64,000 nt of DNA from Haloplanus natans DSM 17983 (GTDB lineage: Archaea > Halobacteriota > Halobacteria > Halobacteriales > Haloferacaceae). The notes under the pieces were generated by a model that saw only the letters and a program-made list of their open reading frames with translations, was not told where the DNA came from and did not search any database. Position numbers and translations under genes: made by a program. The stretch's first letter is position 1. Each line of letters starts with the position of its first letter. Below are positions 1-64,000 of the stretch, piece by piece. The DNA lies in assembly GCF_000427685.1 (NCBI RefSeq), contig NZ_KE386573.1:806001-870000 (forward strand). Reading direction: 5' to 3'.

Positions 1-2
1 CA

Positions 3-200
3 CTCCCACTCTGTGTTTCCGTCCTGAGCTTTGCTATCGCCAGCCTCGGCACCGGTGACCCGCTTCACTCCAGCCGAATCTTCTGGGTCATATACGGGCT
101 TGGATTAGCGTACGTACATGTGGTTGTCACGTCCGGTTTTTCGCGCTTTCAGTCCAGTGATCCGCAGGCAGTAAATCTAAACGATCAGAGGACAGATTGA
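3..200 (+). CDS. C-terminal end of a multi-pass membrane protein (partial)
   Basis: An open frame enters from the left edge and runs 65 codons to a TGA at 198-200. It holds two hydrophobic stretches, one near the start (around LSFAIASLG) and one around WVIYGLGLAYVHVVVTSG, followed by a short hydrophilic tail. This is the usual end of a polytopic inner-membrane protein. Given the flippase, sulfatase-like hydrolase and DUF4330 gene downstream, an O-antigen ligase/polymerase-like protein is plausible, but the fragment is too short to name the family. No start is visible because it lies outside the window. Confidence 0.55.
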   Translation, partial: LPLCVSVLSFAIASLGTGDPLHSSRIFWVIYGLGLAYVHVVVTSGFSRFQSSDPQAVNLNDQRTD

Positions 201-250
201 AGCCACCTTCGAGTGACTCATTTCGCCCAAACTGTACGTTAGCAACTAGA

Positions 251-260
251 TTTTTATTTA
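251..260 (+). promoter_or_regulatory. Box A promoter of the DUF4330 gene
   Basis: TTTTTATTTA lies 23-32 bases before the ATG at 283, the expected distance for a leaderless haloarchaeal transcript. It supports the chosen start. Confidence 0.5.
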
Positions 261-282
261 TTGGTGCCACACTTGTGGTTGA

Positions 283-1683
283 ATGGACCTTATTGACGAA
301 CGGGGGAATCTGTTCGGCCTTCTCAACGTCGTCGATGCCCTTGTTGTCGTTCTGGTTTTTTGTCTCGTCGTAGCAGGGGTGGCACTTGCCGGTGAGGGAT
401 TTTCCGGTGATTCGGAACCTCGTGACTTACCAACGACACACGTCACCCTCGATCTCGGTACTCAACCGGATTATCTCCTTAGCGAATTGGAAGAAAACGA
501 CACGTACTCACCGGCAGTAAACTCCAAACTCACTATTACCGACGTTCACTTTTCTCCACAAGGGGAGCAAACTAGGGTATTGCTTCGGGCGGAACTCCGA
601 GGTCCGGCGAGCGGTGAGACGTTGAGCTACGATAGCACACCTCCACGACTGGGACGCAGTCTCTCCATTCAGACGGATACGTATGAGGTAACGGGTGTGA
701 TCCGAGATGTTGGTTCCAGAAGTACACTCAAAACGCGTGAAATTCCGGTGGTGCTACGGACCGAGTCACCGAGTTCCGGCACCGCCAATATTGCTCCCGA
801 CCGGCCTCTCAATGTTGGCAACCGAACAGTCGGGAGGATTGACGAAGTCATCCTCTACCGGACAAGCGACACCGATGGTCGCCTCGCATTCATCAGCGCG
901 ACGCTTGACGTATACGCCGGTGCGACGGGAATTCGATTCGGCGGAACACGCCTCCAGCCGGGCACGTCCATCACTTTCCCTCCAGATACGGGATCCCTTT
1001 CGTTGACCGTCCTTGATGTCGGCTCGACACTTGATCAAACCACTTCTGATGTTCTGATCAGCAGTATGGTGTCAAGCGAAGTAGCGAGCCGACTCGATAC
1101 AGGGGACACGTATCGTGTCGAGGGTCGAGACGTGGCTACCGTCGAGTCTGTCACGGTGTACGGTACGGATTCTCCCGATCAGAAGCGCGCGTTCGTCGGA
1201 CTAAACCTCGTAACGATAGCCCGAGACCAAACACCACACTTCGGCGGAACACCTGTCGAAGAAGATTCCACGATTCGGTTCGTCACAGAAACGTACGAAT
1301 TAAATGGAGAAATCCGTCGTGTCGGGGCAACCGAGCAACGCGGTGAGCGCACGACTCGAACGGTCACTCTCCAGCTTCGGAATGCTCCTCCCGTAGTCGC
1401 AAATGGCGTCCAGGAAGGGATGGTTGAGCGGGCCGCAGGCAGTACGGTTGCGAGAATCACCAACGTCTCCCGTGAGAACTCGACTATCGTTTTGACGAGT
1501 CAGGACGGTGGTATTTATCGACGTGAGCACCCCCTCAATCAGGACCTCACAATTACTGCTGAACTCACTCTGTACGAGACGCCTTCCGGAGTTTCGTTCA
1601 AAGGGCGAACGATTCAGCAAGGAAGCCGAATTGTTCTTGACCTCGGGCAGATGACAGTCCGCGTAACCGTGGTGTCACTATAG
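283..1683 (+). CDS. DUF4330 family exported/anchored protein with tandem repeat domains
   Basis: A protein of 466 residues. Residues 1-16 (MDLIDERGNLFGLLNV) match the characteristic start of DUF4330 proteins. One membrane helix follows (about 17-38), and the rest is predicted outside the membrane. The exterior part shows four related units of about 100 residues. Three of them carry a FGGT/FKGR-x-(L/P/I)-x-x-x-S-x-I motif, and each ends in a beta-hairpin-like stretch. The family is of unknown function and is often found in archaeal and bacterial polysaccharide or envelope loci. The next gene starts on the last base of the stop codon (GTG at 1683), so the two are likely co-translated. Confidence 0.8.
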   Translation: MDLIDERGNLFGLLNVVDALVVVLVFCLVVAGVALAGEGFSGDSEPRDLPTTHVTLDLGTQPDYLLSELEENDTYSPAVNSKLTITDVHFSPQGEQTRVLLRAELRGPASGETLSYDSTPPRLGRSLSIQTDTYEVTGVIRDVGSRSTLKTREIPVVLRTESPSSGTANIAPDRPLNVGNRTVGRIDEVILYRTSDTDGRLAFISATLDVYAGATGIRFGGTRLQPGTSITFPPDTGSLSLTVLDVGSTLDQTTSDVLISSMVSSEVASRLDTGDTYRVEGRDVATVESVTVYGTDSPDQKRAFVGLNLVTIARDQTPHFGGTPVEEDSTIRFVTETYELNGEIRRVGATEQRGERTTRTVTLQLRNAPPVVANGVQEGMVERAAGSTVARITNVSRENSTIVLTSQDGGIYRREHPLNQDLTITAELTLYETPSGVSFKGRTIQQGSRIVLDLGQMTVRVTVVSL

Positions 1684-2063
1684 TGTCGATCGATCCGAAA
1701 CGACCGGAGGACGGCAACTTCCGCATGTGGCTCAAGTCCGTGTACCGACAGTCCCTGCTTGCCGAGGTGGTCGGCGCCTTCAGCGATAACCTCGTCGTCT
1801 CGAGTGTCATTTCTGGTTATTTTTCGGTGCTTAAACTCGCTCACCGATCTTCCTCTTATCGCTTTCTCAGGCGGATCACCGAACCAGGCATCGTCTCCAT
1901 TGATCTTCGAGAAACACGAACGCTCGGCCCAATACTTTCGCTAATCGATTGGGTGAGCCACCATACAACGCCGATTTTGCACAACTCTTGGACGTATCGA
2001 ACGGTGACCGCTTTCACCAATTGGATTTCACAGTCATTACGGACGGAGTCGGACCAACAGTAA
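1683..2063 (+). CDS. Hypothetical protein coupled to the DUF4330 gene
   Basis: A protein of 126 residues with a GTG start whose G is the last base of the upstream TAG. Translational coupling is the main reason to accept this start. The protein is basic and moderately hydrophobic, with short amphipathic stretches around residues 28-50 and 80-100 and no clear membrane helix or catalytic motif. I do not recognise the family. Its tight link to DUF4330 suggests a role in the same envelope process. Confidence 0.6.
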   Translation: MSIDPKRPEDGNFRMWLKSVYRQSLLAEVVGAFSDNLVVSSVISGYFSVLKLAHRSSSYRFLRRITEPGIVSIDLRETRTLGPILSLIDWVSHHTTPILHNSWTYRTVTAFTNWISQSLRTESDQQ

Positions 2064-2170
2064 CGACGATCAAAACATATTATAATCTGTGGTTATCGAC
2101 AGGTTCGATATTCTACTTCGGACGAAATCCGCACCTTACGCACTTTTTGACTGTTGAGCCTACGTTTTCG

Positions 2171-3094
2171 TTACAGATACCCAAGATCTTCCAATCGTGA
2201 CGTAACGTCCTCTTCGGAGATACTGTCCACCTGTTCGGACGGTTCCGGTTCGTATTTCCCCGAATCCGTCGCTCTCGTCTCTACCCACGGAACGCGCCGC
2301 ACGCTTGGATGTGGATTTCGTGGAGGGTGGCCGAAAAATCCAAATTCGCCGAACGCATTTCCGTGATCTGCACTGATCACGACGGTGTCGGCGTCCATAT
2401 TCTCAAGCAGGAGTTCTACGTCGTCGAGTACGTAATTTAAATTCGCCAGATAGGACTCCCACACTCGCTCCTTTGAAATTCGTCCGGCTTCGAGATCGTC
2501 CCACACTGATTCCCACTCTTCCCCGAATGTGTAGAGATCGATTGCCGATCCGATCGGATCAGGCACGCTCGGGAAGTGAGGCTGCATGTAGTGTACGAGC
2601 AAGCGCTCGGGATTGTGCGAGCGCGCTGTCTCGATGGCTTGGTCGGTAATCGGACGGGCTGGAACCGTTCCTCGCTCGTCGTCCCACGCGTACTTCCACA
2701 CTTCGTCGATGAGCGCGAACGCGTTGGGATCGACGTGGTCGTTGCTGAATGGGTTGCCCGTGATGTATGCTGTCTCTTGCATCTCTACCCTCCACTCCGG
2801 TGTGAAGTTCCGATCCATCCAGACACGTGAGCTACTGGCCTTTGAACGGATCGTCTCCGGGTGTGTGGGGAGAAAGTCATACTTATCCGCCACCTCACCG
2901 AGTAAGTCCGGGCGGCACGCATCAAGGATCAACAGCACATCCCACTCTCTGGCAAAGATCGACTCGCCGGGGACATACGGATCGAGCCGAGATGCGGCAC
3001 TCCGTTTGAACTCGTCGGCGGAGCGTCGCAGACCCGACAGTCCATCCTCCCGGACGTATGAGGCGGACCGTCCGAGCCAGTCGAAGACCGTCAT
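2171..3094 (-). CDS. Sulfatase / alkaline-phosphatase superfamily hydrolase
   Basis: A protein of 307 residues. The metal-binding N-terminal motif is VLLILDACRPDLL (about residues 52-64), where the residue after DA normally carries the catalytic nucleophile. The second metal motif VVISADHGNAFGE lies near residue 240. This is the alkaline phosphatase superfamily (sulfatase/phosphoglycerol transferase type). The length is short compared with arylsulfatases (450 or more residues) but normal for the haloarchaeal sulfatase-like group found in glycan loci. There is no signal peptide, so it is probably cytoplasmic. It probably acts on a phosphate or sulfate ester of a surface glycan; the substrate is unknown. 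Confidence 0.75.
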   Translation of the reverse strand: MTVFDWLGRSASYVREDGLSGLRRSADEFKRSAASRLDPYVPGESIFAREWDVLLILDACRPDLLGEVADKYDFLPTHPETIRSKASSSRVWMDRNFTPEWRVEMQETAYITGNPFSNDHVDPNAFALIDEVWKYAWDDERGTVPARPITDQAIETARSHNPERLLVHYMQPHFPSVPDPIGSAIDLYTFGEEWESVWDDLEAGRISKERVWESYLANLNYVLDDVELLLENMDADTVVISADHGNAFGEFGFFGHPPRNPHPSVRRVPWVETRATDSGKYEPEPSEQVDSISEEDVTSRLEDLGYL

Positions 3095-3296
3095 CTATCG
3101 ATGTATCTCAGCCTCGAAACATATGTCTTTGCTACGGGGCCACACATGATACAGATTAAATCGGTGCATATTGACTTGAGTATGGCCTCATTACCGCTTT
3201 TCATCCCGTGTATCGCGTGGCCATACCTATATATCAAACAGACGAAATATACTATCTGACCTTACTGACGGAAGTGCAGTGAGGAGCCAGCATATC

Positions 3297-4592
3297 ATGA
3301 ACCCGGACACAATCCAATCTGGAATTTCTCGCAGAGATGTCCTTCGCGCGACCACACTCGGTGTTGGAGTGGTGAGTTTCGGTGCGCTCGGTGTCAGAAC
3401 GCTCTCTTTCCCAGCTACTGCCCAGTCCGTCACGGAAACGATCTATCTGACGGACAGTGCCTTCAGGGCTGACGACCCCGAGCCGACGCGTCTGTTCTCG
3501 GTCGACCTGGATACCGGTAGTGGGGAAGCTGTCCTCACAGAGCTTGAGGTACTCCCAGAGCCGAATTTCACGGGCGTGGACGCCATCGCGGCATCACTTG
3601 ATGGAGAAACGGTCTATCTCATCGACCGGTTATCACGCCATCTCTGTACGTACGACGTGATCGGTGACACGTTCACCGACGAGGGACACATCAGCGGTCT
3701 GCCGGAACAGACGGTGCTCGCGTCGTTCGGCCTCGACGGTGTTCTCTACGCGGCCAGCAACGACACGAACGCGCTGTATTCGATCGACTTCGGTGCGTCG
3801 CCACCGACCGCGACGGAACTCGTGGTTCTGCAGGATGTGGAGGTCAACGGTGCCGACATCGCCTTCGACTCCAACGGTACCCTGTTCCTCCACTCGAACG
3901 CCGACGACACTCTATATACGATCGACTACGATTCCGGGAGTCCGACCTATGGTCAGGCGACCGTCGTCGGTACTGACGAGGGCACATCCTTCACCGGTTT
4001 AGCTGTCCGCGATGCCGGCCTCGGTGACCTCGTCGGATCGAGCCGCGAGTTAGAGGCACTCGTCGTCATCGATAAGACCGACGGGCAACGCGGAACAGTC
4101 TTCCACATGACGCTTGACGGCAACCCGTACGACTACCGTAACGGTGACATGACTGTGGGTCGGCTGATTGACGATACCTGCGTCGACTGCGAACTCGACG
4201 AAGCGGTGAAGTACGAGTTCGAGGACGGCGACTTCGTCCTCGAGGGTGAGGGCGACGACGGGATCAGTTACACGCCCGGCTCCTACGTCTCCAAGGAGGA
4301 CGAGGAGAACGAACCGATGTCCGTCACCTTCCAGACCGACTACTGTACCCTGTGGGTCGTCGTGAAGGCCGGCCAGGGCTTCGATGTCCAGGAACTTGAC
4401 GGAACGAACGGGGAGGTCACCGCGACGGCTCCTGACCGGTTCGCCATCAGCTTCGTCGAGTTCTACTGCACCGAGGCAGACGCACAGGAAGCCGCGGACA
4501 ACTTCCCGTCGAACAACGACAATGGGAACGGCAACAACGGCAACGGAAACGGCAGCAACGGTAGGGCCCGAGGTCGGGGTCGGGATCGGTAA
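3297..4592 (+). CDS. Tat-exported beta-propeller-like protein with Cys-containing C-terminal domain
   Basis: A protein of 431 residues. The ATG at 3297 is preferred over the GTG at 3279 because it places the Tat motif (SRRDVLRAT) close to the N-terminus. A Tat hydrophobic core follows, and cleavage is likely after ATA. Residues about 45-285 contain repeated strand-rich units (LFSVDLDTG, TVYLID, TLYTIDYDSG) of the kind seen in beta-propellers. A C-terminal domain from about residue 295 has CVDC, KYEFEDGDF and TDYCTLWVVVKAGQG. It is clearly related to the end of the vWA protein at 6283-7809. The last 30 residues are an Asn/Gly then Arg/Gly tail. Probably a secreted surface protein; ligand unknown. 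Confidence 0.65.
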   Translation: MNPDTIQSGISRRDVLRATTLGVGVVSFGALGVRTLSFPATAQSVTETIYLTDSAFRADDPEPTRLFSVDLDTGSGEAVLTELEVLPEPNFTGVDAIAASLDGETVYLIDRLSRHLCTYDVIGDTFTDEGHISGLPEQTVLASFGLDGVLYAASNDTNALYSIDFGASPPTATELVVLQDVEVNGADIAFDSNGTLFLHSNADDTLYTIDYDSGSPTYGQATVVGTDEGTSFTGLAVRDAGLGDLVGSSRELEALVVIDKTDGQRGTVFHMTLDGNPYDYRNGDMTVGRLIDDTCVDCELDEAVKYEFEDGDFVLEGEGDDGISYTPGSYVSKEDEENEPMSVTFQTDYCTLWVVVKAGQGFDVQELDGTNGEVTATAPDRFAISFVEFYCTEADAQEAADNFPSNNDNGNGNNGNGNGSNGRARGRGRDR

Positions 4593-4826
4593 CGGACTAT
4601 CCGGCTAGCACTCCAACCTTACGTCGTATTTTTGTCCGCCATCGATGCAGGGGCTCATTTGCTAAGATTTAGATAACTCCAGGTTGACAAACTGATCATG
4701 CGACTAACTGGGGAACTATCTTCGATCCGACTTTCGACGTGAACTGACACGCTTCGATGGGTATGCTCGACACTACGTCAGAATCACCGATTCCTTCGAC
4801 CCACCGCTACCTCTTCGGGAGCTTGA

Positions 4827-6317
4827 ATGAGTGACAACGAGGCGGATAATGGAGGTCTTGACACCCTCAACTCCATCTCCGAGGGTGCCGGACTATTCTT
4901 GATCGGCAAGGGCATCTCGAAGGGATTCGGGCTCGTCACAAACGTCGTCCTCACGCGGTATCTCGGCACGAGCCTCTACGGCATCTACACCTACCTCAAC
5001 GTCATCTTCTCGCTGTTTACCGTCTTCACGAAACTCGGCGGCGACAAGTCCGTGTTGCGCTTTCTCCCGGAGTATGAGGATCAACCGCGGAAACGACAGG
5101 CGATGCTCACGCTCGCGTACGGCACGTCGATCGCCGGCAGCGTCGTCGTCGCGGCTCTCGTCTACTTTGGTGCGCCCCTCGTCTCCGCCTATACGCTCGA
5201 CGATCCCCTCTTCGTCGACGTGCTCCAGATCACTGCCATCGTCATCCCCTTCCAGACGCTGTCGTTGCTCACGTTTTCGGTGTTCAAGGCCATCGAGCGG
5301 ATGGACTACAACGTCGCCGTCTCGTCGGTCGCGCGTCCGGCGATCCGGCTCGTATTCATCGGCGGGGCCGTCGCGCTCGGCTACTCGCTCGTCGGGGCCG
5401 CAGCCGGGCTCATCGTCAGCGGCGTGTTGACGCTTCTGGTCGCACTCGGGGTCCTGATCAAGAAGACTGACCTCGATTCGATCGCGCGACCGACACGGAC
5501 CGACGCCGAGCGATACTACGACTTCTCGGTGCCGTTGACGTTCACCCAACTCGGGAGTTTCCTGTACAATCGGATCGACCTCCTGATGGTCGGCTTCCTG
5601 CTCTCGGGCTCGGCCGTCGGCGTCTACAACGTCGCAGTCCTCCTCTCGGGACTGCTCTCACTCCCTCTCAGCGCGTTCAATCAACTCTTTCCCCCAATCG
5701 CGTCCCGTCTCTACCACGACGGGGAGTACGACGAACTCGAAGACGTCTACGGCACGATCACGCGGTTGATCTTCACGACCGCTCTGTTCCCCGCGGTTGC
5801 CGCGTTCGTGTACGCACCGGAACTGCTCCGCATCTTCGGGGAGGGATTCGTTCGAGGAGAACGAGTACTGTGGCTGTTCGTCGTCGCCCAACTGACCAAT
5901 GCACTCGTCGGACCGAGTGGCTACCTCCTGATGATGTCCGATCACCAGTATCTCACGTTGGCCAATCAACTCACCTCCGGCGTGTTGAACGCGATTCTGA
6001 ACTACGTACTGATTCTGGAGTTCGGCTTCATCGGCGCCGCCCTCGCAACTGCCACCGTACTGACGCTCATCAACATCGTTCGCGTCGCTCAGGTCTGGTA
6101 CCTCGAAGGGTTCTCACCGTACGACTGGACGTATCTGAAACCCGCTGCCGCCGGCGTCGTCGCCGGCGGAACGATGTACGGACTCAGTATCGTGCTCTCG
6201 CAATACGCGTTGCTCGTCGTCGGCGGCGGTCTCGGTGCTGGCGTCTTTCTGACGACGCTGTATCTCCTCGGCATCCAGGATCGTGATATCGAGTTGGTTC
6301 GGAATCTCGTCGAGTGA
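4827..6317 (+). CDS. Oligosaccharide flippase (polysaccharide biosynthesis/MOP family)
   Basis: A protein of 496 residues with about 12-14 hydrophobic helices over its whole length and the N-terminal pattern of Wzx/MVF-type flippases (GAGLFLIGKGISKGFGLVTN...LTRYLGTSLYGIY). It moves lipid-linked oligosaccharide across the cytoplasmic membrane for protein glycosylation or surface polysaccharide assembly. The length fits the family (about 450-520). It lies 234 bases after the Tat protein gene, and its 3' end overlaps the vWA gene, so those two are probably one transcript. Confidence 0.88.
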   Translation: MSDNEADNGGLDTLNSISEGAGLFLIGKGISKGFGLVTNVVLTRYLGTSLYGIYTYLNVIFSLFTVFTKLGGDKSVLRFLPEYEDQPRKRQAMLTLAYGTSIAGSVVVAALVYFGAPLVSAYTLDDPLFVDVLQITAIVIPFQTLSLLTFSVFKAIERMDYNVAVSSVARPAIRLVFIGGAVALGYSLVGAAAGLIVSGVLTLLVALGVLIKKTDLDSIARPTRTDAERYYDFSVPLTFTQLGSFLYNRIDLLMVGFLLSGSAVGVYNVAVLLSGLLSLPLSAFNQLFPPIASRLYHDGEYDELEDVYGTITRLIFTTALFPAVAAFVYAPELLRIFGEGFVRGERVLWLFVVAQLTNALVGPSGYLLMMSDHQYLTLANQLTSGVLNAILNYVLILEFGFIGAALATATVLTLINIVRVAQVWYLEGFSPYDWTYLKPAAAGVVAGGTMYGLSIVLSQYALLVVGGGLGAGVFLTTLYLLGIQDRDIELVRNLVE

Positions 6318-7809
6318 CGATTTCGTCGGACGAAGGGACTTCCGATGGGATCGCTTGGTTCGGCAGATAGCCACGATGGCGTTCGGGGTATCAATCTTCT
6401 CTGGACGGGTCGTCGCCCAAAACGGCCCGATCGAAACGTGTGGGAAAGTCGACCTCGTGATGGCGGTCGACAACTCCGGATCACTGAGTTCCACCGAAAT
6501 CGACGAGCTCGAAACCGGCGTGAACGCTCTCATCGACGGCTTGGTTACGACAGGTGCGGACATCAACATCGGCAGTCTGACGTTCAACGCCAATCAGATC
6601 AGCAACCTGAATACCCTCACGTCCTCCGGGCCGACAGTTTCGTTCCCCGACGCGGGCGGTGTCGGCAACACGCCGATGCCACCGGCACTCGACATCGCGG
6701 ATCAGTTAGTGAACGATACGGGCGCGGGTGCACGATCCGACGCGCTCAAGATCGTCGTCCTGCTGACCGATGGTGGTCCGAATTATCGCAACTTCCAGTA
6801 CAGCGCGAACGGGTACGTCGCCCCACGCGACCAGAGTGCGGACTGGTCCGCTGTGGGAGGGAACGATACGTACGACAACGAGGGGACGGGAGACTCGACC
6901 CAGGGGCAGCCCGGTACTGGGACGACTACCGTCGAGGAGATGGACGAGACTGCCTTGGTCGCGAATTCGGTCAAGAGTGGTGATACGCGGATCGTGACCG
7001 TCTACGTCGGCGATCCCGGCAACGATCAAGATTCGATGTCCGACCAAGCGATCAATACGTACACCGACTTACCGACGTATCTCGCTAACAACGTCGCTTC
7101 GCCCGACAGCGCCCGAACGACCGACTTGGAAGATCTTCAGAATTTCGTCGACGAACTGATTCAGATCCTCGCCGACCTCTGTGAAGACACCTGTGTCCTC
7201 TGTGAAGACGGTGACTTCGAGTTCAAGTACGAATGGGTGGAGGACGATGAGGACGACGATGACGACGAGGATGAGTACAATGATGACGAGGACGACGAGG
7301 ATGAGTACGATGATGAGGACGACGAGGATGAGTACGATGATGAGGACGACGATGATGACGATGAGGACGACGATGAGGACGATGAAGACGACGAGGGACG
7401 CGGACGAAGCCACGTGAGCGATAGCGTCTTCAGAACCGACGGTGGCGATGACGATGACGACGCCGATGACGATGGAACCGGCGGTTGCGAGGGATCGTTC
7501 GTCATCTACGACGACGACGACAATATGATCGCCCCGGGTGCCGTCGAGAACCTCGAACTCGTCTCCGTCACCTGCGACGACGACGGTGAGCCACAGGAAG
7601 CGTGCTTCCGGACGAACTTCTGTGACCTCCACTACGTGGTGAAGGCCGGTCGCGGCACCGAGGAGGTCACCGTCTCCCTCGACGACGGGTCGATCGACGA
7701 CAACGGTGAGTTCTGCGTGACGGGCATCGAGGGACAGAACCCTGCTGGCAAGTCGGTGACCTACGCCATCAGCAACATCGTGTTCACGTGCCCGCCCAGC
7801 GAGGAGTAA
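6283..7809 (+). CDS. Exported von Willebrand factor A protein with Asp/Glu-rich insert
   Basis: A protein of 508 residues if the GTG at 6283 is used, overlapping the flippase by 35 bases. An ATG at 6376 is the alternative. I prefer the GTG because it keeps a Tat-like GRRDFR motif before the hydrophobic MAFGVSIFSG segment. A vWA domain (about residues 55-300) has an intact MIDAS: DNSGS, the Thr of GNTPMPPA, and LLTDGGPN. Then come CEDTCVLC, KYEWVED and about 50 residues of almost pure Asp/Glu/Tyr encoded by 27-30-base repeats. The C-terminal domain (FRTNFCDLHYVVKAGRG) is shared with the protein at 3297. The acidic stretch may bind divalent cations at the cell surface; function unknown. Confidence 0.75.
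   Translation: MISSWFGISSSDDFVGRRDFRWDRLVRQIATMAFGVSIFSGRVVAQNGPIETCGKVDLVMAVDNSGSLSSTEIDELETGVNALIDGLVTTGADINIGSLTFNANQISNLNTLTSSGPTVSFPDAGGVGNTPMPPALDIADQLVNDTGAGARSDALKIVVLLTDGGPNYRNFQYSANGYVAPRDQSADWSAVGGNDTYDNEGTGDSTQGQPGTGTTTVEEMDETALVANSVKSGDTRIVTVYVGDPGNDQDSMSDQAINTYTDLPTYLANNVASPDSARTTDLEDLQNFVDELIQILADLCEDTCVLCEDGDFEFKYEWVEDDEDDDDDEDEYNDDEDDEDEYDDEDDEDEYDDEDDDDDDEDDDEDDEDDEGRGRSHVSDSVFRTDGGDDDDDADDDGTGGCEGSFVIYDDDDNMIAPGAVENLELVSVTCDDDGEPQEACFRTNFCDLHYVVKAGRGTEEVTVSLDDGSIDDNGEFCVTGIEGQNPAGKSVTYAISNIVFTCPPSEE
7240..7400 (+). repeat. In-frame acidic tandem repeat (27-30 base units)
   Basis: Units encoding DDEDDEDEY end at 7278, 7308 and 7335 and then decay into shorter GAT/GAC/GAG runs. 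All length changes are multiples of three, so the gene stays open. The opposite strand gives a long artificial Val/Ile-rich reading frame. Confidence 0.8.
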
Positions 7810-7849
7810 GAAGCCGCTCCCACTGATCACAGCACTTTTTATTCGGCTG

Positions 7850-8110
7850 GTGTCCCGATTTCGCTCAGTATCCTCGCGCCCAACCGTCCACGAACGGCCC
7901 ACCGTGTGACGCTGGCAACCGCGACGAGTGAGAGACTTCTCCCCGATCAGAACGGGGCGCTCCACGACTCCGGTGCCGGGAGACGATACTCGCGTGTCTG
8001 GATGTTCCCTACGATCCATCGGTTTCGGGCGACCGACGGTTCCCCTGTGCCCTCGCCGTCGTCTCTCTTCATAATCGGCTTTTTCGGCTCAGAAACTGGA
8101 AGCCGACCGC
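7850..8110 (-). repeat. Dispersed degenerate repeat, copy R1 (most diverged)
   Basis: This fills the 340-base gap after the vWA gene. On the minus strand it carries the family hallmark GCCGATTATGAAG (around 8070). Further on it has a stretch resembling copy R3 (CTGATCGGGGAGAAG... GTTGCCAGCG...CACGGTGGGCC). There is no intact gene. Confidence 0.4.
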
Positions 8111-8151
8111 TCGACGCATCTCAGCGGGTATAGGATTCGTCAGTATCGATG

Positions 8152-8415
8152 TCACGCTCCGGAAGAACACACCCCCCCATCGACAGTCCCCTTCGTCAGC
8201 ACCACTTCGCTGTCGACCACTACGTACGTCGCTCGCACGCCTCGGTCTGCCTGCTCGTGTAACCGCTCTACGCGTTCCTCCCCGACGACCAGTCGAGCGC
8301 CATAGCGGAGGGCGTCCGACCGAGAACCGAACATCTCGGCCCCGACCAGTTCGTCGAGTCGCTCGACCACCTCCGGAGGAAGTGAGACCGGGAGCGACTG
8401 ACAGTCGCCGCTCAT
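8152..8415 (-). CDS. Ribbon-helix-helix (CopG/MetJ-type) small DNA-binding protein
   Basis: A protein of 87 residues from the ATG at 8413-8415. A longer upstream extension has no haloarchaeal character. Residues 6-45 (SLPVSLPPEVVERLDELV...SRSDALRYGARLVV) show the beta-strand, helix, turn, helix pattern of RHH regulators, with the typical SRSDALR turn. The family includes antitoxins and small autoregulated repressors. There is no toxin-like partner next to it: it is flanked on both sides by copies of the dispersed repeat. Target unknown. Confidence 0.65.
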   Translation of the reverse strand: MSGDCQSLPVSLPPEVVERLDELVGAEMFGSRSDALRYGARLVVGEERVERLHEQADRGVRATYVVVDSEVVLTKGTVDGGVCSSGA

Positions 8416-8475
8416 CGGCCGACATACGTTATACAATCGTATCGAGTACTGCGTTGGCGGTACCCTCCACTGGGA

Positions 8476-8972
8476 TTCCGCATACGGGCGTCGCTGCGGC
8501 GGCATTCATGATCAGTACGACCGTCTCGCTGTACCTCATACGGTCGTTCGCCGCCGTTGCGTGCGGCTACGAGCGTTCATGATCGAGGCCACTCCCGAGA
8601 AGAACACTCACTAACTGCTATCCCACGCACGAACGAATACTTGTCGACGACCAACCGAAACGCCCGAAAATCGGCACATCGACGTAGCAACCCGGAATCG
8701 AGCGTGCCACGGTATTGGCCAGTCACGCCCCGTCACGAGCTCCTCGATATTCATAATCGGTTCCCGTCCATCGATTCGCAGATCGGGACCGACCGTCGTC
8801 GTCGACGCTGCCGACCACGTCGTCCCGACCAACCCGTCAGTCGGGCGTGCAGGCGCTCTCCCCGTCGAGTTCGCGTCGCACCCGGGACCGCACGGCTCGC
8901 TTCATATTCGACTCTCGATTCGGTCCAACGGCCGTCTTGCGGGGACACAGCCCGATGATGACGATTCGATGT
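8476..8972 (-). repeat. Dispersed degenerate repeat, copy R2
   Basis: About 490 bases that align along their whole length, in reverse complement, with 26584-27075. Shared blocks include CGAATCGTCAT(A/C)ATCGGG, GGGAACCGATTATGAA, GCCGATTTT(T/C)GGGCG and ATGAACGCTCGTAGC. It occupies the gap between the RHH gene and TumA. It is not an intact gene but contains two short frames preserved in R4. Confidence 0.7.
8837..8905 (-). CDS. Candidate 22-residue micropeptide inside repeat R2
   Basis: Frame starting MKRAVRSRVRRE and ending CTPD-stop. The repeat copy R4 has a frame of exactly the same length, without gaps, starting MTRRVGSYVRRE and ending QTPD-stop. About 12 of 22 residues are identical, with conservative changes elsewhere (L/I, D/E). 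The peptide would be basic, then acidic. No promoter is obvious. It may be only a relic of a longer coding region. Confidence 0.25.
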   Translation of the reverse strand: MKRAVRSRVRRELDGESACTPD

Positions 8973-9062
8973 CCCGCGCCATGCCGCCGAGGGTCGCCAG
9001 TTCGACACCGTCGCTGTCCGTGAACCCGCAGATGACCTCCTGAATGAATCGGGTTCGCTCCT
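8902..9062 (-). pseudogene. Gene-like fragment after tumA
   Basis: Directly after the TumA stop a frame reads EERTRFIQEVICGFTDSDG, then VELATLGGMARDIE, and stops at 8902-8904. Its composition looks like a real haloarchaeal protein end, but there is no start codon upstream of the fragment. It may be the remains of a third gene behind the toxin-antitoxin pair. Family not recognised. Confidence 0.3.
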
Positions 9063-9065
9063 CGG

Positions 9066-9512
9066 TTAGGCTGGTGTTGGCTCTCTGCCGACGAGTTCGA
9101 TGTCGAGGTGAATCCGCTCGTAGGGCAGGTACGGCCGCTTGCGCTGTCCGTCATCGACGACGAACAGCAGGCCGTAGTCCGCAAGCAGGGAGATGTCGTC
9201 GTGAACCGGCCGGTAATCACGGCCGAGCGCATCGGCCACTGCCGAAATGCTCTCGGCTGCCCCGTCGGTGTTCAGCAGCACCCGAAGGAGTTCAAGACGG
9301 CGGTCGGTCAGGATCTTCCGCAACTCCCCGACCGTCGCGAACGACACGACCGCCGGTGAGGAGTCCCCCTCGGCGACTGCGTCAACACGCTCGAGTGTGT
9401 CCTCACAAACGTCGTCGAACCCCTCGACAGTCACCCGGAGGACGGTCGGGTGTGGGCGCTCGCGGGGGTCGCGGTACTTGTCGGGCCAGCCGTCGTGATC
9501 GGTATCGGTCAT
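9066..9512 (-). CDS. tumA: TumA-type antitoxin / HVO_A0114 family wHTH DNA-binding protein
   Basis: A protein of 148 residues with a winged-helix core at about 60-135 (VGELRKILTDRRLELLRVLL...SISAVADALGRDYRPVHDDISLLADYGLL). This is the pattern of the HVO_A0114 group that pairs with TumE toxins. Its ATG overlaps the toxin stop by four bases (ATGA), so the pair is translationally coupled with the toxin first. As in other type II systems it probably neutralises the toxin and represses the shared promoter. The pairing is established for the family; the regulation here is inferred from the palindrome upstream of the toxin. Confidence 0.75.
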   Translation of the reverse strand: MTDTDHDGWPDKYRDPRERPHPTVLRVTVEGFDDVCEDTLERVDAVAEGDSSPAVVSFATVGELRKILTDRRLELLRVLLNTDGAAESISAVADALGRDYRPVHDDISLLADYGLLFVVDDGQRKRPYLPYERIHLDIELVGREPTPA

Positions 9513-9811
9513 GGGTTGGAATGCTCAGTGTCGGTTAGTTCGGCGATCTCTTGAAAGAAGAGGACGACGTGCGACACGAGGTTCTGAAACGGGATCTCGG
9601 TATCCTCGCCGAACCGAACGTGGCGATGGTGCCAGCCGAGATCCTCGTCGGCGTGTGCATTGTCGTAGGGCAGGAACTCGCCCTCCTCCGGGTGGTAGTA
9701 CTGGAACCGGTAGAACCAACCGCCGGGGTACTCCTCGTCGCGGATCGCGAACACCTCCACGCGGCCACCTGGGACGGCGCGGTTGAGTTCGATCGGGTGG
9801 TTCTCCGGCAT
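9509..9811 (-). CDS. tumE: TumE family toxin (DUF6516)
   Basis: A protein of 100 residues of the TumE/DUF6516 type: a start rich in charged beta strands (EVFAIRDEEYPGGWFYRFQYYHPEEG), then DNAH and HHRHVRFGED, and a C-terminal helix (LVSHVVLFFQEIAEL). It is the toxin half of the TumE/TumA module known from archaea, overlapping the antitoxin gene by four bases. A promoter with a palindrome lies just upstream. Family members are thought to block growth through translation or RNA; the mechanism cannot be read from the sequence. Confidence 0.75.
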   Translation of the reverse strand: MPENHPIELNRAVPGGRVEVFAIRDEEYPGGWFYRFQYYHPEEGEFLPYDNAHADEDLGWHHRHVRFGEDTEIPFQNLVSHVVLFFQEIAELTDTEHSNP

Positions 9812-9830
9812 CCTGCCACTGAGTATAACC

Positions 9831-9860
9831 TATGACCTCATAGATCATAAGTATTTATAC
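9831..9860 (-). promoter_or_regulatory. tumE promoter with candidate operator
   Basis: On the minus strand a box A (GTATAAATAC, 9851-9860) is followed at once by a perfect inverted repeat TATGA-CC-TCATA (9831-9842), about 20 bases before the toxin ATG. A palindrome between box A and start is the expected place for toxin-antitoxin autorepression. Confidence 0.5.
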
Positions 9861-9879
9861 TGTGTCCGTATGACCGAAC

Positions 9880-10320
9880 ACGGCGCAGTCGAATGGCCCA
9901 CCGAGACGAGCGTGTCGACGCACTGGTGACCGCTCGCTTGGGGGACAAGCGTGACAGAGCGCGTTCGCTGCAACCGGCTCTCCGAACGAGGTCTTGCCGC
10001 CACCGATCGTCATACTCGGTGTGGCCGATGCAACGGCGCGTAGACGGCCTCTCGACGTATCCTCACGCCGACAGTCTCCTCCGTATCGATCCTCCGAACC
10101 GCAAGCACACACCCTGACTGCCACACGACGGCAGTCGATCCAACCTCCGGTAGCCACCTCGACTCCGACACGCATCCAAATTCGCGCGTCTCGACGCTCG
10201 TCTCGGGCGCCACGAGCGCGACGCGACCGGCCCCTCGTCGTCGTCGCGAGCCCCCCGAGCTTCATAATCGGCTCTAATCTGTCGATTTGGCCGATCGTGA
10301 TTCGTCGACCGCGCTCGCGG
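9880..10320 (-). repeat. Dispersed degenerate repeat, copy R3
   Basis: This fills most of the 877-base gap between tumE and the HalOD1 gene. On the minus strand it has the hallmark GAGCCGATTATGAAGCTCGG preceded by CGGCCAAATCG. This matches R4 (CGGCAAATCG...AACCGATTATGAAGATCG), with GGGGCTCGCGAC and later GGTGTGTGCTTGCGG blocks in common. The rest of the gap (10320-10688) shows no gene. Confidence 0.55.
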
Positions 10321-10688
10321 TCGTGTGTGCATTCGTTCGATCGCCCGAACGACGGTCCGTCAGGCTCGTTACGGCCTTCCATGGCTGGCGGATGATCTCC
10401 GAGAGCCGGCGTGCTTTGGAAATGTCTGTATTGCTCGGACGTTGCTGAAACTCGATGATTACTACACCCCGCCAGTCGGTGGCTCTGGAGCGGATAATAA
10501 ACGCAGCTGAGTCGACAACACCGACCGGAGGAGCACCGGCGGTTTGGCACCGTTTCGCGATGGCTTAAAATAAATCCCCAAAATGAAACCTGAGCTATAG
10601 TGGTAATCTCGAAAATCCCACCGCTCGGGGTTCCTGCGCCTTCGGGCCCAAGAGGGTATCGAGCCAGTCGTCCGTTCTGATCGTCCAG

Positions 10689-11060
10689 TTATTCCGTATT
10701 CCCCGCACGCGGAAGGCCCACTTCGATCACACCGCCGCTCGAGAGTTGAATCGTGAGCCCCTCATAAGTGAACTCGACGAGCCGGTCGTTACGGGATGGT
10801 CCGGACGGACGGTGTCTCACGATTCGGTCGAGAGCGTCCGGGTCGACGACGTGGTCCAGTGGTCGGAGAGCAGTCACCGACTGTCCGGTTATTTTTGCGA
10901 CCACCGAAATAACGGCTACACTCGGGGACACGTCGCCACCGTCGAACTCCGCAACGTACGTTTCCTCATCTGTATCGAACGTTAGCGACCGAACGGGGGG
11001 ATCGGCGTCGATTCCGCCCAGTCCGAAAGAATCTCGATCATGCTGGGGCGAATCGGACAT
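10689..11060 (-). CDS. HalOD1 output-domain protein
   Basis: A protein of 123 residues with the HalOD1 fold along most of it: SPSVAVISVVAKITGQSVTALRPLDHVVDPDALDRIV... (V)EFTYEGLTIQLSSGGVIEV. HalOD1 is a haloarchaea-specific output domain used in one- and two-component signalling; its biochemical role is unknown. The gene diverges from the transducer at 11260, and its promoter carries the same bipartite motif (11084-11106). It is therefore probably co-regulated with the transducer and the KaiC/LOV operon. Confidence 0.75.
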   Translation of the reverse strand: MSDSPQHDRDSFGLGGIDADPPVRSLTFDTDEETYVAEFDGGDVSPSVAVISVVAKITGQSVTALRPLDHVVDPDALDRIVRHRPSGPSRNDRLVEFTYEGLTIQLSSGGVIEVGLPRAGNTE

Positions 11061-11083
11061 AACCGTTCAAAAACGGACAGTGA

Positions 11084-11106
11084 CATAACTCACCCCTCTA
11101 GATAAC
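11084..11106 (-). promoter_or_regulatory. Shared bipartite promoter motif (HalOD1 gene)
   Basis: Reads GTTATCTAGA-GGGGTG-AGTTATG on the minus strand, with AGTTAT 24 bases before the ATG. The same arrangement stands before the transducer and the KaiC gene. Confidence 0.65.
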
Positions 11107-11212
11107 GGGACACATCCGGAACCGTACTTCCGACGGCGTCCCTCAGGAATGGTTCGAACAGCGAAGCGATCGAGCGAGACGGCCGCCGATTCTCAGCTGC
11201 GATACTCATACT

Positions 11213-11235
11213 GTTATCTAGAATGGCCAGTTATT
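11213..11235 (+). promoter_or_regulatory. Shared bipartite promoter motif (transducer gene)
   Basis: GTTATCTAGA-ATGGCC-AGTTATT, with AGTTAT about 25-31 bases before the ATG at 11260. The decamer and hexamer and the six-base spacer are identical in layout to the copies at 11084-11106 and 16242-16264. Confidence 0.65.
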
Positions 11236-11259
11236 GGGTTTGCCACGGGAGAGTAGCTC

Positions 11260-13482
11260 ATGTTAGAAAAGGTGAAACTCGATCGGTTCGACTTGCGGCC
11301 GAAACTCATCCTGGCGTTCGTGCTCGTGGCGTTGCTGGTCGCCGTGACCGGTGCGATCGGGTACACCTCGGTTGCCACCGTCGATGAAGAGGCACACATC
11401 ATTGCAGAAGATGGGCTGAAGATGGACGCGTCCGCAGAAATGATCGTTGCCATCGAACAGCAGCAGGGTGCGATACAGGCTGCCCAACTCGGTGAGGAAA
11501 ACGCACAGCAACAATTCGAAGAGGCCACGCAACATTTCAACGAACAGGCACAGCACCTCGAAGAGGCGGAGTTGAGCCCACAGCAAGAAGAACAGTTCTC
11601 GACCCTCAAATCCCAACACGAGGAGTACAACACGCTCGGAACCGAATTTTTCGACGCGAGAGCCGCGGGTGAGACTGAACTCGCTGCACAGAAAGCCGCC
11701 GAAATGGACACCCTCCGTCTCCAAATGGAAGAGCACGCACACGCCATCGAGCAATCGGCACAAGCAGACCTCGAATCTCAAGTCGAAATCGCCGATAGCA
11801 CGACACAGTCCGCACAACTGGAGATTCTCGGGCTTACCATCGGTGCGTTCGTCCTCGCGATCGCCATCGGCCTGTTCGTGGCCGGACGGATCATCCCGCC
11901 GATCACGAGGTTGGAAGAGACTGCACAGGCTGTCAGTGACGGCAACCTCGACAACGACCTCGACGACCACGTCGAAGACGACGAACTCGGTCGGATGATC
12001 GAGGCGTTCACCGAGATGCAGTCGAATCTTCGAGGCGTATTCTCGCAGATCGGAACCGCCAGCCGTGGTTTGCGAGAGGGCGACCTCGGGTGGGAGTTCG
12101 AGTCCAGCTATCCCGGTCGGTACGGCGAAACCGTCGCTGATCTCGAAGCGGGTGCCGACGAACTCGCGGAGAGTTTCGACGAGATCCGGGGTGTGAGCGA
12201 CGATCTCCAGCAGGGAGTTCTGGACGGGGACGTCGATGCGGACCGCCCCGGACAGTACGGCGAAGTGCTCACCGACCTCGCGACCGGGACGACCCAGTTG
12301 TCGGAAAGCTTCGCCCAAATCTCGGCCGTGAGCCGGGGTCTGAACTCCGGGCAGCTGGATCAGGACATCGACACGGATTTCCCGGGAACGTTTGGATCGA
12401 CACTGGGTGACCTCGAGAACGGGATCGAGCAGTTGGATACGAGCGTCGCACGCGTCCAGTCCATCGCGGACGATGTCGCGACATCGAGCGAGAGCGTGGC
12501 GAGCAGTTCGGAAGAGATCGAACAGGCCAGCAGGCAGGTCGCGGAGTCCGTCGAGGAGATTTCACGCGGTGCGGACACACAGAGCGAGAACCTCGACGAG
12601 GTGGCCGGCGAGATGAACGACATGTCGGCGACCGTCGAGGAAATCGCTTCCTCGGCCGAGGAGGTGGCTACAACCGCCAGTACGGCTGTCGAGCGCGGTG
12701 AGACTGGCCGACAGTACGCCTCGGAGGCGACCGAAGAGATCCAGTCGATCGAAACGCGGGCCGACCAAGCGGCCACACAAGTCGAGGCGCTCGACGAGAA
12801 GATGGACCGGATCGGCGAGGTCGTCGAGATGATCGCCGACATCGCCGAACAGACCAACATGCTGGCATTGAACGCCTCGATCGAGGCCGCGAGGGCTGGA
12901 GAAGCGGGCGAGGGGTTCGGCGTCGTGGCAAACGAGATAAAGTCCTTAGCAGGGGAGGCAGCCGAAGCGACTACGGACATCGAACAGCGCATCGAAGAGG
13001 TCCAGGCGACGACGGACGATACCGTCGAGGGCATACAACAGATGAGCGACCGCGTCGAACGCGGCTCCGACACGATCGAAGACGCCATCGAGATGTTCGA
13101 CGAAATCGCCAACACCGTCCAGGAAGCCGAAAGCGGTATCCGGGAAATCAGCGACGCCACCGACGACCAGGCGGCCTCGTCGGAAGAAGTGGTGTCGATG
13201 GTCGACCAGGTCTCCAGCGTCAGCCAGCAGACGGCGGCCGAGGCGAGCAACGTCTCCGCCGCGACCGAAGAGCAGACCGCCTCACTGTCCGAGGCCTCGG
13301 AGAACGTGCAACAGCTGTCCGCGCTCGCTGAGGAACTACACGACCAAGTGTCGGATTTCGACACCGGATCGGGTGTCAATGCAGGAGCCGATGTGACAGC
13401 GGGATCGGCGGCCGCAGCCGACGGCGGACACCACCTCTCCGAGACCGATGCTCGAACGCCGGAGTACGATGGAGAAACGTGA
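11260..13482 (+). CDS. Methyl-accepting chemotaxis transducer (Htr type) with poly-HAMP region
   Basis: A protein of 740 residues. TM1 is at about 13-37, a helical extracellular sensor domain at about 38-185 and TM2 at about 188-208. A canonical HAMP follows ([20 protein letters not shown]). After that come three HAMP-like units of about 50 residues sharing L-x-x-G-x-L...PGxxGxxLxDLxxG. The MCP signalling hairpin carries the highly conserved tip ([19 protein letters not shown]). It signals to CheA/CheW at the cell membrane. Glu/Gln-rich methylation helices flank the tip. No che gene is in the window. The stimulus is unknown. Confidence 0.9.
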
Positions 13483-13610
13483 GCCGATGAGGACACGTCA
13501 CGTTCCCGAGTCCACGCGCGTGGAAGGGCGGTACGCTATCGGTATCGGGACCGTCTCCGAAATTGTCGGCTGTTCGGAAGAGTGGATCCGGAACCGATCT
13601 CGACCGAAGC

Positions 13611-16205
13611 ATGAGTGAGGCGAAGGCCCTGATCGAGACTGAGGAGGTGATACGGGTTCTCCACGTGGACGACCAATCCGATTTCGCCGATCTCACTGCG
13701 ACGTTCCTCGAGCGAGCGGACGACCGGTTCACCGTCGAGACGGCGAGTAGCGCCGACGGCGGGTTGGAGCGAATCGGCGATCGGCCGCCCGACTGCATCG
13801 TCTCGGATTACAATATGCCCGGCATGAACGGTTTCGAGTTCTTGGAAGCTGTCCGAGAGCGATATCCCGACCTTCCGTTCATCCTGTTTACTGGCAAGGG
13901 CAGCGAGGCCATCGCCAGCGAGGCCATCTCCGCTGGCGTTACCGACTACCTCCGGAAGGGTTCCGGTACCGAACAGTACGACCTCTTGGCCAACCGGATT
14001 CGGAACGCCGTCCGGGCACGACGCGAGGCACAGCGGGCCGACAGACAGCAACAACTGATGCGACTGACGGAGTTCGTCGGCGACACTGGTGGGTGGGAAC
14101 TGGATCGAGGGAGTGATACTGTCCTGCTGACGGCCGGCACCCGGCAAGCCATCGGCCGCCCTGACCGGGCCGAAATCCCTCTGGAGGAGGCGATTGCACT
14201 GTTCCACCCGGGCGACCGCGAAGACGTTCGCCAGACACTCACCGAGGCCTTCGAAGCGGGTGCGGAACTGGAACGGAGGTGGCGACTGCGGCCACGTGAC
14301 GGCGACGAGCGTCTCATAGACATGACGATCACTCCGGTCGTCGAATCGGGGGGAACGGTAACGAAGCTCCGTGGTGCTGGCCACGACGTCACCGACCGCG
14401 AGGAGCGGCGGCGCGAACTCGAAACGTACGAGACGATCATCGAGGCGCTGACCGACGCGGTGTACGTGCTCGACGAGGAGGGACGATTCACCTACGTCAA
14501 CGACGAGTTCGTCGAGTTGGTTGGCTACGACCGGGAGACGATTCTCGGAAACACGCCGTCGCTCGTCAAGGACGAGGCGGCCGTCGAACGGGGTGATCGC
14601 AACTTGCGACGGTTGTTATCGAGCGACGGCCCTGAGACGATTTCCTTCGAGGTGACACTGCAACCGCGCGAGGGTGAGCCGATCGTCTGCACGGACCACA
14701 TGGGCGTGCTTCCCTACGAGGGTGACCGGTTCGACGGATCAGTTGGCACGCTCCGGGATGTTACCGCGGCCAGGGAGCGCGAGCGAACGCTGGAACGGCA
14801 AAACGACCTGTTTACAAAAGCCCAAAACATTGCCGATGTCGGGGCTTGGAGTTACGACGTGCGGACCGACGAGGCGTTTTTGACGGACAAAGCGTACGCG
14901 ATTCACGGCCTCTCGCCGGATGACGAACTGACTCCCGAGAGAAGCCTCGATTTCTATCACCCCGAGGATCGACCGGCAATCCGCGACGCATTCGACCGAG
15001 CAGTAGAGACGGGCGAATCCTACGACCTCGAACTTCGACTGATCGACACAGCGGACGACCTCCGCTGGGTGCGCACCCGTGGCGATGCCGAACCCGAAGA
15101 CGGCAACGTTGTTTGCGTTCGCGGCACCCTGCAAGATATTACCGAGCGCAAACGACGGGAGCGGGCGCTCGAAGATCGGACTGAGAAGCTGGAAACGTTG
15201 ACCTCCGAACTCGAGGAACAGTACCGGCATCTGTTCGAGGAAGCACCGCTCATGGCGGTCGTTACGCGTGCCGAGGAGGGGGAGCCGATAATCGAAGACT
15301 GTAACGACCTGTTCGTCGATACCCTAGGCTACGAGAAGTCGGAACTCGTCGGAGCGAAACTCGAACGGTTCTACACCGCCGAGTCCCGACGTAAACTGCT
15401 GGACGAAGGTGGCTACGAGCGTGCACTGGGCGACGAGTTCGTCCGCGAGAACAGATCCCTGGTGACCGCTGGCGGGGAGACAGTCGAGACGCTCTTCCGG
15501 GCGGTTCCCCGGAAAAGGTCACCGGAGGGATCCCGCGGGACGATCGCGTTCTACGTCAACGTCACCGAGCGTAAACGATTGGAACGGGAACGGGACCGTC
15601 TGGAGGAGTTCACGAGCATCGTCAGCCACGACCTCCGGAATCCGCTCACAGTGGCAGATGGACACATCGAACTCGCACGAGAAGAGTGCGACAGCGACCA
15701 TCTGGCTCGGGTAGCCGACGCGATCGATCGGAGCCAAGCACTCATCGACGACCTGCTGACGCTGGCGCGTGAGGGGAGAGAAGTGACCGGAAGCGAACCT
15801 GTGGAACTTACCGACGTGGTCAAGCGCAGTTGGGAAACCGTCGATACGGAGCACGCAACGCTCGAAGCCAACGCGACGCAGGTCGTCAAAGCCCACAGGA
15901 GTCGGCTCCAGCAACTATTCGAGAACCTCTATCGGAACGCGGTTGAGCACGGTGGTGACGGGGTGACCGTTCACGTCGGCGATCTGGACGGCGGCTTCTA
16001 CGTGGCGGATACGGGGTCCGGGATTCCCGAAAGCGACCGGGACGAGATTTTCGAGGCCGGCTATTCGACCGCAGACCACGGAACCGGATTTGGCCTGCGG
16101 ATCGTAGAGCAAATGGTCGAGGCGCACGGCTGGGACATCCGCGTCGTCGACGGCGAACGGCGTGGCGCCCGCTTCGAGATTACCGGCGTCGAGACCACAC
16201 ACTGA
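13611..16205 (+). CDS. Response regulator-PAS-histidine kinase hybrid
   Basis: A protein of 864 residues from the ATG at 13611. An N-terminal receiver domain (VLHVDDQSDF...IVSDYNMPGMNGFEFL, phospho-acceptor Asp about 66, LRKG lysine) is followed by four PAS/PAC units ending in the usual D(I/V)T(E/D)R linkers. Then come HisKA with SHDLRNPL (His about 672) and HATPase_c with NLYRNAVEHG, DTGSGIP and GTGFGLRIV. There are no membrane helices, so it is a cytosolic multi-input kinase. The receiver at the N-terminus is the common haloarchaeal order. The gap to the transducer stop is 128 bases; no shared motif is seen there, so it may be read through. Confidence 0.9.
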   Translation: MSEAKALIETEEVIRVLHVDDQSDFADLTATFLERADDRFTVETASSADGGLERIGDRPPDCIVSDYNMPGMNGFEFLEAVRERYPDLPFILFTGKGSEAIASEAISAGVTDYLRKGSGTEQYDLLANRIRNAVRARREAQRADRQQQLMRLTEFVGDTGGWELDRGSDTVLLTAGTRQAIGRPDRAEIPLEEAIALFHPGDREDVRQTLTEAFEAGAELERRWRLRPRDGDERLIDMTITPVVESGGTVTKLRGAGHDVTDREERRRELETYETIIEALTDAVYVLDEEGRFTYVNDEFVELVGYDRETILGNTPSLVKDEAAVERGDRNLRRLLSSDGPETISFEVTLQPREGEPIVCTDHMGVLPYEGDRFDGSVGTLRDVTAARERERTLERQNDLFTKAQNIADVGAWSYDVRTDEAFLTDKAYAIHGLSPDDELTPERSLDFYHPEDRPAIRDAFDRAVETGESYDLELRLIDTADDLRWVRTRGDAEPEDGNVVCVRGTLQDITERKRRERALEDRTEKLETLTSELEEQYRHLFEEAPLMAVVTRAEEGEPIIEDCNDLFVDTLGYEKSELVGAKLERFYTAESRRKLLDEGGYERALGDEFVRENRSLVTAGGETVETLFRAVPRKRSPEGSRGTIAFYVNVTERKRLERERDRLEEFTSIVSHDLRNPLTVADGHIELAREECDSDHLARVADAIDRSQALIDDLLTLAREGREVTGSEPVELTDVVKRSWETVDTEHATLEANATQVVKAHRSRLQQLFENLYRNAVEHGGDGVTVHVGDLDGGFYVADTGSGIPESDRDEIFEAGYSTADHGTGFGLRIVEQMVEAHGWDIRVVDGERRGARFEITGVETTH

Positions 16206-16241
16206 GCGAAACCGCCGTCGACGGACTGCGTCCGGCATCTC

Positions 16242-16264
16242 GTTATCTAGACCGTCGAGTTATT
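16242..16264 (+). promoter_or_regulatory. Shared bipartite promoter motif (KaiC/LOV operon)
   Basis: GTTATCTAGA-CCGTCG-AGTTATT, 35 bases before the ATG at 16299. Third instance of the motif found before the HalOD1 and transducer genes. Confidence 0.65.
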
Positions 16265-16298
16265 CTTTCCGAGGCCCGTTACGGGAACACGATAGTCG

Positions 16299-17816
16299 AT
16301 GTCCGACGATTCTGGCGGTACGGCGGCGGAGGAAATAGACCTGATCGCGTCCGGCATCCCCGAGTTGGACGAGTTACTCAACGGTGGGTACGTTCGCGGT
16401 CGGACGTATCTCGTGCAGGGCGTCTCCGGGACGGGAAAGTCACTGCTCGGCCAGCACTTTCTTCGAGCAGGACTCGATAGAGACGAGACGGTCGTCTACA
16501 TCCACGGCGAAGAATCGAGACACGATATTCTCGTCAACGCCGCACGGTTGGGAATCGACATCCAGGATGCCGAATTTCTCGATATCGGCCCCGGGACGGA
16601 CTTCTTCGCCGAGGACAAGTCGTACAACTTGGTCGAGGCGACCGAAGTCGAATCCGAGCGGTTCACACAGGACATCAAGCGGGTGATCGAGGACGTCGAC
16701 CCGAGCCGGATTCTTATCGATCCGATCACACAGCTCCAGTACGTGGAACGGGACGAGTACCAGTACCGGAAGCGACTGCAATCACTCATCCGATTTCTCC
16801 GGGACCGACAGGTGACGACAGTCGCAACGCGAACGCACGACAGGAGCCGTGCACCGCAGACCACACACGACGATTTCGAGTCGCTCAGCGACGGTGTCAT
16901 CGATCTGTATCTCGACGAGCGCGAGCGTCGGATAGCGGTCCCGAAACACCGCGGACTCGGCCAGGTGGACGGTACCCACGGGCTCGAAATCCGCGAGCAC
17001 GGGATCGAAGTCTACCCACAGACCATCCCGGCCCACGACGACCGAACGTTCGACCCGGAACTCATCCCCACCGGACACGAGTCCCTCGACGGCCTCCTCG
17101 GAGGCGGAATCGAACGCGGAACCGTCTCGTTCGTTAGCGGCCCGACCGGCATCGGAAAATCGACTACCGGGGCACAGACACTCTCTGGCATCGTCGAAGA
17201 CGGGGGGACGGCACTCGGATACTTTTTCGAGGAGTCAATCGATCAGTTCGTCCATCGCTCGGAGGCCCTCGGACTCCCGATTTCGGAGATGCGGGCGCAG
17301 GGATCACTGGGGCTGATAGAGACCGAACCGCTCGTTCGTTCGGCCGAGGAGTTCGATCAACACGTCCTCAATCAGGTCGACGAGCACGCGCCGGACGCGG
17401 TGTTCATCGACGGGCTCTCGGGCTATCAGACCTCGCTCCAAGGCGACGATCAACGGCTCGTTCGACGTCTCCACGGCCTTACGCGGGTACTCAAAAATCG
17501 CGGTATCGCAGTCATCATCACGGACGAAGCGGATCGACTCACCGGCATCCCGGAAGCCACGAGTACGAACACCAGCTACATCGCCGACAACATCGTGTTT
17601 CTCACGTACGTGGAAGTCGACGGCGAGTTGGACCGTGCGATCGGAGTCGTCAAGAAGCGACTCGGGGACTTCGACAGCCGGTTTCACCGATTCTCCATCG
17701 AATCCGGCGAGGGACTCGTTATCCAAGGGCCGTTCGACAACGTACGAGGAATCATGGGGGGGAGTTCGGCGCGTCGCGTTCCGGACGGATCCAACCAGAC
17801 GACTCATCGATCATGA
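16299..17816 (+). CDS. Double-domain KaiC-type ATPase (RecA superfamily)
   Basis: A protein of 505 residues with two KaiC domains. The first has Walker A GVSGTGKS (about 42) and Walker B ILIDPI (about 138). The second has Walker A GPTGIGKST (about 282) and Walker B AVFIDGL (about 367). Glutamates that activate water in KaiC (VYIHGEE, YFFEES) are visible in both halves. The haloarchaeal homologues are signalling ATPases rather than proven clock parts. The stop codon overlaps the start of the LOV kinase (ATGA), which makes co-translation and functional coupling with a light-sensor kinase very likely. Confidence 0.88.
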   Translation: MSDDSGGTAAEEIDLIASGIPELDELLNGGYVRGRTYLVQGVSGTGKSLLGQHFLRAGLDRDETVVYIHGEESRHDILVNAARLGIDIQDAEFLDIGPGTDFFAEDKSYNLVEATEVESERFTQDIKRVIEDVDPSRILIDPITQLQYVERDEYQYRKRLQSLIRFLRDRQVTTVATRTHDRSRAPQTTHDDFESLSDGVIDLYLDERERRIAVPKHRGLGQVDGTHGLEIREHGIEVYPQTIPAHDDRTFDPELIPTGHESLDGLLGGGIERGTVSFVSGPTGIGKSTTGAQTLSGIVEDGGTALGYFFEESIDQFVHRSEALGLPISEMRAQGSLGLIETEPLVRSAEEFDQHVLNQVDEHAPDAVFIDGLSGYQTSLQGDDQRLVRRLHGLTRVLKNRGIAVIITDEADRLTGIPEATSTNTSYIADNIVFLTYVEVDGELDRAIGVVKKRLGDFDSRFHRFSIESGEGLVIQGPFDNVRGIMGGSSARRVPDGSNQTTHRS

Positions 17817-20032
17817 TCGGCCGGTCGAGCCACGAAGCGAGTGCGCGACACACGATACAGCTCTTCGTACACGGAGACAACGACCGGGACGCCCTCGAAG
17901 AGTCCCTCCGCGAACGGTACGACGTTATCGACGGCGAGACGCTCCACCCCGCCGATTGTTACGTCGTCGATGAGCCGATGGTGCCAACGTATCGGGACGC
18001 GTTGCGAGAACACAAAACGAAGGTTCACCCGACGTTCACCCCAGTGCTGTTGATTCAGAAAGAAGGGTCGCGGGGAACTGTTCCACTGCCGTCGGAGCAG
18101 AACGGCGACGGCCCACCGCTGATCGACGAAGTGGTGCCAGCACCCGTCGACCGGAAGACCCTGTTTCGTCGAGTGGGGAATCTGTTGGCCCGGCGAGAGC
18201 AGTCGGTGGAGTTGTCCGAACGTTACGAAGACGTTCAGACCCGATTTCAGCGGCTGTTCGAGTCGACGAACGACGCTCTCTTCGTGGTTGCCCCGGGCGG
18301 CGACGGGATCAGCGAGTGTAATCCGGCTGCGTGTGACCTCGTGGGATACTCACGCGACGAATTACTCTCTCTCTCCCCGACTGAGACGATCTACGCCGAC
18401 GACTGCGAGCGGTTCCAAGCCTTTCTTCGAGACGTACGAGAGTCGGGTCAGGGGTCGACCGACGACCTCGCGTGTCTGACGAAGGCGGGCAACGAGCGAC
18501 AGTTGGAGGTGTCGGCTGCGACACTCGAGGAGTCCGGCGAGTCCTCGATAATCCTCTCCGCACGCGACGTGACAGAGCGGAAGGCGTACGCACGGGAGCT
18601 CGAACTGAAGTCCCGAGCGATGGACGAAGCCCCCGTCGGGATCACAATTACCGATCCCGACAGGGAGGACAACCCGATGATCTACGTGAACGAGGGGTTC
18701 GAGGCGCTAACGGGATACTCCGCGGAGGCGGCGGTCGGTCGAAACTGTCGATTTCTTCAGGGGGAAGCGACACGGGAGCAGCCCGTCGCAGAAATGCGGA
18801 AGGCGATTGATAGAGCCGAGCCGGTTTCCGTGGAACTCCGCAACTACCGCAAGGACGGGAGCCAGTTCTGGGATCGTGTCAGTATCGCGCCGGTGAGAGA
18901 CCAGGCCGGAAACGTGACGAACTACGTCGGATTTCAGGAGGATATCACCGAACGCAAAGAGCGCGAGATGGACTTACAGCTGTTCAAAAAAGCCGTCGAG
19001 AACGCGGGACAGTCGGTGTTCATCACCGACAGCGACGGGGTTATCCAGTACGTGAACCCGAAATTCGAATCCCGATCCGGCTATACTCGTGAGGAAGCGG
19101 TCGGTCGAACGCCCCGTATTCTCAAGTCGGGCAAACAGGGCGAGGAGTTCTACGACCGGATGTGGCAGACGATTCTCGCAGGCGACCAGTGGGATGCCCA
19201 CCTCGTCAATCGCCGCAAAAACGGGGAGCTGTACCACGTCGACCAGACGATCTCGCCCATAGCGAACGACGAGGAGATCACGCATTTCGTCACGATCGAA
19301 GCTGACGTGACGAACCGCCGGTTGCGCGAACAGCAACTCGAGGTCCTCAATCGTGTGTTGCGTCACAACCTCCGGAACGCTGTGAACGTAATCGAAGGCC
19401 GCGCAGCAATGCTCCGGAAGGCGCTGGACGACGACGAACTCCAGACACACGTGAGCGCGATCGAAGATCGATCGACTGCGCTGTCGAGCCTGGCTGACAA
19501 AACCGCAACGGTGCGCTCCCTGTTCGACACCGAAGCAGCTACTCAGACGGCCTGCGACGTGACTGGACTGCTGACTGAGGTCGTCGACGAACTTTCCGAC
19601 GAGCATCCCGACGCGATGTTCACGGTCAGTACGCCCAATTCTCTCCACGCACGGGCGGACAGTCGGTTGAAAACCGCACTGTCGGAGCTCATCGAAAACG
19701 CAATCGTCCACAACGACAAGTCCACGCCGGAGGTCACGGTTACGACCAGATCGCCAAGCGAAGATCGAACCGGCGAGTGGATAGAACTCGTCGTCGCCGA
19801 TAACGGACCCGGAATCCCGAATCACGAACAGGAAACGATCGAAAGAGCAGAGGAAACACCCCTGCAACACGGTACCGGAATCGGACTGTGGATCGTCTAC
19901 TGGACGATTTCGTTGTACGGAGGTGAGATCTCGATCGAGGAAAACGCACCGCGTGGGACGCGCCTCGTACTGAGTCTCCCACAGGAGTCGGTCGACTCCT
20001 CGCCCCGGATCGTCCCCGCTGATACTCACTGA
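17813..20032 (+). CDS. LOV-PAS histidine kinase (predicted blue-light sensor)
   Basis: A protein of 739 residues. Order: receiver-like domain lacking a clear phospho-acceptor (about 14-125), PAS (140-260), LOV (265-385), PAS (390-510), a dimerisation helix with RHNLRN (His about 518), and HATPase_c (ENAIVHN, DNGPGIP, GTGIGLWIV). The LOV domain has the flavin-binding signature GRNCRFLQG with the photo-reactive Cys at about 312. It also has the later NYRKDGSQFWDRVSIAPV and NYVGFQEDIT stretches. In LOV proteins blue light forms a flavin-cysteine bond that switches kinase output. The gene overlaps the KaiC gene by four bases and precedes another kinase by four bases. Confidence 0.88.
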   Translation: MIGRSSHEASARHTIQLFVHGDNDRDALEESLRERYDVIDGETLHPADCYVVDEPMVPTYRDALREHKTKVHPTFTPVLLIQKEGSRGTVPLPSEQNGDGPPLIDEVVPAPVDRKTLFRRVGNLLARREQSVELSERYEDVQTRFQRLFESTNDALFVVAPGGDGISECNPAACDLVGYSRDELLSLSPTETIYADDCERFQAFLRDVRESGQGSTDDLACLTKAGNERQLEVSAATLEESGESSIILSARDVTERKAYARELELKSRAMDEAPVGITITDPDREDNPMIYVNEGFEALTGYSAEAAVGRNCRFLQGEATREQPVAEMRKAIDRAEPVSVELRNYRKDGSQFWDRVSIAPVRDQAGNVTNYVGFQEDITERKEREMDLQLFKKAVENAGQSVFITDSDGVIQYVNPKFESRSGYTREEAVGRTPRILKSGKQGEEFYDRMWQTILAGDQWDAHLVNRRKNGELYHVDQTISPIANDEEITHFVTIEADVTNRRLREQQLEVLNRVLRHNLRNAVNVIEGRAAMLRKALDDDELQTHVSAIEDRSTALSSLADKTATVRSLFDTEAATQTACDVTGLLTEVVDELSDEHPDAMFTVSTPNSLHARADSRLKTALSELIENAIVHNDKSTPEVTVTTRSPSEDRTGEWIELVVADNGPGIPNHEQETIERAEETPLQHGTGIGLWIVYWTISLYGGEISIEENAPRGTRLVLSLPQESVDSSPRIVPADTH

Positions 20033-20036
20033 GCCA

Positions 20037-21458
20037 ATGACGGAACGAAGGACCTCGAAAACGGAGAGCGAGAAACGAACCGACCGGTATCGGGCGCTCG
20101 TTGAAGCGTCGCACGACATCACCACCATCATCGACACGGACGGAACGATGACGTACGTGAGCCCCGCGGTTACACGGGTTCTTGGCTACGACTCCGAGGA
20201 ATTAGTCGGGGACACTGGATACGAGTACGTCCATCCCGACGACCGGGAGCGAAACGAAGACGCGGTTGAAGCCGTGCTGTCGGCCCCGGACGAATCCCAG
20301 ACCGTCGAAGTCAGATTCGAACACGCCGACGGGTCGTGGTGCTGGATCGAAGCCACGATGCGGAATCGACTCGACGACGACGCCATCGACGGGATTTTAC
20401 TCAACAGCCGTGAGATTGCCGAACGAAAAGGACGTGAACGCGAACTCCACGAACTCGCCGGAGAGTACGAAGCACTCCTGAACAACGTAGAGGACGCGAT
20501 TTTCTTCGTTGAGGTTGACGCTTCGGACACCGACATCACGTTCGAGTTCGAGCGCCTCAGTCCAGCATACGAGCGACAAACCGGACTCACGACCGAAGAA
20601 GTCCGGGGACAGACGCCACAAGAGGTGTTCGGGGAGCAAGAGGGAGCGGAACTCGAAGCGAACTACCACCGGTGCGTTAAGATCGGTGAGCCGATTTCGT
20701 ACCAGGAAGAACTCCGGATTGACGAAGGGGCACGCATCTGGCAGACGAACCTCGCGCCGGTCACCACCGACGGTGAAATCACCCGTCTCGTGGGAATTAC
20801 CCGGAACGTAACCGCCCGCGTCGAACGGGAACGCCAACTCCGTCGTCAAACGGAGCGTCTCGACGAGTTTGCGAGTGTCATCTCCCACGACCTTCGCAAT
20901 CCGCTCAACGTCGCACAGGGTCGCGCAACGGTCCTCGATGAACAAGTGGAAAGCGAACACCTTGCTCCACTCCGACAATCACTCGACTGGATGGAGGCGA
21001 TCGTCACGGACACGTTGACGCTCGCCCGGCAGGGCGAGACGATAGACGAAACGGAGTCGGTCAGTCTGACCGATCTCGTCGGGAAGTGCTGGGGGACGAT
21101 AGACGCAGACGCGGCGACCCTCGAGATAACTGATAAGATGACCTTCCAAGGCGATCGCGACCGATTACGGCACGTGTTCGAGAATCTGTTCCGAAACGCT
21201 ATCGAACACGGTGGCACGGACGTGACCGTTCGTGTCGGACGTGTCGATGAGGACACTATCTACGTCGAAGACGATGGGTCCGGGATCCCCGCAGATCGGC
21301 GCGAGGAGATTTTCGAACCGGGCCATTCCTCGACGAGTGGCGGCACCGGATTCGGACTAACCATCGTGAAGCGGATCGTAGAAGCTCACGGGTGGACAGT
21401 GTCTGTGACAGACGGGACTGAGGGCGGGGCGCGGTTCGAACTCGTGATGTCACAGTAG
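20037..21458 (+). CDS. PAS-PAS histidine kinase
   Basis: A protein of 473 residues. PAS domains lie at about 20-130 and 140-265. HisKA follows with VISHDLRNPLNV (His about 283), then HATPase_c with NLFRNAIEHG, DDGSGIP and GTGFGLTIV. It is cytosolic. It starts four bases after the LOV kinase stop, so it is the third gene of the KaiC-LOV operon and could form heterodimers or a phosphorelay with that kinase. Signal unknown. Confidence 0.88.
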   Translation: MTERRTSKTESEKRTDRYRALVEASHDITTIIDTDGTMTYVSPAVTRVLGYDSEELVGDTGYEYVHPDDRERNEDAVEAVLSAPDESQTVEVRFEHADGSWCWIEATMRNRLDDDAIDGILLNSREIAERKGRERELHELAGEYEALLNNVEDAIFFVEVDASDTDITFEFERLSPAYERQTGLTTEEVRGQTPQEVFGEQEGAELEANYHRCVKIGEPISYQEELRIDEGARIWQTNLAPVTTDGEITRLVGITRNVTARVERERQLRRQTERLDEFASVISHDLRNPLNVAQGRATVLDEQVESEHLAPLRQSLDWMEAIVTDTLTLARQGETIDETESVSLTDLVGKCWGTIDADAATLEITDKMTFQGDRDRLRHVFENLFRNAIEHGGTDVTVRVGRVDEDTIYVEDDGSGIPADRREEIFEPGHSSTSGGTGFGLTIVKRIVEAHGWTVSVTDGTEGGARFELVMSQ

Positions 21459-21479
21459 GCGGGATGGCTATGAGACAGG

Positions 21480-22928
21480 TCAGTCGGAGACCGTCGACCG
21501 AGCCGTCCGGTCGGCGTCGACCGACTCGGTGCCGACGAACTCGAACCGGGCCCCGCCGTCGGCGCTTTCGGTGAGGTCGACATCCCAGCGGTGAGCGTCG
21601 GCGATCCGGTCGACGATCGCCAGCCCGAAGCCGGTCCCGTCGGCCGACATCGAGACGCCGGGTTCGAACACCGTGTCACGATGCTCCGGGTCGACGCCGG
21701 GGCCATCGTCGGCGACGTAAAATCCGGGGGCGTCACCCTCGACGGCCCCGACGGTCACGGTCGCGTTCGCGCCCCCGTGTGCAACGGCGTTGGTGAAGAG
21801 GTTCTCGAAGAGGCGCTGGAGCCGGTCGGGGTCGGCCACGACCGTTCGGTCGATGTCGACTACGAGCGTCGCTCGATCGGGAGCGACCGTCTCCCACGCC
21901 GCGCGGGCGACGGCCGGGACGGCGACCGCCTCCGTCGTCGCGGTCCGCTCGTCGGTCCGGGCCAACGTGAGCAACTCGTCGAGCATTCCCTCCAGTCGCT
22001 CGTGAGCCCGGGTGAGCGCGTCGAAGTGTTCGGCGTCGCGGGTCTCCGCGGCGAGCTCCGCCGCGCCCTGCGCGGCCGACAACGGCGTCCGAAGGTCGTG
22101 AGAGATGACCGAGACGAGCTCCTCGAGGCGGTCGTTCTTTCGCTGGAGCGTCCGTTCGCGCGCCCGCTGATCGGAGAGGTCCCGGAGGATGCCGGCACAC
22201 CCGCGGAACTCGTCGTCGAAGGGCAGGGCGGCGATGTGATCCTTACACGTGATCCGCTCGCCGTCGTTTCGCTGGATCTCGACCTCGACGTGCTCGATAT
22301 CCGGGCCCGAACTGGAGACGACCGTCCGGAGCGCCTCGTTGATTTCGGCGACGCTCTCGTCCGTCTTGATCAGGTCCGGTTCGGCGCCGACGAGTTCGGA
22401 CTGCTCGTAGCCGACCAGGTCCACGAAGGCGTCGTTCACGTAGCTGAACCGGCCGTCGGCGTCGACGACGTAGACGGGGTAGCCGAGCGCTTCGAGCACG
22501 GTCGAATACCGCTGCGATTCGATCTGCGCCCGATACTCCCTGATGGCGTGGTCGACGCGATTCGCCAGTCGGCGGTGTTGCTCCGCCCCGCCCTTCTGGA
22601 GATAACCGGTCACGCCGGCGTTGATCGCTTCGCTCGCGATTTCCTCGCTTCCCTTCCCCGTATAGAGGATGAACGGGAGGTCAGGATACGTCTCGCGCAC
22701 CGTGTCGAGAAACTCGAGGCCGGTCGTTCCGGGCATATCGTAGTCGCTGACGACACAGTCGACCGGTTCGGTGTCGAGTACCGAGAGTGCCTGCTCGATG
22801 TCGGTAACCGAGTGGACGTCGATGTCCGACTGCGTTCGCGTCAGGAACTCGGCCGTCAGGTCGAGTAGCGCTGGATCGTCGTCGACGTGGAGGACGCTCG
22901 ACGCGCTGGTGGACGGGGATTGGCTCAT
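21480..22928 (-). CDS. Receiver-PAS-histidine kinase
   Basis: A protein of 482 residues, convergent with the previous gene (21 bases between stops). Receiver domain (VLHVDDDPALL, CVVSDYDMPGTTGLEFL, then TGKGSEEIASEAINAGVTGY), one PAS (about 150-260), HisKA with VISHDLRTPLSAAQG, and HATPase_c with NLFTNAVAHG, DDGPGVD and GTGFGLAIV. Its codon use is more GC-rich than that of its neighbours. It resembles the kinase at 13611 in domain order with fewer PAS units. Confidence 0.9.
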   Translation of the reverse strand: MSQSPSTSASSVLHVDDDPALLDLTAEFLTRTQSDIDVHSVTDIEQALSVLDTEPVDCVVSDYDMPGTTGLEFLDTVRETYPDLPFILYTGKGSEEIASEAINAGVTGYLQKGGAEQHRRLANRVDHAIREYRAQIESQRYSTVLEALGYPVYVVDADGRFSYVNDAFVDLVGYEQSELVGAEPDLIKTDESVAEINEALRTVVSSSGPDIEHVEVEIQRNDGERITCKDHIAALPFDDEFRGCAGILRDLSDQRARERTLQRKNDRLEELVSVISHDLRTPLSAAQGAAELAAETRDAEHFDALTRAHERLEGMLDELLTLARTDERTATTEAVAVPAVARAAWETVAPDRATLVVDIDRTVVADPDRLQRLFENLFTNAVAHGGANATVTVGAVEGDAPGFYVADDGPGVDPEHRDTVFEPGVSMSADGTGFGLAIVDRIADAHRWDVDLTESADGGARFEFVGTESVDADRTARSTVSD

Positions 22929-23082
22929 AGATGAGAGTTACCTCCGGTTGGGGTTTGATCGATATGAACGCACGCATTCGTGATGAAAAGTCACACACAT
23001 GCAGGTGGCCGGGGACGGGCGATTTCGACCTGTCGAGCACCCCGTCGCTACGACGCACAGCGACCGGTCGCCGGCGGGCGCG

Positions 23083-23259
23083 CTACTTCGCGAAGTAACT
23101 GGTGAAAAAGCCGGACAGAAACGCCGACAGGCCGACCGCGAGAACCATGTCGCGCAGGTCCCAGGGACCGTCACCGTCGTCGGCCATTCCGACGGTGAAC
23201 CCGACGCTGATCACGAGCGAGACGATGCCGTTGACGAGGTGTTTGCCGAGAGCGGCCAT
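23083..23259 (-). CDS. Small membrane protein
   Basis: A protein of 58 residues from the ATG at 23257-23259. It has two hydrophobic helices (LVNGIVSLVISVGFTVGM and MVLAVGLSAFLSGFFTSYF) separated by an acidic loop (DDGDGPWDLRD). This is a typical two-helix haloarchaeal membrane miniprotein. No family name or function can be given. Confidence 0.5.
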   Translation of the reverse strand: MAALGKHLVNGIVSLVISVGFTVGMADDGDGPWDLRDMVLAVGLSAFLSGFFTSYFAK

Positions 23260-23393
23260 ACGCATGATTCGGCGCGGAGCGACAAACCGTTTCGGGGCGT
23301 CGCTTGCCGGAGCACCAACCGGGGCGGGAGGAACCGACGCCAGCGGCCGCCTCCTGTAGAATTCGTCTCAGCGGGCCGCACGGGGACGCGTCC

Positions 23394-23606
23394 GTCACCG
23401 TCGAGTAGTCCGACGTCGAATCGGTCGAACGCAGCCGGCCGAATCGGACGAACGGATCGGACAGCGCTCACGGCGGCGAGTTTCACGCTGGTCGCTATCG
23501 GCTACGATGGCGACCCGGTGTCGGTACCGTCGGTCGGATTCCTCCCACGGCTAAAGCCGTGGGCTTCCTCCTCGATTCTGTGTGAACTGGTCGCGGACGC
23601 GCCCGA
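23394..23606 (+). pseudogene. Relic of the HotDog thioesterase gene, interrupted by an IS end
   Basis: The sequence matches the intact thioesterase gene at 25810-26241 in three blocks. The first is its start (TVE-stop-SDVESVERSRPNRTN against TVEGSYVESVERIQPNQAN), now with a nonsense codon. After a large internal deletion comes the block around AASFTLVAIGYDGDPVSVPSV. After an inserted palindrome (23535-23580) comes the block GTGAACTGGTCGCG. It cannot make a functional enzyme. Confidence 0.7.
23535..23580 (-). mobile_element. Solo left-end-like palindrome of an IS200/IS605-type element
   Basis: Contains the hairpin CCCACGGCT-AA-AGCCGTGGG. The reverse complement reads AAGCCCACGGCTT(T)AGCCGTGGGAGGAATCCGAC, nearly the same as the left end of the element at 27341. 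No transposase is present. It lies inside the thioesterase relic. Confidence 0.6.
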
Positions 23607-23786
23607 TGGTAGCCGTCGCGACTGCGGTTTTCGGTCGGACCCACGGTGTGGTTCTTTCGTCCCGGTTATCGCCTTACGAAACGACTGGATCGGGGGCACA
23701 GAGATGAAGACTCCCGATCACGTTCGACGGTCGGGGCAGATGTCGGTTCGGCCGGCGTGGAGCGCGTCGAACGTCGGGGCGGCAGA

Positions 23787-24104
23787 TCACGGCGGCCCGT
23801 TGCCGGGCCGGTGCTCCGTCGTCGCGGCCAGCACCGCGTCCAGTTCGGCGTCGACAGCGTCTGCGGCCACATCGACGTCGAGGTGGCGTGTCGTCCCCGT
23901 CCGCCGACAACCCGCGATTCGATCGACGCGAACGGCTGCGGCGCCGAGACGGTCCGGGCGGACAGTCAGCTTCGCCGCGACACAGGGGCCGTCGTCGCCC
24001 GGCAACCGGTACTGCACAGCGCTACTCTCGTCGTAGCGCTCCCACTGGCCGGGGGGCGCCGGGAGGGCCGATTCGAGTCGGGGCATAGACGGTGGGTCGG
24101 CCAT
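23787..24104 (-). CDS. Hypothetical acidic protein
   Basis: A protein of 105 residues from the ATG at 24102-24104. Its composition (many Asp, Ala and Val) fits a haloarchaeal cytosolic protein. It includes WERYDESSAVQYRLPGDDG, and the C-terminal part DVDVAADAVDAELDAVLAA is probably helical. There is no known motif. It could also be a decaying gene, since both flanks are erosion zones. Confidence 0.4.
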   Translation of the reverse strand: MADPPSMPRLESALPAPPGQWERYDESSAVQYRLPGDDGPCVAAKLTVRPDRLGAAAVRVDRIAGCRRTGTTRHLDVDVAADAVDAELDAVLAATTEHRPGNGPP

Positions 24105-24389
24105 GTGGACACGTGGGACCGACGGCGAATGAATGTGGCGTGTGGGGCCGTCGCCGGCGTGCCCACCACGCCGGTCTCGAGTGAGCACGGACGGGACTCG
24201 TGACCAGGCGATGATGCCGCGACCGGTGACTGCCACGCCCTCGGATCCGGATGCCTACTGACTGTCGGGGATCCTTGTCGGCTCCCGGATCGGCAGTGAG
24301 TCGGCGTTGCCGTTACCCCGAATCCGGACGGTCTCGCCGCCGAGCGGGGCCATACGTGGTCCCGGCGGATATCCGTATTCGCGGCCGGC

Positions 24390-25016
24390 TCACCCCGATG
24401 GGTGCTGATCGGGCGCTGGCAGGGCCGCGTCGACATCGACGTGATGCCCCGCAACGTATCCGTTCAACGCTGCCGCGATGGGGGAGTCACGGATATCCTC
24501 GTCGGCGTACCCGGCCTCCTCGAAGACACTCAGGAACGACGACATCGACCGGAGCCTGTACTTTTGATGGTAGGTTTCGGCCGGATGGAACCGCGCGAGT
24601 TGCTCGATACGCGTCTCGATGCTCGCCGCGGTTTCGTCGCGGTCCGCAAGCACCGAATCGATGGCCGTCCGCTGGGTGGGCGTCGACGCGAACACGACGT
24701 TTTGATACTGTGTTTTCGATGGCTGTGTCCGCGGATCGTGTTGCTGAAAGACGTCCGCGAGGAGGTCACGGTAGGTCACCACCGCCGGATCGAAGTCGAC
24801 CTGTAGCACCTCCGTGTGGTCGCCCAACGAGTGATATGACGGGTCGGGTTTCGTCCCGCCGGCATACCCGACGCGTGTTCGAACCACGCCGTCCATGGCA
24901 CCGAACCGCGCGTCCGGTCCCCAGAAGCACCCGAGTCCGAACGTCGCGGTGTCGGTCGTCGCTCGATCGACGGCTTGCGCGTCGTAGTCGTGTATGAGAG
25001 CTGGTGTGAGCGTCAT
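24390..25016 (-). CDS. msrA: Peptide methionine sulfoxide reductase MsrA
   Basis: A protein of 208 residues from the ATG at 25014-25016. The active-site motif GCFWG (TFGLGCFWGPDARFG) holds the catalytic Cys at about residue 29. Further family blocks are GVVRTRVGYAGGTKPDPSYHSLGDHTEVLQVDFDP, QYQNVVF and FHPAETYHQKYRL. It reduces methionine-S-sulfoxide in proteins, with thioredoxin as usual donor. It is a single-domain cytosolic enzyme of normal length with no msrB beside it. Confidence 0.92.
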   Translation of the reverse strand: MTLTPALIHDYDAQAVDRATTDTATFGLGCFWGPDARFGAMDGVVRTRVGYAGGTKPDPSYHSLGDHTEVLQVDFDPAVVTYRDLLADVFQQHDPRTQPSKTQYQNVVFASTPTQRTAIDSVLADRDETAASIETRIEQLARFHPAETYHQKYRLRSMSSFLSVFEEAGYADEDIRDSPIAAALNGYVAGHHVDVDAALPAPDQHPSG

Positions 25017-25197
25017 CGGGTTGAGCCGTCTGTAGAGTCCGCGGGCCATCCGTCCTGGACTGCGTCGCATCTCATCACGTGTTGGTCGTGCAGACACTAA
25101 TGCTGGGCGCCACCGCGCGTCGGGATCCCGCATGCGCCGGGTCGCCGCGCCTCCGTTCGGTCGACACGATCCCCGGATACAAACCCGCTGCGCCCGA

Positions 25198-25530
25198 ATG
25201 GGGCGTGTGAGCCACGCTTTGGAATACCGATGTATCGGCTGTATGGAAGCGACGGTGACGCGCGAGTTCGACGTGTCACATCTGTCGCGCACCTGCCCGG
25301 TCTGTGGCGAGTTCGAGCGGTTCGTCAACACCGTCGTTGTCGAGCGGGTCAACGCGCTGGCCGCGGACCCGCCGGCACACCTCCACTGGGAACAGCTCGA
25401 TCGCACCCGAAAGTTTCTGATCGCCGAGCGGGTGAGCCGCAAGGATCACTCCATTGAGGATTTCGAGACGGTGGACCCCGATGACGAGGACGAGAGGGAC
25501 GCCGACGCCAGCACCGGCGCCGAAGCTTGA
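25198..25530 (+). CDS. Small zinc-finger protein
   Basis: A protein of 110 residues from the ATG at 25198. Two CxxC knuckles (YRCIGCMEATVTREF and RTCPVCGEFERFVN) frame one probable zinc site. A helical region (LHWEQLDRTRKFLIAERV) and a very acidic tail follow. It belongs to the haloarchaeal group of rubrerythrin/rubredoxin-like zinc-ribbon proteins of unknown role. It diverges from msrA. Confidence 0.6.
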   Translation: MGRVSHALEYRCIGCMEATVTREFDVSHLSRTCPVCGEFERFVNTVVVERVNALAADPPAHLHWEQLDRTRKFLIAERVSRKDHSIEDFETVDPDDEDERDADASTGAEA

Positions 25531-25809
25531 TCACCTCACGCGACTCCGACCGAGAGCCCACCGAAGGGGCGGTCGTAGCCCCGTGTCGGATAGTTGACAA
25601 GATTTCACGCACGCCCATGGCAGGTAGCGTGGTACGAATTGGCACGAATAAAGATATCGGTGGCGTGCCATGTCGACCGGACCCGCGGCACCGGCAGCGG
25701 ACCGGGACTGCCGGCCACGAACGTGGGCCGTCAGCCGGTGAGCCCGTCACGGGGCGTCGGCGCCTCGGGAAACCCGCGGGACTATGCCTGTCCGTACCAT
25801 ACCGATGGT

Positions 25810-26241
25810 ATGTCCACAACCGTCGAGGGGTCGTACGTCGAGTCGGTCGAACGCATCCAGCCGAATCAGGCGAACAACTACGGCAACGCCCACGGCGGCG
25901 AGGTGGTCAAACTGATGGACGAACTCGCCGCCATCGCGGCGATGGGGGTGGCTGGGGAGACCTGTGTGACCGCACACATCGGCAGCGTCGACTTCCAGTC
26001 GCCCATCGCCGTCGGCGACGTCGTTGAGCTGTCGGCGTACGTCTACGAGACGGGGGAGAGCAGCCTGCAGGTGCGCGTCGACGCCGACGCCCGTGACCCC
26101 CGATCCACCGACTCGCGGCGAACTACGGCGGCGTGTTTCACCATGGTCGCCATCGACGACGACGGCGACCCGGTGTCGGTGCCGTCGGTGACCGCCGACA
26201 CCGAGCGCGGGCGTGAACTGGTCGCGAAGGCGCCCTGCTGA
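25810..26241 (+). CDS. HotDog-fold acyl-CoA thioesterase
   Basis: A protein of 143 residues from the ATG at 25810. Features of the acyl-CoA thioesterase (YciA/BFIT-like) HotDog fold: NNYGNAHGGEVVKLMDELAAIAAM, where the NxHGG...D/E stretch holds the active site, then HIGSVDFQSPIAVGDVVELSAYV and FTMVAIDDDGDPVSVP. It hydrolyses acyl-CoA esters; the chain length is unknown. A broken second copy of this gene lies at 23394-23606. Confidence 0.85.
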   Translation: MSTTVEGSYVESVERIQPNQANNYGNAHGGEVVKLMDELAAIAAMGVAGETCVTAHIGSVDFQSPIAVGDVVELSAYVYETGESSLQVRVDADARDPRSTDSRRTTAACFTMVAIDDDGDPVSVPSVTADTERGRELVAKAPC

Positions 26242-26266
26242 CGCGAGCGACGGCGGCCTCGACCGC

Positions 26267-26500
26267 TCAGGCGTCGTCGGGCGTCGCCTCCTCGAACGCC
26301 ACCGCGAGGGCGCCCGTAAGGAGTGCCAGCGCGAGCCAGCGCGCCGTCCCGCGGAGGTCACGGCGACGGGCGCTGACGAGCGTCGCCGTCCACGCGCCTG
26401 CACGCCGTCGCGGTGCCTGTCGGTCGACGAACGAACGCGCGGACGACGCCGCACTCGGCACACCAGTGGGGGGTGCGGATCTCCCGGTCCGATCAGACAC
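26267..26500 (-). CDS. Weak hypothetical frame with C-terminal membrane helix
   Basis: A frame of 77 codons ending in RGTARWLALALLTGALAVAFEEATPDDA, which looks like a real C-terminal membrane anchor. The first half is low-complexity. Another frame of the same stretch reads HWCAECGVVRAFV, a zinc-knuckle-like piece, which suggests a frameshifted, decaying gene. Confidence 0.25.
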   Translation of the reverse strand: MSDRTGRSAPPTGVPSAASSARSFVDRQAPRRRAGAWTATLVSARRRDLRGTARWLALALLTGALAVAFEEATPDDA

Positions 26501-26583
26501 GGTACAGTCACTTCGGGTCGGTTCATACCCGGTCGGACCGACCCTCCGGCGCCGAGCCGCGCTCTCGACGCCGTGGCGTGACG

Positions 26584-27075
26584 CGTCGAATCGTCATAAT
26601 CGGGGTGTGCGGCCGCAAGAGGTGGTGTAGACCCAATTGTGGCCCGAGTATGACTCGGCGAGTGGGATCCTATGTACGACGCGAAATCGAAGAGGAGGGC
26701 GTCCAAACCCCCGACTGACGGGCTGTTCGCGACGACTCGATGGTCGACGTCGACCAAAGCGTTCGCTCCTGACCGGCAAATCGCGGGATGGGAACCGATT
26801 ATGAAGATCGAGGGGCTCGCGACGGGGGCCGACGCTTCAGTAGCGACGCCCGCTCGATGCCAGTCTCTGGTGACGACACGCCGATTTTTGGGCGAATGGG
26901 TCGTTCGTCGGTGGGTGGATGTCCTGTGTGTGGGTGGCAGCCGATGCGTGTGCCTGCGGGGCGTGGCGGCGATGATGAACGCTCGTAGCGGCACACAACA
27001 GCGACGAGCGACCATTTAACGCCCACTGGAGCGGTCGTACCGAGTATGAACCCACTGCAGCGACGCCGGCGTTCG
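26584..27075 (+). repeat. Dispersed degenerate repeat, copy R4
   Basis: Plus-strand counterpart of R2 over about 490 bases, with partial matches to R1 and R3. It includes the hallmark GGGAACCGATTATGAAGATC (around 26790) and ATGAACGCTCGTAGC (26975). It fills the gap behind the thioesterase and ends just before the epimerase pseudogene. Confidence 0.7.
26650..26718 (+). CDS. Candidate 22-residue micropeptide inside repeat R4
   Basis: Frame beginning MTRRVGSYVRRE and ending VQTPD-stop, the gap-free counterpart of the frame at 8837-8905. Preservation of length, start, stop and about half the residues is the only evidence; expression is unproven. Confidence 0.25.
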   Translation: MTRRVGSYVRREIEEEGVQTPD

Positions 27076-27151
27076 GGACACGACGGCCTGGGGGCGCGCC
27101 TCCATCGATCGGAGCGCGTACGTTTTCACCACCGTCGAGAATATCGAGGCC

Positions 27152-27340
27152 ATGCAGATGCTCGTCACGGGGGGGTGCGGGATTCATCGGCGGTCACCTC
27201 GCGGAACGATTCGTCGGCGATGGCCACGACGTCGTCATCCTCGACAATCTGAACCAGTTCTACGAGACGGGACTCAAGAAACGAAACATCGCTGTCGGGC
27301 GTGAAGCCGCCGAGGGCGGGGAAGTTACAGCGGTTCAAGG
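27152..27340 (+). pseudogene. 5' fragment of a nucleotide-sugar epimerase gene
   Basis: Begins MQMLVTGG like the intact epimerase at 36403-37386 (MQILVTGGAGFIGGHL). One extra base in the G-run at about 27170-27175 shifts the frame. In the next frame the homology continues (GGHLAERFVGDGHDVVILDN, then QFYETGLKKRNIAVGREA). It stops after about 60 residues where an IS200/IS605-type end begins at 27341. It is a truncated paralogue and not functional. Confidence 0.75.
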
Positions 27341-27600
27341 AGAAAGCCCACGGCTTCAGCCGTGAGATGAATCCGACAACAGCCGAAACAACTACCACGG
27401 TTCGTATCGTCGGTCGTGCTACCGAGTCTCGGGTAAGGATATGCACGCCAGCGCGGCGGTAGATGAAGCCCGCTATCCGAGTCGGGGGCCGGACTGGCAC
27501 GGCCCATAACCCCACCGAACGACGCGAGTGGGGAACCTCTCCGTCGTGGGCACGGTCTGTGACCGTGGAACCCCACGACTTCAGTCCTGGGAGGATGTCA
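27341..27600 (+). mobile_element. Minimal IS200/IS605 (IS1341-type) element without transposase
   Basis: The left end is the hairpin AAGCCCACGGCTTCAGCCGTG followed by AATCCGAC. The right end is CCCCACGACTTCAGTCCTGG followed by GAGGATGTCA, the usual right-end form of haloarchaeal TnpB elements. Only about 200 bases lie between, with no tnpA or tnpB. The segment before the right end (GAGTGGGGAACCTCTCCG...) resembles the region that encodes the omega RNA in TnpB elements. The right end supplies the stop codon of the neighbouring minus-strand gene. Confidence 0.6.
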
Positions 27601-28398
27601 GTGGTCCTCACGCTCTTCCCACTCCGGACGTGGTGTCGGGGACGGGAGTTCGTCACCCTCAGTTCGAAGTTCGTCCTCTGTCGTCCACGGGAAGCACCGT
27701 TCGTGGAGTTCGAATTTACGGAATTTGTTGAGATGGACCCAACTGTACGTTGCCGGCTTTTCGCCCTCATCTGCCCGGTCGTCGATCACATCCCACACCT
27801 CTTGTTCGTCGATGTCGACACCGCTCTCTTGGGCGCGATCAACGAGCGACTCGACGTTTGCTTGGATTTCATCCGCCGACAAGTCGTCTGTGAACGCTAT
27901 CTCAAGGGCGGCCTGAATGACGTGCTGTGGCGAGTCAAGGTTCTCGTCGGTCACCCACGCGTAATCACGTGGGAACACGTACGACTTGTCGAAATACGGC
28001 GGCTCATCGATCTCGCCCAATTCAGGCGCCTCCCCACCACTTTCCTTCTCGAAGACCCCGACGATGTAGTCGCTGTATGTCGCGAGCAACGAAAACATGA
28101 TATCGAACGTGTTGAGGCGGTCAGTCGGAAGTTCGAGGAGATCACCCATGATGAACGGATAGGCACCGAGCTGCTTTGTGAGTTCGTTCTGGACGGCGCG
28201 AAGCCGGCGGATATAGGGGTCGCGATAGCTCCCGAGGATAAAATACGACGTCCGCTGACTCCAGAGATACGGCAATTCACGCTGGGTGAACCGCCAGATC
28301 TCCCGCTTCTCCGCGGGTTCGAGCTCGATGCCCCCAACGGCCTTGTGGACCACTGTCATAATATCGGCAGCGTCGGGCGGCGGGCTTGAGTCGGTCAT
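27598..28398 (-). CDS. Hypothetical protein, possibly 3'-trimmed by an IS end
   Basis: A protein of 266 residues from the ATG at 28396-28398 (a TTG five codons upstream is also in frame). It is all-helical and charged, with the central segments RTSYFILGSYRDPYIRRLRAVQNELTKQLGAYPFIMGDLL and SLLATYSDYIVGVFEKESGG. No known motif. The stop TGA overlaps the last bases of the IS-type right end, so the C-terminus may have been changed by insertion. It diverges from a wHTH gene with a shared regulatory gap (28399-28513) and is probably regulated by it. Confidence 0.6.
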   Translation of the reverse strand: MTDSSPPPDAADIMTVVHKAVGGIELEPAEKREIWRFTQRELPYLWSQRTSYFILGSYRDPYIRRLRAVQNELTKQLGAYPFIMGDLLELPTDRLNTFDIMFSLLATYSDYIVGVFEKESGGEAPELGEIDEPPYFDKSYVFPRDYAWVTDENLDSPQHVIQAALEIAFTDDLSADEIQANVESLVDRAQESGVDIDEQEVWDVIDDRADEGEKPATYSWVHLNKFRKFELHERCFPWTTEDELRTEGDELPSPTPRPEWEEREDH

Positions 28399-28460
28399 TA
28401 GCTGCCGATTCAAACCACACCATCTTATCGATTCTGAATCACTTTGATTTTTTCTGGTTT

Positions 28461-28473
28461 AACCAACTTGGTT
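28461..28473. promoter_or_regulatory. Perfect palindrome between divergent genes
   Basis: AACCAA-C-TTGGTT, six-base arms around one base, lies between the hypothetical gene and the wHTH gene, about 15 bases before a TTATA-like box (28483-28488). It is a candidate operator for the wHTH protein. Confidence 0.45.
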
Positions 28474-28513
28474 GGCCCTAACTGTTATAGCGCCCTACCT
28501 CGTACCATCACGT

Positions 28514-29002
28514 ATGAGCGAAATCGACACTGGCGCGGCCGATGCAGGGCCGTTCGCGGAACAGCAGCGGCTGTTCAAGCTGCTGTCCCAGGATACGCGC
28601 CATCTCATTATCCAGGAGCTGCTGGGCCACCCCACCCATCTGATGTCGCTCGCCGAATTTGAGTATATGACCGGGAAGAGCCAAGCAGCAATCAAAGACC
28701 AGTTGGAGACGTTGATCGACGCCGGGCTCCTCGCGCGCTACACGTACGAACCAAGCGAGGGGAAACGTGATCTCCCCTCCCAGTTCTACGGATTCACGGA
28801 GCGGGGCGTCGAGATCATCCACGACTACAAGTATCTCCGTGGGCTTCCGGTCGCACGTGCCCTCTACGAAAACACGCGCAAGACCGAGAAGATCGAACGG
28901 CATGAATCGGCACCGCGCCCGGAGCTTCCGGAAGCGGTGGTAGAGGCGCTTGAGTTCGACGAACCCGATCTCGAGGCCGTTGATGTCGGCACAACCCCGT
29001 AG
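28514..29002 (+). CDS. Winged-helix transcriptional regulator
   Basis: A protein of 162 residues from the ATG at 28514. The wHTH lies at about 18-95: EQQRLFKLLSQDTRHLIIQELLGHPTHLMSLAEFEYMTGKSQAAIKDQLETLIDAGLLARYTYEP, with a wing and then FYGFTERGVEIIHDY. It resembles ArsR/PadR-like one-component regulators. The acidic C-terminal tail has no ligand motif. It probably controls itself and the divergent gene at 27598. Confidence 0.75.
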   Translation: MSEIDTGAADAGPFAEQQRLFKLLSQDTRHLIIQELLGHPTHLMSLAEFEYMTGKSQAAIKDQLETLIDAGLLARYTYEPSEGKRDLPSQFYGFTERGVEIIHDYKYLRGLPVARALYENTRKTEKIERHESAPRPELPEAVVEALEFDEPDLEAVDVGTTP

Positions 29003-29034
29003 CTCGGTAGTGGCCAGTCTCGAAGGCAGGCGGT

Positions 29035-29271
29035 TCAGCCCTGGTCGGAGTCACGTTGCTCACGAGCCTTCGCGAATGCGACCGGATCAGTGTCGCCGTC
29101 CCGGGCCATCTCGTTCGCGGACTGTAGCCGTGAGTCGATCAACTTGTTCTGCTGGCGTGACCACTCTTCGTCGTCGTGAGTGCGGACGTACTCGGCCCAG
29201 CGTTTAATGAACGCCCGTCGCTCCTGGACGTTCTGTCGTTGAGATCGTTCAAATTCGTCTGAGCTCAGCAT
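29035..29271 (-). CDS. Small charged hypothetical protein (second gene of a broken operon)
   Basis: A protein of 78 residues from the ATG at 29269-29271. It is almost entirely helical and charged (SDEFERSQRQNVQERRAFIKRWAEYVRTHDDEEWSRQQNKLIDSRLQSANEMARDGDTDPVAF). The start overlaps the last codons of an upstream frame (RLESYVEQLGVEDYYAELRRI) whose 5' part is gone. The size and coupled arrangement suggest a toxin-antitoxin-like or plasmid-type pair, but this is only inference. Confidence 0.5.
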   Translation of the reverse strand: MLSSDEFERSQRQNVQERRAFIKRWAEYVRTHDDEEWSRQQNKLIDSRLQSANEMARDGDTDPVAFAKAREQRDSDQG

Positions 29272-29318
29272 AGTAGTCCTCGACACCCAGTTGTTCGACG
29301 TACGATTCGAGCCGCTAC
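29249..29318 (-). pseudogene. 3' remnant of the gene upstream of the 78-residue protein
   Basis: The last 21 codons of a gene (RLESYVEQLGVEDYYAEL...) survive, overlapping the start of the next gene by about 20 bases. The remnant begins exactly where the IS-type hairpin at 29319 ends, so the rest was lost by insertion or deletion. Confidence 0.45.
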
Positions 29319-29366
29319 AGCGTGAACCGCCTCGGGGTCAAGCCCCGAGGCACTCGTCTTGATTCA
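29319..29366. mobile_element. Solo IS200/IS605-type end palindrome
   Basis: GCCTCGGGG-TCAA-GCCCCGAGGC followed by ACTCGTCTTGATTCATC has the form of a haloarchaeal IS200/IS605 subterminal hairpin. It separates two gene remnants (29249-29318 and the hicA start at 29364-29405). No transposase nearby. Confidence 0.5.
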
Positions 29367-29405
29367 TCTGTAGACATCCGCACCCGAAAAGTCCCGCGTC
29401 ACCAT
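29364..29405 (-). pseudogene. hicA: hicA toxin fragment (first 13 codons)
   Basis: Three bases after the hicB stop an ATG opens a frame reading MVTRDFSGADVYR-stop. This is the usual N-terminus of haloarchaeal HicA (VTRDFSG-x-DV). It is cut off by the IS-type palindrome, so the toxin is lost. Confidence 0.6.
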
Positions 29406-29407
29406 CG

Positions 29408-29683
29408 CTACTGCAACACGTCGGGGAGGTCATCACCTTGTCTCCGAACCACCTCGGGATAGACTCCAAGGTCACGAATCTCGTCGTCGGTTGGGGAGTG
29501 TCCACTGTCGCCGTCTACCGCCTCAACGACGGCGTCGAGCTTTTCGAGTGCGACCTCCCGACTGTCACCCTGTGCAGTCACCCCTGCACGGAGATCACGA
29601 GCCGTCCACCGTCCATCCGGATTTTTCAGCAACCGGATTTCTCGATCAGGAGTGTCTGCATCGCCCGGGTCCGCTCGTGACAT
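29408..29683 (-). CDS. hicB: HicB family antitoxin (orphan)
   Basis: A protein of 91 residues from the ATG at 29681-29683. The HicB fold is visible: EIRLLKNPDGRWTARDLRAGVTAQGDSREVALEKLDAVVEAVDG, where the antitoxin mimics an RNase H-like core. A short C-terminal extension (DDEIRDLGVYPEVVR) follows. In complete systems HicA, a double-stranded-RNA-binding mRNA interferase, follows directly; here only its first 13 codons remain. The antitoxin is therefore an orphan and may act against HicA encoded elsewhere. Confidence 0.8.
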   Translation of the reverse strand: MSRADPGDADTPDREIRLLKNPDGRWTARDLRAGVTAQGDSREVALEKLDAVVEAVDGDSGHSPTDDEIRDLGVYPEVVRRQGDDLPDVLQ

Positions 29684-30172
29684 ATCCAGACATACTTCCA
29701 CAGGACGCAAAACGCTTCGGGAGCAGGTCCGCAGCAGGTATTGTCGTCGAGCAATACACAGACTACTGAACAGTTGGTTCGCTGGCTCCAGCGTGAAAGA
29801 AATCAAGGCTACCGCGCGAACCCTCCCTCTCTATTCAGCACGCTACTCTATCAAATTTTGAGGGTTTCGACAGAGGCAGATAGTACTATTGGCAGACGGC
29901 CGCATTGTACTGTTCACGGACGCGTCCGTCGAAGGATTCCGAGTTAGTTCATGCGGAGGTGGGAAGATATCGACCCGTCCGGTCGCTTCCTCCGGTGCTG
30001 GTCACTGGCACGCGTTGTTATAAGGAGTTCGTAAGCACGATTCCGTGCCGAAATCGAGCGTTTCGGTACGGAATGCTGACGGATACTGGATCGCAGGGAC
30101 CGGCGCGAGCGTCCCGAACCACTGTAATCAGCAACGCGTTATTTGTATCTGGGTGAAAGAACTCGACATGTA
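29684..30172. other. Gap between hicB and the Bat-like gene
   Basis: About 490 bases without a supportable gene. It holds the hicB promoter side, a TGAGGGTTTCGACAGAGGC sequence near 29867 and the inverted repeat at 30040-30074. Base composition is less GC-rich than the neighbours. Confidence 0.4.
30040..30074. promoter_or_regulatory. Inverted repeat upstream of the Bat-like regulator
   Basis: ATTCCGTGCCGAAA-N7-TTTCGGTACGGAAT, 13 of 14 pairs matching, about 100 bases before the ATG at 30173. The size and near-perfect arms fit an operator for a dimeric regulator or an RNA hairpin. Confidence 0.45.
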
Positions 30173-32620
30173 ATGGACGAACAGGATCGGCAGGAGAACG
30201 GTGGAGGGAGCCGGCCGAATCGCGCCGACTCCGTCGAAGCCGATCCCGGTGTGTCCCGCGACGTTTCCGAGTCGGACGCACGCACGCCGGACCGAGACGA
30301 CACAGCGGACGAGAATCCCGTGTTCGGAGGGGCGGCCGAGAAAAAATCCCAGGGGTGGACGAATGCGTTCGACGCGCTCGAACGGGCGAGTGAACTCTTC
30401 GCGGCCCTGGATAAGGATATCGACGATAGTGTTCGGACGTACGTCTCGGAACTGCCACAGTGGTTCCGGGACTCGCAAGCGATCGAGGCCAAGATTCGGG
30501 TGGGAGACGACGTGTTCGAAACCGATGGGTTCCACTCAACTTCCGACGCCCTGACAGCGAAGGCCCATACACACATCGGAACTGCCGTCTCGATGACAGT
30601 CGTCTCCACGGACCGGCAACCGGGCACGGACCGGGAGGCATGGTCCCCGAGCGAGCGCGAACTGGCCGAGACGACCATCTCACTCATCACATCCGCAGTC
30701 GATCGATGGGAGATAGACAGTCTGAAGCGCGTGTCGGACGGCGTTGCCGTGCTTGATGGCGACCTCACGTATAGATACGTGAATCAGCAGGCCGAGCAGC
30801 TCCTCGGACGGGACAACGAGGAACTGCGTGGTGAGTACGTCTGGGACGTCTTTCCCGAAGCGGCTGACACCATTGCTGAAGAGAAAATCCGGACGGCTCT
30901 CGACACACAGTCATCGGCGTCCTTCGAGCGATACAACGCCCAGAAGGAACAGTGGATCGAAGCTAGCGTCCACCCAAGCGACGATGGCGTCATCATCGTC
31001 TTCACCGAAATCACCGACTCGAAGGTTACCGAACGAAAACTGGATCACGTCTTGGAAACGGCGCCCGTCGGCATCGTCCTCCTGACCCCCGAGGGAGAGA
31101 TTACTCGCGCAAACGCCCGTGCAGAAGCGTTGCTTGGCCTGTCCAGAAGCAGGATGGACGGCGTGGCGTACGATCACCCGGGCTGGGATATCTGGGACGA
31201 AGCGGGGAATCCGATTCCACGCGAAAACCACCCGGTCGCGCATGTCCGCAGAACCGGCGAGGCTATCCAGGGGTTCACCCACGGAATCACACTTTCGGAC
31301 GGCTCCGAACGCTGGCTATCGAGCAACGTTGCTCCCGTCGAGGGTGAAGACGGATCGATCGAACAAATCATCGTCGCACTGGAAGACGTGACCGTCCCCA
31401 AACGGCTCGAACAACTCACCGAGACGTTCCAGCCGGTCAGCGAACTACTCAATAGCGCAACTGCTGGCGAGGAGATCGAACGACCCATCTGTGAGTTACT
31501 GACGGACACGCGCGAATACCAGTACGCACGGATTACCGAGTACACCCCGGAAACGGAACTGACCGAATCGGATCTCGAGGAGGGATCGGGGGCTGTCGCT
31601 GCCAACGAGTCCGTAACTCGTCCGATACAATCGCGGACTGAGGTCGCTCCGGCAGTGGTCGCCGTTGAAACGGCCGAGATACAGGCGGTTCGGAGGAATC
31701 AGTCGGACTCGCGGTTCGAGCGATGGCGAGCATACACACTGGAACAGGGGTTCCAGGGTGGAGCTATCGTTCCGCTCGTGCACAGAGGCCGCGTCTACGG
31801 GCTGCTCGTCTTGTATACGGACCGTGGAGATGCGTTCCGTGATCGCGAGCGGACACTCCTCTCGACGTTCGGTGAGAGGATTGGCCAAGTGCTTCACTCA
31901 CTTGCGACGGAGCGCATTCTCCACGCCGACGAAGTGGCCGAGCTTACGTTCGAGAGTACCGACTCGGCGTCGTTTTTCGTCTCCGCTTCTGAACAACTGG
32001 AGTGTACGATCGATATCAGGGACACGATTCCGGCCTCGGATGAGACACTCGTCCACTACGCGTCCATCCAGGGTGCTTCGTTGGATGCCTTCAGGAACTT
32101 CACGGAGAGTACGGACAGGGTAGCCCAGTTGCGGCAGATCCGACAGACTGAGGATCAGCCCGGCGGGGACGTCGAAATCGGGCTGTGCCGACAGTCCTTG
32201 GCACAGACACTCGTAGCAGAGGGCGCAGTCGTCACGACGGATACGGTAACCGACGGTCGGGCAGAGGTTGTCTGCGAAGTACCACTCGGTGACGATATTG
32301 GTTCGCTTGTCACACGCGTGCAGGAGTCGTTCCCGGACACGACGTTGGTCTCAAAACACGAACACACTCCCGCCGCGAAGTCGCATGCACACGCAATCGG
32401 TCAGATACTCGGAGATACCTTCGAAGCCGAACTCACGGACCGTCAACAACAGATCCTGCGAGCCGCGATGTACGCTGGGTATTTCGAGTCACCCCGAGAA
32501 AGTACGGCCACCGAAATCGCTGACGCACTCTCGCTGACTCAATCCACCTTCTCGTATCATCTGCGAAACGCCCAGCAAACACTTTTCGAGCAACTTTTCG
32601 ACCGAATACAGCAGCAGTGA
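30173..32620 (+). CDS. Bat-like PAS/GAF regulator with HTH_10 domain
   Basis: A protein of 815 residues from the ATG at 30173. Order: N-terminal region with no clear domain, two PAS units (about 185-300 and 300-420), a GAF domain (about 430-590) and the bacterio-opsin-activator extension (about 595-750). The C-terminal HTH_10 is LTDRQQQILRAAMYAGYFESPRESTATEIADALSLTQSTFSYHLRNAQQTLFEQLF. The family activates transcription in response to redox, light or small ligands, with Bat of Halobacterium as model. The target genes are not evident here. A strong inverted repeat lies upstream (30040-30074). Confidence 0.88.
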   Translation: MDEQDRQENGGGSRPNRADSVEADPGVSRDVSESDARTPDRDDTADENPVFGGAAEKKSQGWTNAFDALERASELFAALDKDIDDSVRTYVSELPQWFRDSQAIEAKIRVGDDVFETDGFHSTSDALTAKAHTHIGTAVSMTVVSTDRQPGTDREAWSPSERELAETTISLITSAVDRWEIDSLKRVSDGVAVLDGDLTYRYVNQQAEQLLGRDNEELRGEYVWDVFPEAADTIAEEKIRTALDTQSSASFERYNAQKEQWIEASVHPSDDGVIIVFTEITDSKVTERKLDHVLETAPVGIVLLTPEGEITRANARAEALLGLSRSRMDGVAYDHPGWDIWDEAGNPIPRENHPVAHVRRTGEAIQGFTHGITLSDGSERWLSSNVAPVEGEDGSIEQIIVALEDVTVPKRLEQLTETFQPVSELLNSATAGEEIERPICELLTDTREYQYARITEYTPETELTESDLEEGSGAVAANESVTRPIQSRTEVAPAVVAVETAEIQAVRRNQSDSRFERWRAYTLEQGFQGGAIVPLVHRGRVYGLLVLYTDRGDAFRDRERTLLSTFGERIGQVLHSLATERILHADEVAELTFESTDSASFFVSASEQLECTIDIRDTIPASDETLVHYASIQGASLDAFRNFTESTDRVAQLRQIRQTEDQPGGDVEIGLCRQSLAQTLVAEGAVVTTDTVTDGRAEVVCEVPLGDDIGSLVTRVQESFPDTTLVSKHEHTPAAKSHAHAIGQILGDTFEAELTDRQQQILRAAMYAGYFESPRESTATEIADALSLTQSTFSYHLRNAQQTLFEQLFDRIQQQ

Positions 32621-33019
32621 CTAGCGTCCCGACCGACATGCGTGATACCTTGAAAAATCAAGGAAATTCCCTTTTGCCGATGACGACAAGTACACGTCTT
32701 GCTGACCGTTGTCACTACTCTCATCCCCGCCTCCACCACAGTACATAGTCGGGCGTGCCCCAATAGACGAATGCTTTTCGCTCGCTTATAAACATCCGAC
32801 GACCGACCCCCTCGACTGACACCGCTCACTCTGACCGATTCGCGCATTGTATTCAGCACGGTTTCCGAACGCTCCTCCTCTTGCAGGTTTCGACAAGGCC
32901 CATGGAGTCGGAGCGCCGTCTCGATGCACTCGGGGTCGAGCGACGGCAGTTCGGCGCCGCGTCGACGAAGCCGACGCCGAGTCGGCAGTACTTAGCCGCC
33001 GGCGTCCATGGAGCGACAT
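32621..33019. other. Gap without a recognisable gene
   Basis: About 400 bases. I see no conserved frame, repeat or RNA. A TACTTAG box near 32989 suits the DUF1289 gene that follows. Confidence 0.4.
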
Positions 33020-33181
33020 ATGATCAGCAGTCCGTGCGTCGGCGTGTGCGAAACCGAGAACGGCGTCTGTGTGGCCTGCGGTCGGACGCTCGACGATATC
33101 GCGACGTGGGCGGCGATGAGCGAGGCCGAACGGATCGAGCGGATGCGGGAACTCGACGAGGCGACCGACGCCGACGAGTGA
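33020..33181 (+). CDS. DUF1289 family small cysteine protein
   Basis: A protein of 53 residues (an ATG four codons upstream at 33008 is also possible; the box near 32989 favours 33020). The family pattern is clear: ISSPCVGVCETENGVCVACGRT, then LDDIATWAAMSEAERIERM. Four conserved cysteines (CxxxC...CxxC) probably bind zinc or an Fe-S cluster. DUF1289 proteins are widespread and uncharacterised. Confidence 0.75.
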   Translation: MISSPCVGVCETENGVCVACGRTLDDIATWAAMSEAERIERMRELDEATDADE

Positions 33182-33378
33182 CACGGGTCGTTGTCCGTCG
33201 GTACCGATCGGGCGAGCGTACGTGCCACGCGCGAGCACCCAGCGACGTTCGGCGGCTGGTCACAACGCCCGATCAGTATCGTGCTCGCGTAAGCCAGTCA
33301 GTTGTTCTTGGCGACGGTATCGGCGTCGACGGCTGCGTCGCCGAGAAGCCTAAGACCGCCGCCAGACACTACAGGCAT

Positions 33379-33504
33379 ATGCCGTTCTACCCCACGCCCA
33401 CTGCCGTCGAACGCGCCCATCCGGGGCCGCGAACCAGGATCCCCGAGCAACACACGATATGCCAGCCGAGAGACGCGTCCCGTCAGGAGGGCGGCGATGT
33501 CTGA
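33379..33504 (+). CDS. Possible 41-residue protein coupled to the next gene
   Basis: Frame from the ATG at 33379 (MPFYPTPTAVERAHPGPRTR...) ending GGDV with its TGA overlapping the next start by five bases. A CCTAAG box is 25 bases before the ATG. The composition is not strongly haloarchaeal, so it may be only a leader frame. Confidence 0.3.
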   Translation: MPFYPTPTAVERAHPGPRTRIPEQHTICQPRDASRQEGGDV

Positions 33505-33673
33505 CTCGGGGTATTGGCAGTTTTGTGAGATTATCGAACGGACGAAGATCCCAGGCCCGACGATCACGACCCCTGCAGAGACCGAGCAAGTAGTCCTCGA
33601 ACAGCATACGGACACGGGCGAGTATCGAGTCCGACCCCTCAAGACGGTCATGGAGGACGCCGCCGACGGGTGA
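33500..33673 (+). CDS. Small hypothetical protein
   Basis: A protein of 57 residues from the ATG at 33500 (MSDSGYWQFCEIIERTKIPG..., then VVLEQHTDTGEYRVRPLKTVMEDAADG). It is acidic and strand-rich at the end and has no motif. The start overlaps a possible upstream mini-frame. Plausible as a real haloarchaeal small protein. Confidence 0.45.
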   Translation, partial: SDSGYWQFCEIIERTKIPGPTITTPAETEQVVLEQHTDTGEYRVRPLKTVMEDAADG

Positions 33674-33841
33674 AGCGCCGGCCCCACTCGCCGCGGTCCG
33701 GACTCGCGTTCGCGGTGCTCGTCACGTCCTCGTGTCTGCTCGTTTCGGCGTGTCGATTCGAGCCGAGGCGATGGCTCGACCCTCGTGGGGGCGACGGAGC
33801 GGACAGAACACATTTGCGGCTCGCTGGGCAATGGTGAGCCG

Positions 33842-34513
33842 ATGCGGCTCATCGCCCATCGCGGTTTCGATGAGCAGTACTCCGCGAACACGGTCGCGGC
33901 TATCGAACGGGCGGTCCCACACGCCGACATGGTCGAACTCGATATTCGCCGGTGTGCGTCGGGTGAACTCGTCGTCGCACACGACACCCTCATCGACGTC
34001 GGCATCGACGGCGTGGAGCAGGTAGACGAACTGACCGCTTCGGAGCTCGCCGCCCTCGACGCCCACGACGGCGAGGGTGTCCGGACGCTCGATGTCGTTC
34101 TCGACGCGATCCCCGCCGAGGTAGGTGTCAATCTCGAGGTGAAAGAGCCCGATGTCACCGAGCAGGCCTTCGAGATGGCCACCTCGGTACCCCACGAGGT
34201 CATCATCTCGTCGTTCGACCCCGACGCACTCCGTGGCGTTCACCCCGGAGACGACACGAACGTGGAACTGGGCTACGTCATCGGGGCGACGCCCGGCGAC
34301 GACCTCTCGGTCGCGATGGATCTCGGTTGCGCGTTCGTGCACCCGAATGCGTGGTTGTGTCTGCTGACCGGCGTCGTCGCCGACGCCCACGACGCGGGAC
34401 TGGCGGTCAACGCGTGGACCGTCGATTCGAGACCCGGGGCGTGGGCCCTCTCGTGGCGCGGCGTCGACGGACTCATCGCGAGTTCGCCCCACGTGACGGG
34501 GTGGCTCGATTAA
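33842..34513 (+). CDS. ugpQ: Glycerophosphodiester phosphodiesterase (GDPD)
   Basis: A protein of 223 residues. The ATG at 33842 puts the signature MRLIAHRGFDEQYSANT directly at the N-terminus. The catalytic His is in AHRG; the metal ligands are ELDIRRCASGELVVAHDTLID (ExD and the second His) and NLEVKEP. The C-terminal AVNAWTVDSRPGAWALSWRGVDGLIASSP is typical of the family. It hydrolyses glycerophosphodiesters to glycerol-3-phosphate and an alcohol. It is cytosolic (no signal peptide) and slightly short but complete. Confidence 0.88.
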   Translation: MRLIAHRGFDEQYSANTVAAIERAVPHADMVELDIRRCASGELVVAHDTLIDVGIDGVEQVDELTASELAALDAHDGEGVRTLDVVLDAIPAEVGVNLEVKEPDVTEQAFEMATSVPHEVIISSFDPDALRGVHPGDDTNVELGYVIGATPGDDLSVAMDLGCAFVHPNAWLCLLTGVVADAHDAGLAVNAWTVDSRPGAWALSWRGVDGLIASSPHVTGWLD

Positions 34514-34946
34514 GAGACGCGGACTCCGCAGGCGAGTTCGGCCAACTCGTCCTGCCGGATTCGAATCCCGTAGTCAACACGACCGGCGGAACTCACCCAG
34601 GAGCCGTCATTGGTCCGCGAGAGACGGCGTGGAGTCAGCAGACGCGTACCGGCGGCGGGACGAACTGATGTATTCCTCGTACTGTCGGCTGTAAACCAAT
34701 TAATATATTCGCCATCCCTGGATGGTGAATGTCTTGAAACAGTTACAGCCGGCACGGGTCCAGTCGAGCCGAACGACGTAGCGGCGCCGGTGTAGACGCG
34801 CCAGCAGGGACACGGCGACACTCCGGCGGCGTCCCCGTACGAACGTCGTCGGCGTGCGAGTGACGTCGCCCTCGGCGGGGTCGAACCGGCTGATGGCCCG
34901 GAGCGCCGAACGGCCGACCGTCCGGATGCCGTGACGGGTGCGGCAC
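34514..34946. other. Gap with palindromic element E
   Basis: About 430 bases between the GDPD and rhomboid stops. Apart from the palindromic element at 34687-34750 I see no gene or RNA. Confidence 0.4.
34687..34750. repeat. Palindromic intergenic element, copy E
   Basis: Outer arms GGCTGTAA and TTACAGCC, the second preceded by AAACAG. The inner stem is ATTCGCCATCC-CT-GGATGGTGAAT. The AACAGTTACA flank matches the other copies, while the inner stem is unique. Confidence 0.5.
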
Positions 34947-35561
34947 TCACCCCCCACTCACCGACACGTACCGCTCCCCGACACCGGCGATCACCCCCAC
35001 GACCAGCCCCGTCGCGTGGCCGACGACGCTCGCGCGAGCCGGGGGGTTCAGAAAGCCCAGCAGGTTGAGCGCCAGCCCGAGGACCGCAACGGCCAGAATC
35101 CCGGCCTCGACGCGCGAGAGCGACCGCCACTCCGGCAGCGACTGGAGGCGTGCGGCGGCCTCGCGCCCCACCAACGCGTGGGCGACGCCGCTTCCGCCGA
35201 TGCCCAGGCCGGGCGCGACGCCGAGGACGACGAACAGGGTCGGGACGAGCGTCGTCGTGAGAAAGCCCGCGACGACGACGAAGCCGACGTAGTCCGGCCA
35301 GGGCCGGCGGCGTTCGCAGAAGTAGCCGAAGGGGACGACCCACACGAGCGTGGCGACGAGGTGGTCGCCGCTCGCGTGGAGGGCGGGCGCGAACATCTGC
35401 GTGAGCGCGTTCGCCGGGACCGTATCGAGCGTGACGAGTTGTCGGGGCGTGATGTCGAAGGCGTACGCGATATTCTGTTCGAGGCGGTACGCGAGGAGAA
35501 ACGCGGCCGTCAGCGCTAGGGTCACGTGGCCGGGCCGATCGGAGCGACGGTGGGTGGACAT
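34947..35561 (-). CDS. Rhomboid family intramembrane serine protease
   Basis: A protein of 204 residues with six hydrophobic helices. Catalytic Ser motif GIGGSGVAHALVG (GxSG) at about residue 125 and catalytic His in VVGHATGLVVG near residue 180. It cleaves membrane proteins inside the bilayer. In haloarchaea a rhomboid is linked to correct N-glycosylation of the S-layer, and here it lies directly downstream of two nucleotide-sugar genes on the same strand. It is likely the third gene of that operon. Confidence 0.82.
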   Translation of the reverse strand: MSTHRRSDRPGHVTLALTAAFLLAYRLEQNIAYAFDITPRQLVTLDTVPANALTQMFAPALHASGDHLVATLVWVVPFGYFCERRRPWPDYVGFVVVAGFLTTTLVPTLFVVLGVAPGLGIGGSGVAHALVGREAAARLQSLPEWRSLSRVEAGILAVAVLGLALNLLGFLNPPARASVVGHATGLVVGVIAGVGERYVSVSGG

Positions 35562-35606
35562 GTGGACTCGCGGAGACGACAGCCGGCGCGTACGGTCCGT
35601 CGTGGC

Positions 35607-36362
35607 TTAAGTATCCGTCCCGTTCGGCGGTTCGTCACGTGCCCGCTCCCCTGGCCCGCCGTCGAGTCGCGCGCTCGCCCGCTCGATGTCCGCCGTCGTG
35701 TTCACGTTCACCAGCCAGCCGTCCAGCCGGACCGTCTCCACACGCGCGCCCTCGGCGACCAACAGATCGATGGCGTCGGTGAGTTCGTACTCGCCGCGCG
35801 CCGAGGGCTCGATGCGGTCCAACGCCTCGAAGAGCCGGTCGGAGAAAACGAACACGCCCCGCGGAATCAGCGTCGACGGCGGGGCGTCGGGTTTCTCGAC
35901 TACGCCCACCACCTCGCCGTCGTCGACGATGAAGACGGCGCCCTCGCTCGCCCGCTCGCGCCCCACCTCGTCGACGAGCAACGTCGCGGCCGCGTCGGTC
36001 GCCCGACGGCGCTCGATCAGCCCCGACAGGGCCACGTCGCCGACGTTGTCGCCGTTCCACACCACCACGTCGCCGGCAACGTATCCCCCCGCGGCCGAGA
36101 CGGCGTGGCCGAGGCCGAGGCGCTCGGTCTGCCACGCGTAGGTCAGGGATACGTCCCGAAAGCGGTCGACGTAGTAGTCGACGATGTCGTCGCCGCGGTA
36201 GCCGACCACGACGACGATGTCGTCGATTCCCGCCGCCCGGAGCGACTCGAAGACGTGTGTCAGTATCGGCCGCCCGGCCACCTCGACGAGGCCCTTCGGT
36301 CGCTCCGCCGTCAGCGGCCGGAGCCGCGTGCCCTCGCCGGCCGCGGGGACGATAGCCTGCAT
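35607..36362 (-). CDS. Sugar-1-phosphate nucleotidyltransferase (AglF/RmlA-like)
   Basis: A protein of 251 residues. The ATG at 36360-36362 starts directly at MQAIVPAAGEGTRLRPLT...RPKGLVEVAGRPIL, the nucleotide-binding signature of the family. Further motifs: VVVVGYRGDDI, VVVWNGDNVGD (metal-binding Asp), VVEKPDAPPS and LDGWLVNVNTTADI. It forms an NDP-sugar (UDP-glucose or dTDP-glucose type) for glycan synthesis in the cytosol. It is shorter than bacterial RmlA and lacks the LbH extension. It lies 40 bases after the epimerase gene. Confidence 0.88.
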   Translation of the reverse strand: MQAIVPAAGEGTRLRPLTAERPKGLVEVAGRPILTHVFESLRAAGIDDIVVVVGYRGDDIVDYYVDRFRDVSLTYAWQTERLGLGHAVSAAGGYVAGDVVVWNGDNVGDVALSGLIERRRATDAAATLLVDEVGRERASEGAVFIVDDGEVVGVVEKPDAPPSTLIPRGVFVFSDRLFEALDRIEPSARGEYELTDAIDLLVAEGARVETVRLDGWLVNVNTTADIERASARLDGGPGERARDEPPNGTDT

Positions 36363-36402
36363 GACCGTCCCGTACGCCCCCAGGCACAAAAACGCCGCCC
36401 GA

Positions 36403-37386
36403 TCAGGAGTTCAGGACGAGCGGTTCGTACCACTCGCGGTTCGCCCGATACCACTCGACGAACTTCCCGACGCCCTCGCGGATCGTATGCGAGGGCTCGT
36501 AGCCCAGCAACTCGCGGGCTTTCGACGTGTCCGCGTGGGTGTGTTCGGCGTCGGCGTCGTGGCGCTCGGCGAACGTCAGATCGAGGTCGGGCGCCAACTG
36601 ATCGCGCACCACTTCGGCGAGGGTTCGGATCTCGATGGTGTCGGTACTGCCGATGTTGACGGCTTCGCCGTCGGCGGCGTCCGTCTCCAGTAGCGTCAGA
36701 TTCGCTTCGACCACGTCGTCGATATACGTGAAATCGCGGGTCTGGGTGCCGTCGCCGTAGACGACGGGCGGGTCGCCGTTCGTACAGCGGGAGACGAAGT
36801 TGGAGATGGCCATGTTCGGGCGCATGCGCGGCCCGTAGACGGTGAAGTAGCGCAGGGCAACGACGGGGAGGTCGTACACCTCGGCGTAGGCACAGGCGTA
36901 GCGCTCGCCGGCCAATTTCGACGCGCCGTAGGGGCTGACGGGCGTCGTCGGGTGCTCCTCGTCGTAGGGGAGATATCGGGGTTTGCCGTAGACCGAGGAC
37001 GAACTCGCGACGACGACGCGTTCGATCCCCCCATCCCGGGCCGCGTCGAGGACGTTCAGCGTCCCATCGACGTTCACTTCGTCGTAGAGCCGTGGGTTCG
37101 CGACGCTGGATCGGACGCCGGCACGGGCGGCCTGGTGATAGATGTAGTCCGCGTCGCCGACGAGGTCCGCGACGAGGTCCGCATCCCGGATGTCGCCCTC
37201 CACGAACTCGTACGTGCCGCCACGGTCGGACGCGTCCCGTCCAGCGGCGACGTTCCGTTCCTTGAGCCCCGTGTCGTAGAACTCGTTCAGATTGTCGAGG
37301 ACGACGACGTCGTGGCCCGCTTCGACGAACTGCTCCGCGAGGTGACCGCCGATGAAGCCCGCACCCCCCGTGACGAGTATCTGCAT
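36403..37386 (-). CDS. NAD-dependent nucleotide-sugar epimerase/dehydratase
   Basis: A protein of 327 residues from the ATG at 37384-37386. Extended SDR: NAD-binding GGAGFIGGHLAEQF, DxLNEFY, a VVVASSSSVYGKP serine, and the catalytic pair in SPYGASKLAGERY (YxxxK). It probably makes UDP-galactose, a uronic acid or a related sugar for surface glycans. It is the first gene of the epimerase, nucleotidyltransferase, rhomboid series. A broken second copy of its 5' end is at 27152-27340. Confidence 0.9.
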   Translation of the reverse strand: MQILVTGGAGFIGGHLAEQFVEAGHDVVVLDNLNEFYDTGLKERNVAAGRDASDRGGTYEFVEGDIRDADLVADLVGDADYIYHQAARAGVRSSVANPRLYDEVNVDGTLNVLDAARDGGIERVVVASSSSVYGKPRYLPYDEEHPTTPVSPYGASKLAGERYACAYAEVYDLPVVALRYFTVYGPRMRPNMAISNFVSRCTNGDPPVVYGDGTQTRDFTYIDDVVEANLTLLETDAADGEAVNIGSTDTIEIRTLAEVVRDQLAPDLDLTFAERHDADAEHTHADTSKARELLGYEPSHTIREGVGKFVEWYRANREWYEPLVLNS

Positions 37387-37795
37387 CGTTCCGATATCAG
37401 CGAGTGTGGAGAAAAATGTACCCTTCGGGCGGGGACGCCGCCGTCGCAACTCGACGCCGCAGGGGACGCGAACCGTCCCCGGACCGTTCGTCGATCGTAC
37501 CAGAGCGCAGATACGTTACCCCGTCGTACCGCGTCGTGTCCGGGCGCGTGCCGTTCGCGGCGATGCGCGTGTGATCTCTCGTTGGCACTCCACGTCGACA
37601 TCTCCCAAACACGTGTTGCCCGTCGGCACGCCACCCCGGACGGCGCCGTCCCCGTGTCGCTCGCACTCGATAGTTGAACTACTATCACTATCTCCGAACG
37701 TGGCTCTATTTCTTGGATATACGAGTGGAATAGCCGTGCATATAGTGAGAGATAGCGAGATATTCAAAAATAACACAACTATTTTAATCAACGGC
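37387..37795. other. Gap upstream of the epimerase operon
   Basis: About 410 bases. An AT-rich section at 37690-37790 holds the promoter of the next small gene and a GATAGT...ACTATC repeat at 37671-37688. No gene seen. Confidence 0.4.
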
Positions 37796-37810
37796 ATGGT
37801 ATTTGTTCAC

Positions 37811-37987
37811 ATGGCAGCCAGCGAAACGTGGACGGACCCGAACCAGTGCCCGTTCTGTGGACAAGCACTCCCGTCCCCCGGCGAGGGGTTCGTGAGACAC
37901 CTCGACGAGAGCGAGGCGTGCGACGGGGCGTACGGCGTCTGGCGCCAGCGAGTCGCCGACGATATCGGCGGTGGCTGGTCGGGCTGA
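37811..37987 (+). CDS. Small zinc-finger protein
   Basis: A protein of 58 residues. The ATG at 37811 is preferred over one at 37796 because a TTTTAAT box lies about 26-30 bases upstream, giving a leaderless transcript. One zinc site is likely, built from CPFCG near residue 15, the His of VRHLDES and the following Cys of ACDGAYGVW. It is of a type frequent in haloarchaea and usually unnamed. It may bind nucleic acid or protein. Confidence 0.6.
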   Translation: MAASETWTDPNQCPFCGQALPSPGEGFVRHLDESEACDGAYGVWRQRVADDIGGGWSG

Positions 37988-38072
37988 TCCGGCGTCGACG
38001 TTCGGACGGGTGTGTCCCGCCCGCTCCGATCCGAGACGTTTATATTTCCACATCGGCTGGTTCGTCGGGGAT

Positions 38073-39143
38073 ATGGACGACGTACGCACCGGATTGAGCT
38101 ATGGAGACGTGTTGCTGGTCCCGAAGCGGTCGGCGGTCGACAGCCGCGACGATGTCGACCTCTCGACGACGCTCACGCCGACCGTCCGGCTCGAGACACC
38201 GCTCGTCTCGGCGGCGATGGACACCGTGACCGAGGCGCCGATGGCGTGCGAACTCAGTCGCGCGGGCGGACTCGGCGTCATCCACCGATTTCTCACGCCC
38301 GAGGAACAGGCGAGTCAGGTAGCCGAGGTGGCGGCGGCGGGCGAACGGGCCGCCGCCGCCGTCGGTATCGACGAGGACTACGTCGCCCGTGCCGAGTTGC
38401 TGGTCGATGCGGGTGTCGACGCCCTCGTCGTCGACGTGGCGCATGGCCACCTCGAACGGGCACTCGACGCCGTCGAGGCGCTCACCGAGGCGTTTCCGGC
38501 CACCGACCTCGTCGCCGGGAACGTCGCGACGCCGACCGGCGTCGCGGACCTCGCGGCCGCCGGTGCCGACTGCGTGAAAGTCGGGATCGGTCCGGGGTCA
38601 CACTGCACCACCCGCAAAGTCGCCGGGGCCGGCGTGCCACAACTGACCGCGGTCGACGACTGTGCGAGCGTCGCCGCCGACCACGGCGTGACGCTCTGTG
38701 CGGACGGCGGCATCCGCAACTCCGGCGACGCGGTGAAGGCCCTGCTGGCCGGTGCGGACACCGTGATGCTCGGGAGTCTCTTCGCCGGCACGGACGAGGC
38801 ACCGGGTCGCGTCGTCGAGGTGGACGGCACGCGGTACAAGCGGTCACGGGGGATGGCGACGACGGCCGCGGACGAGGCCCGCGAGGACAAGTCGAACGAT
38901 ATCGACGCCGACGAAGGGGTCGAGGCACTGACGCCGTACAAGGGGCCGGTCGCGGGGGTCGTCGAGGAGTTCTGTGCCGGCATTCGTTCCGGGCTCTCGT
39001 ACTGTGGCGGCCACACGGTCGCCGAAGCCCGCGAAACAGCCGAATTCGTCCGGGTGGCGCCGGGTGCGAAAGAACGCGAAGGCTTCCACGCCGACCACGA
39101 CTGGGAAGGCGTGACCGTCGACAGCGGGGGCGAGGCCGACTGA
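38073..39143 (+). CDS. guaB: IMP dehydrogenase / GMP reductase family enzyme
   Basis: A protein of 356 residues from the ATG at 38073, with a TTTATAT box at 38039-38045. A TIM barrel with the family start TGLSYGDVLLVPKRS, the phosphate-binding and catalytic loop VGIGPGSHCTTRKVAGAGVPQLTAV (nucleophile Cys) and the CADGGIRNSGDAVKALLAGAD motif. The C-terminal flap includes YKGPVAGVVEEF. It has no CBS domains. Length and the CTTRK loop lean to the GMP reductase side, but IMP dehydrogenase activity is also possible. A palindromic element begins at the stop codon. Confidence 0.85.
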   Translation: MDDVRTGLSYGDVLLVPKRSAVDSRDDVDLSTTLTPTVRLETPLVSAAMDTVTEAPMACELSRAGGLGVIHRFLTPEEQASQVAEVAAAGERAAAAVGIDEDYVARAELLVDAGVDALVVDVAHGHLERALDAVEALTEAFPATDLVAGNVATPTGVADLAAAGADCVKVGIGPGSHCTTRKVAGAGVPQLTAVDDCASVAADHGVTLCADGGIRNSGDAVKALLAGADTVMLGSLFAGTDEAPGRVVEVDGTRYKRSRGMATTAADEAREDKSNDIDADEGVEALTPYKGPVAGVVEEFCAGIRSGLSYCGGHTVAEARETAEFVRVAPGAKEREGFHADHDWEGVTVDSGGEAD

Positions 39144-39224
39144 TAGTGTTTATTGTAACTGTTTACCGGTGGTTCGCCAGAACGGGTCGGCAAACCACCG
39201 GTACTGACTTACAATGATCACTAT
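39143..39224 (+). repeat. Palindromic intergenic element, copy A
   Basis: Begins on the last base of the guaB stop. ATAGTG-N3-ATTGTAACTGTTTACCGGTGG, a short loop, then CCACCGGTACTGACTTACAAT and CACTAT. The whole piece can fold into one long hairpin. Its start (GACTGATA-GTG-TTTATTGTAACTG) matches that of copy C behind the enolase-family gene. Confidence 0.7.
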
Positions 39225-39310
39225 GAGCGGCGGCCTCGACCCGAGGGGCTGCTGTCGCTCGTCGTGAGACACGGACGAAGATTGATACGCCTCGACTGGC
39301 AGGGAGGAGT

Positions 39311-39709
39311 ATGCCCATCTCCGACGACGAGTGGGACTCCGGTGCCCGCACTGATAGCCCGACTGCGACGGAGACGACTCCAGTCGGCGACTACGACGAC
39401 GAGGCGGAACTGATCGTCGCCTTCCTCTCCGAAAATATCGACAACGCGTACACGAAAGCCGAAATCGTTCGCGGCGTCGACTTCGGTAACGACGCCCGTC
39501 CCGAGACGATTCGCGAACTCCTGACCGAGATTCCGGACGAACTGGTCGATGTCGCCGGCGATGTCGTCGCGAGCGGGATGCTGGTCGACGACATCGACGC
39601 GGCGCTCGACCAACTGGTCGCCGACGGGATGGTCGCCGAGAAACGGATCGAGACGGCCGACGGGACGACGACGTACTACCGGCTCAACACCGACGAAGCC
39701 GGGGGGTGA
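39311..39709 (+). CDS. Conserved haloarchaeal protein, probable wHTH
   Basis: A protein of 132 residues. The acidic N-terminus is disordered. Residues 28-125 look like a winged helix (AELIVAFLSENIDNAYTKAEIVRGVDFGND...ALDQLVADGMVAEKRIETADGTTTYYRL), with the last part as wing. There is no ligand domain. Probably a DNA-binding protein; target unknown. Confidence 0.6.
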   Translation: MPISDDEWDSGARTDSPTATETTPVGDYDDEAELIVAFLSENIDNAYTKAEIVRGVDFGNDARPETIRELLTEIPDELVDVAGDVVASGMLVDDIDAALDQLVADGMVAEKRIETADGTTTYYRLNTDEAGG

Positions 39710-39817
39710 GACGGCTCGGTACAGGTGGTGCCTGCCGCGAGCCGACGGTGGTCCGCCACTCCCCCGATCCGCGGAGTCGTAACTATTAGGCGTCGGCCAT
39801 GGAAACCCATACCCATC

Positions 39818-40572
39818 GTGCCCTCCACGGACCGCCCCGCCGTCGAGGCGACCGCCCTCCGGAAGACGTACGGCTCCGAAGTCGCCCTCGACGGCGTCTC
39901 CTTCTCGATCCCGTCGGGTGTCGTCTACGGCTTCCTCGGCCCGAACGGCGCCGGGAAGACGACGACGATTCGACTACTGACCGGCCTCTCGAACCCCACG
40001 AGCGGCGACGTCCGCATCCACGGCGACCCCGTCGACGACCGGCGAGCCGTCGCCGGCCGCGTCGGCTACCTCCCCGAAACACCGCCGCTGTACGACGAGT
40101 TCAGCGCCCGCGAACAGCTGACGTACGTCGCCGACCTTCGCGACATCCCGACCGTATCGCCGACTATCTGGAACGGTTCGACCTCGCCGCCGACGCCGAC
40201 AAGCGGATCGACGCCTACTCGAAAGGGATGCGACGCAAGACGGCGTTCGTCCAGAGCGTCCTCCACGATCCGGACGTGCTCTTTCTGGACGAACCGACCT
40301 CGGGACTCGATCCGCGTGCGGCCCGCCGCATCCGCGAGTCGATCACCGCGCTCGCCGACGACGGGACGACCGTCTTCCTCTCGACGCACGTTCTCCCCGT
40401 CGCGGAGGCCGTCGCCGACGAAATCGGCGTGCTGTTCGACGGGCGCCTCGTTGCCGAAGGGACGCCCGCCGACGTGACGGCGCGCGCCGAGACGGCGGGG
40501 GGATCGCTCGAAGACGCCTTCCTCGCGGTGACGAACGCCCACGAACACGACCGGGCGGTCCCCGACGAATGA
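39818..40572 (+). pseudogene. ABC transporter ATP-binding gene with a frameshift
   Basis: The GTG start at 39818 opens frame 1 with Walker A GPNGAGKTT and the Q-loop region, up to ADLRDIP at about 40150. From there the homology continues only in the next frame (DRIADYLERFDL, signature YSKGMRRKTAF, Walker B VLFLDEPTSGLDP, H-loop STH) to 40572. A few bases between RDIP and DRIADY are missing. Either the gene is inactive or the sequence has an error. Its stop overlaps the permease start (ATGA), so it was built as the ATPase of the ABC-2 exporter that follows. Confidence 0.75.
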
Positions 40573-42185
40573 GCCCGTTCCTGCGCCGTGACCTCCGCCA
40601 CGGCGTTCGTATCGCCCGCGCCGAGTACGTCCGAAGCCTCCGTGGCTACGTCCATAGCACGCGTCGACTCGTTGGCCTCGTCGTCGTCGTCCTGTTTTTC
40701 GGTGGAACTCTCCTCGTGACGCTCCCGACGGCGTACGCCCTCGGCCGGTCGGCACGGGCCGTCGACGCGGTTCCCGGCTTTGCTCCGGCCACGACGGCGG
40801 TTCCGGCCGTCCTCGTCGCGCTCGCGACGCTCCGGACGCTGGAACGGATCGGCCGGATCGACGCTCACGAACTCGTTCTGACGGCTGTCCCCCCGCGTGC
40901 CGTCGTTCTCGGCCTCGTCGGTGCCGAATTCGCGCGGCTGGTGACGTGGTTCGGCGTTCCCACGGCGGCGGTCGTCGCGGCGTTCGCCCTGGGGCTCGGA
41001 TCGACGGTGTTTCCGCTCTCGGCCGCGCTCGTCGCCCTGCCGCTCGTCGCCTGGGCCGCCGTCTGGGGGTACGCCTCGGGCATCGCCGCCCTGCGACTCC
41101 TCCGTCGGCTCCCCGGCGCCCGGCGCGTGCTGAAAGCCGTCGGCATCGTCGCGATGCTCGCCGTCGTGGTCGCCACACAGTTCGTCGGCCGGTATCTCGC
41201 TATCGACGGCGCGGCCCTCACGCGTGCCGTCTCGACGCTTTCGCTGCCCCCAGTCGTCGACTACGCCGCGCTCGCGTTCGTCGGGACGCCGCTGGCCCGG
41301 CCGCCCTCGGCGGGTGCGCTCTCGGTCCTCGTGGCCCTGCTCGTCCTCACTCCCGTCGCCCTCGCCGTCGCGACGCGTGGGGCAGCCCGCCTCTGGTTCA
41401 CCGACGCGCCGGCCCGGGACGCTCCGAGCACCGCGACGGGGCCGACGGGCCGGTTCGCGGTCCCGTGGCCGTTCTCGTGGCGGAAAGTCGGGCGCATCGC
41501 GTGGGCCCACCTCGTCCACGCACGACGGCAGCCACAGGACCTCGCTCATCTGGTCGTCGCCCTCTTTTTCGTCGGCCCGTTCGGCACGACCCTCGCGGAG
41601 TCGTCGGGGGACGCGCTCGGTCCGCTCGTCGCCGGTGCTGGCGTCGGCGTCGGGACGTACCTCGCCGGCGCGACGTTCGGGCTGAACCCACTCGGCGACG
41701 ACCGTCCGCAGTTGCCCGTCCTCCTGCTCACGGCGACGCTGCCTCGGACGCTCGTCCGCGGCCGGACGCTCGCTGGCCTCACGGTCGGGTTGCCCGTCGT
41801 CGGCCTCGGCACGCTGGCGTCGGTGTCGCTGGGGCTGTCCCCGCGCTACGCCGTCGGGTTCGCCCTCGTCGGTGCCGGCACCTGCGTCGCCGCCGCCGCG
41901 TTCGCCGTCGGCCTCGGTACGGCGTACCCCGTCTACGAGGAGCGGGCGTTCTGGGGGACCGAGACGGTCGTCCCGTCGACGCTCGTCATGCTCACCTACA
42001 TCGTCGTCGTCGGCGTGGGGACGGCCCTCGCCCTGATCGCGACGTGGGTCTTTCTCACCGGCCACCCCGTCGTCACGCCCGCCCTCCTCGTGGCTCTCGG
42101 TGCGTCCCTCGCGCTCACCCTCGCCGTGTCGTACGCGTCGTACCGGTACGCAGTCCGCCGGTATCGGTGCTACACGGTCGGCTGA
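40569..42185 (+). CDS. ABC-2 type exporter permease
   Basis: A protein of 538 residues with about 10-12 hydrophobic helices (LVGLVVVVLFFGGTLLVTLP, VLKAVGIVAMLAVVVATQFVG and others), overlapping the ATPase gene by four bases. The arrangement of one ATPase plus one large permease is typical of haloarchaeal ABC-2 exporters. The substrate is unknown. If the upstream frameshift is real, the system lacks its motor subunit. Confidence 0.78.
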   Translation: MSPFLRRDLRHGVRIARAEYVRSLRGYVHSTRRLVGLVVVVLFFGGTLLVTLPTAYALGRSARAVDAVPGFAPATTAVPAVLVALATLRTLERIGRIDAHELVLTAVPPRAVVLGLVGAEFARLVTWFGVPTAAVVAAFALGLGSTVFPLSAALVALPLVAWAAVWGYASGIAALRLLRRLPGARRVLKAVGIVAMLAVVVATQFVGRYLAIDGAALTRAVSTLSLPPVVDYAALAFVGTPLARPPSAGALSVLVALLVLTPVALAVATRGAARLWFTDAPARDAPSTATGPTGRFAVPWPFSWRKVGRIAWAHLVHARRQPQDLAHLVVALFFVGPFGTTLAESSGDALGPLVAGAGVGVGTYLAGATFGLNPLGDDRPQLPVLLLTATLPRTLVRGRTLAGLTVGLPVVGLGTLASVSLGLSPRYAVGFALVGAGTCVAAAAFAVGLGTAYPVYEERAFWGTETVVPSTLVMLTYIVVVGVGTALALIATWVFLTGHPVVTPALLVALGASLALTLAVSYASYRYAVRRYRCYTVG

Positions 42186-42223
42186 ATCGACACTGCCAAC
42201 AGGCCGGGGATACTCGATCCAGT

Positions 42224-43237
42224 ATGGTCCCCGCACCGCCGATCGCCCGCCGATCGAGCGATCCGTCACCGCAGGATGACGACGCCCGCGAAACGGAGGA
42301 AGCCGACAGCATCACCCGTAGACGTGCCCTCCATGTCGCCGGCGCGACGACGATCGCCGCACTCGCCGGCTGTTCGTCGCTTCCCATCGGTAGCGACGAG
42401 GCCGCCCCGGAGTACACGCTGCACGTCGAGTCGGTCGACGCCTCGCCGGTCGAACACGCCCTCTACTCCCCCGCCGACGGGGCGCTGTTCGGGGCGCCCG
42501 CCCGGACTGCCCTCGACGCCGTCCTGCCGGACGGTCGGCACACGACGTACGGTTACGAGCCCCTCCCGAGCGACGCGTACGTCGACCACGAGGGGACGTA
42601 CTACCGGCTCGCCTCGGTCGTCACGGGGCGACGACGGCTGGAGCGACCGCTCGTCCGCGTCGACCCCGTCTCGGACCCACCGCCCGACGCGGCGGTGATC
42701 GACTCACTTCCGCGGCCGAGCGCGCGGGCCCTCAAAATTCTCCATACGTACACGCAGACCGACGGCGAGACGAGCACCGCGGACCTGCTCCGTGGCGACG
42801 CGTACGTGCTCCGACGCCCGGCGGAACTGGAGAGCAGACTCGCGACGGGTGCCCTCGACGGCCGAATGGTGGCGACGACCGAGAGCGGGACGTGGGCCTA
42901 CCGGGTCCGCGTCGCCCGCGAGCGGATCGTCGAGACGGCATACACGGCCCTCGCCATCCCCGTCGCCAGCACCCGCGACGCGTTCCGGAAGGTCGTCTTC
43001 GGCTCGCGGATCGACGCCGAACTCGCACCCGGCACCCTCTCCGATACCGTTCGGACGCGCCTGGGACGAGCCATCGACCGGGGGACGTACGCCGAGACGA
43101 CGCCCCTCTCGTCGGCGTTCGACACGCTCCTCGAACGCTTGGGACTGGGTGCCGTCGACACGGCCGCCAGCGGCCGACTCCTCTGGTACGACGACGCGCT
43201 CTACCGGTACGCGCTGTACGTCTCCGATCCATCCTGA
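42224..43237 (+). CDS. Tat lipoprotein of unknown function
   Basis: A protein of 337 residues from the ATG at 42224. The signal TRRRALHVAGATTIAALAGC has the twin arginines and a lipobox (LAGC), so the mature protein is anchored outside by a lipid at Cys. The mature part is mixed alpha/beta with no known motif (EYTLHVESVDASPVEHALYSP...). It lies 38 bases behind the exporter permease and may belong to that operon. Confidence 0.65.
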   Translation: MVPAPPIARRSSDPSPQDDDARETEEADSITRRRALHVAGATTIAALAGCSSLPIGSDEAAPEYTLHVESVDASPVEHALYSPADGALFGAPARTALDAVLPDGRHTTYGYEPLPSDAYVDHEGTYYRLASVVTGRRRLERPLVRVDPVSDPPPDAAVIDSLPRPSARALKILHTYTQTDGETSTADLLRGDAYVLRRPAELESRLATGALDGRMVATTESGTWAYRVRVARERIVETAYTALAIPVASTRDAFRKVVFGSRIDAELAPGTLSDTVRTRLGRAIDRGTYAETTPLSSAFDTLLERLGLGAVDTAASGRLLWYDDALYRYALYVSDPS

Positions 43238-43708
43238 CGCGACGACCGAACGCATCGCCGTCGACGACGGGTATCTCGGCGACGCCAAAACTATAATATC
43301 CCAATGTATTATAGCAAAATTACATACTGCCGTACGGCCGCTCCCCGATACTGGCACCGTCCTCGGGGCCGGTATCGACTCTCATACGGTGTGTTATACC
43401 TCAGCACCGGTGGTTCGTCGAGCAGTCCGGCGATCCGCCGGTACACAGTTACAACGCTTCGTATCGGTCGATTTGTCGGCCACTGTCGCACGGATTCGTT
43501 ACGCTCATCGGCGCGTCGCTCCGGTGGCGCTGTCGATGAACGAACAGTCGCCGAAACTGGAGACGGAGGCGAAAACGGAGCGTTCGTCGGATCACTCGTC
43601 GTCGACCGAACTGGGCGTTAATATATAAAGACAAATAATATGAAGGAAATTACGGAATTGTGATGGGTCGATCGATGGCCGTGTCGGCGTCGACCGAGGC
43701 GTGCCCGA
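43238..43708. other. Gap with palindromic element B
   Basis: About 470 bases between the lipoprotein and uspA stops. Holds copy B of the palindromic element and an AT-rich stretch (43290-43320, 43620-43665). No gene or RNA recognised. Confidence 0.4.
43384..43465 (-). repeat. Palindromic intergenic element, copy B
   Basis: Reverse-complement orientation relative to copy A: GTTGTAACTGTGTACCGGCGG, loop, then CCACCGGTGCTGAGGTATAAC and an outer CGTAT/ATACG pair. Confidence 0.6.
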
Positions 43709-44134
43709 TCAGTCCACCGAGACGCTGAGCACCGGCACCAGCGAGTTGATGAGCACCTTCTGTGCGACGCTCCCGAACAGCGCCTTCCCCGTCGGCGAGC
43801 GCTGTCGCCCGCCGAGGACGACGTACCGCGCCCCCAGTTCCTCGGCACACGCCATGATCTCGCCACCCGGATCACCGACGCGGACCGAGACGGAGGGTTC
43901 CGGCCTCGACGGATCGGCCGCCCGGGCGACGATGTTCTCGCCCACTTTCTGGACCTCGTAGTTCTCGCTGAAGGACTGTCCCTCCACCTCCTTTTCCAGG
44001 ACGTCGACGAGTTCGGACCGCTCGATGATGTGCACCGCGTGCAGATCCTCGCCGATATCGGCTGCGAGCCGTCCCGCCTCGTCGAGTACGGTTGCCGCGC
44101 CGTCCGTATCGTCGATTGCTGCCAGAACTACCAT
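43709..44134 (-). CDS. Universal stress protein UspA family
   Basis: A protein of 141 residues. The ATG at 44132-44134 starts at MVVLAAIDDTDGAATVLDEA, the usual first strand. The ATP-binding motif is present in GGRQRSPTGKALFGSVAQKVL (G-x2-G-x9-G-S), followed by VPVLSV. A typical single-domain nucleotide-binding stress protein. It diverges from the gene at 44258. Confidence 0.9.
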   Translation of the reverse strand: MVVLAAIDDTDGAATVLDEAGRLAADIGEDLHAVHIIERSELVDVLEKEVEGQSFSENYEVQKVGENIVARAADPSRPEPSVSVRVGDPGGEIMACAEELGARYVVLGGRQRSPTGKALFGSVAQKVLINSLVPVLSVSVD

Positions 44135-44257
44135 GCGGCCAGTATGACAGCCATACAATAAATACCTTCTGACATTCCAACCGTGCCGGGCGGCGACGCG
44201 TCCGGTTCGTCGTCCCCGTCAACAGAGGTATATACCAGCGCGTCGACCGACGGTGTA

Positions 44258-44791
44258 ATGTCGGAGCGACAGCCTGTCGAGCTACGCTTCTTATCACAGG
44301 AGGCGACGCTCGACGCCGGTATCGTCGAGATGGATCGATGCGTCGAGACGATGGCGTCCGTCTTCGACCTCTACAACCGCGGTCAGGTGCTCATGGGGAA
44401 CCCCGGCGAACATATGCACGGACACGTGACGACCTTCCCCGGTAACTTGGAAAACGCCGACACGTTCGACGCCGACCGGATTTTTTGTGACGTTCGTGGG
44501 AACGCGCTGGAGTTCGCCGAGCGGGTCGACTGGGAGGTGATGAACCGGCTGGGCGCCGCCGTCGACTACGGCCTCGGGCTCGATATCGACCGCACCGATC
44601 TGCGGACGCTCCACGAACTCGTCGGTGGCGCGGATACGGCGCCGACGGAGGGGCGGTCGACACTCTACTCGCCGGGGCTCCCGATGGAGGACGTGGCGTG
44701 GACGAACGAGGTGTACGAAAACGCGAAAGCCGCCGGACTCGGACGGACGCCGACGATGTTCGAGGAGCCGTACTTCACCAAGCCCTACTGA
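44258..44791 (+). CDS. Ornithine-cyclodeaminase-family protein lacking its Rossmann core
   Basis: A protein of 177 residues from the ATG at 44258, with a TATATAC box about 26 bases upstream. Residues 8-58 (LRFLSQEATLDAGIVEMDRCVETMASVFDLYNRGQVLMGN...THGHVTTFP-like) match the N-terminus of the ornithine cyclodeaminase/tyramine-oxidase-subunit-B group. The last 35 residues (TLYSPGLPMEDVAWTNEVYENAKAAG) match its C-terminus. The middle, about 190 residues with the NAD-binding fold, is absent without a frameshift, so it cannot bind NAD as the family does. Its stop overlaps the start of the sarcosine-oxidase-like gene by one base. Confidence 0.7.
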   Translation: MSERQPVELRFLSQEATLDAGIVEMDRCVETMASVFDLYNRGQVLMGNPGEHMHGHVTTFPGNLENADTFDADRIFCDVRGNALEFAERVDWEVMNRLGAAVDYGLGLDIDRTDLRTLHELVGGADTAPTEGRSTLYSPGLPMEDVAWTNEVYENAKAAGLGRTPTMFEEPYFTKPY

Positions 44792-45924
44792 TGACGCCCG
44801 ACCACGATGTCATCGTCCTCGGCGTCGGCGGCATGGGGAGTGCGGCCGCGTCACATCTGGCCCGGCGCGGCACCGACGTCCTCGGTATCGAACGGTTCGA
44901 CGTGCCACACGCGAAGGGCTCCTCACACGGCGTGACGCGTATCATCCGCGTGCCACAGTTCAAGCACCCGGACTACGTTCCGCTCGCCCAGCGGTCGCTC
45001 GACCTGTGGACGGATCTGGAGGCCGAACACGACCGACAGCTGTTCTATCGCACTGGCTCGCTCGATTTCGGGCCGCCCGATAGCGACGTGTTCACCGGGT
45101 CGAAGGAGTCCTGTGCGGTCCACGACCTCGAACACACGGTGTTGACCGGCCGGGAACTGACCGAACGACCGGGGGGACTCGACCTGCCGGACGAGTATCG
45201 GGCGGTCTACCAGCCCGACGGCGGGTTCGCTCACGCCGAGCAGTCCGTCGTCGCCCACGTCCAAGCGGCACAGAAACGGGGCGCGACGATCCGCGCCCGC
45301 GAACGCGTCCACGAGTGGACGGCGGACGAATCCGGCGTCTGCGTCGTCACCGACCGCGGAACGTACACCGCGGAGACACTCGTTACCACCGTCGGGGCGT
45401 GGACGGGCGAACTGTTTCCGACGCTCGACCCGATTCTCGCCCCCGAGCGACAGGTTCTCGGATGGTTCCAGCCGACCGCCCCCGAGCGGTTCACGCCCGA
45501 GCGGTTCCCCGTGTTCGTCGCGGACGTGCCCGAGGGCAACTACTACGGGTTCCCCGCCTTCGAAGTGCCGGGGTTCAAACTCGGCAAACACCACCACTGC
45601 GGCGAGACTGGCGCCGTCGAAGAGCTACGCCGAGAGCCGACCCGCGACGACGAGGCGGTCCTCCGGCGGTTCGCCGACGAGTACGTCCCCGCCGGAACGG
45701 GACCGACCATGCGGCTCGTGGACTGTCTGTACACCAACACGCCCGATCGGGATTTCCTGCTCGATAGGCACCCCGACCACGACAACGTCGTCGTCGGCGC
45801 CGGCTTCTCCGGCCACGGCTTCAAATTCGCGCCCGTCGTCGGCGAAATCCTCGCCGATCTGGCGATGGAGGGCACGACCGAACACCCGATCGACCGGTTC
45901 GCCATCCCGCGGTTCGACCGGTAG
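44791..45924 (+). CDS. Monomeric sarcosine oxidase / N-methyltryptophan oxidase family
   Basis: A protein of 377 residues. FAD-binding VIVLGVGGMGSAAASHLARRG at the N-terminus, then ERFDVPHAKGSSHGVTRIIR. The oxygen-activating Lys is in VPGFKLGKHHH (about 263), and the covalent-flavin Cys in VDCLYTNTPDRDF (about 312). The family ending VVVGAGFSGHGFKFAPVVGE is present. Members oxidise N-methyl amino acids (sarcosine, N-methyltryptophan, pipecolate) to imines with release of hydrogen peroxide. It starts on the last base of the preceding stop, so co-translation with the shortened cyclodeaminase-like protein is likely. Confidence 0.88.
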   Translation: MTPDHDVIVLGVGGMGSAAASHLARRGTDVLGIERFDVPHAKGSSHGVTRIIRVPQFKHPDYVPLAQRSLDLWTDLEAEHDRQLFYRTGSLDFGPPDSDVFTGSKESCAVHDLEHTVLTGRELTERPGGLDLPDEYRAVYQPDGGFAHAEQSVVAHVQAAQKRGATIRARERVHEWTADESGVCVVTDRGTYTAETLVTTVGAWTGELFPTLDPILAPERQVLGWFQPTAPERFTPERFPVFVADVPEGNYYGFPAFEVPGFKLGKHHHCGETGAVEELRREPTRDDEAVLRRFADEYVPAGTGPTMRLVDCLYTNTPDRDFLLDRHPDHDNVVVGAGFSGHGFKFAPVVGEILADLAMEGTTEHPIDRFAIPRFDR

Positions 45925-45926
45925 GC

Positions 45927-46907
45927 TCAGACGAAATCGAACTCGTCGAGTGCGTCGGTGCCCTCTTCGCGGCGCAGGTGTTCGGCGATGGCGACGTCGA
46001 GGGCGCCGACCCCGATGGGAACGAAGACGACCCGCTCGTCGCGTCCGATCGACGGCCGGTACCCGCCGTCGACCACGTCGCCGATCGTCGCGTCCAGGTC
46101 CTCGGCGCCGAGTTCGCCCCGCGTGGCCAAGTCGGCCAGCGCGCCACGCTGGAGACACTGCTCCGGATGGTCGACGACGAGATGATCGGCCCCGCGTATC
46201 GTCGCGTCCGACAACTCCCGGTACGAGCCGAGCGCGACGACGAGCGACGGCTCGTCGAGCCACGCCTCGTCTAACACCGGCGTCTTTGAATCCGTGACGG
46301 TCACGACGGCGTCGCTGTCGGCGACGCTCGCGGGCGCGTCCTCGACGACCGTGGCCGCGGCAAGCTCCGGGTCGACGGCCGCTGCGAGCGAGCGGGCGCG
46401 CTCACCGTCGACGTCGTAGAGCCGGAACGTCTCGATATCGAGCAGGTGGTCGATCACGAGGAGTTGAAACCGGGCCTGAAACCCGGCACCGACGACGCCG
46501 ACCGTCGTCGGCTCAGTCGCCATCAGCCGTCGCAGCCCGACGACGGACTGTACGGCCGTGCGGACGCCGGTCAGATACATGCCCTCCATGACCGCGGTGA
46601 ACGCGCCGCGGTCGAGGTCGAACAGCAACACGAGCGAACTGATCGGCGGCTGTGTGTCGGCGTCCCACGTCGCGACGGCCCACTTCGTCCCCGCGACGCC
46701 GAGCCAGTCGACGTACGCGGGCATATCGATCGAGAACGCGTCCGCGTCCGGCCACCCGCCGTCGTCGCCGAGATGCATCGTCAGCTTCGACGGATTCAGC
46801 ACCCGCCCCCGTGCGCTCTCGGCGTACGTCCGTTCCACCACGTCCAACGCCTCCTCGAGGTCGAGTCGGCGTTCTACGTCCGCTCTGGAGTATAGCGTCA
46901 CGCCCAT
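45927..46907 (-). CDS. Ornithine cyclodeaminase / mu-crystallin family protein
   Basis: A protein of 326 residues from the ATG at 46905-46907, full length for the family. Substrate-domain motifs GVAGTKWAVATWD and MEGMYLTGVRTAVQSVVGLRRLM. NAD-binding VGVVGAGFQARFQLLVI. Then VTVTDSKTPVLDEAWL and the C-terminal return of the chain. Relatives are ornithine cyclodeaminase, alanine dehydrogenase and Delta1-pyrroline-2-carboxylate reductase; the last would suit a proline or hydroxyproline derivative. It converges with the oxidase gene (two bases between stops). Confidence 0.85.
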   Translation of the reverse strand: MGVTLYSRADVERRLDLEEALDVVERTYAESARGRVLNPSKLTMHLGDDGGWPDADAFSIDMPAYVDWLGVAGTKWAVATWDADTQPPISSLVLLFDLDRGAFTAVMEGMYLTGVRTAVQSVVGLRRLMATEPTTVGVVGAGFQARFQLLVIDHLLDIETFRLYDVDGERARSLAAAVDPELAAATVVEDAPASVADSDAVVTVTDSKTPVLDEAWLDEPSLVVALGSYRELSDATIRGADHLVVDHPEQCLQRGALADLATRGELGAEDLDATIGDVVDGGYRPSIGRDERVVFVPIGVGALDVAIAEHLRREEGTDALDEFDFV

Positions 46908-46993
46908 CGTCGAACGTGCATCGCGTTCGCGAGGGTCCCTCTTAGCTGTTGTGCAGGGTCGGCCTCGATCCTGCCGTGGACAGCCGATCCCCC

Positions 46994-48439
46994 CTACGGA
47001 TCGGTCCGGTAGACCGACTTCTCGTGGGTGTAGAACTCGTAGGCCCGCTGGCCGAGTTCCTTTGCCGTCTCCGACGACGACGCCTTCATCCCGCCGAACG
47101 GCATCTGGATCTGGGAGCCGCTCGTCGTCCCGTTCACCTTGATCACGCCGGCCTCGATCCGGTCGACGAACTCGCGCCACCGCGCCATATCGGCGGTGAA
47201 GACGCTCGCCGAGAGGCCGAACGCCACGTCGTTCGCGACGCGGATCGCCTCGTCGAAGTCGGCCACCTCGATGATCGAGAGGACCGGCCCGAACACCTCC
47301 TCCTGGGCGATTCGCATCGAGGACTCCACGTCGGTGACCACCGTCGGCTCGATGAAGTAGCCCGACTCCGGTTCGGCCGGTCGACCTCCACCGGTCAGAA
47401 GCGTCGCGCCCTCCTCGCGTGCGATGGAGACGTACTCGAAGTTCGTCTCGTCCTGGTCGGCGGAGACGGCCGGCCCCATGTCCGGATCAGCCATCCCGGG
47501 GCCGACCGAGAGCGACTCGGCACGGTCGACGACGGCTTCGGTCACCCGGTCGGCCACCGCTTCGTGGACGAGCAGCCGGCTGGTCGCGGTACACGCCTGC
47601 CCGGTCAGCCCGAACGCCCCGGCGACGGCCGCGTCGGCGGCGGCGTCGATGTCCGCGTCCGGAAGCACGACCTGCGGGTTCTTGCCCCCCATCTCGGTCT
47701 GGACCGGCACCCCTCGCTCCGCGGCCGTCGTCGAGATGTGCGTCCCGGTTCCCGTCGACCCCGTAAACGAGATGCCGTCGACGCGTTCGTCGGTGATCAG
47801 TTCGTCGCCGACGGTCGATCCCGGGCCGACGACGAGGCTGAGGGCGCCGTCGGGGACGCCGGCCGCCGCGAGGATCTCGACGAGGCGCTTCGCGATCGTC
47901 GGCGTCTCCGAGGAGGGCTTGAGGACGACGGCGTTCCCCGAGGCGAGCGCCGCCGCGACCTTCCACGTCGGCGTCGCGATGGGGAAATTCCACGGCGTGA
48001 TCAGCGAGACGACGCCGAGCGGTTCCCGAACCGTATACGTGAACGTCTCGGGGTCGGTCGACGGCACGGTGTCGCCGGTCGCGGTGCGGGTGTAGCTGGC
48101 GAAAAAGCGCAGAATCTCCGCTGCACGGGCCACTTCCCCGCGACTCGACGAGATCGGTTTGCCCTCCTCCAGCGTGAGCGTCTCCGCGAGCCTGTCGAGG
48201 TTCGCCTCCACCCGGTCCGCCGCGTCGTAAAGCACCGTCTCCCGCTCGTCGGGTGTCGACGCCCCCCACGCCCCGCTGGCCTCGTCGGCCGCGGCCAGCG
48301 CCCGCGTCGCCTGTGCACCGGTCGCCGCCGGAAACGAGACGACCGTCTCGTCCGGCGACGCCGGATTCCGGACCACCAGCTCGTTCCCGTCGCCATCCGT
48401 CCATTCGCCGTCGATGTACTGATACTGTGTGTCGGTCAT
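46994..48439 (-). CDS. NAD(P)-dependent aldehyde dehydrogenase
   Basis: A protein of 481 residues from the ATG at 48437-48439. Standard ALDH motifs: PWNFPIATPTWKVAAAL, FTGSTGTG, the general base in VQTEMGGKNP and the catalytic Cys in FGLTGQACTATSR. The length is usual. It oxidises an aldehyde to an acid; the closest pattern is the 2,5-dioxovalerate (alpha-ketoglutarate semialdehyde) and succinate semialdehyde group. It lies 86 bases behind the cyclodeaminase-family gene's upstream end and on the same strand, so the two may be co-transcribed. Confidence 0.88.
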   Translation of the reverse strand: MTDTQYQYIDGEWTDGDGNELVVRNPASPDETVVSFPAATGAQATRALAAADEASGAWGASTPDERETVLYDAADRVEANLDRLAETLTLEEGKPISSSRGEVARAAEILRFFASYTRTATGDTVPSTDPETFTYTVREPLGVVSLITPWNFPIATPTWKVAAALASGNAVVLKPSSETPTIAKRLVEILAAAGVPDGALSLVVGPGSTVGDELITDERVDGISFTGSTGTGTHISTTAAERGVPVQTEMGGKNPQVVLPDADIDAAADAAVAGAFGLTGQACTATSRLLVHEAVADRVTEAVVDRAESLSVGPGMADPDMGPAVSADQDETNFEYVSIAREEGATLLTGGGRPAEPESGYFIEPTVVTDVESSMRIAQEEVFGPVLSIIEVADFDEAIRVANDVAFGLSASVFTADMARWREFVDRIEAGVIKVNGTTSGSQIQMPFGGMKASSSETAKELGQRAYEFYTHEKSVYRTDP

Positions 48440-48573
48440 AGTGTGACTCGCTCGCCGCCGTCGGCGCTCCATAGGGGTCACGACCGTCGTCACGACGGCC
48501 GGGACGCTCCGCGGACAGCACCGACACGGATCGACCGTGCGTGGGGAGCGTCGTAAACGTTCCGGTGGCCCCC

Positions 48574-49503
48574 TCACTCGTTGATTTCGAAGCCCGCGCC
48601 CCGGTACGACCCCTCGAACTCCGGCGCGAGCACGTCGCTGCTGTACTCGAAGATGTCCTCCCACACCGACCGCTCGATGTCGACGCCCTCGCGAAGCAGC
48701 CGGTCGGCCCGCGTGCCGACCTCCTCCGGTCGGAAGACGTCGATACCCTCGCGGAACGTCCGCTCGGCGCGCCGGGGCCGGGTCGGGTGGGTTGGATCGA
48801 AACAGATCGTCACGAACCCCGCGGGCACGTCCGGCCGTCCCTCGACGGGGGTCGTCGCGTCGTCGAGGAGCCGGGTCACAAACCGTCCGTCCGCCGTCCC
48901 GGCCCCGTCGTCGTCGCCGTCCCCGTCGAAGAGTGCGTGTATCAGGAGGTCGGTCGAGTGGTCCGTGGGGCCCTCGTCGATCGCATCCAGTATCGTCGCG
49001 TGCGCGACCGACGGAGCGCCGAGGTCGGCCTCGCCCACGATCGGGTGTGGTCGTGCGGGCTCGGCCGTGACGGTCACGGCGTCGCCCACGCGGTTCGCGT
49101 ACAGCACGACCGACTGGAGCCCCCGCTTTGCCGCCGCGTGTGCGACGTGGCCGAGCGCGGCCACGGTGTCATCCCCCGGGGCGACCGTGGTGTAGGTGAG
49201 GCCGAGGCCGCGACGCTCCGCTCGCGCACAGCAGAGATCGAGTGTCGGAGTCCCGGAGACGATGCTCGGCTGCCCGGCGCCATCGACGACCGGGACGGCC
49301 CCGTCCCGCCGACGCGTCAGCCGTCCCCGATCCAGATCCTGCAGTTCGTCCAGGAGTTCGTGCAGCAGCGTGAGCCCCGAGCCCTTGGTGAGTTCGGTCC
49401 ACCAGATACTCTCCGCGTTCGCTCGTGCCGCCCCGTCGGCGAAGCCGGCGGCGCGGAAACACCGCTCGGATAAGTCGAACACTTCCCTGACGCTCAGTTT
49501 CAT
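48574..49503 (-). CDS. DUF3726-like protein (partner of the next gene)
   Basis: A protein of 309 residues from the ATG at 49501-49503, overlapping the stop of the 563-residue gene by four bases. The N-terminus (MKLSVREVFDLSERCFRAAGFADGAARANAESIWWTELTKGSGL) resembles DUF3726 and, more distantly, the N-terminal helices of the Ldh_2 (malate/lactate dehydrogenase) family. The rest has no cofactor motif. The pair with the upstream gene is found together in bacterial amino-acid catabolic clusters as I recall; no reaction is known. Confidence 0.55.
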   Translation of the reverse strand: MKLSVREVFDLSERCFRAAGFADGAARANAESIWWTELTKGSGLTLLHELLDELQDLDRGRLTRRRDGAVPVVDGAGQPSIVSGTPTLDLCCARAERRGLGLTYTTVAPGDDTVAALGHVAHAAAKRGLQSVVLYANRVGDAVTVTAEPARPHPIVGEADLGAPSVAHATILDAIDEGPTDHSTDLLIHALFDGDGDDDGAGTADGRFVTRLLDDATTPVEGRPDVPAGFVTICFDPTHPTRPRRAERTFREGIDVFRPEEVGTRADRLLREGVDIERSVWEDIFEYSSDVLAPEFEGSYRGAGFEINE

Positions 49504-51191
49504 GTGTCCTCCCTCCAGTGTGGCGCCCGCGCCGGTCTCGACGGGTAGAGCCAGTCGACACCCCCGCCCTCCCCGTTGCGTACGTCCACGGGGAGCGGGG
49601 CGCCCTGGTAGAACGTCCCGCGGACCCACCCCTGGGATTTCGGGTGCGCCTTCTGAATCCCCCAGATGGCCTTGAGACACGAGATCATCGACAGCGGGAC
49701 GAACTCGGCGTCGAGGGGGTTCGTGCGAACCTCGGCGTACGGCAGGTCGTGGACCGTCTGCACCCGTTCGACGATGCTTCGGTGATCCGGGTGATCGAAC
49801 AGCAGGTCGGCGACCGGCGCCGCGGCGTCGTACGCCCCGAGGTCGGCGTCGAGGGCCTGTACCTGCCGCGCGATGTCGATGGGGAGGCCGTACTCCTCGT
49901 AGTCGTGCTCGCCGCGAATACCGAGCCGTGGCTCCTCGCTGTCGATCGATCGGTACCAGAAGTACCGGCGGGACTCCGGCTCGCTCAGGTCGATATCGAG
50001 CGCCCACTCGTAGTGTTCGTCGACGATCGAGCGGAGGGTCGCGACCGACATCTCCGGCGCCACGTCGCTTCGCTCCGAGACGGTCAACGAGGACGCCAGC
50101 CCACGACACGTCTCCGGGTGCGTATCGAGCAACAGCGAGTGGAGCAGTTCCACCGTCTCCGCCGCGAATTCGGCCTCGGCCCACTCACAGAGCCGTTCCC
50201 AGGTCGGCGGCGTCTCGACTCCCTCGTACCGGCGCGCGACGCGCCGGCCGATCCGCTCTAGCCCCGCGGCGATGCGGTCCTTCGAGAGGAAGTACTCCTT
50301 CGTGTCGCTCTCGTCTTCCGCGAACCACCGCCGTGCGTCCGCCAGGATCGTCCCGAATCGGTCGCGGTCCTCGGGGCCCGGTCGAATCCCCTTGACGCGG
50401 GCGAGCGCGACTTCCCGGGCCCGAAGCCAGGCGTCGATCAACTGCGGGTGGTTGACGACGTAGTGGACGATGCCGATGCCCGACGAGTTCCCGGTCCCGA
50501 GATACCGCTTGATCTCGTAGTCGATGGCCGGGGCGTCGTCGTTTCGCGCCGACGCGATGTGTTCGGCTAGGTCGTAGCTGAAGATCCGAAGGAGATACAC
50601 CGAGAGCATCTGCGCCATGTACGGCCGCTTCAGCGGGTGATCGCCGTCCATCGCCCGGAACTCCTTCGTCCCGTTCAGCCCGTTTCCGTAGTAGCCCGAC
50701 GACCGCATCAGGTAGCCACCCTGCGCACAGAACTCGACGTCCGGCTGGTGACCCGCCGCCAGCGAGTCGACGACGTGTCCGAAAAACCGCGAACTCCGGT
50801 TCGCGCGCGTCCAGATCAGTATCTCCGGTGTCGCCCGGCCGTCCCTGACCGACGGCAGCTCCTCGAACTGCGACTCCATCAGCTCCGGCGTGGCGCGTCC
50901 CTCACACAGAAATCCCCACATGTCCCAGTTGTCCGCGACGATTCGATCCGTGTTCTCCCCGTCCGGATCGTGTGAGAAGACGCCAAAGGAGAGCCGACGC
51001 GACGGCGTTTCGATACGGTAGACGAGTCGCCCGACACCCCGCTCGTCCAGATCGGATCGCTCCACCGTGATCTCCCACTCCTCCTCGACCATCTTGTCCA
51101 GCAACAGCCGTGCGAAGCTGAGCCGCGTCTGCTTGAGTGCGCTCAATCGCTCGGGTTGCATGAGCTCTGACGGGTCGCGTAGCGATGTCAC
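49500..51191 (-). CDS. Conserved protein of unknown function (563 residues)
   Basis: GTG start at 51189-51191. An ATG at codon 11 is possible, but family-like residues (PSELMQPERLSALKQTRLSFARLLLDKMV) lie on both sides of it, so I keep the GTG. It is soluble and mixed alpha/beta, rich in Trp, Tyr and Arg. Conserved-looking stretches include DNWDMWGFLCEGRATPELM, CAQGGYLMRSSGYYGNG and STGNSSGIGIVHYVVNHP-like GTGNSSGIGI. No known cofactor motif. The four-base overlap with the DUF3726-like gene shows obligate coupling; position between the M19-like gene and the aldehyde dehydrogenase suggests a catabolic enzyme. Confidence 0.6.
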   Translation of the reverse strand: MTSLRDPSELMQPERLSALKQTRLSFARLLLDKMVEEEWEITVERSDLDERGVGRLVYRIETPSRRLSFGVFSHDPDGENTDRIVADNWDMWGFLCEGRATPELMESQFEELPSVRDGRATPEILIWTRANRSSRFFGHVVDSLAAGHQPDVEFCAQGGYLMRSSGYYGNGLNGTKEFRAMDGDHPLKRPYMAQMLSVYLLRIFSYDLAEHIASARNDDAPAIDYEIKRYLGTGNSSGIGIVHYVVNHPQLIDAWLRAREVALARVKGIRPGPEDRDRFGTILADARRWFAEDESDTKEYFLSKDRIAAGLERIGRRVARRYEGVETPPTWERLCEWAEAEFAAETVELLHSLLLDTHPETCRGLASSLTVSERSDVAPEMSVATLRSIVDEHYEWALDIDLSEPESRRYFWYRSIDSEEPRLGIRGEHDYEEYGLPIDIARQVQALDADLGAYDAAAPVADLLFDHPDHRSIVERVQTVHDLPYAEVRTNPLDAEFVPLSMISCLKAIWGIQKAHPKSQGWVRGTFYQGAPLPVDVRNGEGGGVDWLYPSRPARAPHWREDT

Positions 51192-51316
51192 GCGGCTGAA
51201 TCACCTCTGTTGGGAGCCATTGACACCCTCGGTGTTCTCACACGAAAATAAAAACTTTGCCACCGCCGACGATCCGAGCGCCCGCGTCTGCGGCCGCCTC
51301 GACCGAGAGCGCCCGA

Positions 51317-52450
51317 CTACACCGCACGCTCCCAGAACGCGAGGAAGTTATCGCCCAGGATTCCCGGCGCCGCCTCGCCGAAGCGGGAGTCGACCGCCTC
51401 GCGAACACGGTCCCAGTCCCGATACGTCTCGAAGTCGCCGATACCCGCAGCCGTCTCCCGCTCCCGGACCGTTTCCTCGTCGAACCCGAGTTCGATGATG
51501 TGATCCTCGTAGTACGAGAGGAGTTCCTCCGGAAACCGCACGTCGGCCGGATAGAAGTCGGTGCCGATGCCCACCCTGTCGACGCCGAGGATGTCGCTCG
51601 CGTGTGCCAGATGCTCGACGAAGACGTCGAGCGTCGGGTCGTCGACACCGGGGGCGATGAACCACGGGAGCGCCACGATACCCAGATAACCGTCCGCGTC
51701 GGCGAGCGCGGTCAGTTCCTCGTCGGATTTGCCCCGGTAGTGCTGTGCGACGCCCTGACACGTCGCGTGTGTCACGGCGACCGGCTCCTCGGAGTACGCG
51801 ATGGCGTCGAGCGTCGTCCGCTTCCCGCAGTGAGAGAGGTCGACCACCCCGCCCAGATCGTTGATTCGATCGACTGCGGCCCGACCGAACGTCGAGAGTC
51901 CACCCCCGGACGGGTCGTTACAGCCCGTCCCGAGCCGGTTCTGGTAGTTGTACGTGAGCTGGAAGAGCCGCACACCCTCGTTGTACAGGGTGTCGATCCG
52001 GTCGAGCGAGCCGTCGATGGCCGCGCCGACGTTCTGCGTGTTGAGGATCACGCCGACATCACCGTCGGCCGCGACACGCCGAGCCTCCGCGGGCGAGGTC
52101 ACCTTGTGTAGCCAGTCGGCAGCGTCGAACCGTGCCTGCCACCGGGCGAGGTCACGCCGCTGTCCCGTCCGCTCCGAGACACCCCTCTCGTGTGTCCACG
52201 GCGTCACGCTGAGGAGGTCGACGCCCGCCGCCCCGTACACGTCCCGTACCCGACGCCGACACTCACTGTCCGCCTCGAACTGCCGGACTTCGTGATCCCA
52301 GATGGCCTCCCAGCACTCGTCTCTCGGTTTGCCGTCCGCGACCATCCCCTCGATCGCCGCTGCCAACTCCTCGGACCCACCGTACGCCTCGATGACCTGC
52401 TCCCACGGGGCCGAGGACGCGTAGTCGAAGACCGGTGTCTCGTCGCTCAT
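51317..52450 (-). CDS. M19 (membrane dipeptidase) family protein, non-canonical subgroup
   Basis: A protein of 377 residues from the ATG at 52448-52450. Family blocks: GVRLFQLTYNYQNRLGTGC, GGVVDLSHCGKRTTLDAI, VAVTHATCQGVAQHYRGKSDEEL and VDRVGIGTDF. The N-terminal HxD metal motif of true M19 dipeptidases is absent, and the bridging Glu region reads VILNTQN, as in the subgroup found next to dimethylglycine demethylase genes in Pseudomonas. Its reaction is probably not simple dipeptide hydrolysis. It diverges from the BCCT carrier, and a box A (GAAATTTTAAC) lies 25 bases upstream. Confidence 0.78.
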   Translation of the reverse strand: MSDETPVFDYASSAPWEQVIEAYGGSEELAAAIEGMVADGKPRDECWEAIWDHEVRQFEADSECRRRVRDVYGAAGVDLLSVTPWTHERGVSERTGQRRDLARWQARFDAADWLHKVTSPAEARRVAADGDVGVILNTQNVGAAIDGSLDRIDTLYNEGVRLFQLTYNYQNRLGTGCNDPSGGGLSTFGRAAVDRINDLGGVVDLSHCGKRTTLDAIAYSEEPVAVTHATCQGVAQHYRGKSDEELTALADADGYLGIVALPWFIAPGVDDPTLDVFVEHLAHASDILGVDRVGIGTDFYPADVRFPEELLSYYEDHIIELGFDEETVRERETAAGIGDFETYRDWDRVREAVDSRFGEAAPGILGDNFLAFWERAV

Positions 52451-52471
52451 GTCCCGCAGTACTCCGATGTC

Positions 52472-52540
52472 AGTGTTAAAATTTCGCACTGTGGTCGTCC
52501 CGAGCGGACGCGTGTTAACGTTGACCACAATTTATATATG
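52472..52540. promoter_or_regulatory. Divergent promoters and candidate operator (M19-like / BCCT)
   Basis: Minus-strand box A at 52475-52484, plus-strand TTTATATA at 52531-52538, and between them the near-palindrome GTTAACGTTGAC (52514-52525). One regulator, possibly the IclR protein at 54358, could control both genes from here. Confidence 0.5.
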
Positions 52541-52574
52541 AATCGAATGAAACCAATAGGGCAGAGCGCAACCC

Positions 52575-54233
52575 ATGGCTCAATCAACCGATTCAGGAGT
52601 GTTTAGACAGTTCGTCGACGAGATCGACACCATTCCGTTCGTGCTCGGGGCACTGATTACGTTCGTGTTCATCGGACTGGCCGCCGTCAGGACGGAGCTG
52701 GTGTCACAGAGCATCTCCTCCGCTTTCACCGTGTTCGGGCAGGGGCTCGCGTGGCTCTACCTCCTCTCGATGCTGTTGATGATCGGCGTCGGCGCCTACC
52801 TGATGCTCAGCCCGTACGGGAAGATCAAACTCGGGGACGGCGATCCGGAGTACAGCAACTTTTCGTATCTGTCGATGTTCTTCTCGGCCGGCCTCTCGGC
52901 CGGCATCGTCTTCTTCGGGCCCGTTGAGGCGCTGACTCACTACAGCACCGTCCCGACGCTGTTCAGTAGCGGGGTGGAAGCCGGCACGACGGGCGCGATG
53001 GTTCCCGCGCTCGCCTACGCCATCTTCCACTACGGCATCTCCGCCTGGGGCGGCTATCTGGCGATCGGCATTCCGGTCGCGTACTACGTCTACGAGTACG
53101 GCGCGCCCTTCCGCACGTCGACCGTCCTCCTGCCGGTGTTGGGCGCCAAGAACCTCGACGGCGTCATCGGCCGCACCATCGACACGCTCGCCGTCGTCGC
53201 GACGCTGGGCGGTATCGCGACCGGTCTCGGCTTCATCGCCACACAGATCCTCACCGGCATCACCTACCGGACGGGGATTCAGTTCGGCAACGTGGAGACG
53301 CTGCTCGCCATCACGGGCATCACGATCATCTTCACCCTGTCGCTGGTCGCCGGCGTCGACCGCGGCATCCGCCGCCTCTCGGATTTCAACGTCGCGATGA
53401 TGGCCGTCCTCCTGCTGGCGACGCTGATCGGGGGTATCGTCCTCGACAGCATCTCCGGGGCGGCCGTGTTGAACACGGGCGTGCTGGCTATCGGGACCTA
53501 CCTCGGCAACTTCTTCCGCATGAGTCTGTTCACGGGCATCGGGACCGACGGCGGCGCAGTCTGGACCTCCTTCTGGACGGTCTTTTACTGGTCGTGGTGG
53601 ATCGCGTGGGCGCCCTTCGTCGGCCTGTTTCTCGCGCGCATCTCGAAGGGCCGGACGATCCGTGAGGTGCTGTTCACCGCGTTCGTCACCATGACCTCGG
53701 TCTCTGTCGTCTGGTTCACCGTCGTCGGCGGCACGTCGATGTGGCTCCAGCAGACCGGCACCGCCGACATCCTCGGCGCAGTCAACCAGTTCGGCGACGG
53801 CGTCGCCGGGTACGCGCTCTTCGGCGCGCTTCCGCTCGGCGAACTCTGGCAGCCGCTCTTTTTGATCCTCGTCGTGACCTTCTTTGCCACCTCCGCCGAT
53901 TCGTCGACGCTCGCCGTCGCGATGCTGACCACCGGCGGCAAGGAGGACCCCTCCAGCATCAACCGCGTCTTCTGGGGCGTCCTGCAGGGACTGATCGCCT
54001 CGATCCTCGTCGTTCTCGGTGGGGCGAGCGCGCTCCGCTCGTCGGTGATCGTCACCGGCGCGCCGTTCGCCGTCGTCTGTGTCGTCGCGATGTTCGTCTT
54101 CATGTGGAAACTCGCCAAGGACCACGGGAGCCCACTCGTCGACGGCGAGCGGACCTGGATCCGGAGCCCGAAAGGGGCCAAGACGTCGACCAGCGCCGAC
54201 GACGGCAACACGATGGTCGCCGAGGACGACTGA
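52575..54233 (+). CDS. BCCT family betaine/carnitine/choline transporter
   Basis: A protein of 552 residues with 12 helices. BCCT signatures: SAGLSAGIVFFGPVEALTHY (glycine-rich helix), AIFHYGISAWGGYLAIG and the family hallmark WTSFWTVFYWSWWIAWAPFVGLFLARISKGRTIREV. It imports quaternary ammonium compounds with sodium or protons. The context (oxidase of N-methyl amino acids, M19-like protein) suggests uptake of a betaine as carbon and nitrogen source and not only as osmolyte. The acidic, Ser-rich C-terminal tail is short. Confidence 0.92.
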   Translation: MAQSTDSGVFRQFVDEIDTIPFVLGALITFVFIGLAAVRTELVSQSISSAFTVFGQGLAWLYLLSMLLMIGVGAYLMLSPYGKIKLGDGDPEYSNFSYLSMFFSAGLSAGIVFFGPVEALTHYSTVPTLFSSGVEAGTTGAMVPALAYAIFHYGISAWGGYLAIGIPVAYYVYEYGAPFRTSTVLLPVLGAKNLDGVIGRTIDTLAVVATLGGIATGLGFIATQILTGITYRTGIQFGNVETLLAITGITIIFTLSLVAGVDRGIRRLSDFNVAMMAVLLLATLIGGIVLDSISGAAVLNTGVLAIGTYLGNFFRMSLFTGIGTDGGAVWTSFWTVFYWSWWIAWAPFVGLFLARISKGRTIREVLFTAFVTMTSVSVVWFTVVGGTSMWLQQTGTADILGAVNQFGDGVAGYALFGALPLGELWQPLFLILVVTFFATSADSSTLAVAMLTTGGKEDPSSINRVFWGVLQGLIASILVVLGGASALRSSVIVTGAPFAVVCVVAMFVFMWKLAKDHGSPLVDGERTWIRSPKGAKTSTSADDGNTMVAEDD

Positions 54234-54290
54234 CCGGAACTCCGCCGCCCGGACGCGTGGCGCTCGACGCTACGCGGGCCTGCATCCATA

Positions 54291-54335
54291 CCGAACGCTC
54301 GTTCGGCACGAGTACAACCGACTCAATTTTTATAC
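54291..54335 (+). promoter_or_regulatory. iclR promoter and palindrome
   Basis: CCGAAC-GCTC-GTTCGG (54291-54306) stands 20 bases before the box A TTTTTATAC (54327-54335), which is about 25 bases before the ATG. The mirrored form GTTCGG-AGCTA-CCGAAC occurs after the gene (55157-55173). Confidence 0.5.
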
Positions 54336-54357
54336 GTTGCGGACGACTGTATCGACC

Positions 54358-55131
54358 ATGTCGGAGCACACGTCGGACGAACCGCGGACGGTGGGAGCGA
54401 CCGAAACGTCGTTCGCCGTCATCGAACGGCTCCGTGACCGGAGCGGGGCGACTGTCACCGAACTCGCCGCCGACCTCGGCGCCTCGAAGAGCACGGTTCA
54501 CAACCATCTCAGGACACTCGTCGAATTGGGATACGTCGTCACGGAGGGGAGCGTCTACCATCTCGGTCTCCAGTTTCTGGACCTCGGCAACGCGGCCCGC
54601 GACCGGTTGGACCTGTACGACGTGACGAAACAGGGCGTCGACGAACTCGTCTCCACGACGGACGAACACGGGTACGTGATGGTCGAAGAAGGGGGGCGCG
54701 GCGTCTACATCTACCAGTCGACGACCGAACGCGGCGTGCAGACGGACTCCCACATCGGCACCACGGTCGACCTCCACGCGACCGCAGTCGGGAAGGCGTA
54801 TCTCGCCCACCTCGAGGAACCGCGCCGGAGTGAACTGCTCGAAAACATCGAACTCCGGGAACGAACGCCGTCGACGTACACCGATCGTAACGCGTTCGAG
54901 GCGGAACTGGACGCGGTGCGGAAACAGGGATTCGCGTTCAACGACGAGGAGCGGTTCGTCGGCATGCGTGCCGTCGGCGCCCCCGTTCTCGGCCCCGACG
55001 ACGAGGTGCTCGCATCGATCAGCGTCTCCGGACCGACGACCCGACTGGAAGGCGAGCGATACCGCTCCGAACTGCCCGAACTGGTCACCCAGACTGCCCG
55101 ACTGATCGGGATTCGGGCGTCGTACTCCTGA
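54358..55131 (+). CDS. IclR family transcriptional regulator
   Basis: A protein of 257 residues from the ATG at 54358. The N-terminal wHTH (ETSFAVIERLRDRSGATVTELAADLGASKSTVHNHLRTLVELGYVV) is followed by the IclR effector domain (VDLHATAVGKAYLAHL...EELDAVRKQGFAFNDEERFVGMRAVGAPVLGPDDEVLASISVSGP). Such proteins sense small organic acids or amines. The position behind the BCCT carrier points to control of the catabolic island. Confidence 0.9.
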   Translation: MSEHTSDEPRTVGATETSFAVIERLRDRSGATVTELAADLGASKSTVHNHLRTLVELGYVVTEGSVYHLGLQFLDLGNAARDRLDLYDVTKQGVDELVSTTDEHGYVMVEEGGRGVYIYQSTTERGVQTDSHIGTTVDLHATAVGKAYLAHLEEPRRSELLENIELRERTPSTYTDRNAFEAELDAVRKQGFAFNDEERFVGMRAVGAPVLGPDDEVLASISVSGPTTRLEGERYRSELPELVTQTARLIGIRASYS

Positions 55132-55916
55132 CGCGACCGAGAGCGACTTCATCGCCGTTCGGAGCTACCGAACGACCGTTCACCTCGATCCGCCGACGCT
55201 CCGTCACCCCAAAAATAACACACATAATGGTGTTAGGGGACTATGATTCACCCGGAAGCGTCGCGACTCGGACCGATCGACCGCGAAGCCCGTTCCCCCT
55301 TTCTCCCACCGATATCACTAGAATATTATAATATTTGGAAAAATACACGTTTGCGGCAGAACTCACTGAACCATCGTCCGTGACCGCCGTCGTGGCCGAC
55401 GGTTGCAGTCCACGGAACCGATGCGACCTCCTCGACGCGTTGATTCCGGATTTCCGGCTACTATCGAGGCGAATTGCCGAACTGTGCCGGGGCCATCCAC
55501 TCGGCGGTGTCCTGTGTCCTCTGCGCCGACTATCCGTTCTACGTCTGCCGTTTTGCGACTAGGATCGGGTGCCCCGTGTCTCCAGCGGTTTCTCGGTCCA
55601 TTCGTCTCCTGTGACGTGTGGGAGGCCTCGTCTCGATACTTCTATGTTTCCAAATAGGAATGCAAGTACTTCGGATTGCTTATGTTTTGTCGGCCGAAAC
55701 ACCAGCACGTACTCGACCGAACGCTATAGTAGCCGTTGTAAGTCAGAGCACACCTGATCGCACGCAGTCCTGCGATCAGGTGTACAAACAGTTCCAAACG
55801 CTACTACAGGTGGGCGAGATATCGGGGCGCTCTCGACGGTGCCGGGTTTTCACAGTACCAACGCGGACGGCGGAGTAACGCGACCGACCCCGGGACCGGT
55901 GTCACGGGGTCGGCGC
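55132..55916. other. 785-base gap with palindromic element D
   Basis: AT-richer than its surroundings. It holds an inverted repeat at 55157-55173 and copy D of the palindromic element at 55724-55809. Reading frames in it lack haloarchaeal character. No RNA gene recognised. Confidence 0.45.
55724..55809 (-). repeat. Palindromic intergenic element, copy D
   Basis: Outer arms CTATAGTAG and CTACTACAG, then TTGTAAGTCAG and AACAGTTCCAA as in the other copies. The inner stem is wholly different (ACACCTGATCGCA-N8-TGCGATCAGGTGT). Same architecture, replaced stem. Confidence 0.65.
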
Positions 55917-57200
55917 TCAGACGTACAGATGTATCACCGCGTAGCCGATCCAGACCCCGACCAGTCCGAGTAGATACGGCACCACGGCTCGGGCGACCCT
56001 GATGTAGTCGATTTCGGCGATGCCGCTGATGATGTAGAGATTCAACCCGTACGGTGGCGTGATGAACCCGACCGAGTCGCCCATCATGAAGATCATTCCC
56101 CAGACGATCGGACCCCACCCGATTTCCGCAGCAGCGGGGGCCAGCATCGGCGCCGTGAGAAGCAGGTTCGGCGTCGCGTCCATCACCGTCCCGGCGATCC
56201 AGATGATGGCGAGGATCGCAAAGAGGATGAGATACGGGTGTTGGAGCCCGATGACTGCGTTGGCTATCAGCGTCTGCAGCCCCAAATTCGACATACTCTG
56301 TTGGATCAGGACCGACGTCACGACCATCGGAATGATGACCCCGAGCAACAGCAACGACGAGAACGAGGCGCGAACGATCTGTTCGAAAGAGGTGATTCTC
56401 CCCGTGCCGACCGACAGGGCGAGAATGTAGATGACCGCCACGGCGGCCGACTCGGTCGGGGTGAAGATCCCCGCAAAGATCCCACCCAACAGGATCACGA
56501 TCGTTCCGATGCCGATCTTCGCGTTCCACGCGGCTTTGACCGCCTCGAGCGGGTCGATTCCGCGGCTCGTCTGCGACCCGTAGCTGTTCCTTTTCGAGTA
56601 GTACGTGTTGATCCCGACGAGGACGATCAACATCCCGATTCCGGGGGCGATGCCGGCCTTGAACAGTTCGACGATCGAGACGCCGAAGGCGACGCCGTAA
56701 ATTATCAGCAGGATACTAGGTGGAATGATTGCCCCGAGAACGCCGCCGGCGGCGATGGTCCCTGCGGCGTAGGTGTCTTCGTACCCCTCGTCTTCCATCT
56801 GGGGGTACAGGGCGTTCCCGACCGATGCCGTGGTCGCGGCGTTCGACCCGGTTATCGCCGAGAATATCGACGCCGTTCCGATCGCCGTGTTCCCGGTCGA
56901 TCCCGGCCACCAGCCGATCGTCTCCCTGGTGAATTCGACGACATCCTCCGCGATGCCGGACTCGTATATCAGGTCTCCGACGAGGATGAACAGCGGAATC
57001 GCCGTGAACGGGAAGGTCTGCAGAACGGCGTAATGTTCCGTGGCTATGTTGCTGATCGGGAAGCTCGCGGAGGTAGCGTGGTACACCAGCCCCCAAAAGC
57101 CGAAGACGAGATAGATCGGGATTCCGATGGCGAACAGGACCACACAGAGCACCGTCGCGAACAGCAGGAGTTCGCCGGTCGAGAGTGCCGCGACGATCAT
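55917..57200 (-). CDS. dctM: TRAP transporter large permease (DctM)
   Basis: A protein of 427 residues from the ATG at 57198-57200, which overlaps the DctQ stop. About 12 helices, and DctM motifs FTAIPLFILVGDLIYESGI, SAITGSNAATTASVGN, AGGVLGAIIPPSILLIIYG and a late PPYGLNLYIISGIA. It forms the ion-coupled membrane channel of a TRAP system with DctQ. Gene order dctP, dctQ, dctM on the minus strand. Confidence 0.92.
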   Translation of the reverse strand: MIVAALSTGELLLFATVLCVVLFAIGIPIYLVFGFWGLVYHATSASFPISNIATEHYAVLQTFPFTAIPLFILVGDLIYESGIAEDVVEFTRETIGWWPGSTGNTAIGTASIFSAITGSNAATTASVGNALYPQMEDEGYEDTYAAGTIAAGGVLGAIIPPSILLIIYGVAFGVSIVELFKAGIAPGIGMLIVLVGINTYYSKRNSYGSQTSRGIDPLEAVKAAWNAKIGIGTIVILLGGIFAGIFTPTESAAVAVIYILALSVGTGRITSFEQIVRASFSSLLLLGVIIPMVVTSVLIQQSMSNLGLQTLIANAVIGLQHPYLILFAILAIIWIAGTVMDATPNLLLTAPMLAPAAAEIGWGPIVWGMIFMMGDSVGFITPPYGLNLYIISGIAEIDYIRVARAVVPYLLGLVGVWIGYAVIHLYV

Positions 57201-57715
57201 ATATCGACCTTCGATGTCGGCGTGATGTCCTCGCCGTTCTTGTACTGTCGGCGGATCAGCACCGCCTTCTGTAGCGATCGGACGACGATGAGAACCATTC
57301 CGACGGCGACTGCCAAGTACGCCGTCCAGAGCGGGATCGGCGTCCCGAGTATCTGTCGGCCCGACTCCAGCCTGAGCTGCAGGGTTTCGAGCAGATACAC
57401 GGTGACGATCCCGGCGAAAAAGACCCACGCGACGATGTCGAGGTATCTGAGCGCGTAGTTCACACGGTTGGAGAGCCGCTCACGGAGCAGCGTGAACCGG
57501 AAATGCGAATCGTGGCGGATGGCCCAGCCCGCAGCCAGCCACGTCATCCACGTGAACAGGTAGAGCGTCACCGAGAGCGTGTACGAGGGCGGGTCGCCGA
57601 ACGTCTCCCGCTGGAAAATCGTGTAGCCGATGAGTAGGGTGTACGCGAACAGCATGATCGTCCCGATATACCCCTCGAAGTTCCGTTCGAGTTTCCGTAG
57701 AAGCGTCGTATTCAT
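57197..57715 (-). CDS. dctQ: TRAP transporter small permease (DctQ)
   Basis: A protein of 172 residues with four membrane helices (IGTIMLFAYTLLIGYTIFQRE, SVTLYLFTWMTWLAAGWAIR, YLDIVAWVFFAGIVTVYLL, LWTAYLAVAVGMVLIVVRSL). The family motif around WLAAGWAIRHDSHFRFTLL precedes the third helix. Overlaps dctM by four bases and lies 22 bases behind dctP. Structural partner of DctM. Confidence 0.88.
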   Translation of the reverse strand: MNTTLLRKLERNFEGYIGTIMLFAYTLLIGYTIFQRETFGDPPSYTLSVTLYLFTWMTWLAAGWAIRHDSHFRFTLLRERLSNRVNYALRYLDIVAWVFFAGIVTVYLLETLQLRLESGRQILGTPIPLWTAYLAVAVGMVLIVVRSLQKAVLIRRQYKNGEDITPTSKVDI

Positions 57716-57737
57716 AGATCGTATTCAAGCGGATCGG

Positions 57738-59015
57738 TTACATCTCTTCGAGGTAGTCGTCCCACCACGCGTCGACGGTGTAGTCGTCGCCCCAGAACCC
57801 GTCCGGGACCGCGGACTCCCGGGCGGAGTCGTGCAGGTATTCGTGGAACGCCTCCCCGTCGACCCCGATCTGATCGGCGCTCCCGATAATGTCCGAGTAC
57901 AGATCGGCGTTTTGCTCGTACGAGACCATATCCATCCACTGCCGTTGCTCGTCGCCTTCGATGTAGTTTACCTGCAGGTCGTGTTCGTTCACGCAGGCGC
58001 TCTCCGGCGGGTCGTCGGTATGGGTTCCGAGTCTCTGCTGGTGGATTTCGGGGTTCATCCGCACGAGATCCCGATAGATCCTCCGGGATTCCTCGGCGAT
58101 GATCGCCCTGTTTTCCTCCGACAGCCCCTTGAGCCACTCGACGCTGGCCCACTTCACGTCGTTGTGGATCGTCCACTGGTTGTGGACGCTCTCCCCCAGC
58201 GAGTCGGCCATGTTACCTTGATACGCACAGATGGGTGAAATCGCCGCTTCCATGCCGCCTACCACCCCGGTTCGCAGGCCCTGAAGGCTGTCCGCCCAGG
58301 ACACGGAAACCGGGCTCATCCCCCACTCGTTGAGACAGATTCCGGACACCTGACTGCCGGTCCGACGACAGTCCATCCCCTTGACGTCCGCGGGCAGCCG
58401 GTGGGCCGAATCCCGACTGTTGGATCTGTCGAGGCCGATGTTGATCGACCGCAGCGTCGGTGCGTGCATCCACAGGGGAACGACGCCGAACTCCTGTGCG
58501 AACGGAACCCACCACTGTTCCCACGTTTCGGGCTTCTGATGGACGTAGCCGAGCGACTGCGGACTCGGGAACGTAAACGGCAACATCCAGATATCGTTCA
58601 TCGGATAGAATTTCGTCGAGTTCCCGATCGAGGCGCTCCCGATCTCGACTGCGCCCTGTCGGACTTTGTCCGGGCAGGTCAGCTCTCCACAGAGCTGTCC
58701 CTCGGCGACGTTTTCTACCTGTATTCGACCGCCGGTCCGCTCCTCGACACGCTTTTCGAACTCCCAGTGACCGGACGGTTGTGCTCCTTCCCACGCACTC
58801 CCCGGCTTCGTCATCACCCCGCCGATCGTCAGCGTGAGTTCCGCCTCCGACCCGCCCGAACTGGTGTCCGTACTGCCGCCGCCCGACCCGTCCGAACCGG
58901 TGTCCGTACCGCCGCCACCGCCCCCCGAACAGCCCGCGAGACTCACTCCGAACGCTCCCACCGCCCCGGTCGTTTTGATAACCGTCCGTCTAGATACGTC
59001 ACTGTCTCGTGACAT
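57738..59015 (-). CDS. dctP: TRAP transporter substrate-binding lipoprotein (DctP)
   Basis: A protein of 425 residues with a Tat lipoprotein signal (VSRRTVIKTTGAVGAFGVSLAGC), so the mature protein is lipid-anchored outside. A flexible Gly/Ser/Thr/Asp linker leads to the DctP domain (ELTLTIGGVMTKPGSAWEGAQPSGHWEFEKRVEERTGGRIQVENV...). The substrate is unknown; the clustered polyol dehydrogenase and enolase-family genes suggest a sugar acid or polyol. A TTTATTAAT box stands about 25 bases before the start. Confidence 0.88.
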   Translation of the reverse strand: MSRDSDVSRRTVIKTTGAVGAFGVSLAGCSGGGGGGTDTGSDGSGGGSTDTSSGGSEAELTLTIGGVMTKPGSAWEGAQPSGHWEFEKRVEERTGGRIQVENVAEGQLCGELTCPDKVRQGAVEIGSASIGNSTKFYPMNDIWMLPFTFPSPQSLGYVHQKPETWEQWWVPFAQEFGVVPLWMHAPTLRSINIGLDRSNSRDSAHRLPADVKGMDCRRTGSQVSGICLNEWGMSPVSVSWADSLQGLRTGVVGGMEAAISPICAYQGNMADSLGESVHNQWTIHNDVKWASVEWLKGLSEENRAIIAEESRRIYRDLVRMNPEIHQQRLGTHTDDPPESACVNEHDLQVNYIEGDEQRQWMDMVSYEQNADLYSDIIGSADQIGVDGEAFHEYLHDSARESAVPDGFWGDDYTVDAWWDDYLEEM

Positions 59016-59154
59016 GGGCTTGAGACTGTGTCACAAATTAATAAACATTATGCATTCATGTTGGATTATCTAAATTAGTTGTCGCCCTCGACTGCCGGCG
59101 TACGCCCCCAATTTAGGAAAAATTTATATGCTGTTGTTCGGGAAGGGAAATGGT

Positions 59155-60279
59155 ATGGAGACCACTGCAGTAGTCATGACGAAACCCGGAACGGTACGTC
59201 ACCAGGAGATCGAGATTCCCGACCCCGGTCCGGACGACGTGCTTCTCCGCGTCGAACTGTCCGGCATCTGCGGCACCGACGTACATATGTACAACGGGGG
59301 AATGGATCTCGACTTCCCCGTCGTCCCGGGTCACGAGTTCGCCGGTGAGATAGAGCACGTCGGCGAACGCGTCGAGACCGACTCGAAAGGGGCCGACATC
59401 GAGGAGGGGGACCGCCTAGCCGTCGTCCCGGCGATGCCCGGCGGCAGCGACGACTGGTACGCCCGAAACATGCCGGGCCGTCCCCGACTGAGCAAGGACC
59501 CCGATCGGTTCGGCTTCGACAACGTCGACGAGCAGTACGCCGGCGGCATGAGCGAATACGTCGTCCTGCCGCCGAAGGCCGCCTACTACAAACTTCCCGA
59601 GGAGATGGTCGTGGAACTGGGTGCGCTCGTCGAGCCGCTGTCGGTCGGGATGCATGCCTTCGAACGGTCGATGCAGCCCGGACTCCCACACATGCGCGAA
59701 GGGTTCGGTGTCGGGCGGAGCGTCGCCGTACAGGGCGCCGGCCCGGTCGGTCTCTTCGCCATCTGCTCCGCGACGGCGGCCGGCGCCGGACAGATCATCG
59801 CCATCGACGCCTTGGACGAACGGTTGGCACTCGCCGAGGAGTTTGGTGCCACGGACCTCGTGAACCTGACCGACCACGAACCGGACGAACTCGTCACGAC
59901 CGTCAAGGAACTCACGAACGGAAACGTCGGTCCCGATGTCGTGATCGAAGCGGCTGGCGTCCCACAGGCGGTCGAGCAAGGTCTGGAGCTACCACACGAC
60001 GGCGGCACGTACGTCGAAGCCGGCCACTTCGCGTACAACGGGGAGAGCGAGATCAACCCCACCCGGATCGTCCAGAAGGAGCTGAACATCTACGGAAGTC
60101 TGGCGTACCCCCCGACACAGTTCGAGTCCGCGATCGAACTGCTGTCGCAACTGGAAGACGACGTTCCGTTCCGGAAGCTGTTCAACTTCAAGACGACGTT
60201 CGAAGACGCGGAGACAGCCTACGCCGCCCAGGAGTCCGGTGAAGCGTACCGGGCAACGGTGCATCCACACGGTATCTGA
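59155..60279 (+). CDS. Zinc-type alcohol/polyol dehydrogenase (MDR superfamily)
   Basis: A protein of 374 residues. The ATG at 59155 is favoured by the TTTATAT box at 59123-59129. Catalytic zinc ligands: GICGTDVHMYNGG (Cys) and VVPGHEFAGEI (His, Glu). The Rossmann motif is VAVQGAGPVGLFAI. The loop that in most relatives holds four Cys for the structural zinc has none here (AMPGGSDDWYARNMPGRP). It probably oxidises a secondary hydroxyl of a polyol or sugar acid with NAD(P). It diverges from the TRAP operon. Confidence 0.88.
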   Translation: METTAVVMTKPGTVRHQEIEIPDPGPDDVLLRVELSGICGTDVHMYNGGMDLDFPVVPGHEFAGEIEHVGERVETDSKGADIEEGDRLAVVPAMPGGSDDWYARNMPGRPRLSKDPDRFGFDNVDEQYAGGMSEYVVLPPKAAYYKLPEEMVVELGALVEPLSVGMHAFERSMQPGLPHMREGFGVGRSVAVQGAGPVGLFAICSATAAGAGQIIAIDALDERLALAEEFGATDLVNLTDHEPDELVTTVKELTNGNVGPDVVIEAAGVPQAVEQGLELPHDGGTYVEAGHFAYNGESEINPTRIVQKELNIYGSLAYPPTQFESAIELLSQLEDDVPFRKLFNFKTTFEDAETAYAAQESGEAYRATVHPHGI

Positions 60280-60339
60280 GCCGATCCGGGTGTCAACCCC
60301 GCTCCCGCCGGTGGCGCCGTTCCGTCGTGTCTCCGCGCG

Positions 60340-60684
60340 CTATTCGCCGCCTTCGGCCCCAGCCGATCGGTGTCGCGAGTGGCTCCGCGGGCGTCGATCC
60401 GGCTTCCCGCCCTGGATCTGCGGCGTGATCCGAACGGTGTCGCCATCGGTCAGCGTCGTCGCCGTGCCGTTTCGCTGTCGGATGTTGTCGGTGTCGACCG
60501 TGACGACGATCCCCTCACGAAGTTCGCCGTCCTCGGTCAGGGCGGCGCCGCGAAACCCGTCCAGTTCGCGATCCAGTTCCGCTAGCAGGTCATCCACCGT
60601 GGACCCCGCCGCCAGGGTTTGCACCACGGTCTTCGTCCCAACTGCCTCCCGGATCGGGCCGAAACAGACACACTCGATGTCCAT
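60340..60684 (-). CDS. MoaD/ThiS-like protein with internal Gly-Gly and C-terminal tail
   Basis: A protein of 114 residues. Beta-grasp fold: MDIECVCFGPIREAVGTKTVVQTLAAGSTVDDLLAELDREL...DGDTVRITPQIQGG. Here the Gly-Gly, which in MoaD and SAMP proteins is the C-terminal reactive end, is followed by about 20 more residues (KPDRRPRSHSRHRSAGAEGGE). Unless the tail is removed it could not be activated. Probably linked to tungstopterin synthesis for the AOR nearby. Confidence 0.75.
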   Translation of the reverse strand: MDIECVCFGPIREAVGTKTVVQTLAAGSTVDDLLAELDRELDGFRGAALTEDGELREGIVVTVDTDNIRQRNGTATTLTDGDTVRITPQIQGGKPDRRPRSHSRHRSAGAEGGE

Positions 60685-60776
60685 ACACCCGCTTTGCCGG
60701 GTGGCTACATGAATCCACAGGCCGGCCCGTCCTCGCCGATCGATAGGTTCGAGTGAGTGGCCACCGACCGTCCCGC

Positions 60777-61031
60777 ATGAACGTCGAACTCAGGTGTTAC
60801 GGCGCCGTCCGCACGGCCCTCGGAGCGCAGTCCCTCGAACGCTCCCTCCCCGAAGGAGCGACCGTCGCGACCGTGCTCGACCGACTCGGGGAGGCCAATC
60901 CCGACTTCGCCCGACTCGCTCGCGACGAGGACGGGGTGGTCGTGATGCGTGATCGCACTCACCTCGATCGGGACGCTCCCCTCGCCGACGGCGACGTGGT
61001 GAGCCTCTCCACGTCGCCGGTGCGGGACTGA
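60777..61031 (+). CDS. Second MoaD/ThiS-like protein, no Gly-Gly
   Basis: A protein of 84 residues from the ATG at 60777 (MNVELRCYGAVRTALGAQSLERSLPEGATVATVLDRLGEANPDF...PLADGDVVSLSTSPVRD). Same beta-grasp pattern as the previous gene, but the C-terminus is SPVRD without Gly-Gly. Genes of this kind accompany tungsten AORs. It might be structural and not a sulfur carrier. It converges with the AOR gene. Confidence 0.72.
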   Translation: MNVELRCYGAVRTALGAQSLERSLPEGATVATVLDRLGEANPDFARLARDEDGVVVMRDRTHLDRDAPLADGDVVSLSTSPVRD

Positions 61032-61074
61032 TCTGCCAGCGGTATCGACGACGAGCGTCGTCGGCCGGGACCTA

Positions 61075-62736
61075 TCAGAGGGAGCTCTCGACGACTGCCT
61101 CCGGGACCGTCCCGTCGTCGTTCCACTGTCGCCCCGCGTAGTACTGCTCCAGCGCCGACTCGAACCCCTCGATGTCGTACGGCAGGCGGTCGTCGGCCCG
61201 GTCCCGTCCACGCTGGTTGTTGAAATGCCGTTCTAGGGCCACGATTCGGTCACCGATGGCGTCGAGTCGTTCCCAGTCGGTCCGCAGCAACGCCGCGAAA
61301 TCCGACTCGGTGACGTAGTCGTCTATGCCGAACGCACAGAGGACCCCGCTGTCACGGACTGCCATCTTGTTTTCCCGGTGGATCAGCAACTCGACTTTCT
61401 CCGCGGAGAGCCCGTTGGGGTCGACGGCGCCGTCGTATTCCGGACTCAGCATGTTGCCGTACATGTGGTCGGCGCCGCGGTTCGCGACGGCGTACGAGAG
61501 CCCCTGTCCGTTGAGCACGCGGCCGTCGTGGGCGGCGAACTCCATGCCTTTGACGCTCCAGTTCTCGACGCCGAGGTCCGCGTGTGCGCGGTCGACCCCC
61601 TCCGCCAGTAGATCCCCGATCCCCTCGCGGTGGGCGATTTTGGGCAGGAGGTCGTGGACGAGTTCCGCGTTCCCGAACTCGTCCTCGGCAGCGAGATACG
61701 CGGCGACGACGTTGCCGGCGCTGATCGTGTCCATCCCCAGCAGGTCACAGAGCTCGTTCGACTGCATCACGTCCACGATATCACCGATCCCCTGGTTGCT
61801 GCCGAACGAGAACACCGTCTCGAACTCCGGTCCCTCCGTCTCGACGCCGGACGCTTCGTCCCTCGTGGGGAGTTTACAGGCGAAGGCACAGACCGAACAG
61901 GCCGCCTTCTCGTATTTTTTCGATTCGACGGCGTCGCCGTTGATGCCCTCGACGTCCTCGAACGACAGTTCGGAGAAATACCGGGTGGGAAGCGAGAAGT
62001 TGTCGTTGATGAACTGCGTGCCGGCGGTCGTCCCCTGACGTTTCATCATGTCGTCGGTCGTCGCCGCCTCGCCGTGGATCTCGGACTGGACCTGAGACGA
62101 GAGGTCGACCGTCGGCGCCGACTCGCCCGCAAAGGAGATGGTCTTGACGCCTTTTGAGCCGAGCACGGCGCCGAGTCCCCCGCGTCCGAACGCCCGCGAG
62201 TCGTAGGTCATGACGCAGGCGAACCGGACCAGGTTCTCGCCGGCCGGCCCGATGGTGACGAGGTTCTCCGATTCGAGGCCGTGGCGGTCGTTCATCACCT
62301 CGCTCACGTGGGGGACGTGGGCCTCGCGCAGTTCGGGCACCGTCTCGAATTCGACGCCGTCGTCGCTCACGTGGATCGCCAGCAACTCGTCGCTCTCGCC
62401 GACAACCTCGACGACGGGGTAGCCGGTCCCCGCGAAGTTTCGGGAGAGGTAGCCGCCGGCGTTCGTCGAGACCAGGCCGTCGGTCAGCGGCGAGAGGGCG
62501 GTCATGTTCATGCGGCCGGTGAACGACATCCGTGACTGCTGTAACGGCCCGGTCGAGAGGTACGCTCGGTTCTCCGGGCCGAGCGGATCGGCGGTGAACG
62601 GAATGCGCTCGTGGGCGAGTTTGGTTGCGATGCCCCGCCCGCCGAGGAACGATTCGAGGTGGTCGTCGATGGCCGATTCCTCGACGCTTCGGTCCCCGAC
62701 GTCGATCGTCAACAGGGGTCCGTTGGCGTGTTCCAT
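61075..62736 (-). CDS. Tungsten-dependent aldehyde:ferredoxin oxidoreductase (AOR family)
   Basis: A protein of 553 residues from the ATG at 62734-62736. AOR N-terminal domain (ESFLGGRGIATKLAHERI...LSTGPLQQSRMSFTGRMNMTALSPLT), tungstopterin region (FGRGGLGAVLGSKGVKTISF) and Fe4S4 ligands CxxCxxxC (ACSVCAFAC, about residues 278-287) plus a late Cys (SGVLCAFG, about 467). The LCDLLGMDTISAGN motif is typical. It oxidises aldehydes to acids, reducing ferredoxin. Shorter than Pyrococcus AOR (about 605) but like other haloarchaeal members. MoaD-like genes lie alongside. Confidence 0.88.
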   Translation of the reverse strand: MEHANGPLLTIDVGDRSVEESAIDDHLESFLGGRGIATKLAHERIPFTADPLGPENRAYLSTGPLQQSRMSFTGRMNMTALSPLTDGLVSTNAGGYLSRNFAGTGYPVVEVVGESDELLAIHVSDDGVEFETVPELREAHVPHVSEVMNDRHGLESENLVTIGPAGENLVRFACVMTYDSRAFGRGGLGAVLGSKGVKTISFAGESAPTVDLSSQVQSEIHGEAATTDDMMKRQGTTAGTQFINDNFSLPTRYFSELSFEDVEGINGDAVESKKYEKAACSVCAFACKLPTRDEASGVETEGPEFETVFSFGSNQGIGDIVDVMQSNELCDLLGMDTISAGNVVAAYLAAEDEFGNAELVHDLLPKIAHREGIGDLLAEGVDRAHADLGVENWSVKGMEFAAHDGRVLNGQGLSYAVANRGADHMYGNMLSPEYDGAVDPNGLSAEKVELLIHRENKMAVRDSGVLCAFGIDDYVTESDFAALLRTDWERLDAIGDRIVALERHFNNQRGRDRADDRLPYDIEGFESALEQYYAGRQWNDDGTVPEAVVESSL

Positions 62737-62975
62737 GGTGGTTCGGGTAACGAGAGCGTCGCACATGAACGTTCGGATGGGGACAGTCGTGTCGGCGCCC
62801 CACCGGCATCGACGGCCCGCCGTAGGGGATAACGGTGTCCCCGTGGTTCGCGGACCCTCCCGACGAATCACGGGTTCGGGCTCACACTACCCCGTCTCAT
62901 ACGATTTATCGTAAGTCAGTACCGGTGGCCGAGATGGGCCGACGATCCACCGGTGAACAGTTACAATAATCCGTA
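62737..62975. other. Gap between enolase-family gene and AOR
   Basis: About 240 bases holding copy C of the palindromic element and the AOR promoter side. No gene. Confidence 0.4.
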
Positions 62976-62976
62976 T
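62899..62976 (-). repeat. Palindromic intergenic element, copy C
   Basis: On the minus strand it begins at the stop codon of the enolase-family gene: GACTGATA-CGGATTATTGTAACTG, then TTCACCGGTGG, loop, CCACCGGTACTGACTTAC and an outer CGTAT. Nearly the same start as copy A behind guaB. Confidence 0.7.
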
Positions 62977-64000
62977 CAGTCGTAGACGCGTCTGTCGATC
63001 CGGTTCGCCTCGACGTACTCCCAGTCGTACTCGACGCCGAGTCCCGGGCCGGTTGGCACGGGCACCGTACCGTCGTCGTCGATCGCGTCGATGCGGTCGG
63101 TGTACCCTCCCTGGTAGACGGGATACTCTGTGTGGGGACGCTTCGACTCCGGGTGGACGAGCCCGAGTTCGTAGAAGTTGGTGTTGCGCGTCGCAGCCAT
63201 ACAGTGGCGCTGTGCGGGCCCAGCGAGGTGATACTCGATGTCGACGCCGAGCCCTTCCGCGGCGCGGGCAATCTTCATCGCCCCCGTGATTCCGCCGTCC
63301 CACTCGGGGTCGGCGCGGGCGAAGTCCGTCGCGCCGTTCACAACGAAATCGGTCGTCGGCTCCAGTCCCCGCACGAGTTCCGTCAGCAAGAGCGGCGTGT
63401 CGAGGCGCTGGCGCAGGTTCTGGTGCCCGTGCTGTGACCGACCCCCGTCACTGTACGGGTCCTCGTACCAGAAGTAGTCGTACTCGTCACACACCGTCCC
63501 CACGGCGAGGGCGTCCGCGAACGTCTCGTATTTCGAGACCGGATCGTGCATCAACCGCATCCGATCCCCGACCCGCTCGCCGACCGCTCGGATCAGGGCC
63601 TGCTCCCGTTCGATGTCGGTCTCCCCACACCAGGTGTGGGTCTTGAACCCCGGATAGCCGTATTCGAGGCAGGTCTCCGCGAAGTCGGCGAAGGCCGCCG
63701 GGGAGTCGAGGCCGTCCTCGGGATTCGCGAAGTACGTCGAGGCGTACGCGGGCAACCGCTCCCTGTACGTCCCGAGCAACTGGTGGATCGGCGCGTCGAC
63801 GTGCCGGCCGGCGAAATCCCAGAGGGCGATATCGAGCATACCGAGTCCCATCTGGTCGTACTTGCGGAGCCCCTGGCGCATCGACGCCCAGTGTCGCTCT
63901 CGATCCAGCGGATTCTCGCCGAGCAGGGACCGGGCACACATGTCGATCTGTGCGAGCCCCGGGCCGTTCCCACCGATGTACTCCCCGGTCACCCCCACGT
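62976..64000 (-). CDS. Enolase superfamily sugar-acid dehydratase/racemase (partial, start outside)
   Basis: At least 340 residues; the N-terminus lies beyond the right edge. Catalytic-barrel residues of the mandelate racemase/galactonate dehydratase group: GFKTHTWCG (KxH), DPVSKYE, FWYEDPYSDGG (Glu), LLLTELVRGL (Glu), DFARADPEWDGGITGAMKIA (Asp) and IEYHLAGPAQRHCMAA (His). It binds magnesium and probably dehydrates a sugar acid. It lies on the same strand as the AOR and probably feeds the same pathway. Confidence 0.85.
   Translation of the reverse strand, partial: VGVTGEYIGGNGPGLAQIDMCARSLLGENPLDRERHWASMRQGLRKYDQMGLGMLDIALWDFAGRHVDAPIHQLLGTYRERLPAYASTYFANPEDGLDSPAAFADFAETCLEYGYPGFKTHTWCGETDIEREQALIRAVGERVGDRMRLMHDPVSKYETFADALAVGTVCDEYDYFWYEDPYSDGGRSQHGHQNLRQRLDTPLLLTELVRGLEPTTDFVVNGATDFARADPEWDGGITGAMKIARAAEGLGVDIEYHLAGPAQRHCMAATRNTNFYELGLVHPESKRPHTEYPVYQGGYTDRIDAIDDDGTVPVPTGPGLGVEYDWEYVEANRIDRRVYD

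Follow-up and report, generated by a model that had tools for sequence, protein, structure and literature searches.

In light and under low oxygen, the Bat protein of Halobacterium salinarum activates bop via an upstream activator sequence; in this purple membrane regulon the gene encoding the PAS-GAF-BAT-HTH_10 regulator is linked to its targets, and several promoters share the activator sequence, which lies 5' of a non-consensus TATA box (PMC1447603, PMC3184054). The Bat homologs of the NarO/DmsR type of Haloferax have no PAS or GAF domains, and their HTH_10 genes are located inside clusters whose promoters repeat one motif (PMC11218638). At the basal level, the haloarchaeal TATA box reads TTWT and most mRNAs are leaderless (PMC4983044).

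Haloarchaea encode many Bat-type HTH_10 regulators per genome, very few of which have a known binding site. Here, a candidate site, GTTATCTAGA (the decamer), is assigned to one such regulator purely by comparison; a deletion that arose naturally and a joint change of recognition helix and site serve as internal tests. The locus lies in Haloplanus natans DSM 17983, in a stretch of 64,000 nucleotides (the window), and shares with the purple membrane regulon the domain composition of the regulator, the linkage to its targets and the position of a common putative activator site upstream of non-consensus TATA boxes. It differs in what is controlled, taxis transducers and a KaiC/LOV operon instead of opsin and retinal genes. 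The bop site itself consists of a CTAG core with ACC...GG flanks. With the NarO/DmsR clusters the locus has in common an HTH_10 gene among promoters that repeat one motif, while its regulator, unlike theirs, carries PAS and GAF domains (PMC11218638). The decamer is unrelated to the Haloferax denitrification motif CGAAYATDKTYG, which occurs in 82 promoter regions versus three sites here, and the factor binding CGAAYATDKTYG is not established either (PMC11218638). As in haloarchaeal basal promoters, a TATA box precedes the start codons of the transducer and HalOD1 genes by about 26 nt (PMC4983044), whereas the BRE consensus CGAAA is absent and the 6-base spacer is variable. A literature search for the motif or for a cassette of this kind retrieved no description, and the locus is a candidate for a transferable regulon in which a KaiC/LOV module is linked with taxis transducers.

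The promoter element and its distribution

The window holds exactly three copies of the motif GTTATCTAGA-N6-AGTTAT, each with 0 mismatches (11085-11106, minus strand; 11213-11234 and 16242-16263, plus strand), at the places where the earlier note had described it, and 0.05 matches to the full motif at up to three mismatches are expected in a shuffled window. The minus-strand copy, with the decamer at 11097..11106 (starting at -46 from the start codon) and AGTTAT at 11085..11090, precedes the gene of a single-domain HalOD1 protein of 123 aa (10689..11060, minus). The second, with the decamer at 11213..11222 (plus, at -47) and AGTTAT at 11229..11234, precedes a 4HB_MCP-HAMP-MCP chemotaxis transducer of 740 aa (11260..13482, plus), which is followed in the same unit by a REC-PAS-HisKA-HATPase kinase (13611..16205, plus). 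The third, with the decamer at 16242..16251 (plus, at -57) and AGTTAT at 16258..16263, precedes an operon for a two-domain KaiC-type ATPase of 505 aa (16299..17816, plus), a PAS/LOV-HATPase kinase in whose translation the LOV signature NCRFLQG can be read (17813..20032, plus) and, as the final gene, a PAS-HisKA-HATPase kinase (20037..21458, plus).

Pattern searches covering all 3.80 Mb (8 contigs) of the genome placed the full motif, with as many as three mismatches allowed, at these three sites, and no copy away from the cassette promoters was detected. The bare decamer is likewise present in three copies genome-wide, all of them in the window at the cassette promoters, and the 33 further sites with one mismatch correspond to background (41 for the reversed control). 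The extended consensus TNNNGTTATCTAGAN8YTAT gave three sites at 0 mismatches, none at one or two mismatches in the 3.80 Mb and 16 at three mismatches (control, 29). The element is real, restricted to this locus and located at promoters. Beyond this genome, a scan of 85,000 species genomes for the exact motif returned 30 stretches, mainly from unrelated bacteria and without meaning, the sole relevant one being in Haloplanus LUM.53. When two mismatches were allowed within the order, matches appeared in 62 of 293 genomes and were set aside as mostly background, since reversed controls were similar. Decamers followed by TTAT at other spacings (G371, G246, G279, G379, G142 and G059) were also rejected, with no cassette gene downstream where examined. 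In three genomes of another family (L075, L076 and L077), GTTATCTAGA is conserved together with an ATTTAT that stands behind a longer spacer, in a stretch with no long open frames downstream.

The same three promoters were located in relatives and aligned, yielding 38 sites from 14 loci; at least 14 loci in two families of haloarchaea have them, both on plasmids and on chromosomes. The decamer shows 0 or 1 mismatch in 37 of the 38 sites, several transducer and HemAT sites being off by one base; in G218, a diverged copy with two mismatches sits at the aligned position. A T located four bases 5' of the decamer is invariant in all 38 sites. The letters of the 6-base spacer vary freely, the distance from the decamer to YTAT is constant, and in nearly all sites the second half comes down to (x)(x)(C/T)TAT, the full AGTTAT being specific to this genome. 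Measured without assuming a TATA box, the decamer starts at -46 to -48 in the MCP, HemAT and HalOD1 promoters and at -56/-57 in those of KaiC. As some of the site searches in relatives demanded the TATA letters, the decamer search was rerun without that demand.

Because its position in relatives reads (x)(x)(C/T)TAT at a constant distance, AGTTAT is a TATA box instead of a conserved second half-site. Thus, of the bipartite motif proposed in the earlier note, the decamer half holds as near-invariant across relatives, and the AGTTAT half degenerates to YTAT. The specific element is only the decamer together with the T four nucleotides upstream, in the place of an upstream activator sequence, and its fixed distance to the TATA box fits a factor in contact with TBP/TFB. 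The xxYTAT box ends 25-27 nt 5' of the start codon in the transducer and HemAT/HalOD1 promoters, which agrees with leaderless promoters, where about 25-30 nt separate TTWT from the start codon. In the KaiC promoters it ends 35-36 nt 5' of the start codon, so that a leader of about 10 nt is predicted. In a few loci these distances refer to the aligned start, another in-frame start having been chosen by the script.

A further block, GATACTCAT (11201..11209, plus, in the window), was found only in transducer promoters, immediately 5' of the decamer; it is invariant in the aligned ones, with one substitution in the diverged G253 locus. The HemAT promoters of several plasmid copies carry GAGTATC, the reverse complement of GATACTC, at the place of GATACTCAT.

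A mobile cassette and its rearrangements

In its general form, the cassette comprises genes for a PAS-histidine kinase (HK), a LOV/PAS-HK, KaiC, a REC-PAS-HK, CheW and the MCP transducer, and, divergent from the latter, HemAT (a globin-coupled transducer), a DICT protein and a PAS-PAS-GAF-BAT-HTH_10 regulator. The complete cassette was found on plasmids of Halorientalis marina, Haloarcula pelagica, Haloarcula sp. GH36, Haloplanus sp. HW8-1 and Haloarcula halophila. The HW8-1 plasmid (L099 / L124, 200,002 bp) carries it twice, at approximately 34-50 kb and 134-147 kb, and a third, diverged copy is located on the chromosome of this strain.

In the window, CheW is absent between the transducer and the REC kinase, and the regulator gene (30173..32620, plus, 815 aa) lies away from the remaining cassette genes, since the block from 10491 rightwards is inverted. 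Window positions 10491 and 30015 map to the adjacent positions 18842 and 18851 of the corresponding region in Haloplanus G478, on opposite strands, and represent the breakpoints of the inversion that parted the regulator from the cassette relative to G478 and G475. A toxin-antitoxin-like pair, consisting of a TumE-type protein and an HVO_A0114-type HTH protein, is located at 9066-9811.

In G475 and G478 the gene order is regulator, HalOD1, sites and transducer, with regulator and HalOD1 pointing away from the transducer, which shows that HalOD1 occupies the place of HemAT plus DICT in other loci. The HalOD1 protein (10689-11060) bears the first ~16 residues of the relatives' HemAT transducer, retaining its N-terminus MSDSPQ..RD.FG.GG (MSDSPQHDRDSFGLGG vs MSDSPQYGRDDFGRGG). 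It looks as if a new gene body had been joined to an old promoter and start region, and HalOD1 is best described as a recent substitute at a promoter that drives a globin-coupled transducer in most relatives. The inclusion of HalOD1 in the regulon, put forward in the earlier note, is supported, with the qualification that the protein replaces the HemAT of most relatives.

The Bat-type regulator and the decamer

By domain criteria, the protein encoded at 30173..32620 is assigned to the Bat/HTH_10 family, with two PAS domains, a GAF domain (E 3e-11), a BAT domain between GAF and HTH (PF15915, E 1e-30) and a C-terminal HTH_10 (PF04967, residues 754-806, E 6e-17); the genome contains many other HTH_10-like candidates for the decamer-binding factor (72 at first look), which counts against singling out this one. 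The gene is preceded by a consensus-like TATA promoter, GTTATTTGTA (30138..30147, plus), an GTTATTTATA-like TATA at about -35. Control of the regulator gene by the decamer was ruled out for its own promoter, as the best matches there have 2-4 mismatches and fall mostly at the TATA position; the regulator is therefore probably made first and independently. In relatives, its gene may receive read-through from the HemAT-DICT unit.

Matches to the regulator at E<=1e-150 occur in 6 of 392 genomes of the order, and the five genomes with GTTATCTAGA-N8-TTAT are all among these six (hypergeometric 8e-11; this and the other counts assume independent genomes, whereas the cassette passes as one unit by descent and by transfer). 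In the sixth, G218, the transducer is preceded by ACTATCTAGA-GTTAAA-GATTAT. As the cassette travels as one block, co-presence is weak by itself, and four further checks were made; independence from whole-cassette transfer rests on G253, G479, G218, G260 and G477.

No gene other than the regulator is shared by all loci with the decamer, reduced loci being those of G479 (HemAT-DICT-regulator and a PAS kinase, with MCP and KaiC absent), G253 (the regulator and only a transducer, 43% identical) and G218 (regulator and transducer only). Orthologs of the KaiC operon were detected in 13 genomes of the order (E<=1e-190): the exact decamer precedes all four that are accompanied by the regulator and none of the nine without it (Fisher 0.0014), and in the latter a TTAT-type box usually remains. 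Among the transducer orthologs of the family, the decamer was observed in 4/4 with the regulator and in 0/13 without.

In G260, which belongs to the same genus, KaiC is 92-93% identical, the regulator is reduced to codons 783-815 (the last 33) beside KaiC and the REC kinase to codons 805-862, and the decamer is destroyed in a promoter whose TATA region aligns well. The deletion scar, at 9091-9453 of L138, fuses the ends of regulator and REC kinase beside an intact KaiC operon and constitutes a natural knock-out.

Conservation of the recognition helix TQSTFSYHLRNAQQTLF extends to G253, in which the BAT domain is 42% identical. In G477 the helix reads TQTTVSQHLRNAQRKLF and the promoter carries GATATCCAGC instead of the decamer; in G479 two helix residues are changed (F to V, N to K) with the decamer unchanged. 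The co-variation of helix and site in G477, a single case, supports the regulator as the candidate decamer-binding factor.

Proposed activation and the competing readings

Considered together, the comparisons make it probable that the three units form a private regulon of the Bat-family activator encoded by the cassette itself, with the decamer as its upstream activator sequence. The earlier proposal of a dedicated activator tying transducer, HalOD1 and KaiC/LOV genes into one regulon gains support from the genome-wide exclusivity of the element, its footprints in two families and its co-presence with a Bat-type HTH_10 regulator. We infer both that this regulator binds the decamer and that it activates rather than represses, the latter from the position of the site only. 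According to the proposed mechanism, the regulator, expressed from a promoter of its own that has a better TATA box and lacks the decamer, would bind GTTATCTAGA at about -47 to -38 via HTH_10, immediately upstream of the TFB/TBP sites, and would recruit or stabilise TBP/TFB on a weak TATA box (xxYTAT). Three units would then be switched on together: the transducer and its downstream kinase, the HemAT unit (here HalOD1), and the operon of KaiC, LOV-kinase and PAS-kinase. Through its PAS and GAF domains, the regulator would respond to a signal such as light, redox state or a ligand, and light or oxygen is the likely one in view of the neighbouring oxygen-sensing-type transducer and LOV kinase.

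The same protein could instead act as a repressor that blocks TFB/TBP loading from the decamer until a signal arrives, a reading compatible with a decamer that abuts the BRE/TATA region and with the absence of the site from the regulator's own promoter, which has a better TATA box. This is improbable, given that the decamer sits entirely 5' of the TATA box at a constant distance, where archaeal activators such as Bat at bop are usually placed, that the characterised members of the family, Bat, NarO and DmsR, are activators (PMC11218638), and that TATA boxes as weak as xxYTAT suit a need for help over a need for blocking.

Another host regulator, encoded outside the cassette, could bind the decamer, the link with Bat reflecting shared inheritance of a mobile cassette, and linkage alone could indeed keep site and Bat gene together in a block that moves on plasmids. 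Several observations make such a regulator a quite improbable candidate: minimal loci retain just the Bat gene besides the target, the decamer is lost in a congeneric genome whose Bat gene was naturally deleted, the recognition helix is conserved and the genome holds no further decamer site. An alternative TFB (or TBP/TFB pair) reading decamer plus AGTTAT as an unusual extended promoter, the other option raised in the earlier note, would agree with the fixed spacing to the TATA box, with the several TFBs of haloarchaea and with the TFIIB-type genes close to the cassette in two Haloarcula plasmids (L098, L100). It is highly improbable and unsupported here, as among the five plasmids covered such genes are annotated near the cassette in these two and in none of the others, a general-use TFB would be expected at more than three promoters, and loci that lack the Bat gene also lack the decamer.

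Returning to the cassette-encoded activator, it may tentatively be proposed that the cassette is a horizontally mobile, self-regulating behaviour module in which a light/redox-gated Bat activator co-induces the oxygen transducer HemAT, the membrane transducer and the KaiC/LOV-kinase operon via a private site, absent from the rest of the host genome. If this were true, one transfer would give a cell a switchable photo/aerotaxis programme including a KaiC-type timer.

A different upstream arrangement was observed in transducer orthologs (62-66%) from genomic regions without the regulator (L146-L153), where TTATCAC, an ATATCTAGG-like sequence and GTAACTACTTAT follow one another within about 60 nt 5' of the start, and this is possibly the site of a related factor.
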